A stretch of 64,000 nucleotides of DNA from Amblyomma americanum. Lineage: Eukaryota; Arthropoda; Arachnida; Ixodida; Ixodidae. Positions 1-64,000 of this stretch are shown here, piece after piece. The DNA is taken from the NCBI RefSeq assembly GCF_052857255.1, contig NC_135506.1, positions 73,979,056-74,043,055 on the forward strand, given 5' to 3'. A program made the position numbers and the translations under genes. Under the pieces are notes generated by a model that did not search any database, had not been told where the DNA came from, and saw only the letters and a program-made list of their open reading frames with translations. How positions within the stretch are numbered: the stretch's first letter is position 1; each line of letters begins with the position of its first letter.

Positions 1-1866
1 CCTAATACAATCGTCAATTTTTGACCGACAGACAATCCTACATTCGAAGCCAGGATAAGGAACATGGTCCTTTTCATTTAAAAACCAGGGGAGCCCCTCA
101 GGGCGCGGTGCTCTCTCCCCTGTTGTTAAATCTGGCTATGATGTAACAGCCGGCCCAGATGGGTGGTGTCGCCGGTGTGCAGCATGATATGTACGCCGAT
201 GACATCACCCTGTAGGCCACGCAGGGCTCCCTCGGCGACATTGAGGCCAACCTGCGGCAGGTGGCGACCATAGTGGACCGTTATGCTCGCCGCTGCGGCT
301 TCCAATGCTCCCCCCAAAATCTGAATTTGTGCACATAGGCCCCTCACCAAATTGCCCAGTCAAAATTGCATTGTCTCGTGAGACAGGTCCCATCCCTGAA
401 AATATCGAATTCCATGTACTGGGGCTCTTTAAAAATCAACACAAACGGTCAGAAACGACATTGACCAAACTCCGTAAGCTGGGGGACCAGGTGGGCCGCA
501 TGGTCAGCCGTGTTTCTAACAAGCTTCGGGGGGTTACGATGCAAGGACGCCTTGCGGCTGGCGCATGCATTTGTAACCAGTCGAATTCTGTATTCGACTC
601 CGTACCTCCACCTGCGGAAGCAAGACGAGAATGCACTCGAAGTCATCCTCCGCACAATTATTAAGCGGGCCCTGAACCTCCCCGTGAACACCTCCACCCA
701 GCGTCTCCTGGGGATGGGTATGGTTAACACGTTTCGGGAGCTCCGGGAAGCCCACTTGACCAACCAATATACACGTCTCTCGAAGACATCGTCGGGTCGC
801 CGCCTCCTTGCGCGACTACATATCCAACACACCACTCTCATGGAAGAGCGCATACGAATTCCATCCCAGTGGAGATGCGCCCTCCACGTGCGCCCTCTTC
901 CCGCGAACATGACCCGTGAGGACCATAATGGCCGGCTCCTGGCGCGGGCGGAAGACGTGTCCCGCCACTATAGATCGAAACCCGGCGTATTCTACGTGGA
1001 CGCCTCCGGCCTTCACCATGGGGGATGGTACACGGCCGGAGTCGTCCACGAATCAGAAACAGTGAATGGCCTTACTTTTCGAGCCCGTGACATAACACAC
1101 GCGGAGGAGGTGGCCATAACATTGGCTGCATCTCATCCCACTTCCAAAACAATTATTTCCGACTCGCGGGGGGCTGTCGGAACGTTGAGCAGGGCTGGGT
1201 ACCGTACCTAGCCTACCGCCTTCTCCAAAACAGCGTCTATACCGGGGACCCCGCTCACGGGAGTATTGCTTGGGCTGCTGCTCACATGGGTCTTGAGGGA
1301 AATCAGGAAGCTGACGCCGCCTCCCGCGCGCTTTCTCACCGGGCATTCCCCTCCCACCCCAACGATCAGGAGCTCGAATTCACACCGGCTTACTCTTTCC
1401 AAGACATTGTTTTACTCTATCAATCTGGCCACAGCCTTTATCCGCGCCCGTGTAAAGGCCTCTCTAAGGAAGAGGCGCGGCTTCTGCTCTGCCCTTATAC
1501 TAATACTTTGCCGTGCCCGGCAGCTCTCAAACACTTTGACCCTTCTTTCTCGGGCAGCTGTCCGCACTGTGCGAAGAAGTCTTTAGACGTCTACCACCTG
1601 GTGTGGACCTGTCCCTCCAACCTTGCTATCCCCCTCATCCCAACCCCACCCTGGAGGACTGGGAGGCGACCCTGCTCGGCTGCTCTGACCTACAGGCTCA
1701 AAAGGCCTTGGTTGCGCATGCCCTGGCAGCGGCTGACGCCACTGGGGTCCCGTACTAGGGACCCCACCTAGTGTTTGTGAGGGCCGGCATCTTAAGGGTC
1801 GGTCCATTCATACCTCCCTGTAAATACTTTTTTTCTTAGCCAATAAATGTTTTCCACCACCACCCG
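1..1866 (+). mobile_element. I-like LINE, 3' part (RT end and RNase H), decayed
   Basis: This is the 3' part of a non-LTR retrotransposon whose 5' part lies outside the window. Reading frames on the + strand give the end of the reverse transcriptase palm: a GAPQGAVLSPLL motif near 90-125, then a YADDITL catalytic box near 188-210. A thumb region follows, then an RNase H domain with YVDAS near 990-1010, an acidic HAEE near 1097-1108, SDSRGAV near 1160-1180 and a degenerate HxGxxGNxEAD block near 1284-1318. A CxxC...H...C cluster near 1558-1610 matches the C-terminal zinc motif of tick I-like elements. The frame is broken by a stop near 148, a frameshift near 540-600 and a stop at 1209. The 3' end is an AATAAA-like signal followed by CCACCACCAC, the same tail as the element ending near 31888, so the two belong to one family. 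Confidence 0.88.
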
Positions 1867-2710
1867 CAGGGAGCGGAGTTGGGCGGAGGTCCGTCATTAT
1901 GTTCTAAGTTCTGCGAGAAAGACGCTTCTTTCTTGTGCAGGAGCCGTGATATTCGAAGAAATCTGTTCAGTGCCCTTAGTATCGGAAAGCTTCGGAAACA
2001 CTATCGGAAAGCTTCACATATTACGTGGAACAACAGCGAACCGGTGCCTGTCGATTAGAGCTCACAACGCTCTATCTGAAAACACATCGGCACACTCCAG
2101 TACACATACGTGTCCTAAGAAACTCGCGTGCAAGAGTTGTACCTAAGTTTCACTTTTTTTAATAAGCAATGAATAACATCTTTCGCCTATTTTTATAACA
2201 CTATGCGCTCAACTCTGCCTAACCAGCTAAACTTTCCTCTGCTCATATGAAGAGGATATAAAAAGTGTTCATGAAGTTTGGAAATATAGTATTGAGCCGA
2301 AATTCCAACGGCACGGTGAAATAGGAAGTTGTTCGGAGGAGCACTGTCACTTATTTACCACTTTAAGCGCCTATTTACTTTTAATAGGTACAGAATTTTG
2401 AGCAGTCATTTGCTTTGGAATTGATTCTTCATTCAGCGAATTATGTTTCGTGTTCACGTTCACAGAAGCTCAGAAAGTTTACATTGTGATGAAGGTGGCC
2501 AATAGAAATGCTTTGATAAGTTACTAACTCAAGAACTACATCTTTTCTTTCAAAGGACACCAAGATGCGTTCCGAGGCCAATCGAAACTGTAAACTGAGC
2601 ATCAAAAGGAAACCATGTAAATGTGCGGCTCTTAGAAAACAAAACGCATTGCTATAGAGTAGACAAACGCGTGTATTTTTAGCAGGGGGTGAATCGTGTT
2701 GAACAATTAT
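1867..2710. other. No gene recognised
   Basis: This is AT-rich anonymous DNA after the LINE tail. Short open frames exist on both strands, but none has a recognisable motif or coding-like composition. Confidence 0.5.
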
Positions 2711-2724
2711 TATCAAAAGGGGAA

Positions 2725-2830
2725 ATTGTTGGGCTAGTTGATTCATAATACTGGAACGAAACAGAGCGAAAACACAGGACTACAGAAAGGAAGAAAACAG
2801 ACAGAACGCCGACATCCAACTGGGTTAATT
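2725..2830. repeat. Fragment sharing a terminal motif with the hairpin element at 17.8 kb
   Basis: Positions 2729-2746 (TTGGGCTAGTTGATTCAT) match 17836-17853 with one mismatch. In both places the motif is followed by a purine-rich stretch with acgaa and acaaag-type words. I read this as the end of one dispersed repeat family whose autonomous parent is unknown to me. Confidence 0.4.
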
Positions 2831-2937
2831 TCGTGCGAGAAAGCATTGCATACAGATAAAAAAGCACAAGAAAAACACAAAATAATGGCAATATAATTTG
2901 CTTGTATCTAAGAAGCCTGCTTCTTTCTTTTTTGAAG

Positions 2938-3111
2938 GTCTACGAAAATTTCGACCACTTGGGGTTTTTTGACATGCACTGGCATCGCACAGTACACGAC
3001 CCTCTAGAATTTCGCCTTCATCGAAATTCGACCGCAGCGGCTGGGATCGAACCCGCGTCATTCGGGTCAGCAGCCGAGAGCCGTAACCACTGAGCCACCG
3101 TGGCAGCGGTA
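2938..3111 (-). mobile_element. Ruka-like tRNA-derived SINE, 3' truncated
   Basis: Read on the minus strand, the element starts at 3111 with a tRNA-like head: an A-box-like GTGGCTCAGTGG and a B box, GGTTCGATCCC, at about 3045-3055. The body contains the AATTTCGA...GAAATTCTAGA core. It stops at 2938 after the CCAAGTGGTCGAAATTTTC segment and lacks the usual 3' part with GACGTTAAAC. The best full copy for comparison is at 33004-33247. Confidence 0.85.
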
Positions 3112-3127
3112 GACGAGAAAGCACCCG

Positions 3128-3195
3128 ACGTGAAATACAAAGGTCGTGTGTTCAGATCCCACCGACGGCATGTGGTTGTTTTTTTCTTCATTCTA
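3128..3195 (+). mobile_element. Short fragment of a second tRNA-like SINE
   Basis: A B-box-like GTGTTCAGATCCC at about 3148-3160 is followed by CCGACGGCATGTGG and a T-rich run. It directly abuts the inverted SINE at 2938-3111. Only the second half of the head and the start of the tail are present. The call rests on the box B match and on position. Confidence 0.4.
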
Positions 3196-3199
3196 ATTA

Positions 3200-5930
3200 G
3201 GTATATTTGAGCGAAGAAACAATTTCACTAATAATCCTTCATTGATAAACGCCTGAAATTGAAAAAAAGAAAACCATCCTCTCTGCATCTTGTTTTCGGT
3301 GACTGCTGGCTTTCTTGATGTATCTCATAACGAGGCTCTCGGTTTTGCCTTCTGTTGTCTGCTCAAAACAAATGCAGTTTCGTTAAAGTACGTTGCAAGG
3401 GAAGCAATAGCGGTGACGTGACGCGCGGCTGAAAGAAGAAATACAGTAAATGGGGAGCAAAACTTAATCTTGGATACCGCTTTCTAGTCCTCAAAAACTC
3501 AGAGCCAACGCGAATTGATCTTGGATGGGAAATCGTGTTGTCTTCAATAAGACATGTCTCAGGCCAGCAGATCTCTGTCGAAAAGACATCATTTCAGAGC
3601 CCGCGGGAGCCGAAGCGATTGAAGACACGGACACAAGCTTAAACAAAATGGTAAGTTTGAGAGGAGCTAATAAATAAAAAAAATGAGTGTCAGTTCGAAA
3701 ATACAGCATACCCGTTCTGTTGCTTTCTTTTTCTTTATTTGTTGCGCACGCAGTTCACCGATATTGAAGCTGCAGCATTAAATATACACGTTGCCAACTG
3801 ATTGTTACCTTCACGGCTTCTCTGGTTTATTTTCCAAAGTGGGCGCTAAAGATACTTAGCAGTTAGGTGTGACGGTCACTGTACATAAAGACTGCTTTTA
3901 GAGAAGAAATACTTCTTGCGCTTTGCTCCCGTAGCAATGCCATAAAGCTTTTTGTTTTCCAAACCATTTTCAGGACAATTATTGAGCATTGAATTTTGGT
4001 CGTAGTAATGAACTACGGAAAGTTTTGATAAATATCCTTGCGACCGACGTACTAAGATAAAGTATCCCATTCCCGAGAACAACACCGAGAAATGTTGACG
4101 TCCTCGCGCCGACAAAACGCTCATCATTTGATGCACAAGCACAGCCAGAAACTCCATTCATTACACTTATGAAGTCTTGTTTCTCTTTTGTTTTAAAGCA
4201 TGGTTCGAACCGAGGATAATAGATTCCATCGATTGTCAGACATTGGTTCCGACGCTACTGCGAGGTATTCAGTGGGGGCTTCGCTCTTTCACATAAAAGA
4301 TGAGAAATTAATAAAAAAACACGAAACACGCGAAATGTGTGCTGCCCTGATACAGTTTCATACACACGTCACAGTCTTCTTGGGGTTTGAGGGGCCATAT
4401 TTTAGTCGTCGGGCAAACATCATTTCCATAAGGAGGCGATTCAGGATATTTCCTTCATCTGAGATACGGGTACAAGCTAGGAAGTCTAATATATAGTCGA
4501 TAGCCACTAGTCGGAACCTTGTACGTGCCTTTAGGGTAGAGATAATGCATTGTGAAGGGCATGGTATTTTTGCCGCTAATATTTGGAGTCGTTTAGAGGG
4601 CCGCGAATTTTGAGTGGGTGGCTGTATTCAAGAATAGTGCGGCCGTTGATCCTTAGATTGATTCGACCTTGAGAGGCTGCTACCACGGCCAATGAATCAG
4701 TCTGCCGTCCTCTTAGTGATGAAAGTGCTAATATTTTACTGAAGGTGCTTCTTTTTATCAGAATAGTTCGTGTCTGGCTTTTTGTTATTCCAAAATACTA
4801 TTTTGGCTCCATTATTAGAAAAGTTTTTTCACACCTCTTTTACTTCATTTATTATTCAATTAATTATATATGCACTGGTCCACTTGCTTGTCATTTTATT
4901 GTCATTTGACTGTTTCCATCGTATGGAAATGCAGACCGCCCTTTTAGAGCTAAATTTAAACAAAGACATTACAGTTGTCTTTTTGAGATGCGCAAACTAT
5001 CCTTAACTTCTGGTGCGTGCAAAAGAAATTATAAAACGTTTCCTTTATTTAAATGACAAAAGGAAAGAATGGCCATTGTTCTTCTCATTTTATTCCAGTG
5101 TCAAAGTGTAGCAATTACTGCATAACACAAGAATAATCGACTATCCACATGAAATGCACTGTAAAACTCGCACTTTTGTTCTCAGGTGGAACACTGTCGT
5201 TCCTAATGGAGCAGGGGTATGGAAGGAACGCCGGCCTGTGTACTTGTATCGAAGTCAAATGGCCGTCATTCTATAAACCTGATCACTGCGGTAGTCGTTC
5301 TGGTGAGTTCTGCGCCTTACAGCCTCTGTTAGAAAGCGAAAAGAAACAAACAAAAAATAGGTACCCGAAAATGTTCCGTCTCCCTGAAACGAGGACAGTC
5401 GTGTCGGCAAAACGTTTCTTTGTTAGCTTTTGTTTACCCACCAGCGGGTTTTTTGAGTGATGCATAGTGCCTGTTGATTTTATTAGAGATTGATTCTCAT
5501 CATTGTATTTAGCCGCCTACGTCGCAGTATTGCTTGAAAATGTTCTTTGTTCACAGAGAAACTTGCTATTGCCGAATTATGCTCCTATTACACACCGCAT
5601 CCCACAGAAATGACACAGTTGCATATGTGGCAACTACATGCTTTGGAGCTGTGTCTTTTGTGAATGAGTCGTCGTTAGTAATGATTTATGTAAGTTTTAC
5701 ACTCAGGCACTTTTTATTATTTTTATTTTTGGAGAGGTGGCACTCATAACACGTTTACGTTGCCATCTTTATGAAAATTATAATTGAATTTGAAATGTGC
5801 GGTTTAGTACACCGATGCAACACATGTACTACGAGGGAGGCCGTAGTGCAGGACTCTCGAATAATTTACACCACTTGTGTTTGTGGTGCTCTCGAGTGCT
5901 CTGGTATTGCACAGCACAGATGCGTTCTTT
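3200..5930. other. No gene recognised (2.7 kb)
   Basis: This is anonymous AT-rich DNA. The open frames are short (60-103 codons) and share no motif with known families. A very decayed LINE relic may lie at 4430-4700 on the minus strand, but it is too degenerate to call. Confidence 0.5.
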
Positions 5931-5935
5931 TCTAT

Positions 5936-6035
5936 TTCGTCTCCATCGATGTACAGCTGCCGTGGTCAGGATGGAAGCCGTGACTCTGAGATCAGCAGCC
6001 TGGCGCCCAAGTGACCAAGCCGCCGTGACTGGTCC
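5936..6035 (-). mobile_element. Very decayed Ruka-like SINE head
   Basis: The order TCTCCATCGATGT...GCCGTGGTCAGGAT...AGATCAGCAGCC...CCAAGCCGCCGTGA follows the inverted SINE layout seen at 33120-33240, with many substitutions and a damaged B box. Confidence 0.5.
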
Positions 6036-6334
6036 AACTTTACGCGTACATATCAGTATTTTAAGACGTCTTGCCTAAGAGGAACTTTTGAAAGGTTTTT
6101 ACAGCGTTGTTTGCTGCAGGAAATAATTTTTTTTCGCATTTAAGCTGGAGCACGTACTAACGCATTTAGATTATGGCGTTAGTATTCGCTTCCTGACATT
6201 GTCGTTTTCTAGCGAACAGTACGCGCTACAAACACAATGCACACTATGCAGAACACTACAAAGAACAAGGCAGGACACCCGTTAGACACAACATCCGTTA
6301 GGCTGTGAGATGCATCGTAGTAGAAACGATCTGG

Positions 6335-6490
6335 AGTAGTTTAAGCCACTAGGGGTTCTTCAACGCACACTGACATCATGCAGAACTTTTTGTATTTTGC
6401 CCCCACCGCCCGTGAAAAGCAATAACCATGGTCAGGATTCTACCCCGCGCTCAGCAACTAAGGCTATTGAGCACTGAGGCGAATGTGCTG
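6335..6490 (-). mobile_element. Very decayed Ruka-like SINE
   Basis: On the minus strand the blocks match the SINE in order. 'CACTAGGGGTTCTTCAACGC' at about 6350-6369 corresponds to the part usually read as CACCTGGGGTTCTTTAACGC. 'CGCACACTGACATCATGCAG' follows, then a head remnant ending near GAGCACTGAGGCG. The A and B boxes are damaged, so this copy is old and surely inactive. Confidence 0.55.
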
Positions 6491-6496
6491 GTTGTC

Positions 6497-6840
6497 ATCA
6501 TCATCGTCATCATAAATCTGAATACACCCACTGCAGGGCAAAGGCCTCTCCCATGTCTCTCCAATTAACCCGGTCCTTTGCCAGCTGCGCCCACGCTGTG
6601 CCTGCAAACTTTTTAATCTCATCCGCCCACCTAACTTTCTGCTGACTCCTGCTACGCTTGCCTTTTCACAGAATCTACTCCGTTACCCTTAAAGACCAGC
6701 GGTTATCTTGCCATCGAACCACGTGTCCTGCCCAAGCCCATTTCTTCCTCTTGATTTCGTCTAGGACGTCCTTAACCCGCGTTTGTTCCCTCACCCACTC
6801 TGCCCGCTTCCGGTCTCCTAAGGTTACACTTATAATTTTT
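6497..6840 (-). mobile_element. RTE-like LINE, C-terminal end of ORF2
   Basis: Translated on the minus strand, the segment gives the conserved C-terminal tail of RTE-clade ORF2: a KRKKWAWAGHVVRWQDNRWS block at about 6700-6770, then KVRWADEIKKFAGTAWAQLA at about 6580-6650, then DRVNWRDMGEAFALQW. The 3' end is a very short UTR with a GATGATGATGAC repeat at 6497-6515, as is usual for RTE elements. At least one stop interrupts the frame between the two blocks. It is a 5'-truncated copy; the same region recurs at 20025-20230, 48966-49380 and 51833-51975. Confidence 0.8.
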
Positions 6841-7019
6841 CTTCTTGTTGTTGTTCGTTGTTCTCGCCGAACGCAAAATAATCAAGCAGGAAAGTATTTG
6901 AGAATTCGGCACTATAGTATCTAAATAATTGAAGACAGACGTTAGCGCAGGTAGCGCCGCCTCCCAGAAATAACAAAAAAAACAGCAGAGACACGAACGC
7001 AGCGTTGTGGTAAAGATCC

Positions 7020-7340
7020 ACTCATCCGTCTCCCATCTTCTGTCGTCTTATCTAGGGTTTGAAATAAACGTAGTCGGTCAGATGCTTTGCGCACGGAGAG
7101 CGATGGCATCCTGTAGGTATTTTTCACTGTGGCGAAGCGCTGGATTCGAGAATAAAATGCCAAAATCAGCCGCACTGCTTTGTTTAACAACGCCTCAAGG
7201 TTTTTTGTCCAACGGACATGATGGGGATGCCAACTGATACATGCGTACTCTAAATAAGGCCGCATGAGCGAGTTATGCCCATGAAGTCTAATGCTCCCGC
7301 GGCTGACGAGGGGAAGACGATTGAGCAAACCGACCTTGAT
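7020..7340 (-). mobile_element. CR1-like LINE, RT thumb fragment
   Basis: The minus-strand frame (within 6942-7373) contains LMRPYLEYACISWHPH followed by a KNLEALLNKAVRLIL segment and a LSVRKASDRLRL segment. This is the order found after the reverse transcriptase palm in CR1, L2 and jockey-type elements: RP.LEY...W.P, then the basic helix, then L..RR...RL. No catalytic RT motif remains and both ends are cut off. Confidence 0.6.
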
Positions 7341-7740
7341 TTTAACATGTGATCGTTTTCTGTTAAATTGCAATTAACTGGTATCCTGAGATACTTCAAC
7401 GTCGAAGCTGAATAAATTTTAATCCTTAGAATTGCGCATGAAATAAGCGGACGTAGGCGTTAACTTAAGACATTTCCTTTGGTTCTGCGTTGATTTCCTT
7501 CTGCCTTAGAGAACACTATTATGCTAATTTGTTGAGGGCAATCAGCAACAGAGATGTCAGTTGGCCTCTTTATTACTAAGGCTCGTTATCGTCAGCGTTC
7601 TTGTCATAGTTAGTCATGCTAATATATTTGCCACTCTTATTACTGCCCAATAACACTGTACTTTAGCTTCATCATTAGTGCCCCACGCAAAAAATTACCA
7701 GGCAGCCACCAGTTTTTTATTGCTGACCAGAATCCTGCAC
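7341..7740. other. No gene recognised
   Basis: I see no repeat, ORF or structural motif that I can assign. Confidence 0.4.
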
Positions 7741-7741
7741 C

Positions 7742-7802
7742 ACACCGATGTTCTTGCATTTCGCCTCCATCGAAATGGTGCTGCCGCGATCGGGAGGCCC
7801 AT
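7742..7802 (-). mobile_element. Tiny Ruka-like SINE scrap
   Basis: CATTTCGCCTCCATCGAAAT followed by GCTGCCGCGATCGGGA matches the inverted junction between SINE body and head. Nothing recognisable lies on either side. Confidence 0.5.
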
Positions 7803-10800
7803 TGTGGTAGGATTTGGAAACTGTACGCAATATCCACTAAAGCCCCTACTCGATAGGCACTTTGCGCCACGTGCTGGACGTACACGCGCGATAGCCACCT
7901 CATACCGGGCTTCGAAAAGAGGCATGCGTCTCCATGTTCCCGGTGCTGGCTTTCTCCCCACCTCGCGAGGACTGAAACAATTGTAGGCCGCTAACAAATG
8001 AAGCGAGAGGAGCGGAAATAACTTCGAGCCGCGAAGAAAAGGGTCGGGGAGAGCTCCGCGGCTTTCCGATTGTTGTAAATTGGACCCCACTTCTGACGCA
8101 ATACGGCGCGTGTAGCGCACGCATCAAATATCTGGCAAGAACAGACCAGAGCGTAGGAGCTCACGCTGGCTGTGGCTTGTGCCGTGCGCATGCGCAGACC
8201 GGCTCTTGCATACGTGCGTAGACCATGCATGGCGCGAGTGTCAGCAGACGGAACGTTTGAATTTGTATGTTGTGTTGCCCCTGTTCAGCGTGCATTGCGT
8301 TCTTAAAGGTGTATAAGTGGCAAAGCAAACTTTACGACCTTGCAATCGAACGCAGACATTTACAAGTACATTGCACAGTATGCTGCATAGGGGGAATGTA
8401 TAAAAAATCACCTGCTTGGCTTGAGCGGCATATCGTAGTATAATAGCGATTTTCTCTACCTAGAGGAGGCGCTTCAAAAAATTCATTATGACGGCGTTAC
8501 GGAGGGCTGCACCAAGGGGCACACAAATAGAATCGCGTTTTTTTTTAATTTTCAGAATAATCTCGTACTTTTTACTCGACGGCCGGAGCATCATCCGGAT
8601 CACACAACTCTTTTTCTCCCTTGTGGGAAAAAATTCGGAAAGGCAAGGCAAAAAACTGCTCTGTTGCTTTTGAAAACGGCTGGCGTGAGAGTAGTAGTAG
8701 GTGGTAGACGTGCACATTGGAGATACTTGAAGATCCATGACATGGATGATGAAGGCCCTTGAGCAACATGTGGATAACAAAACTAGAATGTGAAGTAAGC
8801 AAGATGCAGCGATTGTCAATTTTTTATGCTGCTTTGCAGAAAACAAGCTAGAGAAATTTGCCAGTCACTGTTGCTTCAGTGTTAAATGATAATGGTGCTC
8901 TTTTTTTTACTTTTTTACACCTTTAAACTTGGCAAACTACATTCTATTTTAAATAAGAATATAGAATTTTAATCATGTGTTGGATGTGGAAGGAGAGAAT
9001 ACTGAAGGCTCCTTTTTACGCGCCCTGTCTTTTCGGAGAAATTCACTGAGCATTATGCCCTCAGTTTGTTCTTGAGCAATGCATTATGAGCACCCAGGGA
9101 CTTTCCGACATGTTAGCACTACTCCGGATGGCGAAAGTTTCGACCCGGGCTTTTCGTCATCAACGCACACTTTCCGGGTGTCGACATGCCGACAAGCCGA
9201 TAGCGGCGTTCCTTTGTATTACACGGTGGCTTTCAGCAACCGGAATAGATGCCCTTGTGGCTCGACGTGTTTGAGTATATAGCTCAAGTTTCGCGGAAAG
9301 CCTTTTTCTCCTCGTCTGCCGCGCAATAAGCGTGACATACATTTGTGCTTGAACGTTGATATTTTTGCTCGTTTGTGCGGTGGAGGCATTGATGGACGAA
9401 GTCACGCTATGCCCGAGCGATAGATAGAAAGGGAGAGGCAAGGTAAAAGCATGGAAAAAAAAAACTACGCGGACCATTCTAGCGTAAGCTGGCAGCGCTA
9501 CCTACATCGACAATGGGAGGATTTCGTAGCACTGAAGATACACGGCCGCGCGCTTGAAGAGGAAACGGTGTTCGCCCTGTACGAAAGAGAAAGCATCGCC
9601 TTTTGCTCATGCATTATGGGTCATAGCGGATGACACTTGCTGCAATCAGACAACATGTGAACCAATAAGGCGTCGTACTAAAGGAGCTATCATAGAATTA
9701 AAACGCTTTTGTCGTGAATAATAAGCCTGGAAATAAGAGAAGTGGGAATAGAATTTCAAAAATGTTTTGAAGTGCATGCCAAGATTGCATAAAAAAAGCA
9801 CCACTCAGCGGATGATAACATCACCCTCAGAGATAGGGATAACACCACCAGCCGAGGTAACGCCACCCCCTAAGATTATTCATTATGAAAAAAATGTTGC
9901 GCACTCTTTTGCTCTGACTTTGGATGAAAACTGCTTTTAGACTATGATTTATGCCAAGTTTCCTCATAATTGACCTAGCAGCATCTATGCTTAAAAGTCG
10001 CCGCGTACAAGTTAACTTCAGTTACGCGTTTCACCAGGCACGATGGTGAATTATATTCATGGAATGATGATCTTTGGGACGGGCAAGCGCTTTCAAAGAA
10101 CGATTATCTTATCGAGATACTATACTAATCAAAAGCTACTTCAGACGTCTTACGCGAGTTCAAAGTCTTGCAAACAAACGCTGTGTCGTCGAGTCTGGTA
10201 TAGTGCTCGAAGCACAGGGAATAAGTGTGCTTAAAGGGTAACTAGGCTCGCTGAGACGAGCACCGCTATCTATCCTCGTAAAGCGACAACAAGCTGGTTC
10301 TCCGAAGTGGACCTTGTCTGTTGCATGACTTGCTGTGTTTATTTTGAGCTGTACATAATTGAAAACTTCGGAGCAATACCGATATCAAGTCTAAATTTGT
10401 TACCTCTAATGATCAGCTAATTTAAATTATGGAAAAAGTTTCAAAGTTTTGTCATCACGTCACTACTGGCTCCTGGGTTAAAGAAATGCGACCCTTGGTA
10501 GAATAATGAAGAAAAATCTCTTACGGTTAAATTCAAATGTACAAATTAGGCTTTTCTTGAAGAAGAATACAACCACGATCATATTCTGAGGAACGTTCAA
10601 TGATAAAAAAGAAAAGAACTTAGTGATTACTGAACCTAATGAATACTCAGAAGGTATGACTGAAAATCTGACCTTTTCTTTTGTTTTAAATAGTAGTCGT
10701 TTGCACCAATAATGCCCATGAGATATTTTAAGCTACAGTGTTGAAGTTAGAACAGAATTCGTTCGTTTGTGCAAACTGCCTGTTTCCTTTCATACTGCAG

Positions 10801-11399
10801 CTGGTTGCTGTGCATGAAAATCTTGCCAGGTGCTTAAATTTAGGTTTTCAATAGCGTCGTGTAAACTGTCTGGTACAGGCAGAGTTACGTGAGCCAGAAA
10901 GTCTTTCAAGTCATGCAGTCCGAGAAAAAGGTAGTAAAATGAAATCGGCCCCTTTGGTAAAGACAAGACTAAATCCTACTTTCTACGGCAATACCACATG
11001 CGGCCAACGGTCGAGGGGATTTCTTCGAAGTCACACCAAAACCTCACTGAACAACTTGTATGTTAAGGAAAAGAAGACTGTTTTCGTATGCACGCTACGT
11101 TCAGTCCTGCATGCCACACACAGCCACCTATACTAAAGAGAGTTCTGGCTAAAACCCCTGGAAACAATGAGAACCAATTGAACCCAACGGGGCTAAGTAA
11201 GCTGGTTGAAAATCGGGCCAACATTAGTTCCTTACTTTGAGTAAGAATTGTAATCGTGGTGCTTTCCTCCGGTTATGGGCATTCACTTACACGAAAGAAA
11301 AATTGACGGTGGTTTAGCTCTGGTTAAACCTGGAGTGACGCGATAGCTACAGCTGGCCGAGTGGAACATAATCAGTTGAATTGCAAAGCCTGTCTTTCG
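7803..11399. other. No gene recognised (3.6 kb)
   Basis: This is anonymous DNA. The only local pattern is a weak repeat at about 9817-9872, where gataacatcacc, gataacaccacc and gtaacgccaccc recur at roughly 24-bp steps. The longest open frames (128-141 codons, 7695-8120 and 8460-8846, both minus) have no recognisable motif and are probably chance. Confidence 0.45.
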
Positions 11400-11439
11400 C
11401 CGCTCCGTTTCTTCTTTTTCTTCTTTTGCTTCTTCTCCT

Positions 11440-14400
11440 TAGTACGCATGACACATACCCACGCAGGGGGATTGGCCAAGGTTCAATAGATAATCCCAAT
11501 GAGGTATTTGCGCGGGGAAAAATAGGCGTGAGAAGACTAAATCAATATAAAAATTGGAACAGTCAAATGAATTAAAGAAATCTGAATTACCGGGAATAGA
11601 ATCGAGCAGTTTTGGACATGCGACAAAATTTTGTATACAGCCAACAAGGTAATCGATCAGTTGCACTTATGTAATCATGAAGGTAGCCGCAGACACTGCT
11701 TAACGGGAATCCCTTTGCGCTTGCATCGAACGAAAAAAAAACTGGAAGAGACAGTGGGAGTCCTAAGCTCGAAAGAGGGACCTCCAAATACTGTTTTATC
11801 TGAACTACGAACCGCCGGCAAGAGAGGAGAGAATGATCTATTGGTTAAACTTGCCCACATGATACACAAAGATTTGTCGCAGCGAACCCACATCTGCATA
11901 AGTACAAATTTAAGTGAGGGATTCTGCCTCGCAGAAGCGTCATTGGCACCTCACAAAGCCTTGATTTACACCACCAGATATTCCATGGGAACTAAGAGTG
12001 GCTAAAATCCACGGTATTAAGCAATGGATCACTCAGGTTGGCTGAAATATGCTGGAAGCGCAGGAAACGTGAATTTCCGAACAAAATGAGGGGAGGGACG
12101 GGATAGATTACCGGAGCTATGATAACTGACCTTGCCAATAAATCAACCAACTCGTTAAGGTAGGCGCCCGACTGCCCAGGTACCCAGACAAAGCGGATCT
12201 CGCGCACTGTGCGCGGAACAAAAACCCTAAGCGAACGATTCAATAAAGATTTTCCCGAATTTTGGAGACAGACTAGAACTGAGAGGCAGTCTGCAAGAGT
12301 AAGATCCCGTGCTACATGACTAGGAAGTTTGAGAAGAGCCACACCAACGGCCAGAAACTCTGCGAAGAATATAGGTGTATAATCTAGGATACGAACGGAA
12401 TAGCTCCAAGCCAGCTACTGCGAATATATCCCAACTGCCGCCTTCTCACAGCTGCCGGAGGCATCAGTCGAGATAACAGTATGAAGAGAAAAATTCTGTA
12501 GGTGTTCAGAAAGGAGACCATTTAGGATATTTGCGAGCATATGTTTTGCATGAAACGGGAAAATATGGTCATAATAGAAGACGGGGTCAGCCTGCGTTTC
12601 TGCAATTTGTTGTAGGGAGATCAGATTAACCTGAAGCAAGTCTAACAGATTCGACGTGAACCTAAATTGCGGAAGCTGATAGCGTGGCCTATGATTAGTG
12701 AAAAACAGGTGTGGTTGGGATAGAAAAATGGGACTACGAACACCGGGGCCGGATCAAAGGACCTGAGGAAAGTACGTACTGTTAGAAGTTAGAAGCGGGA
12801 AAAGAGATCGGGGATACGGGCTTCCAGATAAAGGACAGCGCTTGAAGCTGAATTTCAGAGTCCAAGGCATACCCGTAGGGCACGCCTTTCCAGTAAAGCT
12901 AATGGCTGCATCTTGTAGTTTGCGCTACCAGAGAAAAAGACACAAACAAATTCCAGATTCGCTCTCATATAGGCCTTATAGAGCAACAGTAACGTGTCAC
13001 GACGCCTGCCATAATTTTTATTGCCAACTCATGTCAACCGGCCCAGAGCACGTTCCCTTTTAATAACATTATTCTTAATATGGTGTCGCCAGTCCAAGCT
13101 TTGATCATAAAAAACGCCAAGGTATTTAACCGACTCCACCTGCGGAATTGGAGTGGAGTGGTATACTAGCGAGATGTACATAGGAGTGTCGCACGGAAAT
13201 ACCAGCACGCCACATTTGCTGACATTAAGTGATAAACATATTTGGTTCATCCAGACTTCAATAGCATTCAGGTATACCTGCAAACACTCGTATAGTGCAT
13301 GAATATTCTTTGCTGATGAGAAAAAAAGCTATATCATCTGTGTATACATAAACTGCCGTATTTGGATGAATGGGTATGTCCCGAACCAATATGTTGAAAA
13401 GCAGTGGAGACAAAACAGATCCTTGCGGCACACCTCTTGATTGAAGATAGGTATTAGAACAGAAAGGTCCGTCTGTACAGAAGAAAAATCTATCCTCTAA
13501 AAGTTCACAAATCCAAGCATATATGTAGTGTGGTGGATGAAGCTGAGCAAGATTGTAAATAAGGACAGTGTGTTCAACGCTGTCACAGGCTTTAGCAGTA
13601 TCAAGTGTCATCAAGGCCGCAACTTCTATCTTGCGCATTGAGAGTCGTATTCGGCTGTCTAGGTCCACATGTGCAGACCATATGGAACAACCGCGACGAA
13701 AGCCAGTCTGTGCGGCGCATAGGCTGTTAACGTGATGAGCATGCTCTGTGAGGTGACTGTGTACTACTCTTTCTATTAGCTTCAATAAATGTAAGGTTAA
13801 AGCAATCGGCCGAATATTGTCTAAATGAAATCTATTCTCTGAATTTTTCAAAAGCAAAATTATTTTCTCAATTTTCTAACTGTAAGGAATCTAAGAGTTT
13901 TCTAATGACGCATTTACAATAGCCAGAAGGTGAGTTGGAAAGTCTTGCGCTAAAATCTTCAACATGCCCACAGTAAACCAATCAGATCCTGGGGCAGCAG
14001 ACTGCATCGAGGAAACAATTGGGAGGAGTTCCGACGCGTCCACCTCGGGATAGTCCGAGCTGGGGGTGAGGGTGTGCAAAGGTTCCGTTTTCTGCATTTG
14101 GAAACGTAAAGCCAGCCCCTGAGCGATACGTTAAAGATGTTGCTTAGCTTCCTGCGGAGACAATACCATTGACTTTATGTAGTTGGAGGCCGGAGAGCTG
14201 TTATTCTGCGCCACGACTCTATATAGTGCCTTATTATTCTGAAGTTTAGAGAGATATGTGTTTAAATATTGATTATAATCCTCCTTTGCTTTTTAACCGT
14301 TTTTTTGAAAGATGCAGAGTAGAACTTATAATTTATCCAGTTAGTTGGCCTCTGATTATAGAGAAGGCTTTTCCAAGCTGCTTTCCTAAGGCGATAAGCT

Positions 14401-15270
14401 TTCTCACACTCCTCCGTCCACCAAGAAGACGCCTGTCTGGCGGGGCAGTAGCGCACAGAGAGAATACAGAGCTCTCAGCAGCATCTTGCAGAAAGGAAAT
14501 TGCCCGCTGAGCTATTTCTGCTCGACCTGAGCTAACTATGGAGGAAAGCGAGGTTGATATGAATTTTTTATACGTAATGCGATTTACAAATTTCATGGTT
14601 GCACCTCCTTTTCTGATAGGAGAGGACATAATAGTAAAGGTTTTTGGGAAGTGGTCACTAGATGTACCTGATTCTACTGTTCACCATGCTGATACTCCGA
14701 CCCCTCGAGATGCTAATGTTAAATCTATGTCTGAACGAGAAACTCCACGCATAAAGGTTACTGCTCCGGAATAGCAGCAGCGCACTGCATTCATAGACAT
14801 CCATGACCAGAGAAGCTGACCGCAGGAGTCAGAGCGACTACCCCAGACACTGTATGCGAATTAAAATCCACTGCGATGACTGGGTTGTTTGCTCCGCTCA
14901 GTAAGGTATCCAAACAGTGTCCTGTGAACACCTACAGGAAAGTAGACGTTAGGAAGAGTTACTGTGACGCACTGTGGAAGGGGGATTTCAACCACCAACA
15001 ACTCACAGTCAGAGAGCATCACTTTCTGCGAGATTGATGCCCCGCGCCATATTTTTGAAGAGATCATAGTTATTAACCCACCACCCCTGTCATTAATGCG
15101 GGCTACACTGAAAACACGGAATTTTTTCATTGAAAATGATTTAAGTGGAAAGAGCCACGTTTCTTGAAAAATAACAATATATGGATTATGTTTATGAAGA
15201 ACTATTTCAGATCCGTGGGAGAAGAATGTACGGAACGACAATTCCATTGCATATCTTTTAGACCCGCCAT
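11440..15270 (-). pseudogene. I-like LINE ORF2 (endonuclease, RT, RNase H), broken
   Basis: The likely start is the ATG at 15270, which opens with MAGLKDMQWNCRS, the usual beginning of an I-type endonuclease. FQETW at about 15160 is the catalytic glutamate box. The RT carries RPIALTLHLLKLIERV near 13800, GFRRGCS near 13700, LDTAKACDSVEH near 13590 (usually F where C is seen), RGVPQGSVLSPLLFN near 13410-13450 and VYTDDIAFF near 13320-13350, where YADD would be usual. RNase H has STDASGSCEKAAVG at 12430-12475 and FVWVPGQSGAYLNELVDLLA at about 12140-12200. Frameshifts occur near 15215, 14860, 14090-13860, 13260 and beyond, with several stops. It encoded the enzymes for target-primed reverse transcription; it cannot now do so. 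Confidence 0.83.
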
Positions 15271-15328
15271 GATAATTGACTGATCAAAGAGGCAGCAACA
15301 GCCTCCTTCAGCAAATTAGTCTGGGGGA

Positions 15329-16569
15329 TTAGTTTGGAGGTCCTTTATTTGCTTTAATTTGCTGAACAGCTGACTTCAAGGCTGAGGAATAATCTCGACG
15401 CTTCTGGGAAGGACAGAGCATTTCAACATCCGTGTTACAGATATCTACGTGAGAGACACTGCAAGGAGCGCTGTTGGCAGGCGGGACTTGGGATGCGTCA
15501 GGAGGCGACATGAAGTCACTATTACTAGCAGCACAATTTAGGAGCAATGCAGGCGTCACCGCCGAAACAGATGATTGAGAAGCAGAGACAGGCCTGCCAC
15601 GAGTTGAGATAAAGCCTCGGTGAAGTTGCACAGCATTCGCTCAACCACCACAGAAAGAGCCCGTTATACAGAGGACACTATCGAAGTAGTCATACTCTAT
15701 GTCTGCAACAGAGCTTCGCGCACGGCTGGCATATGTATTATTCTTCCGATCAAGAAATGCATACGCAACTGCTCTCGAGCATCCCTTCGCTCGAATTATA
15801 TCTAGCAGGCTTTGTTCGTCAGCTCTCTTCGAGCAGTTGGCATCATCAGCTGAGTGGTTACACTCGCAGAGGCAATACTGGTGGTCATCAGAGGAGCAGC
15901 TGCATCCGAATGCCCTTCTCCACAAACATGGCAGCGGGTTGCCGATTTACACGCTTTACCACTGTGACCGAACCGCCAACAGTTGGTGCATTGAAGTGGA
16001 CGGGGTTGCAGAGGATCCACACGATACACTATTGGCCAGACCTTGAGCTCAGAAGGACTGGAGGAGCCAGAAAAACTAGTTATAACTGATTATGTCTCTA
16101 CACGCTCACCATTTAATTCTCTAGTGCACCGGTAGACCGATAGAACCCCCACACCTGCATCCTGAAACTCCTCCTGTATTTCCTGTGGGGAAGATGCTGG
16201 GTCCACTCCACGAACAATACCTTTGGAGCATGCGAGCTGTTGAGGGATGAATGCTTTCACAGCTAATGACTGAAAAATTTTGCACTGCAGCAGGTCTGTG
16301 ACGCAATCAATGTCAGATGACTTGAAAAGAATGCCTCTACGGCCGAAAGGTCGCACCTCAGAGATCTGGAGGTAGTGGGTAGTGAGAGACCTTAGCTCCT
16401 CCTGAAGAACCTTACAGGTTTTCATCTCGATCATTCCTTCACCGATCGGTACGAGCGCCACAGGGATGACGTCAATTCCATTTTTACTAAAAAGGTCCAG
16501 CGGCAAGCATTGGGTGGGCAGGCTGGTAAAACAGATCGCCGACCCTCCGGCCGGGGAGGTCAGCGACAT
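15329..16569 (-). pseudogene. I-like LINE ORF1 (gag-like, zinc knuckles), broken
   Basis: Opens at ATG 16569 with a 159-codon frame ending at 16090, then continues in other frames. A CTNCWRFGHSGKAC knuckle and a CHVCGEGH knuckle lie at about 15895-15990. The third cysteine motif and a basic SKRADEQSLLDIIR segment lie in another frame near 15760-15850. This is the normal order for the RNA-binding ORF1 protein of I-like and jockey-like elements. A final open stretch (15631-15329) is rich in Ser, Pro and Ala. The ORF1 end lies about 60 bp from the ORF2 start. Confidence 0.8.
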
Positions 16570-16779
16570 ACCTGAGCCAAACCCTCCCTCAAGTGCACAT
16601 TAACCGCGCCTACAGACTTAACCTTAGACCTGGCCAAATCCCCTGCGCAGAACGGCCTCACCAGAGATGAGCACGCAGACACCAACAGCAAACAGCCGTT
16701 CAGAACCATCCAGGTGGCAACCTCGAACCTGCGTTTCGCTGGGCGTTCTTTCTTCATCCTCTTCCCTCTTGACACGGCG

Positions 16780-16960
16780 CATGCGCACAGGTGTTACAGC
16801 TCGGCTTCGCCAGCGCGCCGCGCCGCCGGCAGCAACAGCTGCTCCGCACCACGTGGATGATCACGTGGCCAACCACGTGGCGGTGGCGGCGCCGCCAAGC
16901 CGAGGCTGCGCCGCCGTGCACCGTCACGTGCCGCCGCCACGCTGAAGGATCGAAATACGA
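16780..16960. promoter_or_regulatory. GC-rich stretch with four CACGTG boxes
   Basis: CACGTG occurs at 16850-16855, 16862-16867, 16874-16879 and 16925-16930. The first three start exactly 12 bp apart. The stretch is strongly GC-rich, unlike the AT-rich surroundings, and lies 200-400 bp upstream of the minus-strand LINE ORF1 start. It may be the internal promoter or 5' UTR of that LINE, or an independent bHLH (E-box) binding cluster. Function is inferred only from the motifs. Confidence 0.35.
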
Positions 16961-17857
16961 CCGAAATGTAGCTATCGCTACAAAAACTCCCGTAAATGGC
17001 CTACTTGTCCTTTCCCCAACAGACTCCACGGTATCGTTTCTCTATCAGCTATTTGCTTTCGAAAAAGCACCTCTCGCGCGCAGAAGCGCAGACGATAAAA
17101 ATATGCGATGGTGAACCACAGCACTATCAATAACAAATAACGGGAACAACCGGCTTCATGAGTGTTCTGGAACGCAGTAAGGATCTAAGCAGCGATCGGG
17201 CCTATAACTACTGCTCGAGATACGATGATCTACAACCTCGAAGAAAGACAGCCTCAGAGCGCTGATTGCGATCCGACATGTCCCGATTAGTGTCGCCGGG
17301 TAATACCTGAAGCGCGGTTGGGATGAGAAGCATCGAATGGGGACGAGGGTGAGGCGAGGACATCCCGTGGAAGCGACGAGATCGTTAGGCGAGAATCGGC
17401 GCCAGAAGCGAAGGAGCAGGCGGCAGCCGCCTCCGCTGCTTTATACACATATCGACCTAACATTAATGGGAAGACCGTCGGCCGCTTTGTTTCGAGCCGT
17501 GCAAAGCCAGGCGAGACAATGGCCTTCAGCGCGACGCTGGTTGCTCATGTTACCTTCATTACGGGACGTCAAGTACTTGTCCCGTCTCTCCACGAACATC
17601 CACCGCTGGTTCCAGTAAGGAGACAGCGGGACAATAAAGTAACTCCGCTCCCGCACACCCATATATATAAAGGACAAAAAAAGCACAAATAAATGGTTCT
17701 AGGCAGGCTTTCTTTTTCACCTCGAGTGCATACCGTGAAATCGTTCCCGAGAAGTGCACAATAAAATTATATCAAGAGCAGCATGATGAAGCCGCCGAAC
17801 TGCGGGAAGTGAATGTGCATAAGAAGTACTTTGATTTGGGCTAGTTGGTTCATATCT
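16961..17857. other. No gene recognised
   Basis: This is mixed-composition DNA with no assignable repeat or coding motif. The open frames at 17337-17618 (+) and 17441-17759 (-) overlap on opposite strands and look like chance. Confidence 0.4.
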
Positions 17858-17957
17858 TGAAAGAAGTTAGGACGGCGCTAAAACGACAAAGACAAAGAGG
17901 CACGAACACAACAGCCTCTTTGTCTTTGTCGTTTTAGCGCCGTCCTAACTTCTTTCA
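17858..17957. repeat. Perfect 44-bp inverted repeat around a 12-bp loop
   Basis: The left arm 17858-17901 and right arm 17914-17957 are exact reverse complements, separated by 12 bp. The motif GGCTAGTTGGTTCAT lies just upstream (17839-17853) and recurs at 2731-2746. It has the shape of a small foldback or MITE-like unit. No coding capacity. Confidence 0.9.
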
Positions 17958-18151
17958 TGAATGTGCATGCTAAGAGGGAAGAACAGGCTGGTGGAAAATG
18001 TCCTTCAGTCGAGCGTGATCTGTCTATGACCGAGACCTTTACGCGTGTTAAACCTCAATGGTTTGAACTACTGTTCGGTCGTAGCATTTCTCAAAAGAAC
18101 GCCTAACCGACAGCGTACAACCCATGATGAGGAAATGAAATGCGGCTTTTA

Positions 18152-18376
18152 GGACTCCGCGATGGCTCAATGAATATGATGCTCGCCTACTGAACCGAAA
18201 GACGCGGGTTCGATTCTCGCCGCAGAGGTCGCATTTCGGTGCTACAAGGCTCGTGTTCTGTGCGATATGAGTGCACGTTAAAGACCTCCAGGTGGTTGCT
18301 TTTATCCGGTGTTCTCCATTAAGGCGTTCCTCATATCCTGAGTCGCTCCGGGACGCTACATCCCATAAACCATCAT
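18152..18376 (+). mobile_element. Ruka-like SINE, full length but diverged
   Basis: The head begins GACTCCGCGATGGCTCAATG at about 18152. The B box GGTTCGATTCTC lies at about 18208-18219. The body has GTGCGATATGAGTGCACGTT and CCTCCAGGTGG, then CCTGAGTCGCTCCGGGACG, and the element ends CCCATAAACCATCATT. All blocks are present in order. Divergence from the copy at 33 kb suggests an older insertion or a subfamily. Confidence 0.85.
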
Positions 18377-19160
18377 TGAGGCTTTTATTATAGCTATATC
18401 CGAAGAACCTTTGATGCACAAGTGTGGGTTTGCTGGCTTTCGTTCACAACCGAGGCACGTTAGTGCTGCGAAAGACAGGAAGATCTACATGCTCAGTTCA
18501 GAGAAACCAATAAAAGCCGCTGTGAGTCAGACTTGTTTGCAAGCAAGCAGTGTGCGAAGAAGAAAGAAAGATGCAAGGCGGGCTCTTTGAGCGAAGGTAG
18601 TTGTTGGAAACCGGAGCGGTGGCTTACTTAATTGGCCAGAAGGAGCTCGAATTCAGGCGCGCAAGGAGCGCTTGCATTCTTCGTCTCTCTCAATGTTTGC
18701 GACCTAAATTTTTAGCTACGAAACCGGTAAAGAACGTGCGCGTAATATCTCTGGCTATTCTAAGTGAGCAGCAGCTAGCTAGCTCAGTGACGTAATAGGT
18801 AACGAAGCAAGCGTTATTCAGAGGACAGAGAGTGTTTACGCGACTGTGGCACTCTATCCATATTTCTCTGTTCTCGAACTACGGTGCTCTCTGAGAAGTG
18901 TTATTTCTACTTATGCGAAGGCATTACATTGCTAATGGGCAAAAAGAACCCAGCGTTGTTGTACAGCAGACGTCCGAAAACTCCCAAGACGCCACCATGG
19001 TCGCGCATGATGTCAGCAGTAGGAGAGAACAGAGTAGTGGGTGGTCGCAGGCAATGAAGCAAACATATTAGAGGAGACAGTAGTATTGATAGTGATAGTG
19101 GCAGTTTTGGAATTATAACGAATGTTTGTAAATAATGATCAGGGCCGTTAATGACAATGG
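18377..19160. other. No gene recognised
   Basis: Apart from the SINEs on both sides I see no repeat or gene-like ORF. Confidence 0.4.
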
Positions 19161-19162
19161 TT

Positions 19163-19357
19163 CGTGGTCTTAGGGGGAGTGAACGTCCCAGAAAGACTAA
19201 GGCTATGAGGGACGCCATAGTGATGGGCTCCAGAAATTTCGACCTCCACCAAATAGCATTTCGCCTCCATCAAAATGCGACCGCCGCGGCCGGGAACAAA
19301 CCAGCGTCTTTCGGGTGAGCAGCCGAGCCCCATAACCACTGAGCCATCACGGCGGCA
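19163..19357 (-). mobile_element. Ruka-like SINE
   Basis: In minus orientation the head lies at 19357 (GCCGTGATGGCTCAGTGG) and the 3' part at 19163-19230 (ACTAAGGC, CACTATGGCGTCCCTCAT). The B box is altered (GTTTGTTCCC in place of GGTTCGATCCC), and the body is shortened by about 40 bp between the GAGGTCG block and the CATTTTGATGG block. Confidence 0.85.
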
Positions 19358-19383
19358 TTAATGGCAATGATAAAGATCTATAT

Positions 19384-19530
19384 GTTCAAGACCTTAATGG
19401 TAAAGGATTTGAGGTCATAGAATTTTATGATGAAGGCCTTTAGGTCAAATGCTTTTATAATAAAAGCATTTTTGTCAGAGGATTTTATAGTAAATGACTT
19501 TACAGTAAAATTCTTTAGGTCACAGGATGC
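19384..19530. repeat. 30-bp minisatellite (15-bp substructure)
   Basis: AGGTCA-type unit starts fall at 19412, 19442, 19472 and 19517, spacings of 30, 30 and 45 bp, so the basic step is 15 bp. Read on the minus strand, the repeat lies inside an open frame (19617-19378) as a ten-residue pattern of the form DLKxFxIKxF. About five diverged units are visible. The period divisible by three keeps the frame open, so the ORF may be only a by-product. Confidence 0.8.
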
Positions 19531-19539
19531 TTTCGCATT

Positions 19540-20024
19540 CATAGCACATAACGAGGTAAAGTGGCCCCCGTGACATTTTCTTCCTCGTTTTCCGCCTGAC
19601 AGGCAAAAGAAACACATTCCTCTCTAGCTGCTGTTTCGTTAATTCGGTATTATCTCGCTTTTAAACAACTCATTCTTTGTTCACAAACTCGCTCCCTTAC
19701 TCATTCCAAGGAATCTCAAGAGGAAACAGTGAGCCAATGCGGCCTTGAGAGCCAACCGGAGCCCTTCGGGTTCATGTCTTTCCTTTTCTTTCACTCGCTC
19801 CAAGAGAGCTATTGCTCGCTCAAAATCATACAGGCCATGTTCAGAGGAGAACATCAGAGAGGCCCTTCTTATGTCACATAACATCCTTCTCGAGCAGCAT
19901 GTGGACGAGAGAGTTTCCGGCTACGACCTACTACGACGTCGACACCGACTCTAATCAAGGGTAAGAACTGCATAGAGGCATGTTTTAAAAAAAAATGCTT
20001 GAGCTCATCACTCTCATTAATTTC
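19540..20024. other. No gene recognised
   Basis: No assignable motif. Confidence 0.35.
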
Positions 20025-20230
20025 ACCATCAGTCCTGACACGTCCAATGCAAGGTATTCTCCCATCTCCGTTTAGCCCTTTCCGGCGCTGTCCGCGTCTT
20101 TCTTATCCCAGCGAACTTTGCACTCTGATCTCCTTACCTGACTCTCCGCCTTTTACTACAGTGTTTGCTTTTTCTTGGGATCCACTCCGCTACACTAAGC
20201 AACCACTGGTTACCTTGCTACATCATTACG
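20025..20230 (-). mobile_element. Highly decayed RTE-like LINE 3' end
   Basis: Blocks match the RTE fragment at 6515-6710 in order and spacing: ATCAGTCCTGACACGTCCAA, then TCTCCCATCTCCGTTTAGCC, then AGCGAACTTTGCACTCTGAT, then GATCCACTCCGC...CCACTGGTTACCTTGC. No coding frame survives. The identification rests on this colinearity. Confidence 0.55.
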
Positions 20231-21828
20231 TCAAAGAAGAAGAAGAAAAGAAACATTCGGTTGCTACACATTAGGAACCCAACTCGTCTCGCAGTGCGGA
20301 TGCTCTCGGACGTCTGTGGGTTTTTGTCTCGCCCACGGGAAGCCGTCGTCACCACTGTCGTTCTCTTGTTAACGTGTACGTGCACCAGAGCACCAATATC
20401 GGATAGACGTGTGGCGTTCCGAAACAGCTGCGCCTGACAGCCGCAAGAAAGAGTCCACAGTTGTGCAATCATTGAATTTTCGGGCCGCGCGCCTCAGCAA
20501 CAGCCAGGCTCAGCGCACAACACCATTTTTCTTTCTCCCCGACATGGGATCTATATTAGATTAACGGTTTCGCGTGCCCCGTCACATTCGTCGTCTTGTA
20601 GCACTGCTTGACTACCATTATTCCTGGTATGAATTTTTTGAACGAGTTGGGCCCTGTCATCACCCTCGCAGACCGCCCCATCACGCATTGTCGGCGGTGT
20701 TTGGACTCGACGAGCTCAGAGACAACGCTCTCCGAGGCGAAATAGGTCGGAAACTACGCATAAATGTCTGGGCGTTATTTCCTGTGAAGACCTTACATGG
20801 TTGGCGCATATTAACCGTGTTGCTGGCAAAGCATGTACATGCCTTAGCTTTCTTAAGTGTAAACTAAGGCGCGTTGGCGAACATATTTGATGCGGCTAAT
20901 AAAGCATATGTTAGGCCCAGTTTCAATGCATGTCCTGAGTTGCATCGCTTTACAGTGTCTACGTAGATTCACTTTAAGGTATTCAATATGATGATGGCCG
21001 ATTAGTCTTTGGCCTGCTCGATCGCTTTCTTAGCACCAGCAACTAGAAGAAGGAACTGTACCGGGTTTCAGTGTGTAAACGCCGTAGGGCTGTCCGTTTG
21101 AAATTATTTTACTCTTTTTATCGTAACCGAACCGCAGTTTGATCTTCATTCTATTTCAGAATACCCCATGTATATTCCTGAACTGATTATCGTTACAAGA
21201 TGAAGATCATGATAAAGCGGCCATACAGCACTGCGAGAAACATTTTTCACAAATCTTTCTTTGAGTAAACTGGGAGAGAATGATATTCACTGCTAAGGGA
21301 TGGGATGACCCTGGATACTGGTAATTTATTAATGCGATATTTGTTCAACCCTGGCACTCCATGTGACGAAATTCAGTTATCGGTCGAGAGAGCTCTAACG
21401 TAATTAGGGTCACGTGACATCAGGAAACGAATAGCACGTTGGTGTCAAATTTCAAAATCTATTACCCACGGAGGAGCTGGGAGGCTGAAGCAGTATCGAT
21501 GTCGCTAACGCTAAGGGAAAGCGCAGCTGTGGGGGTCAGTGTGTGAGGCAGGTGGATAACTTACAAAATAAAATCAAAAACTTCATTACAATGGGCAGAT
21601 GTGTAAGCCACGGCTGCACGTACCGATCAGCTTTGCTGGCCATTTCGTTAGACTACAACGCCATCACCGCATTTTTTATTTTTTATTGCCTACTTCGACA
21701 GTTATGCCCGTTGTGCCATCTGCGCTACCGGTGGCGCCATTTTTATTTCTGTCCCTCTTGGCTGCCCGCCATCTAACCAATGTTTACAACCAAAGATTAA
21801 ATTTGCTATCGTATCTCCTTTAGAAATG
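20231..21828. other. No gene recognised (1.6 kb)
   Basis: Anonymous DNA. The 97-codon frame at 20574-20867 (+) has no motif I can name. Confidence 0.4.
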
Positions 21829-22046
21829 GAGGGGTCCGGAATAATTTCGATCACCTGAGGATCTTTAATGTCTGTGCACGTGAAGATCCCAAGGTGGACA
21901 AAATTATTGGAGCCCCCCACTACGGCACCTCTTTCTTCCTTTCTTATCTCACTCCCTCCTTTATCCCTTTCCATATGGCGCGGTTCAGGTGTCCAACGAT
22001 ATATGAGAGGGATACTGTGCCATTTTCTTTCCCCGAAAACCAATTT
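21829..22046 (+). mobile_element. SINE 3' ends in foldback arrangement
   Basis: From about 21873 to 22046 the plus strand carries the 3' half of the SINE subfamily that ends in CCCCAAAACCAATT(ATT)n: CCTTTCTTATCTCACTCCCTCC, GGCGCGGTTCAGGTGTCC, then the ATT tail. Immediately upstream, 21831-21866 is the same segment in opposite orientation, imperfectly complementary to 21882-21917 across a spacer of about 15 bp. Compare 26650-26882 and 43768-44067 (both minus). Confidence 0.8.
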
Positions 22047-22199
<153 letters not shown>

Positions 22200-22204
22200 T
22201 AATT

Positions 22205-23284
<1,080 letters not shown>

Positions 23285-23289
23285 CAAAC

Positions 23290-24655
23290 AAAAACAAGGC
23301 GCCCGGCTTGCGCAAGGTACAATCGAAAGGCAAATGGAACTAATCTGATTTTCGTATGCACGCCAAACGCTAGATCGGTTCATGACGCACCGTCAGATCA
23401 TTCCGTGAGAAAGTGGGGAGGGCATCTGCCTGCAATCACTCATGAACCGTACTTACTTCCATGGAGCCTAGCGAATCGGCGGCCACGTTGACACAGCTTC
23501 TCTTTTAGTCTAGAGCGTTGGGCGTTGCCCAGCGCACTAGTGCTGACCACTCTTTATGAACTAGGAGTACTGGACCAGCCACCTTATGCAGTAAGAAAGG
23601 CGATCAATTTTCGCAACCAATGCTGACATGAGAGAACTACAGGATATCGGTCCCTTAAGCCCTGCTAAGTAAACCTGGTGTGCGCTGAACAAAAAACTTA
23701 ACAAGAAAGCAAACAAGCAGGCGAAGAAATCAGCAACTAGACAAGAATCTCTCTGGAAAAAACAAATTTCTCTTATCGCAACAGCAACCATTTTTTGCAT
23801 TTACACCTTTTACCTTTTACAAGAACGACATTATTTAAAGGAAAAAAGTTTTCTGCAGCATTTTTCTGCTCCTTGTCGTAGCCAAAAAGCCACAGAAAAT
23901 ATACTACAGTATTACAGAAGCTTTCTACCGAAAAATCGGTCCTCACGACAGGACGACAAACCATTTTCTCGTATTTTGGGCACGACTCTCTCGTATTCCT
24001 GGACGGGCACAAACAAGCAAGATAAAAAATATAAGGCCGAACAAAACCCTAACTAATGATGCAAAAAACAAGTGAAAAACAAAGAAAAAAACCTAGACAA
24101 AGACAAACACACGCAGGAAAAGACCAAAAACAGGTTCTGCGCAGGTGCTGCCGTGAATAGTTAAACAACTTGTTTAAGAAAATCAAAAGAAAGGAGATTG
24201 GCAAGATATATAAGAAAATAAAGATAAGCTCATTAACCCGCACCAAGGAATCGTGAGGCATGACAAGTAGTGTGAGGGGGGGGGGGGGTGCATGTATACG
24301 AAGGCGCTTCTTCCTAATTCATTTGGCCGCGCTGCAAGGTGCCTTTGTTTTGTAAATGGCAGCACGTCTTCTTGACATCTTGTCTTCTTATATGTTCTCG
24401 AACTTTTTGTTTTCCTTTTCCATTTCCTGCCTTCGTTCCGTTTTGAAATCTCTCCTTCTCCGTCTTAATCTTTTCATCCATACATAACGCCGGGCGACGT
24501 CGCCGTATCGGGCCAGACATGACACGTGTTGATTAAATATATGTCATTCTCAAGTTTGCTCACTGTCCCGCTGCGAGAAAAGTGTTGTTTGATTTTCTTG
24601 CCGCTCGATACAGCATTGTTTTCATATGCATTTCTGTCTAGGCACTGCGTACACG
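23290..24655. other. No gene recognised (1.4 kb)
   Basis: Anonymous DNA, purine-rich on the + strand around 24050-24250, with a G tract at about 24277-24288. Confidence 0.4.
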
Positions 24656-24656
24656 A

Positions 24657-24888
24657 ATGAATGAATGAAAGAATTTAACGTCCCAAAGCGGCTCAGGCAA
24701 TGAAGGACGCCGTAGTGAAGGGCTCCGGAAATCTTGACCAGCTGGGGTTCTTTAACATGCGCTAACGTCGCACAGTAAACGGGACTCTAGAATGGCGCCT
24801 TCATCAAAATTCGACGGCCGCGGCCGGGATCTAACAAGCCTATTTCGGGTCAACAGCCGAGCGCAATAACCACTGAACATCTGCGGTT
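24657..24888 (-). mobile_element. Ruka-like SINE with (GAAT)n tail
   Basis: Minus orientation: the head is at 24888 (CGCAGATGTTCAGTGG), a damaged B box lies near 24826-24836, and the body blocks follow in order to TTTAACGTCCCAAAGCGGCT at about 24673-24692. Its 3' tail is the GAATGAATGAATGAAA run at 24656-24672. The A and B boxes carry substitutions. Confidence 0.88.
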
Positions 24889-24899
24889 GCTTGAATAAA

Positions 24900-26469
24900 T
24901 GATGTTTTTAATCATACGGGCTAATTACAGGATTGCACTTAAGTATGCTTAACAGCGGAAATGCCAAGACCTAACCGTTTCCTCTCTTTCTTCCTCCATT
25001 TTTCATGCTTAAATTTTTGTGAGTATTTGAAAATTTGTTGTTTTATTTTATTCATTGTTATTAGTTTTTACTTTATTTTTGTTTCTTTTTTTAATGCTGA
25101 AAAAGCCTTCTCACGCATTTGCACCATTTTCATCCAGTCAGTCACACAAAACCTGCTTCAAACATAGCCTTTGTTTTCATTATTTCACTTTAATTAACTG
25201 ATTTCAGTACTTCTACCAAACTTTTCACGTTTCAAGATCTACTCACGCATTACCTAACACAATCAAACTATTTCATATTTATCTTCACAAAACGACATAA
25301 TCGTGAGGACAAACTTTGCGGGCACTTTTTCCTGACGCGACAAAACCATATAATTTTTTCACATTAAAAAAACAAAACTATCAGAAGCCGCGCGCAGAAA
25401 CGCGTGGGATCCATACATACCTCTTCGTTGTTGGACAAAACGCAACAAGCAAAGGACGGCAGTTTTATGGCATGCGCTGAGGGCAGGTTGCAATTTTTCA
25501 GTTCATGATCCACTCGCCCTGAGGAGGTAGGCCTTCGACAGTAACCTAACCATCGCAGTACTCGGCGCACAACAGCGGAATGGCGCACGTTCGGGGAAAC
25601 TGTCGCCGAGAACCGAGTCAGCAACAAGTTTCCGAGAGCTTCCAAATAGCATTTGCAACGAATGTCGCCGGCATAGCCACTGCCGCTCTCCTTTGAAACG
25701 GGTCCTCGTCGAACACTGAACGTGACTGGTGTCACAGTGGAGTTCTCGCTGCGCGGCACGTGGCGTTAGACGATATGCATACATCGACCAGCGTCAAGAA
25801 GGCTTGATAAATTTCGTTTCTGGTTTCAAGCCTGTAGCAGCGTTCTTGGATGTGCGCAGCACACCGACTCGCCGAGGGAGAAAAATGTGACGACGACGAA
25901 CTTTTTTGAACACTCAATAAATAAAACCATCACGCTATCCCACATCGCACCCCCACCTTTCCAACCAAAAAATGCTATCGAAGACACTTCGCATGTTTTA
26001 GGCTTTGAACAGAGAATAATTATTGAAACTAAAATATTTTCATAAAACTTTCTCAGTAGGCTGAAATGGACATAATAAATTTAACTTGAGGGACAAGTGT
26101 CAAGAGAGGACGCCAAACATATGTGGCAGCGCTTGAGCTAAAGTATCAACTTTTGTCGCGTAGACAACAGGCGGAACCGCCCGCATTTGGTGTACCAAGC
26201 TTGCTTGTTTTCGAACATATATCGCTCCCTGGCGTCAAGGTGACGTGCGGTTGTTTGAGCCACAAGGAAGAAAGAAATGAAGCGGCACAAGTTTCCACAA
26301 GTATATAGTCGTCATACGGAGGTTTCTATCAAGCAAGAGGCACCAGGATCTCTGAGCCATGAGGACGTGCATCACATGGGCTCCGTCAACGTTTGCTCGT
26401 GGTGGCGGAATATTGACCTGAAGTAACCTGCTTTCCATCGGACACATTCAGCGAAGGTGTTGTGCACCT
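24900..26469. other. No gene recognised (1.6 kb)
   Basis: T-rich DNA at 24960-25250, then mixed DNA. Minus-strand frames of 131 and 93 codons at 25364-25784 overlap in different frames and have no recognisable motif. Confidence 0.4.
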
Positions 26470-26637
26470 CTACGCACCATTGTTCGGTCCTTTTCGCCCA
26501 CTGAAACCGATTTTGGAAGATTTTCCTGTCGCGCCAGGCGCAGAACGCCGTCACCGGTTAGGCCGTACGCCGCCGGCTGCTCATCGCCCTGTTCGTCTCC
26601 GGGTCTACATTGTCACAGATGGAGTACCGCGTCGATG

Positions 26638-26894
26638 GCGAAGTGATTTATAATAATAATAATAATTGGTTTTGGGGGAAAGGAAATGGCGCAGTATCTG
26701 TCTCATATATCGTTGGACACCTGAACCGCGCCGTAACGGAAGGGATAAAGGAGGGAGTGAAAGAAGAAAGGAAGAGAGAGGTGCCGTAGTGGAGGGCTCC
26801 GGAATAATTTCGACCACCTGGGGATCTTTAACGTGCACTGACATCGCACAGCATACGGGCGCCTTAGCGTTTTTCCTCCATAGCGAAGTGATTT
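26638..26894. repeat. 12-bp target-site duplication around the nested SINE
   Basis: GCGAAGTGATTT occurs at 26638-26649 and again at 26883-26894, exactly at the two ends of the SINE. This is a target-site duplication made by LINE-type integration into the ORF1 of the host LINE. Confidence 0.9.
26650..26882 (-). mobile_element. SINE of the (ATT)-tailed subfamily, 5' truncated
   Basis: Minus orientation. The 3' tail is the ATAATAATAATAATAATT run at 26650-26667. The body follows (GGTTTTGGGGGAAAGGAAAT, then the GAAAGAAGAAAGGAAG purine tract, then CACCTGGGGATCTTTAACGT), and it ends in the GCGTTTTTCCTCCAT block at 26882 without a tRNA head. The full-length relative is at 43768-44067. Confidence 0.9.
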
Positions 26895-28277
26895 CCCCAG
26901 AATTTCCCCAGACCCCAAGATTGTGTTCCACCCGGGCGGTGGTCTCGACCTGCGGCCCGTGAACCGCGGAGCTCTTCTCCAGCTTCTCTGAACTGGCGCA
27001 GAGATCGACTGCGCGCAAGCGCGGAGCCAGGACAAGCTCCGAATCAACCCTTACAATAACTCGTTCACCGTGAGTACGCCTTCGGAAGCCCGAATGAAAC
27101 GATATGTCCACCTTTAAGAACTCAGGCTCCACGACCAACAGTATCCGATGAAGACATACGTCGCGGCCCCCGACAACGCCGTCAAAGGGATACTCTACAA
27201 CGCGGTATATAACCAGACTCAAGAAAATGTTTTCTCCGACCTCGTGGTGCTGAACCCCAGCCGCCACTTCACGATCGCCGACGCCCACCAACTAGGCCGC
27301 AACAAGTCTATCTTGGTCACCTTTATTGACACCACGGAAGTTCCAAGACAGCTCGTCTTCTACGGCACCCTCTACACGTGTCATCCCTTCAAGGCGAAAG
27401 TTGAAGCATGCTTCAACTGCCGCAAGCCAGGCCATCGTGTTGATGTGTGTCCGAAAGAGCGTACCGACCTTTGTCCTCACTGCGGTGCGTCTCATCCCAT
27501 CAAAGAAACGCCGGATTGCACTCCAAAATGTATCGTGTGTAATGAAACGCACTTCAGAGGGACGCGCAAGTGCAACGTCCCCGGCGAGTCCGCCACCGTC
27601 TTCGCCATCCAAGAGTCCCAGGGCGTCGCGATGCCGCCAACGCTCCACCTGCCGCCCAAGAACTGGTCGCAGTCGCAGCCGTTCCGTGTCCTTCCCACCA
27701 TTTCCAGGCCAAAGGGTCCAGGACTCTTCGAAATAGGTGAGCTGGGGGCCGCAGTCTTCCTTGCTCGAGAAGCTAAAAGCACAATTGTCCTCTCAGAGTC
27801 GCGAAATTGCTGCTCTAAAAGAGCAACTGCAAAACCTTTTAAAGCGTGAACACTCCCCACCGACATTGCTCCCAGTTGTGCAAACCCCGACACATCCAAA
27901 CGTGCCCCGTTCCTCCTCCGTCTCTTCCCTCTCCGCCTCCTCCTCGCGCGCCACGTCACCGGCACGTGGGCTCCCCGCTAAACGCAAGTCCGCCGATGAC
28001 GCCAATTCTCCCTCCCAACCAGTAACTGACAACATTGTACACCAGGTGACGTCTTTCATGCAAGATTTTGAGAAACGCACGATGGCGACGCTAAACACGT
28101 TCCGCTCCGAAACTAAACCGTGGATGAAGAACATTTCTGACCACGTGGCGGCGCTCGAAACCCGCCAGAGCAATCTGGAGGCCAATGTCGCACAATTCCA
28201 AACTAAGATTCACGAGCCTCTCAACAGAGGTCATACGCCACCCCCTGCGTCTTGCGCTCTCTCCGTCATTTCCCAAC

Positions 28278-31200
28278 ATGGCTGCGACACCCCAACGCAT
28301 TAAGGTGTGGCAGTGGAACTCCAGGGGTTTTCGCTCAAAGCGAGATGACCTGCAGCTTTACTTAGAAACCTTCTCTAGCCGCGACGCCCCCGCGGTCATT
28401 GCGCTTCACGAAACTTTGACGTCAGTAAAGGTCCGTAACTACACCCCATACGAACCTTCTACCCAGCCACAGACCAGGGTCGCTACGCTCGTACATCGCA
28501 ATCTCACTTCGATAGAGCACCCATTAGAGGTAGACGACATAGACGGTCTCCTGCTGGAGCTTCTCCCTCCCACAAGCAAGTCACTTAGCCTCTTCATCCT
28601 CAATCTCTATAGCCCCCCAAAAGGTCCTCCTGCCCCTCTTCTTGTGGCTTTCCGCAAGACGCTCTCAATCAGTTCAAACAACTCCCTGTGGGTAGTGGGC
28701 GACTTTAACGCCAATCACAGCATTTGTGGGTACGGCAAGAACTGTCGCAAAGGCACCTCCCTGTGGTCATTCATTCAGAATGAAGGACTCTCCCTTTTGA
28801 ATGACACCACGATCTCCATCCATATTGGTTTCATTGTTCAGCACAACACCATCCCAGACCTCACAATTAGCAAACACATTCGCGACAGCCGATGGATCAA
28901 CACGACACACTCTTTTGGCAGCGACCATTATATCATTTCCACAGAGGTCAATATCTCTTCCATTACCTCGCCAGGACGACGAGGGACACAGGTGGTGGAT
29001 TGGGACGAATTCCACCAACTTCGGCGCCTAACCCCGAACACCATCACGGACCTCTCTGAAAGGACCGCCAGTCTCAACCGCGATGTCGCCCGCGCTACCT
29101 CCACCATTCTCGAACATCAGGACACGTCGGCTGCTGACAGCCGGCTCGTCCACATGTGGGAAGCACATGCCAGCCTGCAAAGGCGCTGGCTCAATCAAAA
29201 GCACAATCGGCCCCTCAAACGCCGCATCTCTCATCTCGTACGCGAGATGAGACGCTACCTGTCCCATCAACAATGGGGACAGGTCTGCGATCGCCTGAGT
29301 GGCAATTTAGGCCTCAAAGACACCTGGTCCCTCCTCAGATATCTCCTGGACCCGGGACACACGAAGGCCACCCAACGCAAGCATGTCACACGCATCTTGC
29401 ACCAGCTCCCCCTCTCAGACGATGCACTCCTCCAATCTTTCAAAGATCAATATCTGACCACCCCCTCCCACCCCCTCCCCCCGTACACGGGAGACCCCAA
29501 CCCGGAACTCGACGCGGACATCTCTCCGGCGGTGGTTCGGGCGGCCATGCACAAACTTCGGACCACGACCGCCCCCGGCGCTGACAGAGTCACCAACAAG
29601 GCGCTCCGCAATCTCGACGGCCAGTCCGTGGAGGCTGTTGCAGATTTGTTCAATCACTGCTGGCGAACGGGAACCCTGCCTTCGCAGTGGACTCATGCCC
29701 GCATAACTTTCATCCCCAATCCAGGAAAGCCTCTTGAGATAAGGAATCTCCGTCCCATTTCCCTTACGTCTTGCATCGGCAAGCTCTTTGGGCACGTCCT
29801 CCTTGGTCGCCTCCAGGAACACATGGGCGCCAACCTCATCTTCCCCCCAACGATGGTTGGTTTCCGTTCCCACCCCTCCACCCAAGGTATCATGCTTCAG
29901 CTCTCAGAAGACGTCCTCCACCCCCGAAACACAAGGCGCACGCGCGCGGTCCTGGCCCTGGATCTAAAACAGGCATTCGACAATGTACATCATTCGGCCA
30001 TCTTGGACGGCCTGTCGTCCCAACACGTCGGCACTCGTACCCATCAGTACATCTCAGCCTTCCTCCGCCACCGCACAGCTGAAATCACTTTTGGCTCACT
30101 CTCCTCCCCTGTTTTCACTCTCGGTAGCCGAGGTACCCCTCAGGGATCGGTACTCTCCTCGCTTCTATTTAATATAACTCTCATCCCAATGGCAAAGGCT
30201 CTTTCAGACATTCCCGCCCTCTCGCACTCTTTATATGCCGACGACATCACCCTGTGGACCTCCACGGGTAATGTCCGCAACATTGAAGAGACACTACAAG
30301 CGGGGGCAGATATGGTGACCTCCTATGCCCATCAGGTCGGCCTTGCATGCTCTCCTACAAAATCGGAACTTCTGGTCCTTCGCTCCCCTCAGGAAAGACT
30401 GGACAAAACTCCCCCACCTGGCATCGATGTCACCATTGATGCCACCCGCATACCAGAGGTAGACAAAGTACGCATCCTGGGGATGGTTCTCTAGTACAAT
30501 GACAAGAACACTGCCACAATCACCAAGCTCACTGCTACTGTTAAACAAACCGTTCGCCTCATCAGACGAATCGCTAACAAACACTGAGGCATGCGTGAAC
30601 ACGACCTTTCGTCCAGGCTTTCGTCCTTTGCCGGGTAGTATACTCCCTGCCCTATCTCTTCCTCTCCCGAGTAGAGGAGAATAAATTCAACTGCCTCATC
30701 CGTCAGGCGTACAAGACGGCCCTCAACCTCCCCCAGCACACGTCGAATGAACGCCTTCTTAAGATGGGCGTACACAACACCTTCGCCGAGCTCACCGAGG
30801 CCCATCGATCTGCCCAACTTGATCGGCTCTCCTCCACCCTAGCCGGCCGTCACATTCTTGACGCCATTGGCCTACACCCCCCTGGCTATTATACCCACAC
30901 CTTCTCCCTCCATCACCGCACACGGCACCTCATCACCATTCACCCGCTCCCCAAGAACATGCATCCCGAGCATCACGCGGCTCGTCGTGCTGCTCGGGTT
31001 GCAGCCCTACACAAACACTACGGCGCACAGCCGGAGTGCGTCTACGTCGACGCAGGCTCTTACACCTCTTCTTCTGTCTTTGCCCTGGCGGTAGTGTCCA
31101 ATTCGTACACCCCTATTACAGCAGGCACTGTCATTGCCTCCACTCCGGCGGAAGCAGAGGAGGCAGCCGTAGCCTTAGCCATCGCTACTACATCAGCGAC

Positions 31201-31832
31201 CCACATTTTCAGCGACTCAAAGACCGCGGTCCGTAACTTTGCGAAAGGCCGCATCTCCGAACCCGCTTTCCGGCTTCTAAGCCGGTCTACCCGCCCTTAC
31301 CCGACCTACTCAGTTTCTCTGGGTCCCGGCCCACGCCGGCCACCCAGGTAACGAGGCGGCTCATTCTTTAGCTCGAGGTTTCGTCAGCCGAGCAGGAGCC
31401 GCCGACGCCTGGGGAGACGCTCGACATCGAATGGTCGCGTATCAAGAGATCACTCTACACTACAGTGAGCAACGGCTAACGTATCCCCCTCCGCACAAGT
31501 CTCTCACTAAATTGCAGCAGGTGACGTGGCGACAGCCACAATCCCGCACCTTCCTCTCCCCTGCCCATTTAGCCCTGGTACACCCGGGACTGTTCACGCC
31601 AGTATGCACCCTCTGCGGCGCTCCGAAAGCGGATTTTGCACACATTCTTTATTCTTGCTCTGAGCTCCTTCCACCAGCCGAATGGTAACTCACAGACCTC
31701 GAGCGATGGGAGGCTGCGGTGTCCAGTTCTGACCCGGCTGCCCAACGGCAGCTAGTGGACTGGGCTTTGGAAGTCGCTGAGAAGCATCACCTTCCGGCCA
31801 CGACACGCATCCAAGAGCAATCCCATCACTAG
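28278..31832 (+). pseudogene. I-like LINE ORF2 (endonuclease, RT, RNase H), late frame breaks
   Basis: Start ATG 28278 (MAATPQRIKVWQWN). Upstream in-frame codons belong to ORF1 overlap. The endonuclease shows WNSRGFRSK, ALHETLT, NLYSPP, VVGDFNANH (about 28695-28722) and SDHYI (about 28920-28935). RT shows RPISLTSCIGKLF, VGFRSHPSTQ, LALDLKQAFDNV (about 29955-29990), RGTPQGSVLSSLLFN and YADDITLW (about 30235-30258), with all three catalytic aspartates present. The first stop is TAG at 30492. RNase H is in another frame: VYVDAGS (about 31040), AEAEEAAVAL (about 31150-31178), FSDSKTAV (about 31210-31232), then after a frameshift near 31310 VPAHAGHPGNEAAHSLA. A CTLCGAPKADFAHILYSC zinc motif lies at about 31605-31660. 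Stops at 30492, 30585 and 31686 inactivate it. Confidence 0.9.
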
Positions 31833-31889
31833 GATGTAAGAATTAAGGCTTGCTCTACTTTATAAAGTTTTCACCACCACCACCATCAA

Positions 31890-32990
31890 GCAAGGAAGCA
31901 GCCATGGCGCCTCCATTCTGTGCTGTTAAAAACAGGTTCTTCTCCAGCTTCCACTGTGCTGATTCCAGGTGCACACAACAGCCCAGCGAGAAATATGGAG
32001 ACGCCCAGGGAGCTGGGCAGCGTCTGTGAAACGGGACAAGTTCGGCAACGGATCGGCTTCGCGGCTAGCATTGAATTTCTGGCTAAAAATCTGATGAGTT
32101 AGGTTTCCCTCTCTTAATGCTCATAGTTGTTTGTCGGTCGTGCGGCGAAATGTGCCGACATCAACGCTTGGAATTCGTTCGTGTGCTGTCGTGCTTTCAG
32201 TGTGAGCAGTTCAGACGCGATATACTCTGTGCTCACCATAGGTTCATCGTATGAGTTGGTGGGAGGGGGGGGGGCGGGTTATTTTCAGATTCCGGTCATG
32301 CGGACCACGGGCAGAACATGTTTTCGCGCAAGAAAGAAAACAGCACAACAGCTGCCAGTCGCCTTCAGCTTTCACAGCGACCCCCTAAACACAGCGCTCG
32401 CAGTATGTAAGACGCGCAGATTATTCTATATTTTCAGTTTCGCGAGCTTAAACAACTGTGTCCTTTCAATAACGGTCCTAGAAAGCGATTAAATGACTAG
32501 AGGTTCTATGTAAAGTCACCCAGTATTGTTTTTCATATCAGAGTTTTTCTACTGTAGGTCGACCAGAACCTGCGAACACATAATATACCACACCAAAAGG
32601 CACTCTTATCAAGCAGAAGGCGCAATTTTTAACCCTAATTTAAAAAACAACCAGAATGACTTATTTAGCTGAACAGAGATAATGTGAATTACGTTTAAAT
32701 CTGCAAGAAAAGGTCTAGGTATGCGCTGGTGCAGCTCTCCCAAAGTCAAGAGAGCAGGAAGAAGGCATTCTTGCGGACATTACTGGTGGACGATACTTCG
32801 ACTCCTGCCAGAGATGCCTATTTCACAAAGGAGAATAAACACTTAAGTCCGCTGCGCACTTGACTCCCAAAGAACTCAGATTCCATTTGCCTTATTCAGA
32901 GTTACTCTCTGGCTTATGTGTCAAGTAATTTCCACGATCTCCGAAACGAAGTAGTTCGAATAAAGAGGGGGAAGCACATCACAATGTTCG
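31890..32990. other. No gene recognised (1.1 kb)
   Basis: Anonymous DNA. A G tract lies at about 32261-32276. Confidence 0.4.
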
Positions 32991-33003
32991 TCATGTCAAA
33001 TAA

Positions 33004-33247
33004 GTAGTTTGGTTTGGTTTATGGGGGTTTAACGTCCCAAAGCGACTCAGGCTATGAGAGACGCCGTAGTGAAGGGCTCCAGGAATTTCGACCACCTGGG
33101 GTTATTTTACGCGCACTGACATCGCACAGTACACGGGCCTCTAGAATTTCGCCTCCATCGAAATTCGACCGTCGCGGCCAGGATCGAACCCGCGTTTTTC
33201 GGGCCGGCAACCGAGCGCCATAACCACTCAGCCACCGCGGCGGCCGT
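33004..33247 (-). mobile_element. Ruka-like SINE, full length, best preserved
   Basis: Minus orientation. The head starts near 33245 with CCGCGGTGGCTGAGTGGTTA (box A region). The B box GGTTCGATCC is intact at about 33181-33190. The body has GGTCGAATTTCGATGGAGGC, then GTACTGTGCGATGTCAGTGC, CCAGGTGGTCGAAATT, CACTACGGCGTCTCTCATAG and CCTGAGTCGCTTTGGGACGT, with a tail AAACCAAACCAAAC. Imperfect flanking repeats TGTCAAATAA (32994-33003) and TGTCAAACAA (33248-33257) look like the target-site duplication. The RNA polymerase III promoter is internal. Confidence 0.93.
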
Positions 33248-33259
33248 TGTCAAACAACT

Positions 33260-35255
33260 GCTTCCTGTCGTACATGGCATTTTCCTAATTAGTGCACTAG
33301 CATTTGAGTATGCTGCATCAACGCAGAGGGTGGGAACTGTAGGCGATTCGTTTCTCTCTGTACCTCGCGCTTCCTCTGTTACATTTAATCACTCAAACGA
33401 AGTCACCCGCCGTAGCCACCCTGTTACTCGCTGCCAAATGGGAGGGGAGAAGGAAGCTGATGCAGCGGTTCACCTGGTAATTTCTTGTGGCGAACAGGTT
33501 TAAAAATTCTAGCACTACTTCACAAGCGTATACAAAGCATAAGCAAGTGGCTCTAACCACAAGTGACGAGCACGCTTTGAAATATTCACACACGCGAGTT
33601 GGATTCGAAGGCAGCAACGCTTCGCGCATTGTGAGCATGCTGCGGTTTTGCCTCTACTCCACGTCGCTGGCGACGCAGCCCACTAATGTTTACGAACACG
33701 ATGCATGTGTATATGGCGAGCATGAAGCCGCCTATGTTTCACAAAAACAACACTTAGTTATTTCAAAAGCATTCTTCAATAGTGACTTATTTACTTTTCA
33801 CGTTGAAAACGAGTGCATGACTCTGGAGGCTTTGGAAGAAGCTGCCAGACATAGATCTACCGGCCCCCATAGGCCCTTTCCAAACAGTCATAAAAAAGTA
33901 TAGAAACGAACTACAAACATTCATATTTGTGAATAAGCATCACTTATAAGAGTAAAATTTTATAGCTGTAAAAAAACAAAAGTTAACCCTACCAACCGAC
34001 ACCAACTTCGTCATAAGGAAATGCGCAGCCTGTATGGGTAAGAGCATGCACACGTAGATTTGTTAAAGACGAAGATAAAAATCAAGGTTTCCACGATATT
34101 CTCGTTAACTATATTGCAGTTGCTTGCAGCCTGTGCAGACTGCTTCAGTATTCAAAATCTGCATGTCGTCTTTTTGTGTTTTCTATTTGGAAAAAAACGT
34201 TTGGAAAAAAAAATTGGAGGGACCGTATTTTCTGCGGAAAAACTTCAATTCTCATGGGGTTTCGGGTGTGTATATGTACCGAGCTAAGCTCAGCCCAACG
34301 AATGCTTGATGCACAATTGGCTTCCTTAGACAAAGGTGTTCGCAAGTACTTCCACGCAAGATTGCTGTCTAGGTTTTCTTCTCATTGGTTATCGCTATCC
34401 AGTGTGCGCTTTAACTATGATAATCACGTCGTTACCAGTCTTCACATAATTATTGAGATTCATGCCTATCGTGACCACAAGTGACCTCTCTGAACAGTGA
34501 TTAGAAGAAAACCTGGAGTCCAATTTCGATCCCCTCCCACTAAGCCTCTCGGTAGTGGGATTTGCCAACCTCTGACTAGATGGAAGACAACATGCCTTAG
34601 TGACTAAGCGTAACACCTGCTCGACATCTAATGCTAAGCTATAACGAAGTTATCTTTATCTTTATTCCCCTGCATCTTCAATATCATATTGCTTTCAAAG
34701 TTAACTCACTCCAGCACCAGAGAATACGTATAAAAGCATTATGTTAATTGTGCTGTTATACGCTCGAAATTTTCTCCTCCGGAAGAGAACCACTTGATCA
34801 ACCACTTAATAAGCACCGGAATATCAATCAATTCACCAAGCCAACAGCAAGCATAGCCATGATAAACCAGTCATGGTACCGCTGGTTCTTCCCTAAATGT
34901 CAATATGTAAAATCCCTTAGAAGGAACATGCTAGTGTACCTCAACTGCAGCAGCTTATCACCCTCGGTTCCTCCTATATAGACATCTTACTGACTTGGCA
35001 AAGCTTTAACAAGCGCAGTCAAGTACACAATGCCTTTTGTATCATGAATATTTACTAACCTCTGCAGCCGCAAAAGAAGGGTCATATTAGAGTGAGAGAG
35101 AGGCAAAGAAACTAAAAAATTGAACTTCAAGCTGTGTAACAAGAGACACTAAACAACAAATGGCAGTAACAAATGTTAGTCTTGCGATGGCTAGGGCTCA
35201 GCATAATGGCATTGCGCTTGCTCTTGTGTTCTATTCTCAATGGGTTATTTATTGA
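33260..35255. other. No gene recognised (2.0 kb)
   Basis: Anonymous AT-rich DNA. The 138-codon frame at 33487-33903 (+) is the longest here. It has no signal peptide, membrane segment or motif I know, and I take it as chance. Confidence 0.4.
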
Positions 35256-35302
35256 AAACTAAACATTTTGACAGATTTGCCTGTCTGGTTGGGTTTGAAG
35301 AC

Positions 35303-36010
35303 ATAATAAACTGCAATCTCCACCAAAAATTTTAACTTAACCCAAAAGTAAAAGTCGGGTCTCCAGGTTGCGCACAAGCCCACAAACACTGTTGCTCTTT
35401 GCCTACCTGTTCTCAAAGACCGGCCGCCGAGGGAAAGAGCCCAAGGCATTGTCTACCAAATTCCGTTCTCCGACTGCGATGCAAGCTACATCGGCGAAAC
35501 CAAAAATTTCAAAGAAAGAATTCTGCAACATAAAAACGACGTCCGCAAATTCGCAAGAGAGCGCAATCTAGTAGCCGAACATTCCGAGGACTGCGACCAT
35601 AGAATCAACTTCGAAGAAACCCGCATCCTCGGAACCGAAACAAATTACCACAAAATGCTCCTTCTGGAATCCTGGCATATCCAAACCGCTCCGAACAATA
35701 TCAACCGCCCAATGGAAACCTGCCCCCAGTATACGCCCAGGGACTTCACTCTTCAATGCAACGAAAAAAAGTCGCCATTCAGCACCTCCCTGCAGTGCGC
35801 CAGCGTGACTAACAGCCTAAACCCCCTCCCCCTCCCCCGCGCCTTTCGCGACACAGCTGTCATTTTTTTTTCACCCCCCACCCTCCCCTCCATACTTAAA
35901 AGACGCTAGCTACTGCCCTCAGTCACCCCTGATGAAGGAGCCGAGTGGGCTTCGAAACGTTGGGTTAAAGTTAAAATTTTTTTTTGAGATTGCAGTTTAT
36001 TATAATGGTT
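35303..36010 (+). mobile_element. Penelope-like retroelement fragment (GIY-YIG end)
   Basis: The frame from about 35409 gives LKDRPPRERAQGIVYQIPF, then CDASYIGETKNFKERILQHK, a GIY-YIG endonuclease with its GIVY and YIG pair, the arginine in FKERI and the later glutamate in LLLESWHI (about 35660-35690). This is the C-terminal domain of Penelope-like elements, which follows the RT. A pyrimidine-rich 3' UTR runs to about 35925, then CTGATGA, a six-bp stem and GAAACGT at 35929-35960, then GGGTTAAAGTTAAAA and GAGATTGCAGTTTATTAT. The same terminus occurs inverted at 35303-35343, upstream of the coding part. The RT itself is missing. The rest of the frame is readable to about 35757. Confidence 0.85.
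35409..35757 (+). pseudogene. GIY-YIG endonuclease domain of a Penelope-like ORF
   Basis: About 115 codons, open throughout. It contains GIVYQIPFSDCDASYIGET, a basic KNFKERILQHKNDVRKF helix, an HSEDCDHRINFEE segment of the type seen between YIG and the catalytic glutamate, and LLLESWHIQT. Function in the family is nicking of DNA for target-primed reverse transcription. No ATG or RT lies upstream in frame, so it is a 5'-truncated remnant, though the domain itself looks undamaged. Confidence 0.82.
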
Positions 36011-39000
36011 ATTTATATATTTATTTGAGATGCAAATTGATACCTTGGGGGAAGGGGGAGGGATGTACGTACGATTTGCGGATCTTGCAACGGCCATTAT
36101 GTTACTTTCTTTGAGGAGAGTGTTATTTGTTTCTCTTGTTCTTGAGCTGCCATCTGAAAGTCAGCGATCCTTCAGGTACCCAAACAACGATCTCTTCAGC
36201 AAATATGAGTGGCTTGGCTGAAATCCTGTTGAAATCTTTTTGATGCTCTTCATTCCTCAGAGCGCGTGCACCTGGTCTGACAATGCTTGCACCCATTAGA
36301 AAATCTTTGGACCCGGTGCGCTACTGGGATACTATACACGGCGTCTTACACAAGAAAAGCGGATCGCCTGTAACACTGGATAATCTCTGGGGTTAGAGAA
36401 GTTCCTGTAACCTCTTTTCCCACAAAAAGTAGGACTCACCGCGGTGGACCAGAGGCATTCGCATTCGCTGGCGCCGCAAAGGTAGAGGGATGGAATCCCA
36501 TCTGCGGAGGCGGCAACATTGCGAAACTCTTTGAGCGCTGTGCGCTGTAAGCGCGCGTTAAAGAGCCCCACAAAGTCGAAACTCACCCGGCGAGCTACAG
36601 ACTATTTCGAGCCGTGTTCACGTTTTTTCAAGACAAATTTTATGTGTCCTATCATTACGTAATAATGCCTTACTTCTGAGCCAATTAAGGTATTAGTAAA
36701 CAAAATTAGTAAACAAAGTAAATACTAACATGGACAGCTCACTCGTAAAGCAAACTCAGTGCTTGTAATCCAAGAAAGGAAAATGTCTTTATTCATAGTA
36801 GATAGATCAGGCCATCAAAGTCGTCGCGAGAAATCGTTATTGAAAAACACCACCGCGCTGTGATTGGGGAGCATAGTAAAAGGTGCTGAGTATTGTGGGA
36901 GCAATATTTTTCGAGCCACGTTCTTCTTCAGGATCCCTGCGAATCCTTATGGGTTGGGCTGTAGAGAGTGAGTGTGCGTCAACGTTTCTTTAAGTTATTT
37001 CACTTTAAACAATAGGGACAACGCTTCGGGCTGCTGTCCAAAAAAATTGTGAGCCGAGGGCCACGCATTTCGCGAACTTTGTCCTGCCGTGTCAATTGCA
37101 TTTGATAGGAATTAACTGCCTCTTTCTGAGCCGGGCAGTATCCGCTGCCGGATATAGCTGCGTGCACAAAGACGGGCTTAACGACCGTGCACACAAAGCC
37201 ATCTCAATAATAGAAGGGAAGGCCAACGGACAGAGACAGAGCAGGTTTCAGGCGAACCAAAGAGATTTGCACTTGGCTTTCGACCTTTCCAGGATTCTTT
37301 ACTACCTCGCTCTTCCTTACTCGGAGGATGCTTTGAAGGAAATGGTTTCCTGAGAAACGTCACATAGAACAATTTAACGCAATGACGGTTCTTTGAACCC
37401 GTCCAGGCCTGTCGAGTCTCCAATGCTTATATATCCACCGACCAGGAAGCCAGAACAAATTAAAATGGCTAGAAGCCACGTCCCGGGGCTTTTTTCTAAA
37501 CGATGGCCTGGAAATGGTTTCTGGTGTTAAAATTCAGGCTACGCATTCCGCAGTATATATCAATAAAGAAAAGCATATTGGATGGAGGGTTTGAATACCG
37601 TTTTGACTCTGACTTTTGGCTTCAGGAGTAACGGTTTATTTCTGGAGTGTAATCGCGTGGTGTTTTGACGCTTCGGTGGCTGCCATTGTGTTTTGCTCCT
37701 GCTTGAACGAACTTTTTTTTTAATGACACCCTGATCATGCACCAAGCCTCTTCGTCTGCCATTTTGACTGACCATATCAGCAAAAATAGAGAAGTTCTCT
37801 GCATGTGTTGCTCCCCAAATGACGTTTCCTAAAAAAAAAAACGACGTGACGGAGTAATGAGCGATAATTAGTTACAGAGCGTTAGCATATTCTAGCGATT
37901 CAGTGAAGCACGCGGGGTTGCCGCACGCACCGGCGTCAAGTGAGAAGACGCAGTCAAATTCGTCAGCGTCCATCAGTCACGGATGAAATCGATTAAGTGG
38001 AGCGCTGACTCACACCTCACGCCTACCTGCTTTGGGCGGGCGAACGCAATCGCTCATTTCTGACCTTCACCTCGCTATCCTCTTCTACCTGCCCTTTTTA
38101 TTTCCGCTGGCCGCAGTTCGGACGCTAAAGATGTTATCTAGCAATAAACCATTTGTAGAAATCTGTCAGTAAACATCTCCGTAAGGCTTGTTTTCCAGCC
38201 AGAAGGTCTCGTTCCAAGACCAGACTCTGGCATTCCTCGTGTAAACGAAAAGAGTCAAGTTCAACCTTCTGAGTAGACTCAGGAATGTCGCCAGTTTACT
38301 TCAACATGGCCCCGAGACACCTGTCAAAATAGTAAAATGGTACAGTACTGAAAAGTGGATTGCAGACAACTTTCTGTAGGACTGGAGTAGAGGCTAGGCA
38401 GGAAATAAAAGGAAATGGGCCATTGTACCTGTGCCAGCAGAAGTTACCTGCTTTATACTAAATTTTCTAACAATTTTCCGCTGAACAACACCGTCGGTAC
38501 AACTGCCTCTCATAACCCCCCCCCCCCCCTCCCGCTTCACACCCCTAGCCAGAACAAAATGCAAACCATTGCACACAGCACTGTGACAAACGACAGGTTC
38601 CCTTCTTTCTGTCCTGTCTAGACTGCTTTAGGTAGAGCGCGACCACCCGGTGTTTTCATTCCCTCGAAGAATGTGAGTGTGTCGTCTGGATTCGAGACCT
38701 TTTGGTTGAAAAGATGCGTTGCAGAGAAGACGACTTCCATGTTTCCGCAAATGGTGAATTGCCTCGGCCGGTAACATTTTTCCTTCCGTTTTATTTTATT
38801 TCTTTTTTTAGTGAACCACTAAGAAGTGCTGCTGCCGCTACAGTCTGGCCGTGACCGGGTAAACATTCTTCGTCTGGTGGCTGCTGGAGGAAAAGTTGCA
38901 GGAAAAATGTCCATTCCTTGCGTCAAATGTCCACACTTTTCTTATTTGTGATCATGCTTTGTGATTATACAACGTCACGTGTTTTAGATGGCCTCCATTT

Positions 39001-39158
39001 GCGCGATGTCGTATCCAGCGTACGAAGGACATGATGGCATCGCAAAGCAAGGTCACACGACGAATTGACGCAGTAAATGAATATAACCCATTATAATCCA
39101 ACCTTAACAGCTGATGCGAAAAATCTCATATTACCTAAACACTGCTCGAGCTTTTCAA
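36011..39158. other. No gene recognised (3.1 kb)
   Basis: Anonymous DNA with a C tract at about 38517-38528. No LINE, SINE or coding motif found. Confidence 0.4.
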
Positions 39159-39159
39159 T

Positions 39160-39381
39160 GGGCCACCGCGGTGGCTCAGTGGTTATGGCGCTCGACTGCA
39201 GACCCGAATGACGCGGGTTCGATCCTGGTCGCGGCAGTATAATTTCGATAGAGGTGAAATTCTAGACGCCCGCGTGCTGTGCATGCGATGTCAGTGCATG
39301 TAAAGAACCCCATGTGATCGAAATTTCCTGAGTCCCTTATAGCCTGAGTCACTTTGGGACGTTAAACCCCATAAATGTTAC
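39160..39381 (+). mobile_element. Ruka-like SINE, full length
   Basis: The head GGGCCACCGCGGTGGCTCAG starts at about 39160, the B box GGTTCGATCCTG is at about 39217-39228, and the body blocks and GAGTCACTTTGGGACGTTAA follow, ending CCCCATAAATG. About 25 bp around the usual CCCTTCACTACGG block is missing. Both pol III boxes look good. Confidence 0.92.
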
Positions 39382-40695
39382 TGCTGAAACGCTTTCTTGG
39401 CCTCCACCTCACGTTTTTCCGCCATAGGGTGCGTCGATGACAGCATCACCTTTGAAGCTTGATTTCAAATAAGAATTATTTGCCTGGCAGGAGTAGTTTG
39501 CTGGTTTCATGCCTCAGAGGAGTTAAAGTGCTGCTTTGCACCAACATATTTAGCTTTTGCTGAACTGAGGCCGTGCCCCAGAATGGCGCAGAAATCACCA
39601 CATTGCTGGCTATTGATTTTGACCGCCACTGGTTGTTAACGTAATCGCCTAACGATCAACCGTTTTCACAGGTGCACAACACAGGTTGTTCGCGGGTAGA
39701 CGTTCAGTAACTTGAAGAAATAGGCTTTTTCAGGCAAAATGATGATTTCTTCAGTATCATAACGACGTCATTCGCGGAGTTAATTATATATGAGATAACT
39801 TTATTATCATATTAATTAACTAGAATCAACTAACTGATTTACATCGGCTGCCAGGCGTTTGGTTGCAATTAGGGTAAAGTAGCGGGCCATCAGGCCAACA
39901 AACATCAGTTATTGAACGTGAAAAAATGTAATTCTCTTGGCGCTCCGACCCTATGAACTACGTCCGTCCAGACACATCGAAGGGGCTCGCAGCTCGTATG
40001 CGACGCGCTGCTTGAGCAGGTGGGCGACAGGTGAGTGCCTTGGCACTCGCTTTGTAGTCGGCGCGCGACCCTTCGGTGTGCCTGGACGGCCGAAATACTT
40101 CGCCCCATGGCGCCAAGTGCAATTGCACTTCTGCCTATCTACTGACTGACACAGGAAGCTCCGGCGGTCCGCTGTAATTGTTCGATCTAGCCAAGATCCT
40201 AAGCGCAAGTAATAAATTTCTCTCCTACTTTTCGTGACGTCCGAAAATGCCGTGCCTGTGACTGCGAATGAAGCGTATTTTCGAAAAAGCTATTTCTGAA
40301 AATTGTTCAACCATGTTGCGAACACCATGTATGTGTTTCATGCTATAGTCGGATACAACTCAAAAAACAAAGTGGCGGATTCCTCTCAAAGGATGCGCTC
40401 CTGCAAATGGCGTGGACGGATTTTCATGGCGCATTAGTTAACCAGGTTATGCCGTGGTTAATTCCCTTGCGTCTGCCACTCGCAAGCAGCAGCAGCAGCA
40501 GCGGGCGGTTGCAAGTGCTGTGCTCGTAACTTCATTTCATCGAACTTGCAGGTTGGTGAATTCGGTGCTTGATTCTTCCACAACTGTTGCTACTGTACCT
40601 GCACTGACTTGTTTTTAATATGCCGTAAATGTTGTCATGCCATGAGGAGATATCTAGCACTGGTTCAGCAATTATATGTATGTGCGGCATGAGAA
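39382..40695. other. No gene recognised (1.3 kb)
   Basis: Anonymous DNA with a short CAG tract at about 40486-40503. Confidence 0.4.
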
Positions 40696-40699
40696 TTTT

Positions 40700-41545
40700 A
40701 TATCATATTATTGTCTGTACAGGCGTCACTTCTAGCAGGTATCGCAACAAGACTGACTCTGAGGGAGCTAACTGGAACTGTCAGACATGTGAAGCCATCA
40801 CGAAAGAAAGTACATCTGTTTCAGCACCACCGGGAAGCTTTAATCTGGAATCCCAGCTGTGTGACATATATGGGAAGCTTTCCATACTCCTTCCACTCAT
40901 GGGAAAACGTTGAGGCCCTTTCCGAACCGATAACAAAGGTGAACATAATCGAGGCCGGAATCCAGCTTGTTTTCAATACGTACGATAAAGTGCTAGAGAA
41001 ATTAGACACTCAAGACGAGGATGTTGTCGCTTTGATGAAAAAATTGTTAAAGTAATCGAATCTGTCTGGCAAACTTTCCTGGTGCCAAAGAAATGAAGCT
41101 TCAAGTAAATGAGCTGGAGCAATACAGCCGTCGCCACAACATCGAAATTTATGGTAGGAGGAATGAAGAGAACGAGAACGTGTTTGAGAGATTAAATGAC
41201 CTGGAGCGTAAACTGAAGCTTCCAGAACTGACAGATTCTAATTTGGATTCTGTCCACCGCTTACTGGTAAGGCCAGGTAAAGAATCTAGTGTGATCGCCC
41301 GGTTTTCATCAAGCAGTCTGAAAGACAAATAGGTGAGCAGTCGCTCTCAGCTTCGGAAAAGATCGTCAGGGATATAACGTTGCGGCAATAAATGAACACC
41401 TTTTCTGGCTAGCGTGAGCGAAAAGTGAAGAAAAAGGCTATCGCTTCACTTGGTAAAAAAAATGGACACGTGTTTGGGCGAAAAGATGAAATGGGTCAGC
41501 TTTATTCTGATGCTGAATGCGACCTCGGAAAATTGGTATGAAGAA
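40700..41545 (+). pseudogene. CR1-like LINE ORF1 remnant
   Basis: A WNCQTC motif at about 40770-40790 resembles the end of the PHD-type finger found in some CR1 ORF1 proteins. In a following frame a helical segment lies at 40920-41050. The frame 41093-41332 then has LQVNELEQYSRRHNIEIYG followed by PELTDSNLDSVHRL, the junction of coiled coil and RNA-binding domain typical of LINE ORF1 proteins. Frames change at least twice, and the reading ends in stops after 41330. No ORF2 follows within the next kilobase, so this is an isolated piece. The host element may be related to that at 53650-56756, which lacks its own ORF1 here. Confidence 0.65.
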
Positions 41546-41559
41546 AGGTGTAATCGCCT

Positions 41560-41919
41560 CAGGTAGCTGCCAATTACGAGATGAAAGCCAGATCTGGACA
41601 CCGCTCTCATCACGATGTCGTATTATTTCATATCAGAGTTACAAATAAGGATTAGGCTCGCTTGTATTCCTTCTATCATCAAGACGCCTTCATGCCTGGG
41701 TAACAAAAACTTCGAGAGCACTGAAGTCCGCTGCATCGGAGAAATGCCAAAGCATTTGCGTTTGAACGTCAGCAAGATTTTTATGAGAGTCTTCATTGTG
41801 ACGTGGCACGTTTTTGCAGGTCATCGTTGACTAACATCCGTATACATCACGAAAACATTTTCTAACATGCACACTACAATGCGCTTGCAAGAATTTGCTA
41901 AGGGACAGATTCATTCTGC
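41560..41919. other. No gene recognised
   Basis: Nothing assignable. Confidence 0.35.
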
Positions 41920-41924
41920 CACCT

Positions 41925-42585
41925 TCAAAATTCTCTAATCAAGTCCCCGCGACCCCAGACCAATTCAACTAGTTTGGGCGCCAGCCCACACAGGCAATCC
42001 CGGAAACGAGGACGCGCACTCTATTGCTCGAGCGTACGTCAACTGAGGAGGCCAAACAGTCGAGAGAGATTGCGTGTGGGACAGACTAATCACCTACAAT
42101 GAAATCACGCTACACTACAGAGAGAAAAGGCTCACATATCCGCCACCACTCCACACCCTCACGAAGGAACAACAGACTATATCGAGGGAACTCCAGTCCA
42201 GAACGTTTCCTTCACCAGCCTATCTGGAACGAATACATTCGGGTCAATACAAGCCCGAATGCTCTCTTTGTGGGTCTTCGAGAGCAAGCTTCGAACACTC
42301 ACTCTTCATATATCGAGAACTCCAACCACCATATCGCTTGAACCTCACAGATCTAGCAGGTTGGGAGATCCTCAGGTTGGGAGAACCTCACAGATCTAGC
42401 AGGTTGGGAGATAGTGGACTCTAGCTCAGAGCCGGCCTCACCGAAGAGCCTGGTGGAATAGGCGGAGAAGGTCGCCAGAAGTCATGGACTGACGGCCGCC
42501 AACCGGGATTAAGAACCAAGCCAACCAAACCTCCCCTAACACCTTTCTTTACTTGGTTCACCAATAAAGTTTTTACCTACCTACC
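41925..42585 (+). mobile_element. I-like LINE, 3' end only
   Basis: Starts inside the end of RNase H (IQLVWAPAHTGNPGNEDAHS at about 41962-42022). It continues in a frame (42074-42424) with YNEITLHYREKRLTYPPP and CSLCGSSRASFEHSLFIYRE, colinear with the element at 31430-31670, and ends with CAATAAAGTTTTTACCTACC. The last cysteine of the zinc motif is tyrosine here. A 43-bp tandem duplication at 42341-42411 lies in the C-terminal part and shifts the end. Confidence 0.8.
42341..42411. repeat. 43-bp internal tandem duplication
   Basis: AACCTCACAGATCTAGCAGG with its following TTGGGAGAT occurs at 42341-42369 and again from 42384 to about 42412, a step of 43 bp. It lies inside the LINE remnant and arose after that copy lost function. 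Confidence 0.85.
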
Positions 42586-42589
42586 TTGC

Positions 42590-43767
42590 GTTTTGCTGAA
42601 TTTTTTGTTTCGGCAATGGAGTCCGATATATCTCAACAAAGAAGCTATAGATGCTCCACAAATGAAGCTCACCAGCCAGTGGCGAACACCAATTTTCTTG
42701 ACACCGTAATTAATGCGATGAAGTCTGGGTTACTCCTCTTATATCTGCTGCCTGCGAATGCGCTTAGCCTGCTCGTCCGCTATTTTTGCCGTCTACGCTA
42801 GGCGAAAATAAGAGAGGGGTTCACTGCAGGGATTTTTCCACGAGCGACACTTCCTCGATCAACGTCGAGACAAAAAGCTTTCTGTGGCTAAGCAGCCAAG
42901 GCTAGGCAGGAAAGAGAAAGATATGGGGCTTTGTCCAATTGTGGTGGGCAGTGGCCTATCTCAGCTTTAGCAAGCCCTCACCCCTTATCCCCCTGCTGCC
43001 CTTTCCCGAGCATACAACAATGCACTCCGCAGTGTGCGTGGACAGAGGCTCGTTAGATTCCCTTTCCTGCCTAGTCTTGGCTGCGTAGCCACAAAAGGCT
43101 GTCCTCCGCGATGCAGGCTTTGTCGGCGCACGCGCCGGCCTAAATCGAGGCGATGGTATCAGTATCTGGAGCACTCTTTAGTCCCTGTCAAAATAGATAC
43201 ATTCCAGCGCGAAAGTTGTGTTAATAGACGACTTAGGCGTATCTACTCTGTCCGGGCAAAGCAAGCACAGCTATTAGCTACTGCCCACTAAAGCCCACCC
43301 CATTTTTGTAACTGAAATTTCGCTGAAGAGATGCTAGGGAACTTCAGAAACTTGACATTTACTAGTGCCAATTTTCTTCTTCACAAGGATAAAAGCAATT
43401 ACAGAATTTTTACAGAGAAAATCCTGCACTTAATATTTTGGAACCACTTGCGAAATTATGCTACTCGCCTCGTTTATTCGGAGAGGAAACTGAACAGGAT
43501 GTACTGCTTTTACAAACACCGAGACATAAAGTGCTGTAAAAAAAAGGAGAACACTCTTAAGCGGTGCCTTAAGAGTATGACGCGATAGCGTAGTGGGTTA
43601 GGCTTTCTATTCTTAGAAGTTTGACACATTTACCTCATTTTCATTGTTTTGAGTTGTTTCAAATAATTGGCCAAATAAGCATTCTAATTGTTCTTAATTA
43701 CCATCAACAAGCGTTGACTTTTCATTGAGGGGATTTAAATCACTGCTGAAATTTAAAAAATGGTAAA
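42590..43767. other. No gene recognised (1.2 kb)
   Basis: Anonymous DNA. A short A-box-like GCGTAGTGGGTTAGG at about 43588-43602 has no B box after it. Confidence 0.4.
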
Positions 43768-44067
43768 TAGGTTTCTGGGGAAAGGAAATGATGCAGTATC
43801 TGTCTCACATCGGCGGACAGCAGAACCGCGCCTAAGGGAAGAGATAAAGGAGGAAGTGAAAGAAGAAAGGAAGAAAGAGGTGCCGTAGTGGAGGGCTCCG
43901 GAATAATTTCGACCATCTGGGGATCTTTAACGTGCACTGACATCGCACTGCACACGGGAGCCTATGCGTTTCTCCTCCATCGAAACGCAGCCGCCGCGGT
44001 CGGGTTCGAACCCGGGAACTCCGGATCAGTAGACAAGAGCTCTAACTACTGAGCCACAGCTGCGGGG
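43768..44067 (-). mobile_element. SINE of the (ATT)-tailed subfamily, full length
   Basis: Minus orientation. The head at 44067 has CCGCAGCTGTGGCTCAGTAG, and the B box GGTTCGAACCC is a perfect palindromic form at about 44003-44013. The body has CGTTTCGATGGAGGAGAAAC, then GTGCGATGTCAGTGCACGTT, AAGATCCCCAGATGG, a pyrimidine-rich CCTTTCTTCTTTCACTTCCT tract and GCGCGGTTCTGCTG, ending CCCCAGAAACC at about 43770. It is longer than the Ruka-type copies (300 against about 240 bp) and has a different 3' third. Confidence 0.9.
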
Positions 44068-44185
44068 TAACCCCTTATTCCAATTTTTTTTATTTCTTTA
44101 AACAATCAATCAATTACGACGATTTAATTGATTCGTCATCGCCTATCACACATCAAGCAATGATCAATCACTAGAACCACGAATT

Positions 44186-44442
44186 ACCGCAGCGGTGGCC
44201 TAGTCGTTCGAGCATCCGCCTCGCATGCGGGAGGTTCGGGGTTCGATGCCCAGTGCCGCCGGGTAGCCACCGGTGATACGATGGGTGCAAGTTTTTCCCT
44301 GGTCTGGTGCTAGCCTTGTTTAGGGTGGAACGCTTTGGAAATGGGTCTTCGACCCCACCTTGAGTAGAAGAATATATCTTGTGCCATGGCGCTTTTTGCC
44401 ACAGACGCCCTTGCGCCATAAATATCCATCATCATCATACCT
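44186..44442 (+). mobile_element. tRNA-derived SINE of a different family
   Basis: The head is GCAGCGGTGGCCTAGTCGTT (box A type) at about 44189-44208, and the B box GGGTTCGATGCCC at about 44240-44252. The body is unlike Ruka: GTGATACGATGGGTGCAAGT, then GCTAGCCTTGTTTAGGGTGG, then ATATATCTTGTGCCATGGCG. The tail is ATCCATCATCATCAT at about 44427-44440. The head could fold like a tRNA and is a candidate internal pol III promoter. It is the only full copy of this family in the window. Confidence 0.8.
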
Positions 44443-44449
44443 TGGTGCG

Positions 44450-45066
44450 ATTTTTTTTACGAAGTCCCCTTTTATTTCCAACACGCGGTGCCGACTACTA
44501 CTACGCCAAATGCTTTTCGATCCAACGAGCTGTATACACTATCGCGTAATATGGGGCTTTCTGGTCTCGCGGAAGTGCTGCTGTCTCTGACAAGTATCCG
44601 AGCTTTTATTTCGGAATCGAGAACACAGCATTTGTCTCTGCGCTTGTTTCTCGACCGGCTCGAGCACTGCAATGCTCAGCGCGAGAGTGTTTTGCCTGTT
44701 CGGCTGCGGTGATACCATGGTGCTCTCGCGCGGTGCTGTCGTTCTCTCTCGCATGTGCTTTCCTACAACCACGACCACACCACGCAAGTGACAAAAACGA
44801 CTCGAAAGCTATGAACATTAAAGTGTTTCTTACATGCTTATCATTTTTTTGTTCTCTCTACTAATTTACAATTTATGATTATTTCGCTTTACTTAGTATA
44901 TAACTACCCCATGACTCTTGTACATGAATATGATGTATAATAATGAGCTTTCTCATTATAATTATTTCTGCGTTTCTTGCATGGTCCAGCCGAGAAGGCT
45001 AAGGGCTCATATGATTCGCATGCAGATTTTACTAGCCGCGTAAATGTAAGATATATGATTTGATTG
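44450..45066. other. No gene recognised
   Basis: Open frames at 44488-44818 overlap on both strands and carry no known motif. Confidence 0.35.
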
Positions 45067-45068
45067 GA

Positions 45069-45605
45069 ATGAATGAATGAAACCTTTATTTTAACAGAGG
45101 GATGGCTCTCAGCCACCGTTTGGGAATTAGGAGGAATGATGGGGTTCGGGTAGCGAAGCAACCACTTGTCGGTTGTTTTCATAACCTTCAGAGCGTAGCG
45201 TGGTAACTAAGACGACCTTTTTCTACACTACTCGAAGCAAACCGCTTTCACTAGCGTATGCTGCGACGACATGTTGTGCGGCGGTGCTTGATCTTATATG
45301 GTGGCCTAGGGTGGTCAAGTAGCCATGTGGTATGTGCTAAATTTTGTGTCTTCCTCGCGAGTAAGATGGGAAAGTCCATATAAGATGTTGTAGATGTGCT
45401 CTATAGCGTTTGTTGACTGGGTGCATCTGTTGCGCATAAGTGATTCGTGTGTGGCAAGATATGTTCCCTTCCATCAGATCATGATTGCATAGCAACGGGA
45501 CAGAGTACGTTTCAACGGCACCGTCATTCTGGCGACGTAGTAGGTGTTGGTGCTCTACATATAAGGAACGATCTCCATCAGGAGCGTAAATTCTGGACAA
45601 AGCAA
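45069..45605 (-). mobile_element. LINE 3' end, decayed (I-like)
   Basis: On the minus strand the frame at 45600-45337 ends with a HLQHLIWTFPSYS segment that resembles the ..L.HILW.CP.. end of the RNase H-type LINE C-terminus. A short tail follows, then AATAAAGGTTTCATTCATTC at 45073-45092, a polyadenylation-like signal plus (ATTC)n tail. The cysteines of the zinc motif are lost. The identification is tentative and rests on the tail and one motif. Confidence 0.45.
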
Positions 45606-45741
45606 GCCTTAACGTTCAGGCGGCCAAGAGCGTGAAAATTAGCAGCAGGAAACTGGCTGCCAAACCCTAAACTTCCTTGCTGTTTACTTTTTTGTTCAAT
45701 CTAAACAGTGTCATTTTCTTCCTTACCAGTATGTGATCCCT

Positions 45742-45916
45742 CCGCGACGGTATAATTTCGATGGAGGTGAAATTCTAGACGCCCGTGTACTGTGCGATGT
45801 CAGTGCACGTTAAAGAACTCCAGGTGATCGAAATTTCCGAAGCCCTTCACTACGGTGTCTCTCATAGCCTCAGTCGCTTTGGGACGTTAACCACATATAA
45901 AGCAAACCAAACCTTA
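45742..45916 (+). mobile_element. Ruka-like SINE, 5' truncated
   Basis: Begins at CCGCGACGGTATAATTTCGA (about 45742), just past the B box, and runs through GTGTACTGTGCGATGTCAGT, CCAGGTGATCGAAATTTCCG, CACTACGGTGTCTCTCATAG and CAGTCGCTTTGGGACGTTAA to a tail, AAGCAAACCAAACC. Confidence 0.9.
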
Positions 45917-45990
45917 CCTTTAGGTATTGTTGCTGCTACCGCTTTTGCGATAAATATTATGAACTGCAATGGCAGGAACGGACGCCACCT

Positions 45991-46173
45991 TTGGATCTGG
46001 AAGAGAGTGACTATTCCTACCTCGCGAAGAGGAGACAGTGGTCCAGTATGCTGCTGCTCGTTCTCACCCTCCTGGCCATTCTGGGGACCTTTACATTATT
46101 GGGGATGTTCATCGTGCTTCTCTTCATGCTTTTGTGGGGATCGTCCCCCGCGACATCCCCTTTCTGCGGGTAA
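45991..46173 (+). CDS. Small ORF with one membrane segment, possible first exon
   Basis: A 60-codon frame with an acidic start (MDLEESDYSYLAKRRQW) and then about 30 hydrophobic residues (LLLVLTLLAILGTFTLLGMF and following), ending in a short SSPATSPFCG tail. The acidic and basic residues before the helix and the lone cysteine after it suit the start of a type II membrane protein. The stop codon overlaps GCGGGTAATC, where the GGTAATC could be a splice donor, so this may be exon 1 of a host gene. Tick M13 (neprilysin-like) peptidases start in a similar way, with a cysteine shortly after the helix, but one cysteine is too little to name it. It could equally be chance. Confidence 0.28.
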   Translation: MDLEESDYSYLAKRRQWSSMLLLVLTLLAILGTFTLLGMFIVLLFMLLWGSSPATSPFCG

Positions 46174-46261
46174 TCCTGCAAGGAGACCCGTAAACCCCTG
46201 GAATTGACCCCGGTTCTTAAATAATCTGCGCGTCGCCGGTCACTGAGCCACCTTCGACTAC

Positions 46262-46604
46262 AAAGGAATGCAGCGCGTTTGACGGTGGTGTGGTTCCTAG
46301 GGCCACTTCCGGGCACAACGCACGGCTCTATTCTGCGGGAGCTGCGACGTTCATGGCCACCAAAGCGTCTGCTGTGCTCTTCCCTGCCGCTGCGTAGCCA
46401 GGACACTGCGCACCAGCTCATCGCTGTCCGACTGGCTGAAGAAACCGCTGGGATTCAAGAAATCCAGGCCAGCATTTGATGCGGCGGCCCTATCTACCCA
46501 ATCCCTCCTGGCTCTCATCTCTCGTCTCAGAGGGAGAGCCGCAGGATATGATGAGGTCGTCTTCTTCTGTTGGACAATAAATTCTTTCACTCACTCACTC
46601 ACTC
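46262..46604 (+). mobile_element. LINE 3' end with (CACT)n tail
   Basis: A plus-strand frame (46279-46479) ends with a LRSQDTAHQLIAVRLAEET segment of the kind that closes I-like ORF2 proteins (a run of D..AQ..LV..A..A). The 3' part has GGACAATAAATTCTTT, then CACTCACTCACTCACT at about 46589-46604. 5' truncated and decayed. Confidence 0.55.
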
Positions 46605-46607
46605 CCT

Positions 46608-48225
46608 GCCGGCGTTGTGGGGACGACCATATGACGGTGACTTGTCCAGTGCAGCGTTCCTACTCGAATGCTGCCGCTGGGGCCTTCCCGCGGCGGACTT
46701 CAGCGACGCTTGCAATGCCGGCATGTTGTAGGAAGAGACATTGGTCTGCAGTATGCCAGGAGGAGACGGATATAAACCCTTGGAAAGACCCCTCGTGAGG
46801 CGCGCTACCGTTCTCAGCTACATTTCCACCAGTGGAGACAATGCTGACCAGTGATGACATGGTGTTCGTTCAGCGTGCAGCTATTGCAACCGCGCCTGCT
46901 ACTACTGCGACTGCACCTGCGGCCGATCCAGATCTGCTACTGCATCAACGGGCACGTCTGGGACAGTAACGTTGGTTTCGCCTGCTGAGACGTTGTCTTC
47001 AGCGTGGTGGATCTGTCAGTGGTTCCTGGTGCTGTGGGAAAGCAAACTGCGCGCGCTAAAAAGCCGCATACGTCGCCGGTGGCTGTGATCCCTTCCTAGG
47101 CCCGCGGTGCCTTGGCCAAGCAAGCTGGCTGCGTTATGAAGCTGACAGCTACGTCTTCGTCTGTGGGCCTCTAAACGGTTCACATTGCCCTGGCGAAATA
47201 AACGGGGCGTGTTAAGAAACTGCCAGCATTGCACGAGGAACTACAGGAGCTGCGATCGGCTCTCACTAAACCTGTGACAGGCCCCAGCTGGCCTTCACCG
47301 GAGTGTGACGCGGACAACTCTAGCGGCACTTTTAGCTTGGTGTGTGCAGTAGTTCTACAAGCCTCCTCTGCGAACTCAGTGAGTGCGAAATGAAGATGGG
47401 GCTGCCATGTGAGGTAAAGCGCTGCGTGTTTACTTTGACATCTAGCTCGGAGACACCTCTGCAGGGCCATCCGGAGATTCAGCCTCCACAAAAGGCCCGC
47501 CCTTCCTCAGGAGGGCCCGGAACTCCTGTCTGTTGTAAGTTTTCGGCGCCTTAGTTGTGCTGTGCAGTGCCACGCAACTTCTTTTCTGGCCTTTAAAGTT
47601 AATTCAAAACATAACATCAGACTTCAAAATTGTCTGCTTAAATGTTGGTCTGTCGTACGGTGCATGGGTAGCCACGTTCTATGGGTGGGTTCTCCTTCCG
47701 TTTCGTGTCTGTCTGTTGCCGGCTGCTGGCTTGCCGCTTCTTCCTTCGTTTGTTGCAGGAGGATGATGTCCCAGCTCGGGCACTCGCCTCCTATTTCCTA
47801 GCGACACGACTCGAGGAACTTATACCTGTTCTACCGCTCAATCGAATCCCGCTGGCCTTACAGATGCCTTCGTTTTATGCAACTGCTGTGGCGTTTCATC
47901 AGCATGCCCACCATGTCAACTCAAATTTAGATATCCCTGTGGACATAGTGAATCCACGGGCGTGTTGCTTAGCCGTTTGGTGCCTCCAGAGCGGAGGGGG
48001 CGGGCGGAATCTATCTCATGGTTGCTTGTGACTGCGTCCTTTCATCCTTGGTACTTGCGGGGTTTCATGTTGGAGCTGGTGGGGGGTTGCCTACGAGGGA
48101 CCGGCTGCAGCGATGGGACGTTCTGCGCTCAGCGCAGTGCCCTAACTGGCCGCTCCAGGAGACCATCACTGACATGTGAAATGCGTTTAGAAGTACGGAA
48201 AGCTGGGCAAGTTGATCACTACTAT
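46608..48225 (+). mobile_element. LINE remnant with ORF1 end, endonuclease start and C-terminus; internal deletion
   Basis: Begins right after the preceding tail with CRRCGDDHMTVTCP (about 46608-46650), a zinc knuckle, then a Ser/Ala/Pro/Lys-rich stretch with many stops. Near 47610-47650 a frame gives SDFKIVCLNVGLS, the usual opening of a LINE endonuclease. Only about 100 bp later, the frame 47681-48031 gives LALQMPSFYATAVAFHQHAH, which resembles the C-terminal domain of another tick LINE group, after the RT. The RT itself is absent, so an internal deletion of over 2 kb is likely. All frames are broken. Confidence 0.45.
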
Positions 48226-48534
48226 CCATGGTAAAACAGCGCGGAAAAACACGAGGACGGAAAAAGCACGACGACACGAGCGCTGTTTTTTCAACTGGTG
48301 ATTTATTACGCACGTGTGTACGTGTACTATTCCCGCCAAGCACTAAACAAAACAAAAAATATTCAGGAAACACTGCGTCATCACTGAACATTTTAAATCT
48401 ACATTTCTGCAAATGCATGCTCCTAAAAGGTGATTTCGCGGTTAGCCACTGGCGTAAAAATCATCACTTCAAAGCAACGCTCGTGTCGTCGTGTTTGTTT
48501 TGTCCTCGTGTTTTTCCGCGCTGTTTTACCATGG
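48226..48534. mobile_element. 309-bp element with about 62-bp terminal inverted repeats
   Basis: The left end 48226-48288 (CCATGGTAAAACAGCGCGGA...) and right end 48472-48534 (...TCCGCGCTGTTTTACCATGG) are inverted repeats of about 62 bp with about five mismatches. The interior of about 180 bp has no coding frame. Size and structure fit a MITE or foldback element. I see no clear target-site duplication in the flanks, and the transposase superfamily cannot be named. Confidence 0.85.
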
Positions 48535-48539
48535 AAGGA

Positions 48540-48960
48540 ATGTGTCGTTGCCCGTGTTTTTTGGCAAGCGGTGCATGTGTGCTTTCGATACCTTTGAGTT
48601 AACCGGCATATAGCAAAGAGTCGTTGCCCTAGTGGCCGTTTTGCCCGACTGCTGATAGTCGCGGGAGCTTTCGTGCTCTGGCGTAACCGCTTTGTTGCTG
48701 TTGCTTCAAGTCATCGCCGGCGGACACTATTTCCTATTATGGCGCGTCATCGTGTGAAGCTCCCGGACTTCCTTACGGAAGAACTCTTTTTCATTGGCGA
48801 GCAGGAATTTCTCCGCATTTGGTCGTGCCCTTTCGTGTCCGTATTGGGCCGGCATGTCAAGGTTATTTTTCGGCCGACGCGGTTTGTTTAACCTCACCTC
48901 TTGTTTGGCACAAAGTACTGCTACTCCCGCTCACTGCATCCCGTTCTCTTAGTAGAGCCA
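48540..48960. other. No gene recognised
   Basis: The 72-codon frame at 48673-48891 (+) has no known motif. Confidence 0.35.
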
Positions 48961-48965
48961 AATGT

Positions 48966-49380
48966 CATCATCATCAGCCTGACTACGCCCACTGAAGGGC
49001 AAAGGCCTCTCCCACGTTTCTCCAAATAACCCTGTCCTTTGCCAGTTGTGGCCACCGCATCCCCGCAAACTTCTTAATCTAATCCGGCCACCTAACTTTC
49101 TGCCGCCCACTGCTACGCTTGCCTTCACATAGAATCTAATCCGTCGCCCTTAAGGACCATCGGTTACCTTGCCTTCGCATTACATGCTCTGTCTACTCTG
49201 ATTTCTTCCTCTTGATTTCGACCGTAAGACGTCATTATTCCGCGTTTTTTCCCTCCCCCACCCGGCCCACTTCCGGTCTCTTAGCGTTACATCTATCATT
49301 TTTGTTTCCATAGCTTACTGTGTTGTCCTTAATTTGAGTGTAATCTTTTTCGTTGGCTTCAACGTTTCTGCCCCGTAGGT
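48966..49380 (-). mobile_element. RTE-like LINE, C-terminal end of ORF2
   Basis: Colinear with 6497-6840 and longer at its 5' side. On the minus strand the blocks read through the DRKWAGW, KRK..., RMVLKGDGLDS-type and KVRWPD-type segments with stops and a frameshift. The 3' end carries a short ATGATGATGACA tail at 48966-48978. It directly abuts a SINE 3' end at 49381. Confidence 0.78.
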
Positions 49381-49455
49381 AAGCCACCACTACGGCGTGC
49401 CTTATAGCCTGAATCGTTTTGGGACCTTATACCCCCATTATCTATAAACCATAAA
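49381..49455 (+). mobile_element. Ruka-like SINE, last 75 bp only
   Basis: CCACTACGGCGTGCCTTATA, then GCCTGAATCGTTTTGGGACC and an ending in ACCCCCATTATCTATAAACC match the SINE 3' third. Confidence 0.75.
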
Positions 49456-49459
49456 CATT

Positions 49460-49878
49460 ATGCATATCTTCAATGTATTTAAGAACGTATTTTCTTTACA
49501 TTACTGATATCTCCAAGCTCGCTGTATATAATTTTCATGTTTATCTCATCTCTGTACATTTGTATAGAGCGATCCATTTTCTGCTGTAGATGTGTTTTTC
49601 CTAAATTCTGAGTTCTGATATGCGTGCTGTCTAGTGCTGTATACCTTTCCCTTTGTGGCTACTTGTATCCTTGTGATTGTTCCGTAAACTTTGTAACCAG
49701 ACCGATGTAAAGGCAGCCACAAGCGAAGCTGCGCGGCCACTTGCCTTAACGTTAACCAGTTCTTCGTTTGGTGCGGGAAGGCGGGGTGTGCCGGGTTGTC
49801 CAACAGTACGAGCACAGTTTTTGCGAACGGTGCTCTTCTTGCAGAGATTATGAAAAAAACTGTGAGATCACTGCGGCA
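49460..49878. other. No gene recognised
   Basis: No motif found. The minus frame at 49546-49815 looks like chance. Confidence 0.35.
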
Positions 49879-49879
49879 A

Positions 49880-50420
49880 CCGCACTGAAGGTAAGCATAA
49901 GTATTTTCTGGAACTCCTTTGTACTCTTTCGTTTATGTTCCTCTTAATTAGCTCCAATTAATTGTGTCACCATATGACGTACGTCACACATATTACGTCA
50001 AACAACTTTTTTTTTCTTTCCAGACGTCGCTTTAACCCTCCCACACTCATGAAGACTACTGTGAGACGTGATGCTGAACGCAATTTGTCCTATATTTTCA
50101 CTTAATTAGCTCTAATTAATTCATTGTAGCACAATATGACGCTTGACCTCTGACGCCGCACCACATTTTTTTTCTTTCTAGACGTCCATGTAAGCCACCG
50201 ACACTTCTGACGCCCACGGTGACACGTGGCCCCGGACGCCATTTCGTCGCATTTTCCCGCTTAATTGGCTAAAGTAATTAATTACACCACATGCACCTCA
50301 AGATTTCCGCAGCAAGATGTTTTGATGCTCTATTTAATGCCACCATTCTTTTCTTTTATTTCAACCCGTTAGAATGTTATCGTGATGACAAGCTCGTGAT
50401 GACACGAAACCGCAAACATA
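49880..50420. repeat. Diverged tandem repeat, period about 158-169 bp
   Basis: The palindrome-rich block CTTAATTAGCTCCAATTAAT recurs at 49943, 50101 and (as CTTAATTGGCTAAAGTAATT) 50270. A TTTTTTTTTCTTTCCAGACG block at about 50009 recurs at about 50167. At least two full units and part of a third are visible, with about 65-80 percent identity by eye. Each poly-T run ending in CAG or TAG resembles a 3' splice site, but no exon follows that I recognise. Confidence 0.75.
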
Positions 50421-51830
50421 GCCATGAAATGCTTGCGCATTAATAGTACAAAGAGAGCCGATCGTAGGAAACGTGGAGCATCGGATGCCTTTCCCCGCCC
50501 TGCCCTTCATCTAGGCAGCACCGTGCTGCAGCCGCAAGCAAGTCTAACTACGTTCCGCCCCAATGCCATCTGTATTTTTTTCTTTCCACTGATGTCTATT
50601 CGCAAAAATGGTTATGACAGTTTCATTCGTACTTGAATTAATTTTCTTCGCTTATCAACCTTGCAAATAAAAAAATGGAGAGCGGATAAGTCAACTAAAA
50701 GAAAATGGGAGTTCGACTACAAAGAGCGATACCGACAAAGAACTTTTCCCAAGCTTTCACCGCATGCCAGCAGAGTAGACGGGCCCGCGGACGTGAGTTT
50801 GCGGTCGGTGTCACTGAGTGTCTCGATGCGGCTCCTTCATCGGGCATCCGTACGTTCGGGACGGAGGACTCGGTACTGGGCTAGGCAGCAGTGCTCAAAG
50901 GCTAATATCACGAAGCGCTGGTACTCGAGCAGTAAAATAAGGTCTGCTTGATCGGTGACGTCGTAAGAGCTAACGAAATATTTGTGTTCTTATACGGCAA
51001 ATAAAAAGCGTTAGTTTGCAGTACTGGTTGTGTTCCTCCTTCTGTTTCCAGCGTCCTGTTTCAAGGCAATCACCCGACTCAGACCTTCATTCCGCATCGG
51101 CACAGGTGAAGAATCTGGCAGTGAGTCTATGGCCCCGACAAGTACGTTTATTCTAAGCAAGCAAACTTTTTAGGCTATGAAAAGAAAGAAAAAACATATC
51201 AACATAGAATGTGACTCATCCGTGCGCACGGTACACTGATAGAAGCTGCTAGTATATAATTTTATTCTCACTCGTTCTGCGCTTAAGAAATCGTAGTTTT
51301 TGCCCTTATATGATCTGTAATGAAGAATAGATGGTGCCGGTGCCTTTTTAAGCGAAACAAAGTTCGTTCTATTTGCTAAAAAACCCTGAACGGTATATTC
51401 TGGCCGTATGCCCACTTGAACTTGTTACTGCACCGTATAGTGCGTGCACATTTTCACTGCTTTCTGTGCAAAAACGCGGGCCAGACAGAAAGCGCTGCTC
51501 GCGCACTAAGTGCGCTTGACAATGTCTTTAATCTGGACACACTGATATCTGATTCCAAGCGAGTCCTGATTTGAAATGTCTTGAATATAAAAAAAATGTT
51601 TTCAAGGACCTTGAGTTTGTGCGGAACCTTGAAAACCTTCGAATTTTTAGCGGATTACACTGTTTGTCATTTATCGTCATTGTTTGTTGAGATACACGAG
51701 TGGGTCAGGAAGCTAAGGCAAGATCTTGATATCTGAACTGAATTCGAGAAGAAAAAAAAGGGTATGGACAAGGGTACACGGTTTGAAGAGACAATTACCA
51801 ATGGTCACTTGGGGTAACAGAATTTATTGC
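50421..51830. other. No gene recognised (1.4 kb)
   Basis: Anonymous DNA. A 96-codon frame at 50661-50951 (+), rich in Arg, Ser and Lys, has no family match that I recognise. Confidence 0.4.
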
Positions 51831-51832
51831 AA

Positions 51833-51975
51833 GAAAAGGCAAGCCTAGAAGGAGGCCGCAGATTCCGGTGGGCGGATGAGATTCAGAAGTTTGCGGCGAT
51901 ATGATGGCCGCAGTTCGCATAGGACAAGGTTAATTGGAGAGACAATGGAGAGGCATCTTTCGTGCATTTGCTGTA
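51833..51975 (+). mobile_element. RTE-like LINE scrap, opposite orientation
   Basis: Plus-strand reading gives RWADEIQKFAAIWWPQFA and then DKVNWRDNGEASF, the last 45 or so codons of RTE ORF2, with one stop between the blocks. The other three RTE fragments in the window are on the minus strand. Confidence 0.75.
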
Positions 51976-51979
51976 GTTT

Positions 51980-53645
51980 GTTTTGTGTGGAAAATCGTAC
52001 ACAAGTCTATGTACGTCACTGCAGATTGGTGATGAAGAAAAAACCTAAGCTGACGAAGAACAATTCCACCCACATTTTTTTCGTGTTCAAGAGAAGTGTC
52101 AAATCTGAATCCACTGTGACAAAATCCATCACCGAGTTTTTGAACACATGGAATAAATATGCACCTGCATATGTATTCATGACATTTCTCGCAAATATTT
52201 GAGCTTCGTCCTCAATATTGCCATTTATTTTCAGCCATTTTTAAGCCATCTCATAAGGTAATTAGGTTTTGTCTTCGTTGTTGCTGCTGTCCTCTGAGCT
52301 ACTGCAATCGCTATCCAAATTGATAAGGGTGAGTACAGCTGCACGATGTGAGGAAATACTGTCGGTAGTAACGTAACCAAACCCCGAGGGTTAACAGGTG
52401 ATTTTTAATATTTGCTAAAAATCGCAAACCTTGCTTTACCATTGCGGAAGTGGTGGCATCTCATCCTTAGTAGTTTCGGCGAAATCTGCTTCTGCTGAAA
52501 TATTGATTTTGAACTTCTGAAGATTACTTCTTCGTGCAGAGAAATGCGGAGTGTTAAACAGCTGTTCATTTTAAGCCAAGGTCATGGAAGCATTGAGCAC
52601 GGATTGAGCGTAAGTAAGCAATTTACGGTCGAAAATTTGAACAGACTTTCTTGCATATCAGAGCGGGTTATGTGAGACGCTATGCGCAAAGCAGATAGCA
52701 CTCATAATCTGCAGACCCCAAAGGGGATCTTGGGCGTCAATGGTTTCTGCAAGGGTTCATAATTGCGGTTTTCGAAGCTAGAAAAAGCAGGAGACTGGAA
52801 TTGCATAGAGGGAGATGCATAAAAAGCATCGCCTTTGTGAGGGAGCTTGGTGAAGAAGTTAATTTGACGACCAGAAAAATGTTTCCAGTAGCTTTTTTTG
52901 GGGTGGTTTAGCGCCTTCGGTAACAAGACAGAGGCTGGAAATGACCTGACATGGGTGATAATAAAGACCAATGGTTTGACGAACACTGTTAAAGAAACGT
53001 CTTAAGATATTCCTAACCTCCGTGTTGAGCTGGAAAGCGAGGAAGCTCGGCCTTTGTAAAAGCTGCGACTAAAAAGATATTTCCTGAAGTTGTAAAATCA
53101 AGCAAGACCAAACAACTAAATGACTAATGCTTGTCTTAAAATTCTATAAAACATTGCGTCGATAGGCCGCTGTGTTGATCTTTGAAAAAAAGAATATGGG
53201 CGATTCCTTGAAGGTGTTTGAAAACGCTTGAATTTCGGAGCTTGGAACCGCTAGAATAAACCCTGCAATATATTGCTTCGCTGAAGCTGCGTAGCCTTGT
53301 GCAACTTCCATCTGAAATTCAGCTTTTATTGGAGGTCAAATCAATATAACTGTTAGTACGCAAATAGGCTCGTGGTTTAGTCCTTCCCAGTGTGGCTTTG
53401 GACACAAACATGCCAGCTTAGGTCCTGACCAGTAACCTGACATACATACATGTAAATATATTTCTGTCTTTAGAAGCACTTAGCGGAACTTTAGAAGCAC
53501 TTTGGCGCTATGCATGGGTGCGGGGAGGCAAAATCTTTGCTCGTAAGACAGAAAACTCCCCTGTGCTTCGCGTAACATGCGAAGCTGACCTGGAAAAGAT
53601 GATGTAGTTCTTTCCTATCTGCCGGTGCGGCCATTTTTGTTCCTT
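51980..53645. other. No gene recognised (1.7 kb)
   Basis: Minus-strand frames at 52080-52990 are slightly longer than average and include an acidic DSDCSSSEDSSNNED stretch near 52290-52330, but they are interrupted by stops and match nothing I know. Confidence 0.4.
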
Positions 53646-53649
53646 TTGC

Positions 53650-56505
53650 TCCGATGATTATATCAGGTGACGTTCGCTGCCCAGGCGGCGGTGCCTACAC
53701 CTCATTCTTACATTGTAACACGCAATGGGCTAGGAACAAGCATGACGAACTGATGTTGTTGCTTGCTGACTTTGGTTTCAAATTTGACATCATCATGCTC
53801 AGAGAAACGTGGTACGAATCTGAAGAGGAAGTACTTTGCCTGTCTGGTTTTCGAACCTTTTTTTTTAAATAGATCACATCGCCGTGGTGGGGGTGTTTTG
53901 CAACTTGCATCCGAGCACATGTCATGCAGCTTACACACCGAGTTTTCGATAGTAACGCCAGATTATGAAGCCTTATCCTTACAGTATCAGAAATCTGTAT
54001 TTATTGTGCTATACCGCCCACCGGATGGTAAACTGGACGCATTTTTTGCTTTTCTTGAGAGCGTACTGAGTTTTGTGTTATTAAATAGCCTGCACATTAC
54101 AATTGGGGTGACTGTAACATTAACCTATTGCAAAATACAATTCAGTCACAAGAATTATAGGTAATGTTGGATTCATTTGGTTGCAAAAACGTTATAAATG
54201 AGCCAACACGCATCAGCCACTCTTCTGAAAGTCTTCTGGATTTATTCATAACTAACAGCATTGAAGACACGGTACATTCTGGTGTTGTCTCAGCAGCCGT
54301 GAGTGACCACTTACCTATTTATATGTTTTGTAAACACGGTGAGATTATGAAAAAAAGTGTGAATCATTCTGAGTCATTCATTGTTCAAGAGATAAATCCG
54401 AGAACGTTAAATAAATTTAGGGAAGAAATTCAAAAAGTAAATTGGAACCCTGTCTTAGAATGTATAGACGCTAACAAAGCCTACAACATTCTCATTTCTA
54501 TCCTTACTGCAGCCTACAGAACCTGCTTTAGATTCAAAATGATAAAAAAATCCAAGAAGATACGTAAGCCCTGGCTTACGAATAATTGTCTCAACATGAT
54601 ATGAAAAAAATATGCGTTGTATTCTGTATTTTTGCAAACAAAAAACTATGCAGACCTTCTTGCTTATAAAAAACACAGAAACTTCGTGACAAAGTTTTTA
54701 CGGAATGCTAAAAACTGCTATTTTAAAAACCTCTTGGGGAAACCGGGTGCTCGTGGTAAAGAAATCTGGCGCGAAATGAACAAACTATTACAAAGGGGAA
54801 GCCGTCAAAATGAAGAACTTGAAATAATACTTAATAATGAAGCATTTAAAGGACAAAATTTGGCGAACAAGTTTAATGAATATTTCATAAATCTTGTTGA
54901 TAGCGTCCACGATGAAACTGCCACGAGCTTCCTGAACAAGCAGATTACAAACAGTGCTTTCTTTGAGCCGGCATCTCCTGAGGAAATATTCTCAGTATTT
55001 TTGTCACTGAAAAATAGTAAAGCACGTGATATAGATGGACTTCAGATAGAACCTATCAAGTTTGTACTCGAACTCCTGGTACCAGTTTTCACCCATCTGT
55101 TTAATATTTGTTTGTCTACAGGTGTTTTTTAGACAAAATGAAGCTAGCAAAGGTTTCGGTGTTGTACAAGTCTGGAGACAGAAATGACTTATCCAATTAC
55201 CGACCAGTAGCAATATTACCTGTAATATCAAAAGGTTTGGAAAAAGTTATTTGTAATAGAGTGACAACGTTTTGTAATAAGTTTTCTATTATAACGCCTC
55301 AGCAGTATGGTTTTCGAAAGCAGGTGTCAACCGAACTGGCTCTACTGACGCAAAAGGAGTACATACTTGATGGATTTGAAGAAAGGAAGGTAACCCTTGG
55401 TATATTTGTGGATTTTTTGAAGGCGTTCGACAGGATTAATCATGCTACTTTACTATGTAAATTAACACGTTATGGATTTCGGTGAAAAACTCTAAAATTA
55501 CTAAAATCATATCTAGAACAAAGAAAACAGTGCGTCGCTCTTACCGGTGAATATTCATCTTTGCTTACTGTGAAAGCAGGGGTTCCGCAGGGCAGTATAC
55601 TGGGACCGATCTTATTCAATCTTTATATTAATGATTTAATAAGCATTAGTGATCAAGCATATTTTGTTATCTATGCAGACGACACTAGCATTTTCTTTCA
55701 GTCCAAGGAGATTAAGGAACTCGCAAGTTTAGCCAATACCACCCTCGATAGGTTGTCTCAATGGAGCACAGTAAATTCCTTAAAAATAAACGCAGCGAAA
55801 ACCAAATGTATTTTATTTGCGCCGGTGCAAAAGCAAATAAATCGTAGCTTGGATATCTATTTTGACAATTCTAAAATAGAGCTCGAGAAACAGGTTAAAA
55901 CACTAGGAGTCATTTTTAGCGAAAATTTAACTTGGGACGCTCATGTTGGCCTTGTAGCTAAAAAGTTGGCGAGGGCATACGGAATGATTTGTAGATTGCG
56001 ACAGGTGATTCCACCGAAACTCAAGCTTCTTGTATATAATGCCTTATTTCTCCCGCATATAAACTACTGTGACCTTGTTTGGGGGACAACATCTGCTACA
56101 CACATCCACAAATTACTTTTAATACAGAAAAAAGCTATCCGCCATATTGCAAATGTCCCATACGATTCCCATACGCGGGATTTATTTCAATCATTTAATG
56201 TCTTGACTGTCACGCATGCATACATATTTAACCTGTTCTTAAAATACAAGAGCAGCTTAAAACACACAAATGAGCATTTTCTTCGAATGAGCCGCCTTAA
56301 AAAATCCGTGCAGCTGCCATACAGCGTAAGGCAAAGAGATACATGGGATTTGCCCTTTTCCCGAACCAACAACGGTTTTAACAGGTTGCAATATCGTGTA
56401 CCATTCCTGCTAAATAGCCTTGAAAGGTTACATATAGACCCGAACACCATGACTAGAAAACAATGGAAAAAAGTTTTAGTGACGAACGACGGTATCCAAA
56501 TTTAA
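53650..56505 (+). pseudogene. CR1-like ORF2 (endonuclease and RT), few breaks
   Basis: The endonuclease begins LHCNTQWARNKHDELMLLL and has RETWYESEE, RGGGVLQLASEH, VLYRPPDGK, SLLDLFITN and SDHLPI. The expected GDFN box is altered (GVTVT near 54105). RT has YRPVAILPVISKGLEKVI, QYGFRKQVST, LGIFVDFLKAFDRINHA, GVPQGSILGPILFNLYIND (55585-55641) and YADDTSIFF (55672-55698), so the catalytic aspartates remain. The C-terminus from VKTLGVIFSENLTW to LVTNDGIQI is intact in one 314-codon frame (55561-56505). Breaks: frameshifts in T runs near 53860 and 55125, a frameshift near 54150, and TGA stops at 54602 and 55483. Both T-run shifts could be sequencing errors. Confidence 0.87.
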
Positions 56506-56753
56506 GAAAAAAGTACAGAAGAAAAATGTTGTAATGTAAACGTTTTCTCTTATTTTGGAGCATGCTTGTTTTTGTATTAGGTTCGTACGATTCTTTTATT
56601 TGTCTGTACGTCCTCAGTGCAAATGGTCTAACTTAGACCAGAAACTCGTTTTTTTTTCCTTTCCCTTTTGCTGCATATGTATCCAAATATGTTGGCCTGC
56701 ACGTGAGATGCTGTTGTACGCGAATACATTTGTATTGCTTTATCTGTGAGATG

Positions 56754-56756
<3 letters not shown>
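53650..56756 (+). mobile_element. CR1-like LINE, body with endonuclease and RT, lightly damaged
   Basis: The ORF2 region runs to a natural stop at 56503-56505, then about 250 bp of 3' UTR lead into a TA microsatellite at 56757. There is no RNase H, which with the motif set points to the CR1/L2 side of non-LTR elements. ORF1 is absent, so the copy is 5' truncated. The missing 3' end with a (GATTT)n tail may be the segment at 58992-59156, beyond the palindrome. Confidence 0.85.

Positions 56757-56845
<89 letters not shown>
56757..56845. repeat. (TA)n microsatellite, left of the palindrome
   Basis: About 44 TA units. A 43-bp unique segment (56846-56888) separates it from the palindrome arm. Confidence 0.97.
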
Positions 56846-56847
<2 letters not shown>

Positions 56848-56888
56848 TAGAAAGATAAACGTATTTGGTTGCTAGAGGCAAAAATTCA

Positions 56889-57893
56889 AAGTTGAAAACG
56901 CTTCATTTAGCCATAGATTTATTTTGAGTCGACGTTTCGGACAGAGCCTGTCCTTTCTCAAGACTGAAGTTACAGGGGTCTTCTTCCTCTTCTTAAGGAG
57001 TTGGCACTGGCACACATGTACGACACATGAACAAAAGAAACAAACGGTGGCAAAGAATACTAGAAAAGATACAGATAGAAAGGGAAAAAAGGGGGAACAA
57101 ATAAAAAAGAAAAACGTGTTGTACCCCGCCGCCCACCCCGAAGCCGCGGGGAGCCGACCCCGGACGAGGGAAACAAAAAAAAGGAAAACACGGAGCGGGC
57201 GAGGATAATGGCTACCCATCAAGGCAACAGAGCGGCGGCGTGTAAGGTGGACAGGAGCAGACGGTGGCGGGATCGCCCTACACACAAAAGTTAAAGACGC
57301 GTGCACTCGCGTGCCCCGTACACAAAGAGTAAACAAATAAACAGAATAAAATGCAGACAGGGTCGGAGCTTCCGTCATCTTGAACCACTCCGGCAGCCAG
57401 AGCCAAGGCCGAATCAGAGGCGCCGTGAGCTTAACTAAACACACGTGCACTGTGCATGAAAACACCCAGACACACAGCAGTAAAACATCCGAGCTCATGC
57501 CAGTGTCGTGTGGCGGCTAAATGACAATGGCGGGAGCATTTAGGCGAGTAAGGTGTACAGAAACAGACGGTGGCGGAATTGTCCAACATATATAAATTGG
57601 AGATGCTTGCACTCGCGTGACCTGGCCAGAAAAAGTAAACAAATAAACAAAATAAAATGCAGACAGGACAGGAGACTTCCGTCATCTGGAACCATTTCCG
57701 CAGCCCGAGTCAAGGTAGAATCAGGGCGCCGTGAGCTTAACTACACACACGTGCACTGTGCCTGAAAACACCCACAAAAGAAAAAAAGTGGAAAAACATC
57801 CGAGTTCGGCCAAGTGTGGTGTGGGAGGTAAATGTGAATGGCGTGAGCAATTAGGCAAGGGTTCTTCAATTGTACCCCGTCGTCAAGGTAATC
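56889..57893 (-). repeat. Left arm of a giant palindrome (about 1005 bp)
   Basis: Pairs with 57915-58919 as reverse complement: position p pairs with 115808 minus p along the whole length, so there is no net insertion or deletion. I found one base difference (57543 against 58265). Read outward (minus strand), it carries a near-tandem pair of 306-bp units, then a CT-rich segment, then a six-bp stem GGACAG/CTGTCC followed by GAAACGTCGAC at the outer end. A 208-codon frame spans it but looks non-coding. I infer a Penelope-type terminal segment. Confidence 0.95.
57244..57860. repeat. Two 306-bp tandem units inside the left arm
   Basis: GACGGTGGCGG occurs at 57260-57270 and 57566-57576, and GAGCTTAACTA at 57427 and 57733, both 306 bp apart. 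The two units are clearly diverged from each other (roughly 75-80 percent by eye), far more than the two palindrome arms. The mirror copy lies at about 57948-58564. So the tandem duplication is old and the inversion is recent. Confidence 0.85.
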
Positions 57894-57914
57894 GAACTGG
57901 GAAGATAGGGGCAG

Positions 57915-58916
57915 GATTACCTTGACGACGGGGTACAATTGAAGAACCCTTGCCTAATTGCTCACGCCATTCACATTTACCTCCCACACCACACTTGGCC
58001 GAACTCGGATGTTTTTCCACTTTTTTTCTTTTGTGGGTGTTTTCAGGCACAGTGCACGTGTGTGTAGTTAAGCTCACGGCGCCCTGATTCTACCTTGACT
58101 CGGGCTGCGGAAATGGTTCCAGATGACGGAAGTCTCCTGTCCTGTCTGCATTTTATTTTGTTTATTTGTTTACTTTTTCTGGCCAGGTCACGCGAGTGCA
58201 AGCATCTCCAATTTATATATGTTGGACAATTCCGCCACCGTCTGTTTCTGTACACCTTACTCGCTTAAATGCTCCCGCCATTGTCATTTAGCCGCCACAC
58301 GACACTGGCATGAGCTCGGATGTTTTACTGCTGTGTGTCTGGGTGTTTTCATGCACAGTGCACGTGTGTTTAGTTAAGCTCACGGCGCCTCTGATTCGGC
58401 CTTGGCTCTGGCTGCCGGAGTGGTTCAAGATGACGGAAGCTCCGACCCTGTCTGCATTTTATTCTGTTTATTTGTTTACTCTTTGTGTACGGGGCACGCG
58501 AGTGCACGCGTCTTTAACTTTTGTGTGTAGGGCGATCCCGCCACCGTCTGCTCCTGTCCACCTTACACGCCGCCGCTCTGTTGCCTTGATGGGTAGCCAT
58601 TATCCTCGCCCGCTCCGTGTTTTCCTTTTTTTTGTTTCCCTCGTCCGGGGTCGGCTCCCCGCGGCTTCGGGGTGGGCGGCGGGGTACAACACGTTTTTCT
58701 TTTTTATTTGTTCCCCCTTTTTTCCCTTTCTATCTGTATCTTTTCTAGTATTCTTTGCCACCGTTTGTTTCTTTTGTTCATGTGTCGTACATGTGTGCCA
58801 GTGCCAACTCCTTAAGAAGAGGAAGAAGACCCCTGTAACTTCAGTCTTGAGAAAGGACAGGCTCTGTCCGAAACGTCGACTCAAAATAAATCTATGGCTA
58901 AATGAAGCGTTTTCAA

Positions 58917-58919
<3 letters not shown>
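57915..58919 (+). repeat. Right arm of a giant palindrome (about 1005 bp)
   Basis: Reverse complement of 56889-57893 across a 21-bp spacer (57894-57914). Read on the plus strand it ends GGACAGGCTCTGTCCGAAAC at 58855-58874, then GTCGACTCAAAATAAA, and runs directly into a TA microsatellite. The 234-codon frame at 58310-59014 is the same frame as on the left arm with a poly-Tyr-Ile extension from the TA repeat, which argues against it being a gene. Confidence 0.95.

Positions 58920-58991
<72 letters not shown>
58918..58991. repeat. (TA)n microsatellite, right of the palindrome
   Basis: About 36 TA units, directly joined to the right arm with no unique bases between. Confidence 0.97.
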
Positions 58992-58994
<3 letters not shown>

Positions 58995-59156
58995 AAAACT
59001 TGCATTTAACATGACTGAAAAACCTTCATGCTGCCAATCAAACAGGAGCAAGGGCCTTGTCAAGCTGCTTGTAGTAGCTTTTTTGCTCTTGTCCCAGCAT
59101 TCCTTTGTTACACGCGGAAGAATGCTGAATAAAGATTTGATTTGATTTGATTTGAC
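58992..59156 (+). mobile_element. CR1-like LINE 3' UTR with (GATTT)n tail
   Basis: A segment ending GCTGAATAAAGATTTGATTT and then repeats of GATTT to about 59154, a typical CR1/jockey 3' tail with a polyadenylation-like signal. The upstream part has TTGCTCTTGTCCCAGCATTC. I infer that it is the displaced 3' end of the element at 53650-56756, because that copy lacks a tail and has the same orientation. Confidence 0.65.
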
Positions 59157-59159
59157 GCT

Positions 59160-59866
59160 TGCGGTAGGTTTTTCCTGATTCCATGACTTACTGCCGCCGC
59201 CATATGACCGAAGTCCTATTCTCTGGATTCAAAATAAAGCAGAAATGCAGCGAGCGTAATGTTTCACCCGCGAAATAATACCTCCGGGCACCTTGTGCAT
59301 GATTGTTTCGAACAAAAGCCTTCAGCTGAATATAGCTCTTGAAACTTTCGTTTCACAGAAGCAAAGCAGCCAGAGGAAACAATAAAAGCACAAGAAATTC
59401 AGTACCACCTCCTGCCGTCACTGTGCCATTAGTATTCATGGAATATGCAAAGGCTCTTTGTTCGCCGAGCAGATGTCCAGCCCTGCGCACCTGTATTCGC
59501 GATGCTAACCTAGAAGAAACGTCGAAGTGTGCGTGGATAGTCCTTTCTGTTTACGATAGCGAAAAAAAGAGCTGGTGGCACTGCATTCAGATTATGCCCT
59601 GCGACCTCTGTTCTAGGCCTAGACACTGATGTCAGTATACGAAGGAGAAGGCTGTTTATATTGTATCGAGAGCAAAAATTTTAACGAGCTTTCAGAGCAA
59701 ACATCTTCATCTTTCGAAGCTTAGAGGCAGCTGCATGAGGACAGAGCGCAGGACTAGCGCAAAATTTCGCTTGTGTAGTTGATATTTGCTGTTGGTCTAT
59801 GCGAGAGAAGGAAACAATAGAATCGGATTGCTGTCCAGTGTCAGCCTTTGGAGTTCAACCCTTAAA
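59160..59866. other. No gene recognised
   Basis: The frame at 59339-59629 (+, 96 codons) has several cysteines but no family pattern I know. Confidence 0.35.
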
Positions 59867-59867
59867 A

Positions 59868-60116
59868 AATGATCTATCGACAATCTATAGGCTTCTTATA
59901 GCCTCTATTGCGTCCCTATAGATATTTCTTTTTGTCTATTCATAGTCTATACTCTGTCTATAGACAGAAGTCTACTATTAGTGTATGGCCATAAATCTAT
60001 AGATTGTCTATCGACTGTCTATAGATTTGTATTGCCTATAGGCTGTTCTCCATTGTTTGTTCATAGAGAGTCTATAGATTTTATAGACAGAAGTCTATTG
60101 ACAGTCAAAAGACTGC
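59868..60116. repeat. TATAGA-rich irregular repeat
   Basis: Words of the form CTATAGA, CTATAGG or TATAGACAG occur at least eight times in 250 bp. The 16-bp word TATAGACAGAAGTCTA occurs at 59959-59974 and 60082-60097, 123 bp apart. Many are self-complementary (TCTATAGA), so the segment could form several small cruciforms. Confidence 0.7.
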
Positions 60117-60119
60117 ATA

Positions 60120-62335
60120 AAGAAATTTTGGTAAGAGAAAGTACACTGCCCGAGATGCTTTGATATTTTACAATCAAGACGCGAAATTTCAGAAAGTAAA
60201 CAAGAGTAAAAGTGAGGTGGGAGAATTAGTGCTGGGTGTCAAAAGGGTGCATTAGCCTTGATTAGTGCAGTAAGTTTGAATAAAACATATGGGAGCTTTA
60301 CTATAATTTAGCTAGGTGACAGATGTTTCCTCCCCGTTAAGATAGACGCACTGCTCATTACTTACCTCTCTTAGGCAGTTGTCACCAACATTTAAAAAGC
60401 GTATGTTTGGTTACTATAAAACCCAGGACCCATGTTCGGCGAACGCTGCAAATTCGCACCGGTGCGCCACGCTGCGGCAAATTCTCCGCGCCAAACCAGC
60501 GATCGCCGCCCTGTCCCGACCACGGCATGCGGCGTTTGCGCGGCGCCAGCCAATGCGAGCGCGATAGCGCCAATGTAACGATGACGTAGGGGCGAGTTTC
60601 TCGGGTCGGCTGGTTGGTCAGCCGGCCAGCTTAGATCCCGTCCTCCACCGTTAGAATAGTGTACTAAAATTTGTGCTTGACAAAAATAGTAAACCCTGAG
60701 ATATATAGTTGTGAAAAATGCGTCATTTTTGAGGATCGTTTGCAAACATCGAGTTGCTGGTAGGAGTAGCAACTGTGGTACAAATTTGTTGCCACAGCCG
60801 CCTCGCAGCTGCTCCTGCCAAGCCATTGCTGTGCGCCTCTCCTGGCGTTTGCTACGTCCGCTGCTGAAGGCGTCGCGGAAATCGACCTTACTTTTATTAC
60901 CAAATGGTGCTGTTTACAGTTAAGCGATAACAAAGCAAGCATTTTGATGCAGCTCGGATGACTTTACAAGCGCCATCCGCTGTACTTTCGATCAAAAACA
61001 CGGCCATAGGCCTAGCGACAACAAGGGCCGCCTGGCAGCGGCGCAGTTCGTCGCCCGGTGCTCCCGCGTACGCCACCGTTGCCGAAAGCTAGACAGTTAT
61101 GCAGGCATGCTGTCGCTGCGCTAATATACACAGCTTGTACTGACGTCCGTGAAACGGATTCTGGGGAGATGTGTATGCGCCATGTTTATGAACTGCTAGC
61201 TCCTGCTGTTTGCAAGCCTGTGCTTGTCTGCATGTTTGTACGGCTGTGCGCGCGATAATTTATCGTTTCAAGCCCAGCGTTAGGCGCGCGGACGAAGGCT
61301 CGCTGAAGCTTGCGTGTGGCGTATTAAACGTGCCAACTTCGATCACGACAACCGCAACCTTAGAGTTCGTGGTGCGCACAAAAATAAAAAGTAAATCCCA
61401 ATTTGAATGTCGAGAGCGGGATAATAGCGAAACAAGGTAAGCCCCGAACTGTAACCCGATTGTTTGCGTTGAAAAGAGGGCCACTCATGTACCTGGAGGA
61501 GAGGAATGCCGACTGGGTCACATCGCTGATCCACACGTACAGCGCCAAGAATTAGGATTCCGTACAACGTCAGCAAGCATTTGAAAACGATGTTGCTAAA
61601 AGACTCGAGCTGAGGCCGAGATATTGCATGCCGAAGCCAACTCGGCGGGAACACAGATCCAGCCGCAAATCTCTTTTCATGCCTCAGCGGCTGACTGATG
61701 AAATCAACGCTTCTGTGAACACTTTTAAAGTTAAAAACGAACAGACACTGACCTGAAGTGCTACATTGATGCTTCGAAATAGGTGCAACCAGTTCAGAAT
61801 GCTTCAGTTAAGAAAAACCCCTTCAAGTGTACTCTACCCCAGTAGTTGCTCGCAGCACTACCAAAGCTGCAATGAGTGCACAAGCAACGTTCTGACGCTG
61901 CGAAATGTAGTGCCAGTATAAAATAGGCATGCGGGCATATGGGGAAGGATGGAAGAAATGAATTAAAGAGGAAAAATTTTTAAATTGGAAGTGTGAGAGA
62001 CAGAGAAGGAAAGAAACAGGGAGCCAGGAGCTATTTGAGAGCAGCGACGCTGATTCCTCTGTCAGAATAAGGAAATTATTCATTTAGACACCACTGTACT
62101 GATTGCAGCACGCGTGCATAGATATCTCAAGGTTTTGCATGCTCGAATGTATGCGGTCGCGTACCTTTCGTTGCCGGCTCAGCCGCGGCTACCATCGGCT
62201 GCGGTTTTCTTCGGCACCTTCGCTTCAGGGAGGAAAAGTGGTCATTTCGATTCAAGATTCGGTCGTGTTCTCCAAAACAAAGCGACATTTCATTTCTCGT
62301 GAAGCGTTTATTTTCACGATAATAACATTTCCGTG
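60120..62335. other. No gene recognised (2.2 kb); one CpG-rich patch
   Basis: A GC- and CpG-rich patch at about 60425-60610 holds CCAAT at 60550-60554 and 60570-60574 and a CRE-like TGACGTA at 60582-60588. It could be a promoter, but no exon is recognisable nearby. The remainder is anonymous. Confidence 0.35.
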
Positions 62336-62339
62336 CAAT

Positions 62340-62610
62340 AAACAAAGCAGTGCTCGTCGGCCGTGGCGGCCATGTTTGCGGCGGCGGCGGAGGAAGCCAA
62401 ACCGGAAGAGCGGGCTTTCTGCGCTGCTATTGGCTTGCTTCGACTGCCGCTTCCGGTCTCGCCGGACGCCGCGCGTCAAGATCTGGCGGGGCCAGATCGG
62501 CGGCTGCGGGCGTTTTTTTTCGACGCCGGGAAATGTGCGCCGTCGGGCGAAAATCGCCCAGAAAACGCTCCATGTATCCCGGCCCAAGGTATGCGACGTT
62601 TAAGGCCGCG
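62340..62610. promoter_or_regulatory. CpG-rich stretch with ETS, CCAAT and YY1-like motifs
   Basis: GGCGGCCATGTTT near 62365-62377 resembles a YY1 site on the minus strand. CCGGAAG at 62402-62408 and its inverse CTTCCGG at 62450-62456 are ETS-like, with ATTGG (inverse CCAAT) at 62429-62433 between them. The surrounding CpG density is far above background. The set is typical of TATA-less housekeeping promoters. Overlapping frames (62350-62704) are Ala/Arg-rich and probably follow from base composition. A dispersed GC-rich repeat is an alternative. Confidence 0.3.
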
Positions 62611-63835
62611 AAGCGACATTAGGAATATGGTTAAACCTTGCAGCAGGTGTTTTCACTTGAACATTGGTTATTTTAATAAACAAAGGTTCAGTCGTTTTTA
62701 CTGAACACGCTTTGCAGTTCTGAACAGCGTTCGACAATTGCAGATTCCCATAACACCCTGCCCACCAACCTCAAAACAACCCATACACTAAAGGATGTCG
62801 AAAGGAGATTTTTAACGCGTGAAAGAAACAAAGGAGAATAGTTTTTTTTTCAGAGGTTAATCGCTTTGGGAAGTAAAAAGAAAAAACTGAAAACGTGGTA
62901 AAGCCCAGTCTCGCTGAAACTACAAAGCCAATCGTCTTTCCTGGAAGCAGAGATCTTATGTTTAATGACAAAGCCCTGCCAGCAACAAGTTGTCAACAAG
63001 TGCGACAGAGAAAATTTCCTGGAAGACGCCCCTGTTTTTCTTGAAGAAACCAGTAAACTGCTTTGTTTACAAAGATAATGGCGTATAAAATTTCTCTTAC
63101 TGGAACCAAAATGTTGTGCTTCCGTTGTTTGTATTTTTTTTATTTCTGTCGTAAAACTCCGCCAAACACTTTAAACGGCACTAGCCTTCACAATAGTAGA
63201 AAAGTAAAAATGGTGCGTTCATTGAAATGAAGGCATTAAAACGACTTTAAAATGTTTGCGTGCATCATTTGACATATACTTTATCATACTGACACACAAA
63301 TATTATTCTTTGCCTCTTTGTTCTCTTTTATTTCTGTTTCTTACTTTATTCCGTCTTTTCTTTCTTTATTGTTTTTCTTTTTTTGCCGTAGAGCTTAGTC
63401 GGCACGTTGGCGGAACATTGCTTTCCATGAAATGTGTGCAGAGTAAGTAGTGCGCTTAGAGAAACAATTACGTGAGGGCAATTGTAGGCGTCGTCCACCC
63501 TCCCCTGACCCTTCCCCTGGCTTCCAGCTGTCAGTTGAGCAGACATCTTATGTATTCACTGAATGAGTGCTTCAGGAAAACGGAACATCATTCAGCATTT
63601 CCTGGGTGAGCACGATATTCTTCCTGAGCCTGCGCCTACGATGACGGCTGCATCCCATCGCTACTGTTGTTTACATATGTGTGCAAACAGATACTGTTCG
63701 TTTGCATGCCAATAGACAGAAGATGAGCTTTGTCTTAAAATTTCTTGGAGGCACTTACATATCTCTTAACTGCGGGAAGGCGAAATCCGTTTCCGACTCA
63801 TTGCGCTGAGTTGAATTTGACGCGCTTCAATTCAT
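62611..63835. other. No gene recognised (1.2 kb)
   Basis: Anonymous AT-rich DNA. Confidence 0.4.
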
Positions 63836-63840
63836 TCCAC

Positions 63841-64000
63841 GACAGACGAGAAGAGTAGCTGGCGCTAGCGTGGCGCCACGTGACCAAGGTCACGTGACTT
63901 CACCAGATACGTGACCTGTGTCACGTGTCTAGGACACGACAGAGGAGAAGAGCAGCTGGCGTGAGCGTGGCGCCACGTGACCTAGGTCACGTGACCCAGG
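63841..64000. repeat. 97-bp tandem repeat with CACGTG boxes, cut by the window end
   Basis: GACAGACGAGAAGAGTAGCT at 63841 recurs as GACAGAGGAGAAGAGCAGCT at 63938, a step of 97 bp. CACGTG lies at 63877, 63891, 63922, 63974 and 63988. Each unit carries a GTGGCGCCACGTGAC palindrome followed by a GGTCACGTGAC palindrome. The array continues beyond the window. Confidence 0.85.

What the first reader, a model, noticed from the sequence alone, without database searches (positions are those of the whole stretch)
56889..58919. Two-kilobase palindrome with nearly identical 1-kb arms and a 21-bp spacer
The arms pair base for base over about 1005 bp with no net indel and one difference found. Such palindromes are normally unstable, so this one is very young, is held by gene conversion, or is an artefact. 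Outside lie TA microsatellites, which are themselves cruciform-prone. If transcribed in either direction, the RNA folds into a duplex of about 1 kb, a plausible endogenous source of siRNA.
Basis: partly seen in the sequence, partly recalled or inferred. Interest (0 to 1): 0.9.

Follow-up and report, generated by a model that had tools for sequence, protein, structure and literature searches.

The report
Penelope retroelement inserted as perfect palindrome
The two-kilobase palindrome is a recent jump of a Penelope-type retroelement in what appears to be a hard-tick genome, in which two shortened copies landed head to head in a TA microsatellite; similar insertions elsewhere in the genome show that this recurs and hint that one RNA was copied twice.

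Summary
In detail: arms 56889-57893 and 57915-58919, 1005 bp, one mismatch, 21-bp spacer. It is best read as one insertion of a young Penelope-like element (PLE) into a (TA)n tract, made of two 5'-truncated copies in inverted orientation. Relatives in the same genome run to a 5351-bp unit with an RT + GIY-YIG-like ORF. The "spacer" is the inner end of the longer, left copy. Of 41 loci mapped, 19 are inverted pairs. In 19 of 19, one outer end carries the PLE "tail" and the partner does not. In 8 of 19 the two copies are truncated within 25 nt of each other, which none of 20,000 permutations reached. So near-perfect palindromes, arms about 0.4-5 kb, recur. Best explanation: reverse transcription primed from both target strands, each at its own start site on the RNA; matching ends suggest one RNA copied twice. 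Snap-back self-priming fits poorly. The siRNA idea is untested.

The parts
56758..56849 (.). left (TA)n tract, target site; the last 5 bases (56845-56849) read on the minus strand are TATAC, which may belong to the tail
   Evidence: searches show TATAC then TA at the tailed end of most sampled copies
56850..56888 (-). PLE tail, the optional 3' extension, present on the left copy only
   Evidence: the same stretch ends the tailed copy of the mapped loci, which were found with queries that contain it
56850..57914 (-). left PLE copy (tailed, 5'-truncated), reading leftwards; covers reference unit about 4284-5351
56889..57893 (-). left arm of the palindrome
57894..57914 (-). 21-nt spacer = inner end of the left copy; precedes the arm sequence in the 20 loci fetched
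57915..57917 (.). 3-nt overlap (GAT) at the junction that both copies can claim (microhomology)
57915..58919 (+). right arm = right PLE copy (tail-less, 5'-truncated), reference unit about 4307-5312
56927..56965 (-). minimal-hammerhead-like two-stem motif near the 3' end of the left copy (core not canonical)
   Evidence: fold of the identical right-arm site
58843..58881 (+). same motif in the right copy
58919..58991 (.). right (TA)n tract, target site

Best explanation
The palindrome is a single insertion of a Penelope-like retroelement into a TA microsatellite. The element's nuclease cut both strands of the TA tract. Each cut end primed reverse transcription of element RNA, one starting at the outer (tail) start site and the other at the site about 30-45 nt further in, so two cDNAs grew toward each other from opposite sides. 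Both stopped early, at nearly the same place (reference about 4284 and 4307), before reaching the RT ORF, and their ends were joined at a 3-nt microhomology. The result is two head-to-head, outward-facing copies without the element's RT and endonuclease. Because the stop position is shared within a pair but differs between loci, the likely cause is that one 5'-shortened RNA molecule was copied twice. Shown: element identity, tail asymmetry, TA target, recurrence, shared stop positions. Inferred: two-sided priming and use of one RNA.
For: Relatives: query 56800-57900 gave 2087 first-look candidates in the own genome; 40 were scored, and the 41 long rows (two of them the window itself) are 97-100% identical. 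Unit of 5351 bp in direct tandem in L026, also in L023 and L025, with a 955-aa ORF carrying RVT_1 (2.6e-8) and GIY-YIG (0.0095, below cut-off). Pairs: 19 of 41 loci are inverted pairs; one copy tailed and partner tail-less in 19 of 19 (ends at reference 5296 in two, 5312-5320 in the rest). Shared stop: 8 of 19 within 25 nt, permutation mean 0.62, maximum 5, none of 20,000 reach 8; none reach the observed count at thresholds 10-160 either. In-pair mismatch lies below the mean to other loci in 17 of 19, and below the lowest in 12 of 19. Literature: a lizard PLE protein cuts and extends both strands of AT-rich DNA and starts at two adjacent RNA sites that define the tail (PMC11167929, main text read). 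An unrelated PLE in this window has the same layout: inverted tailed 3' end at 35303-35345, GIY-YIG ORF, tail-less 3' end at 36003.
Against: The loci were found with queries that contain the tail, so one tailed copy per locus is built in; how common tail-less ends are overall is unknown because the pattern searches did not complete. Eleven of 19 pairs are not symmetric. In two asymmetric pairs (L030, L031) the copies are no more alike than unrelated loci, so those need not share one RNA. In-pair distance does not differ significantly between symmetric and asymmetric pairs (p 0.13). The two snuggest junctions (L024, L043) sit on short natural inverted repeats, which allows other joining routes. 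The inner flank of some single copies is not TA (L027, L033, L041, L052). No reads, RNA data or empty site were available.
Confidence: 0.75

Rival explanations
1. Snap-back self-priming: one cDNA folded back on its own 3' end and was copied into a hairpin, which became the palindrome.
For: Proposed for inverted PLE structures in Adineta vaga (PMC3846280, passages). Four symmetric pairs (window, L014, L020, L036) have a clearly longer tailed copy and spacers of 21, 4, 5 and 21 nt that could be loops.
Against: The partner ends at the alternative start site (reference 5296-5320) in 8 of 8 symmetric pairs, where a DNA copy of the tailed strand has no reason to stop. In 9 of 19 pairs the tail-less copy reaches further 5' than the tailed one, which a copy of either strand cannot give; among symmetric pairs L019 is the clear case (13 nt), L043 is ambiguous because of a 13-nt overlap. 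Two spacers are 1 nt, too short for a loop.
Confidence: 0.12
2. An older inverted pair whose arms were kept identical by gene conversion.
For: Arms differ by 1 in 1005.
Against: Other copies of the family are about 99% alike, so the family itself is young. The tandem units inside each arm stay about 20% apart. Identity is expected at birth. Symmetric ends are not explained.
Confidence: 0.05
3. Assembly or read fold-back artefact.
For: Such artefacts make palindromes; N gaps lie at the inner end of two loci (L028, L042) and elsewhere in the fetched stretch of two more (L032, L039).
Against: Left and right flanks differ; only one end has the tail; arm limits coincide with element ends; the same build recurs on several chromosomes with different truncation points.
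Confidence: 0.03
4. A dedicated hairpin-RNA locus that feeds small RNAs.
For: If transcribed through, the RNA would form a duplex of about 1 kb.
Against: It is one of many insertions of a repeat. The 214-aa ORF over an arm has no relative at E up to 1 among 201 candidates and no Pfam match at E up to 0.01. Conservation between species was not tested.
Confidence: 0.03

Closest known systems
Poseidon PLE of Anolis carolinensis (PAc), PMC11167929
   Same: AT-rich target; both strands cut and extended in vitro; two adjacent RT start sites that produce tailed and tail-less ends; hammerhead motif near the pLTR-ORF junction (main text read)
   Different: Here the target is a (TA)n microsatellite at the sampled loci; paired insertions with matched truncation are frequent; hammerhead core not canonical; ORF1 with GDSL-lipase-like domain
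Penelope families Pen1-Pen6 of Adineta vaga, PMC3846280
   Same: Inverted pLTR, optional 31-bp tail on one of the inverted ends, palindromes at the inverted junction, taste for simple AT-rich DNA (passages)
   Different: The palindromes whose length is given in the passages seen are 18 and 38 bp (long inverted structures of Pen3 are also mentioned, without such symmetry); here arms of about 0.4-5 kb pair almost perfectly
Minimal hammerhead ribozymes of PLEs and animal retrozymes (PMC6155905, PMC7229834; passages)
   Same: Two-stem layout lacking helix III, near the element end
   Different: Core of the arms is CUUGAGAAA, not CUGANGA; the motif is not repeated in each tandem unit as in retrozymes
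Terminons / Athena PLEs with GDSL ORFs (PMC5408684; passages)
   Same: RT of the Penelope class together with a GDSL-type ORF
   Different: Athena elements are endonuclease-deficient and telomere-associated; this element has a GIY-YIG-like C-terminus and sits in TA tracts

Membership tests
Penelope-like element (PLE) | Reverse transcriptase ORF in the full-length element | tested here: met
   RVT_1 2.6e-8 in the 955-aa ORF of L026; the window copy itself is truncated and lacks it; the RT's clade was not tested by a tree
Penelope-like element (PLE) | GIY-YIG endonuclease C-terminal to the RT in the same ORF | tested here: inconclusive
   Match at residues 850-931, E 0.0095, 16.7 bits, below the Pfam cut-off of 22.6; best match to the window's other GIY-YIG ORF is 20 residues at E 0.056; no PDB chain at E up to 0.1
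Penelope-like element (PLE) | Direct tandem / pseudo-LTR arrangement in full-length insertions | tested here: met
   Direct copies 5351 bp apart in L026, also L023 and L025
Penelope-like element (PLE) | 5' truncation and inverted copies, tail on one 3' end | tested here: met
   19 inverted pairs of 41 loci, tailed/tail-less in 19 of 19
Penelope-like element (PLE) | Insertion into AT-rich DNA | tested here: met
   TA tracts at the outer ends listed, inner tandem copies aside; the tract is short at L037 (right), L039 and L052
Penelope-like element (PLE) | Target-site duplication | not testable with these tools
   Hidden in (TA)n; the unrelated PLE at 35.3 kb has a 13/14-nt TSD-like pair, a score reached by 68 of 3974 random pairs
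Hammerhead ribozyme (active) | Stem I - core - stem II - GAAA - NUH layout | tested here: met
   3 distinct sites in the window (the PLE at 35.9 kb and both arm ends), 1 hit in 60 simulated windows; descriptor written after seeing the sequences; right-arm RNA folds as two stems
Hammerhead ribozyme (active) | Core CUGANGA | tested here: not met
   CUUGAGAAA in both arms; Rfam gives no hammerhead match in 56500-59300. Not filed as a working ribozyme
Animal (non-LTR) retrozyme | Tandem units of about 300 bp each carrying a type I hammerhead | tested here: not met
   Tandem units of about 310 bp exist, but the motif is found once per arm, outside them

The most novel reading that the evidence does not exclude
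This PLE routinely copies one RNA molecule twice, once from each cut target strand, each time from a different start site, so that near-perfect palindromes with arms of up to about 5 kb are a normal product of its insertion and not an accident.
Probability: 0.5. Interest if true: 0.75.

Novelty: new variant of a known kind. Interest (0 to 1): 0.6.

Why it matters
How Penelope-like elements complete an insertion is an open question; the 2024 in vitro study says that additional steps are yet to be validated (PMC11167929). This family supplies many young, readable insertions in which both ends, both start sites and the junction can be scored. If the symmetric class comes from one RNA copied twice, that is a specific and testable step. 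It also names a recurrent source of multi-kilobase, nearly perfect palindromes, which matter for genome stability, for assembly and, if transcribed, for double-stranded RNA.

Tried and rejected
Rfam found no hammerhead in the palindrome or at the 35-kb PLE; the low-scoring viral and miRNA matches lie on the TA repeats. Scans of viral contigs for the arm-end motif and for the GIY-YIG ORF gave nothing. Five exact pattern hits in bacterial genomes are near the number I would expect by chance (my estimate, about 2) and were not followed. The arm ORF has no protein relatives. Flank similarity inside the window gave no second copy of the host retrotransposon. The empty site and the frequency of tail-less ends could not be tested: those searches did not complete. 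Snap-back, gene conversion and artefact were considered and set aside for the reasons given. Rows dropped before the pair count: L032 (inverted internal piece without a 3' end; one search counts 20 pairs with it), L028 and L042 (N gaps at the inner end; L028 has a 33-nt inverted piece there). L006-L013 repeat loci fetched later and were not counted. A Mann-Whitney test of in-pair distance, symmetric against asymmetric, was not significant (p 0.13).

Sampling. The order was mostly that of the lists. L031 was taken out of order because the list showed it as a pair (it proved asymmetric), and regions of pairs visible in the list were cut to hold both copies. Some right arms were read only in part: L024 (inner 0.6 kb and outer end), L043, L046 and L053 (a stretch before the outer end not read).

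Full report
What was checked. TA tracts flank it at 56758-56849 and 58919-58991. The left side carries an extra stretch, 56850-56888, that the right side lacks. Each arm holds two tandem units of about 310 bp, 255 identities against 54 mismatches and 9 gap positions in the right arm. At the single arm mismatch the neighbouring unit agrees with the left arm, so the change probably happened in the right arm.

Host. The best named protein relatives of a retrotransposon ORF in the window (28128-30494) are from hard ticks: Rhipicephalus sanguineus and Dermacentor albipictus, both 59% identical, over 64% and 49% of the query (104 proteins listed, most unnamed, the best-scoring seven among them; one is named as a spirochaete MAG). 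The assembly has 2.56 Gb in 429 contigs. The host is therefore taken to be a hard tick; the species was not established.

First clue. Near both outer ends of the palindrome lies a two-stem motif of the minimal-hammerhead type that PLEs carry (PMC6155905 passages). A descriptor scan of both strands finds three distinct sites in the window: both arm ends and the 3' end of an unrelated PLE at 35.3-36.0 kb whose ORF has a GIY-YIG domain (Pfam 2.4e-5). Sixty simulated windows gave one hit; the descriptor was written after seeing the sequences. The distance from the motif's GAAA to the tail-less end is 49 nt in both elements (58870 to 58919; 35954 to 36003; positions). That second PLE shows the same layout: an inverted copy of its own 3' end at 35303-35345, 91% identical to 35960-36003, followed outward by about 50 nt of extra sequence and a TSD-like pair 35239-35252 / 36004-36016 (68 of 3974 random pairs score as well).

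Relatives in the same genome. After seven unanswered attempts, one search found the family in the own assembly: 2087 first-look candidates, 40 scored, 41 long rows of 97-100% identity (two of them the window). I fetched 40 regions and four short extensions. In the 20 loci the tailed copy runs on past the "spacer", in most of them into coding sequence; some loci are truncated short of it. L026 has two direct copies 5351 bp apart, the tandem form expected of a PLE. One unit holds a 955-aa ORF with RVT_1 (2.6e-8) and a GIY-YIG match (0.0095, below the curated cut-off), and upstream a 448-aa ORF with a GDSL-lipase-like match (2.6e-7, just below its cut-off). So the window's spacer is the inner end of the left copy, and the palindrome is a pair of 5'-truncated copies that stop short of the RT ORF (which ends at reference 4190).

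Census. Mapping the window and 40 loci on the L026 unit gives 19 inverted pairs, 16 single copies, 3 tandem loci (L023, L025, L026), one inverted internal piece (L032) and two loci with N gaps at the inner end (L028, L042). In 19 of 19 pairs one copy ends with the tail and its partner without it: at reference 5296 in L036 and L049, at 5312-5320 in the others. Because the queries contained the tail, one tailed copy per locus is guaranteed; the finding is that no partner is tailed. The base rate of tail-less ends is not known. Outer ends run into TA tracts; the inner flank of the single copies is TA in many but not in L027, L033, L041 and L052.

Matched truncation. In 8 of 19 pairs (window, L014, L019, L020, L024, L035, L036, L043) the two inner ends lie within 25 nt of each other on the reference, with spacers of 21, 4, 20, 5, 1, 19, 21 and 1 nt. 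Shuffling partners gives 0.62 on average, never 8 in 20,000; without the window 7 of 18, again never reached. Thresholds from 10 to 160 nt give the same answer. Arms of the symmetric pairs run from about 0.44 kb (L035) to about 4.9 kb (L024, whose right arm was read only at its inner 0.6 kb and its outer end, L054). The truncation point differs from locus to locus, so it is not a fixed stop in the RNA.

Same source. Within pairs, mismatches are 43 in 13,020 aligned positions for symmetric and 80 in 11,003 for asymmetric pairs (only the fetched part of L024, L043, L046 and L053 was compared). In-pair distance is below the mean to other loci in 17 of 19 and below the smallest in 12 of 19 (7 of 8 symmetric, 5 of 11 asymmetric). 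L030 and L031 are exceptions. The two classes do not differ significantly (p 0.13).

How it works. The lizard PLE protein PAc cuts and extends both strands of AT-rich DNA and starts copying at two adjacent internal sites; the stretch between them is the "tail" (PMC11167929, main text read). The pairs here fit two-sided target-primed reverse transcription, one cDNA per strand, one start site each. Snap-back self-priming, suggested for Adineta vaga (PMC3846280, passages), predicts that the second copy mirrors the first. Instead the partner ends at the other start site in 8 of 8 symmetric pairs, and the tail-less copy is the longer in 9 of 19 pairs, the tailed in 9, with one tie. Among symmetric pairs the tailed copy is clearly longer in four, the tail-less in one (L019), and three are ambiguous (L024, L035, L043), so snap-back is weakened rather than excluded for the symmetric class alone. 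Matched inner ends that vary between loci are best explained by one 5'-shortened RNA being copied twice. That last step is inference.

Limits. No reads, no RNA, no empty site, no second individual. The sample is 41 loci out of a family with more than a thousand first-look candidates and is enriched for copies resembling the window. The small-RNA proposal stays open. Papers searched for prior reports; none of the listings showed a title or abstract reporting kilobase-scale symmetric PLE palindromes or the structure of tick PLEs, but only open-licence papers are held and I read only the sections and passages named here.

Noticed in passing
35239-36016: A second, unrelated PLE insertion with a GIY-YIG ORF, a canonical-core hammerhead motif (CTGATGAA, 35925-35965), an inverted tailed copy of its 3' end and a TSD-like pair.
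   Followed up: partly
L026:4649-5992 (minus strand): ORF1 of the full-length PLE has a GDSL-lipase-like domain (2.6e-7, just below cut-off). GDSL ORFs are reported for Athena/Terminon PLEs and non-LTR elements (PMC5408684 passages); here it sits with an RT + GIY-YIG-like ORF.
   Followed up: partly
54605-56757 and 58992-59160: The palindrome may sit in the 3' UTR of a non-LTR retrotransposon: RT ORF on the left, and on the right, same strand, AATAAA followed by TTTGA repeats. Not proven, as no uninterrupted copy could be fetched.
   Followed up: partly
L028, L042 (inner ends): N gaps lie at the inner end of two copies, as if palindromes had broken the assembly there.
   Followed up: no
56889-57893 and 57915-58919: Two tandem units of about 310 bp inside each arm, about 80% alike, also present in the loci; origin unknown.
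   Followed up: partly
G000:C1:42.93-43.03 Mb: Four near-identical tailed copies lie within 100 kb, possibly a segmental duplication.
   Followed up: no
33170-33241 and 43992-44063: tRNA-like matches on the minus strand (Rfam), probably tRNA-derived SINEs (recalled, not tested).
   Followed up: no
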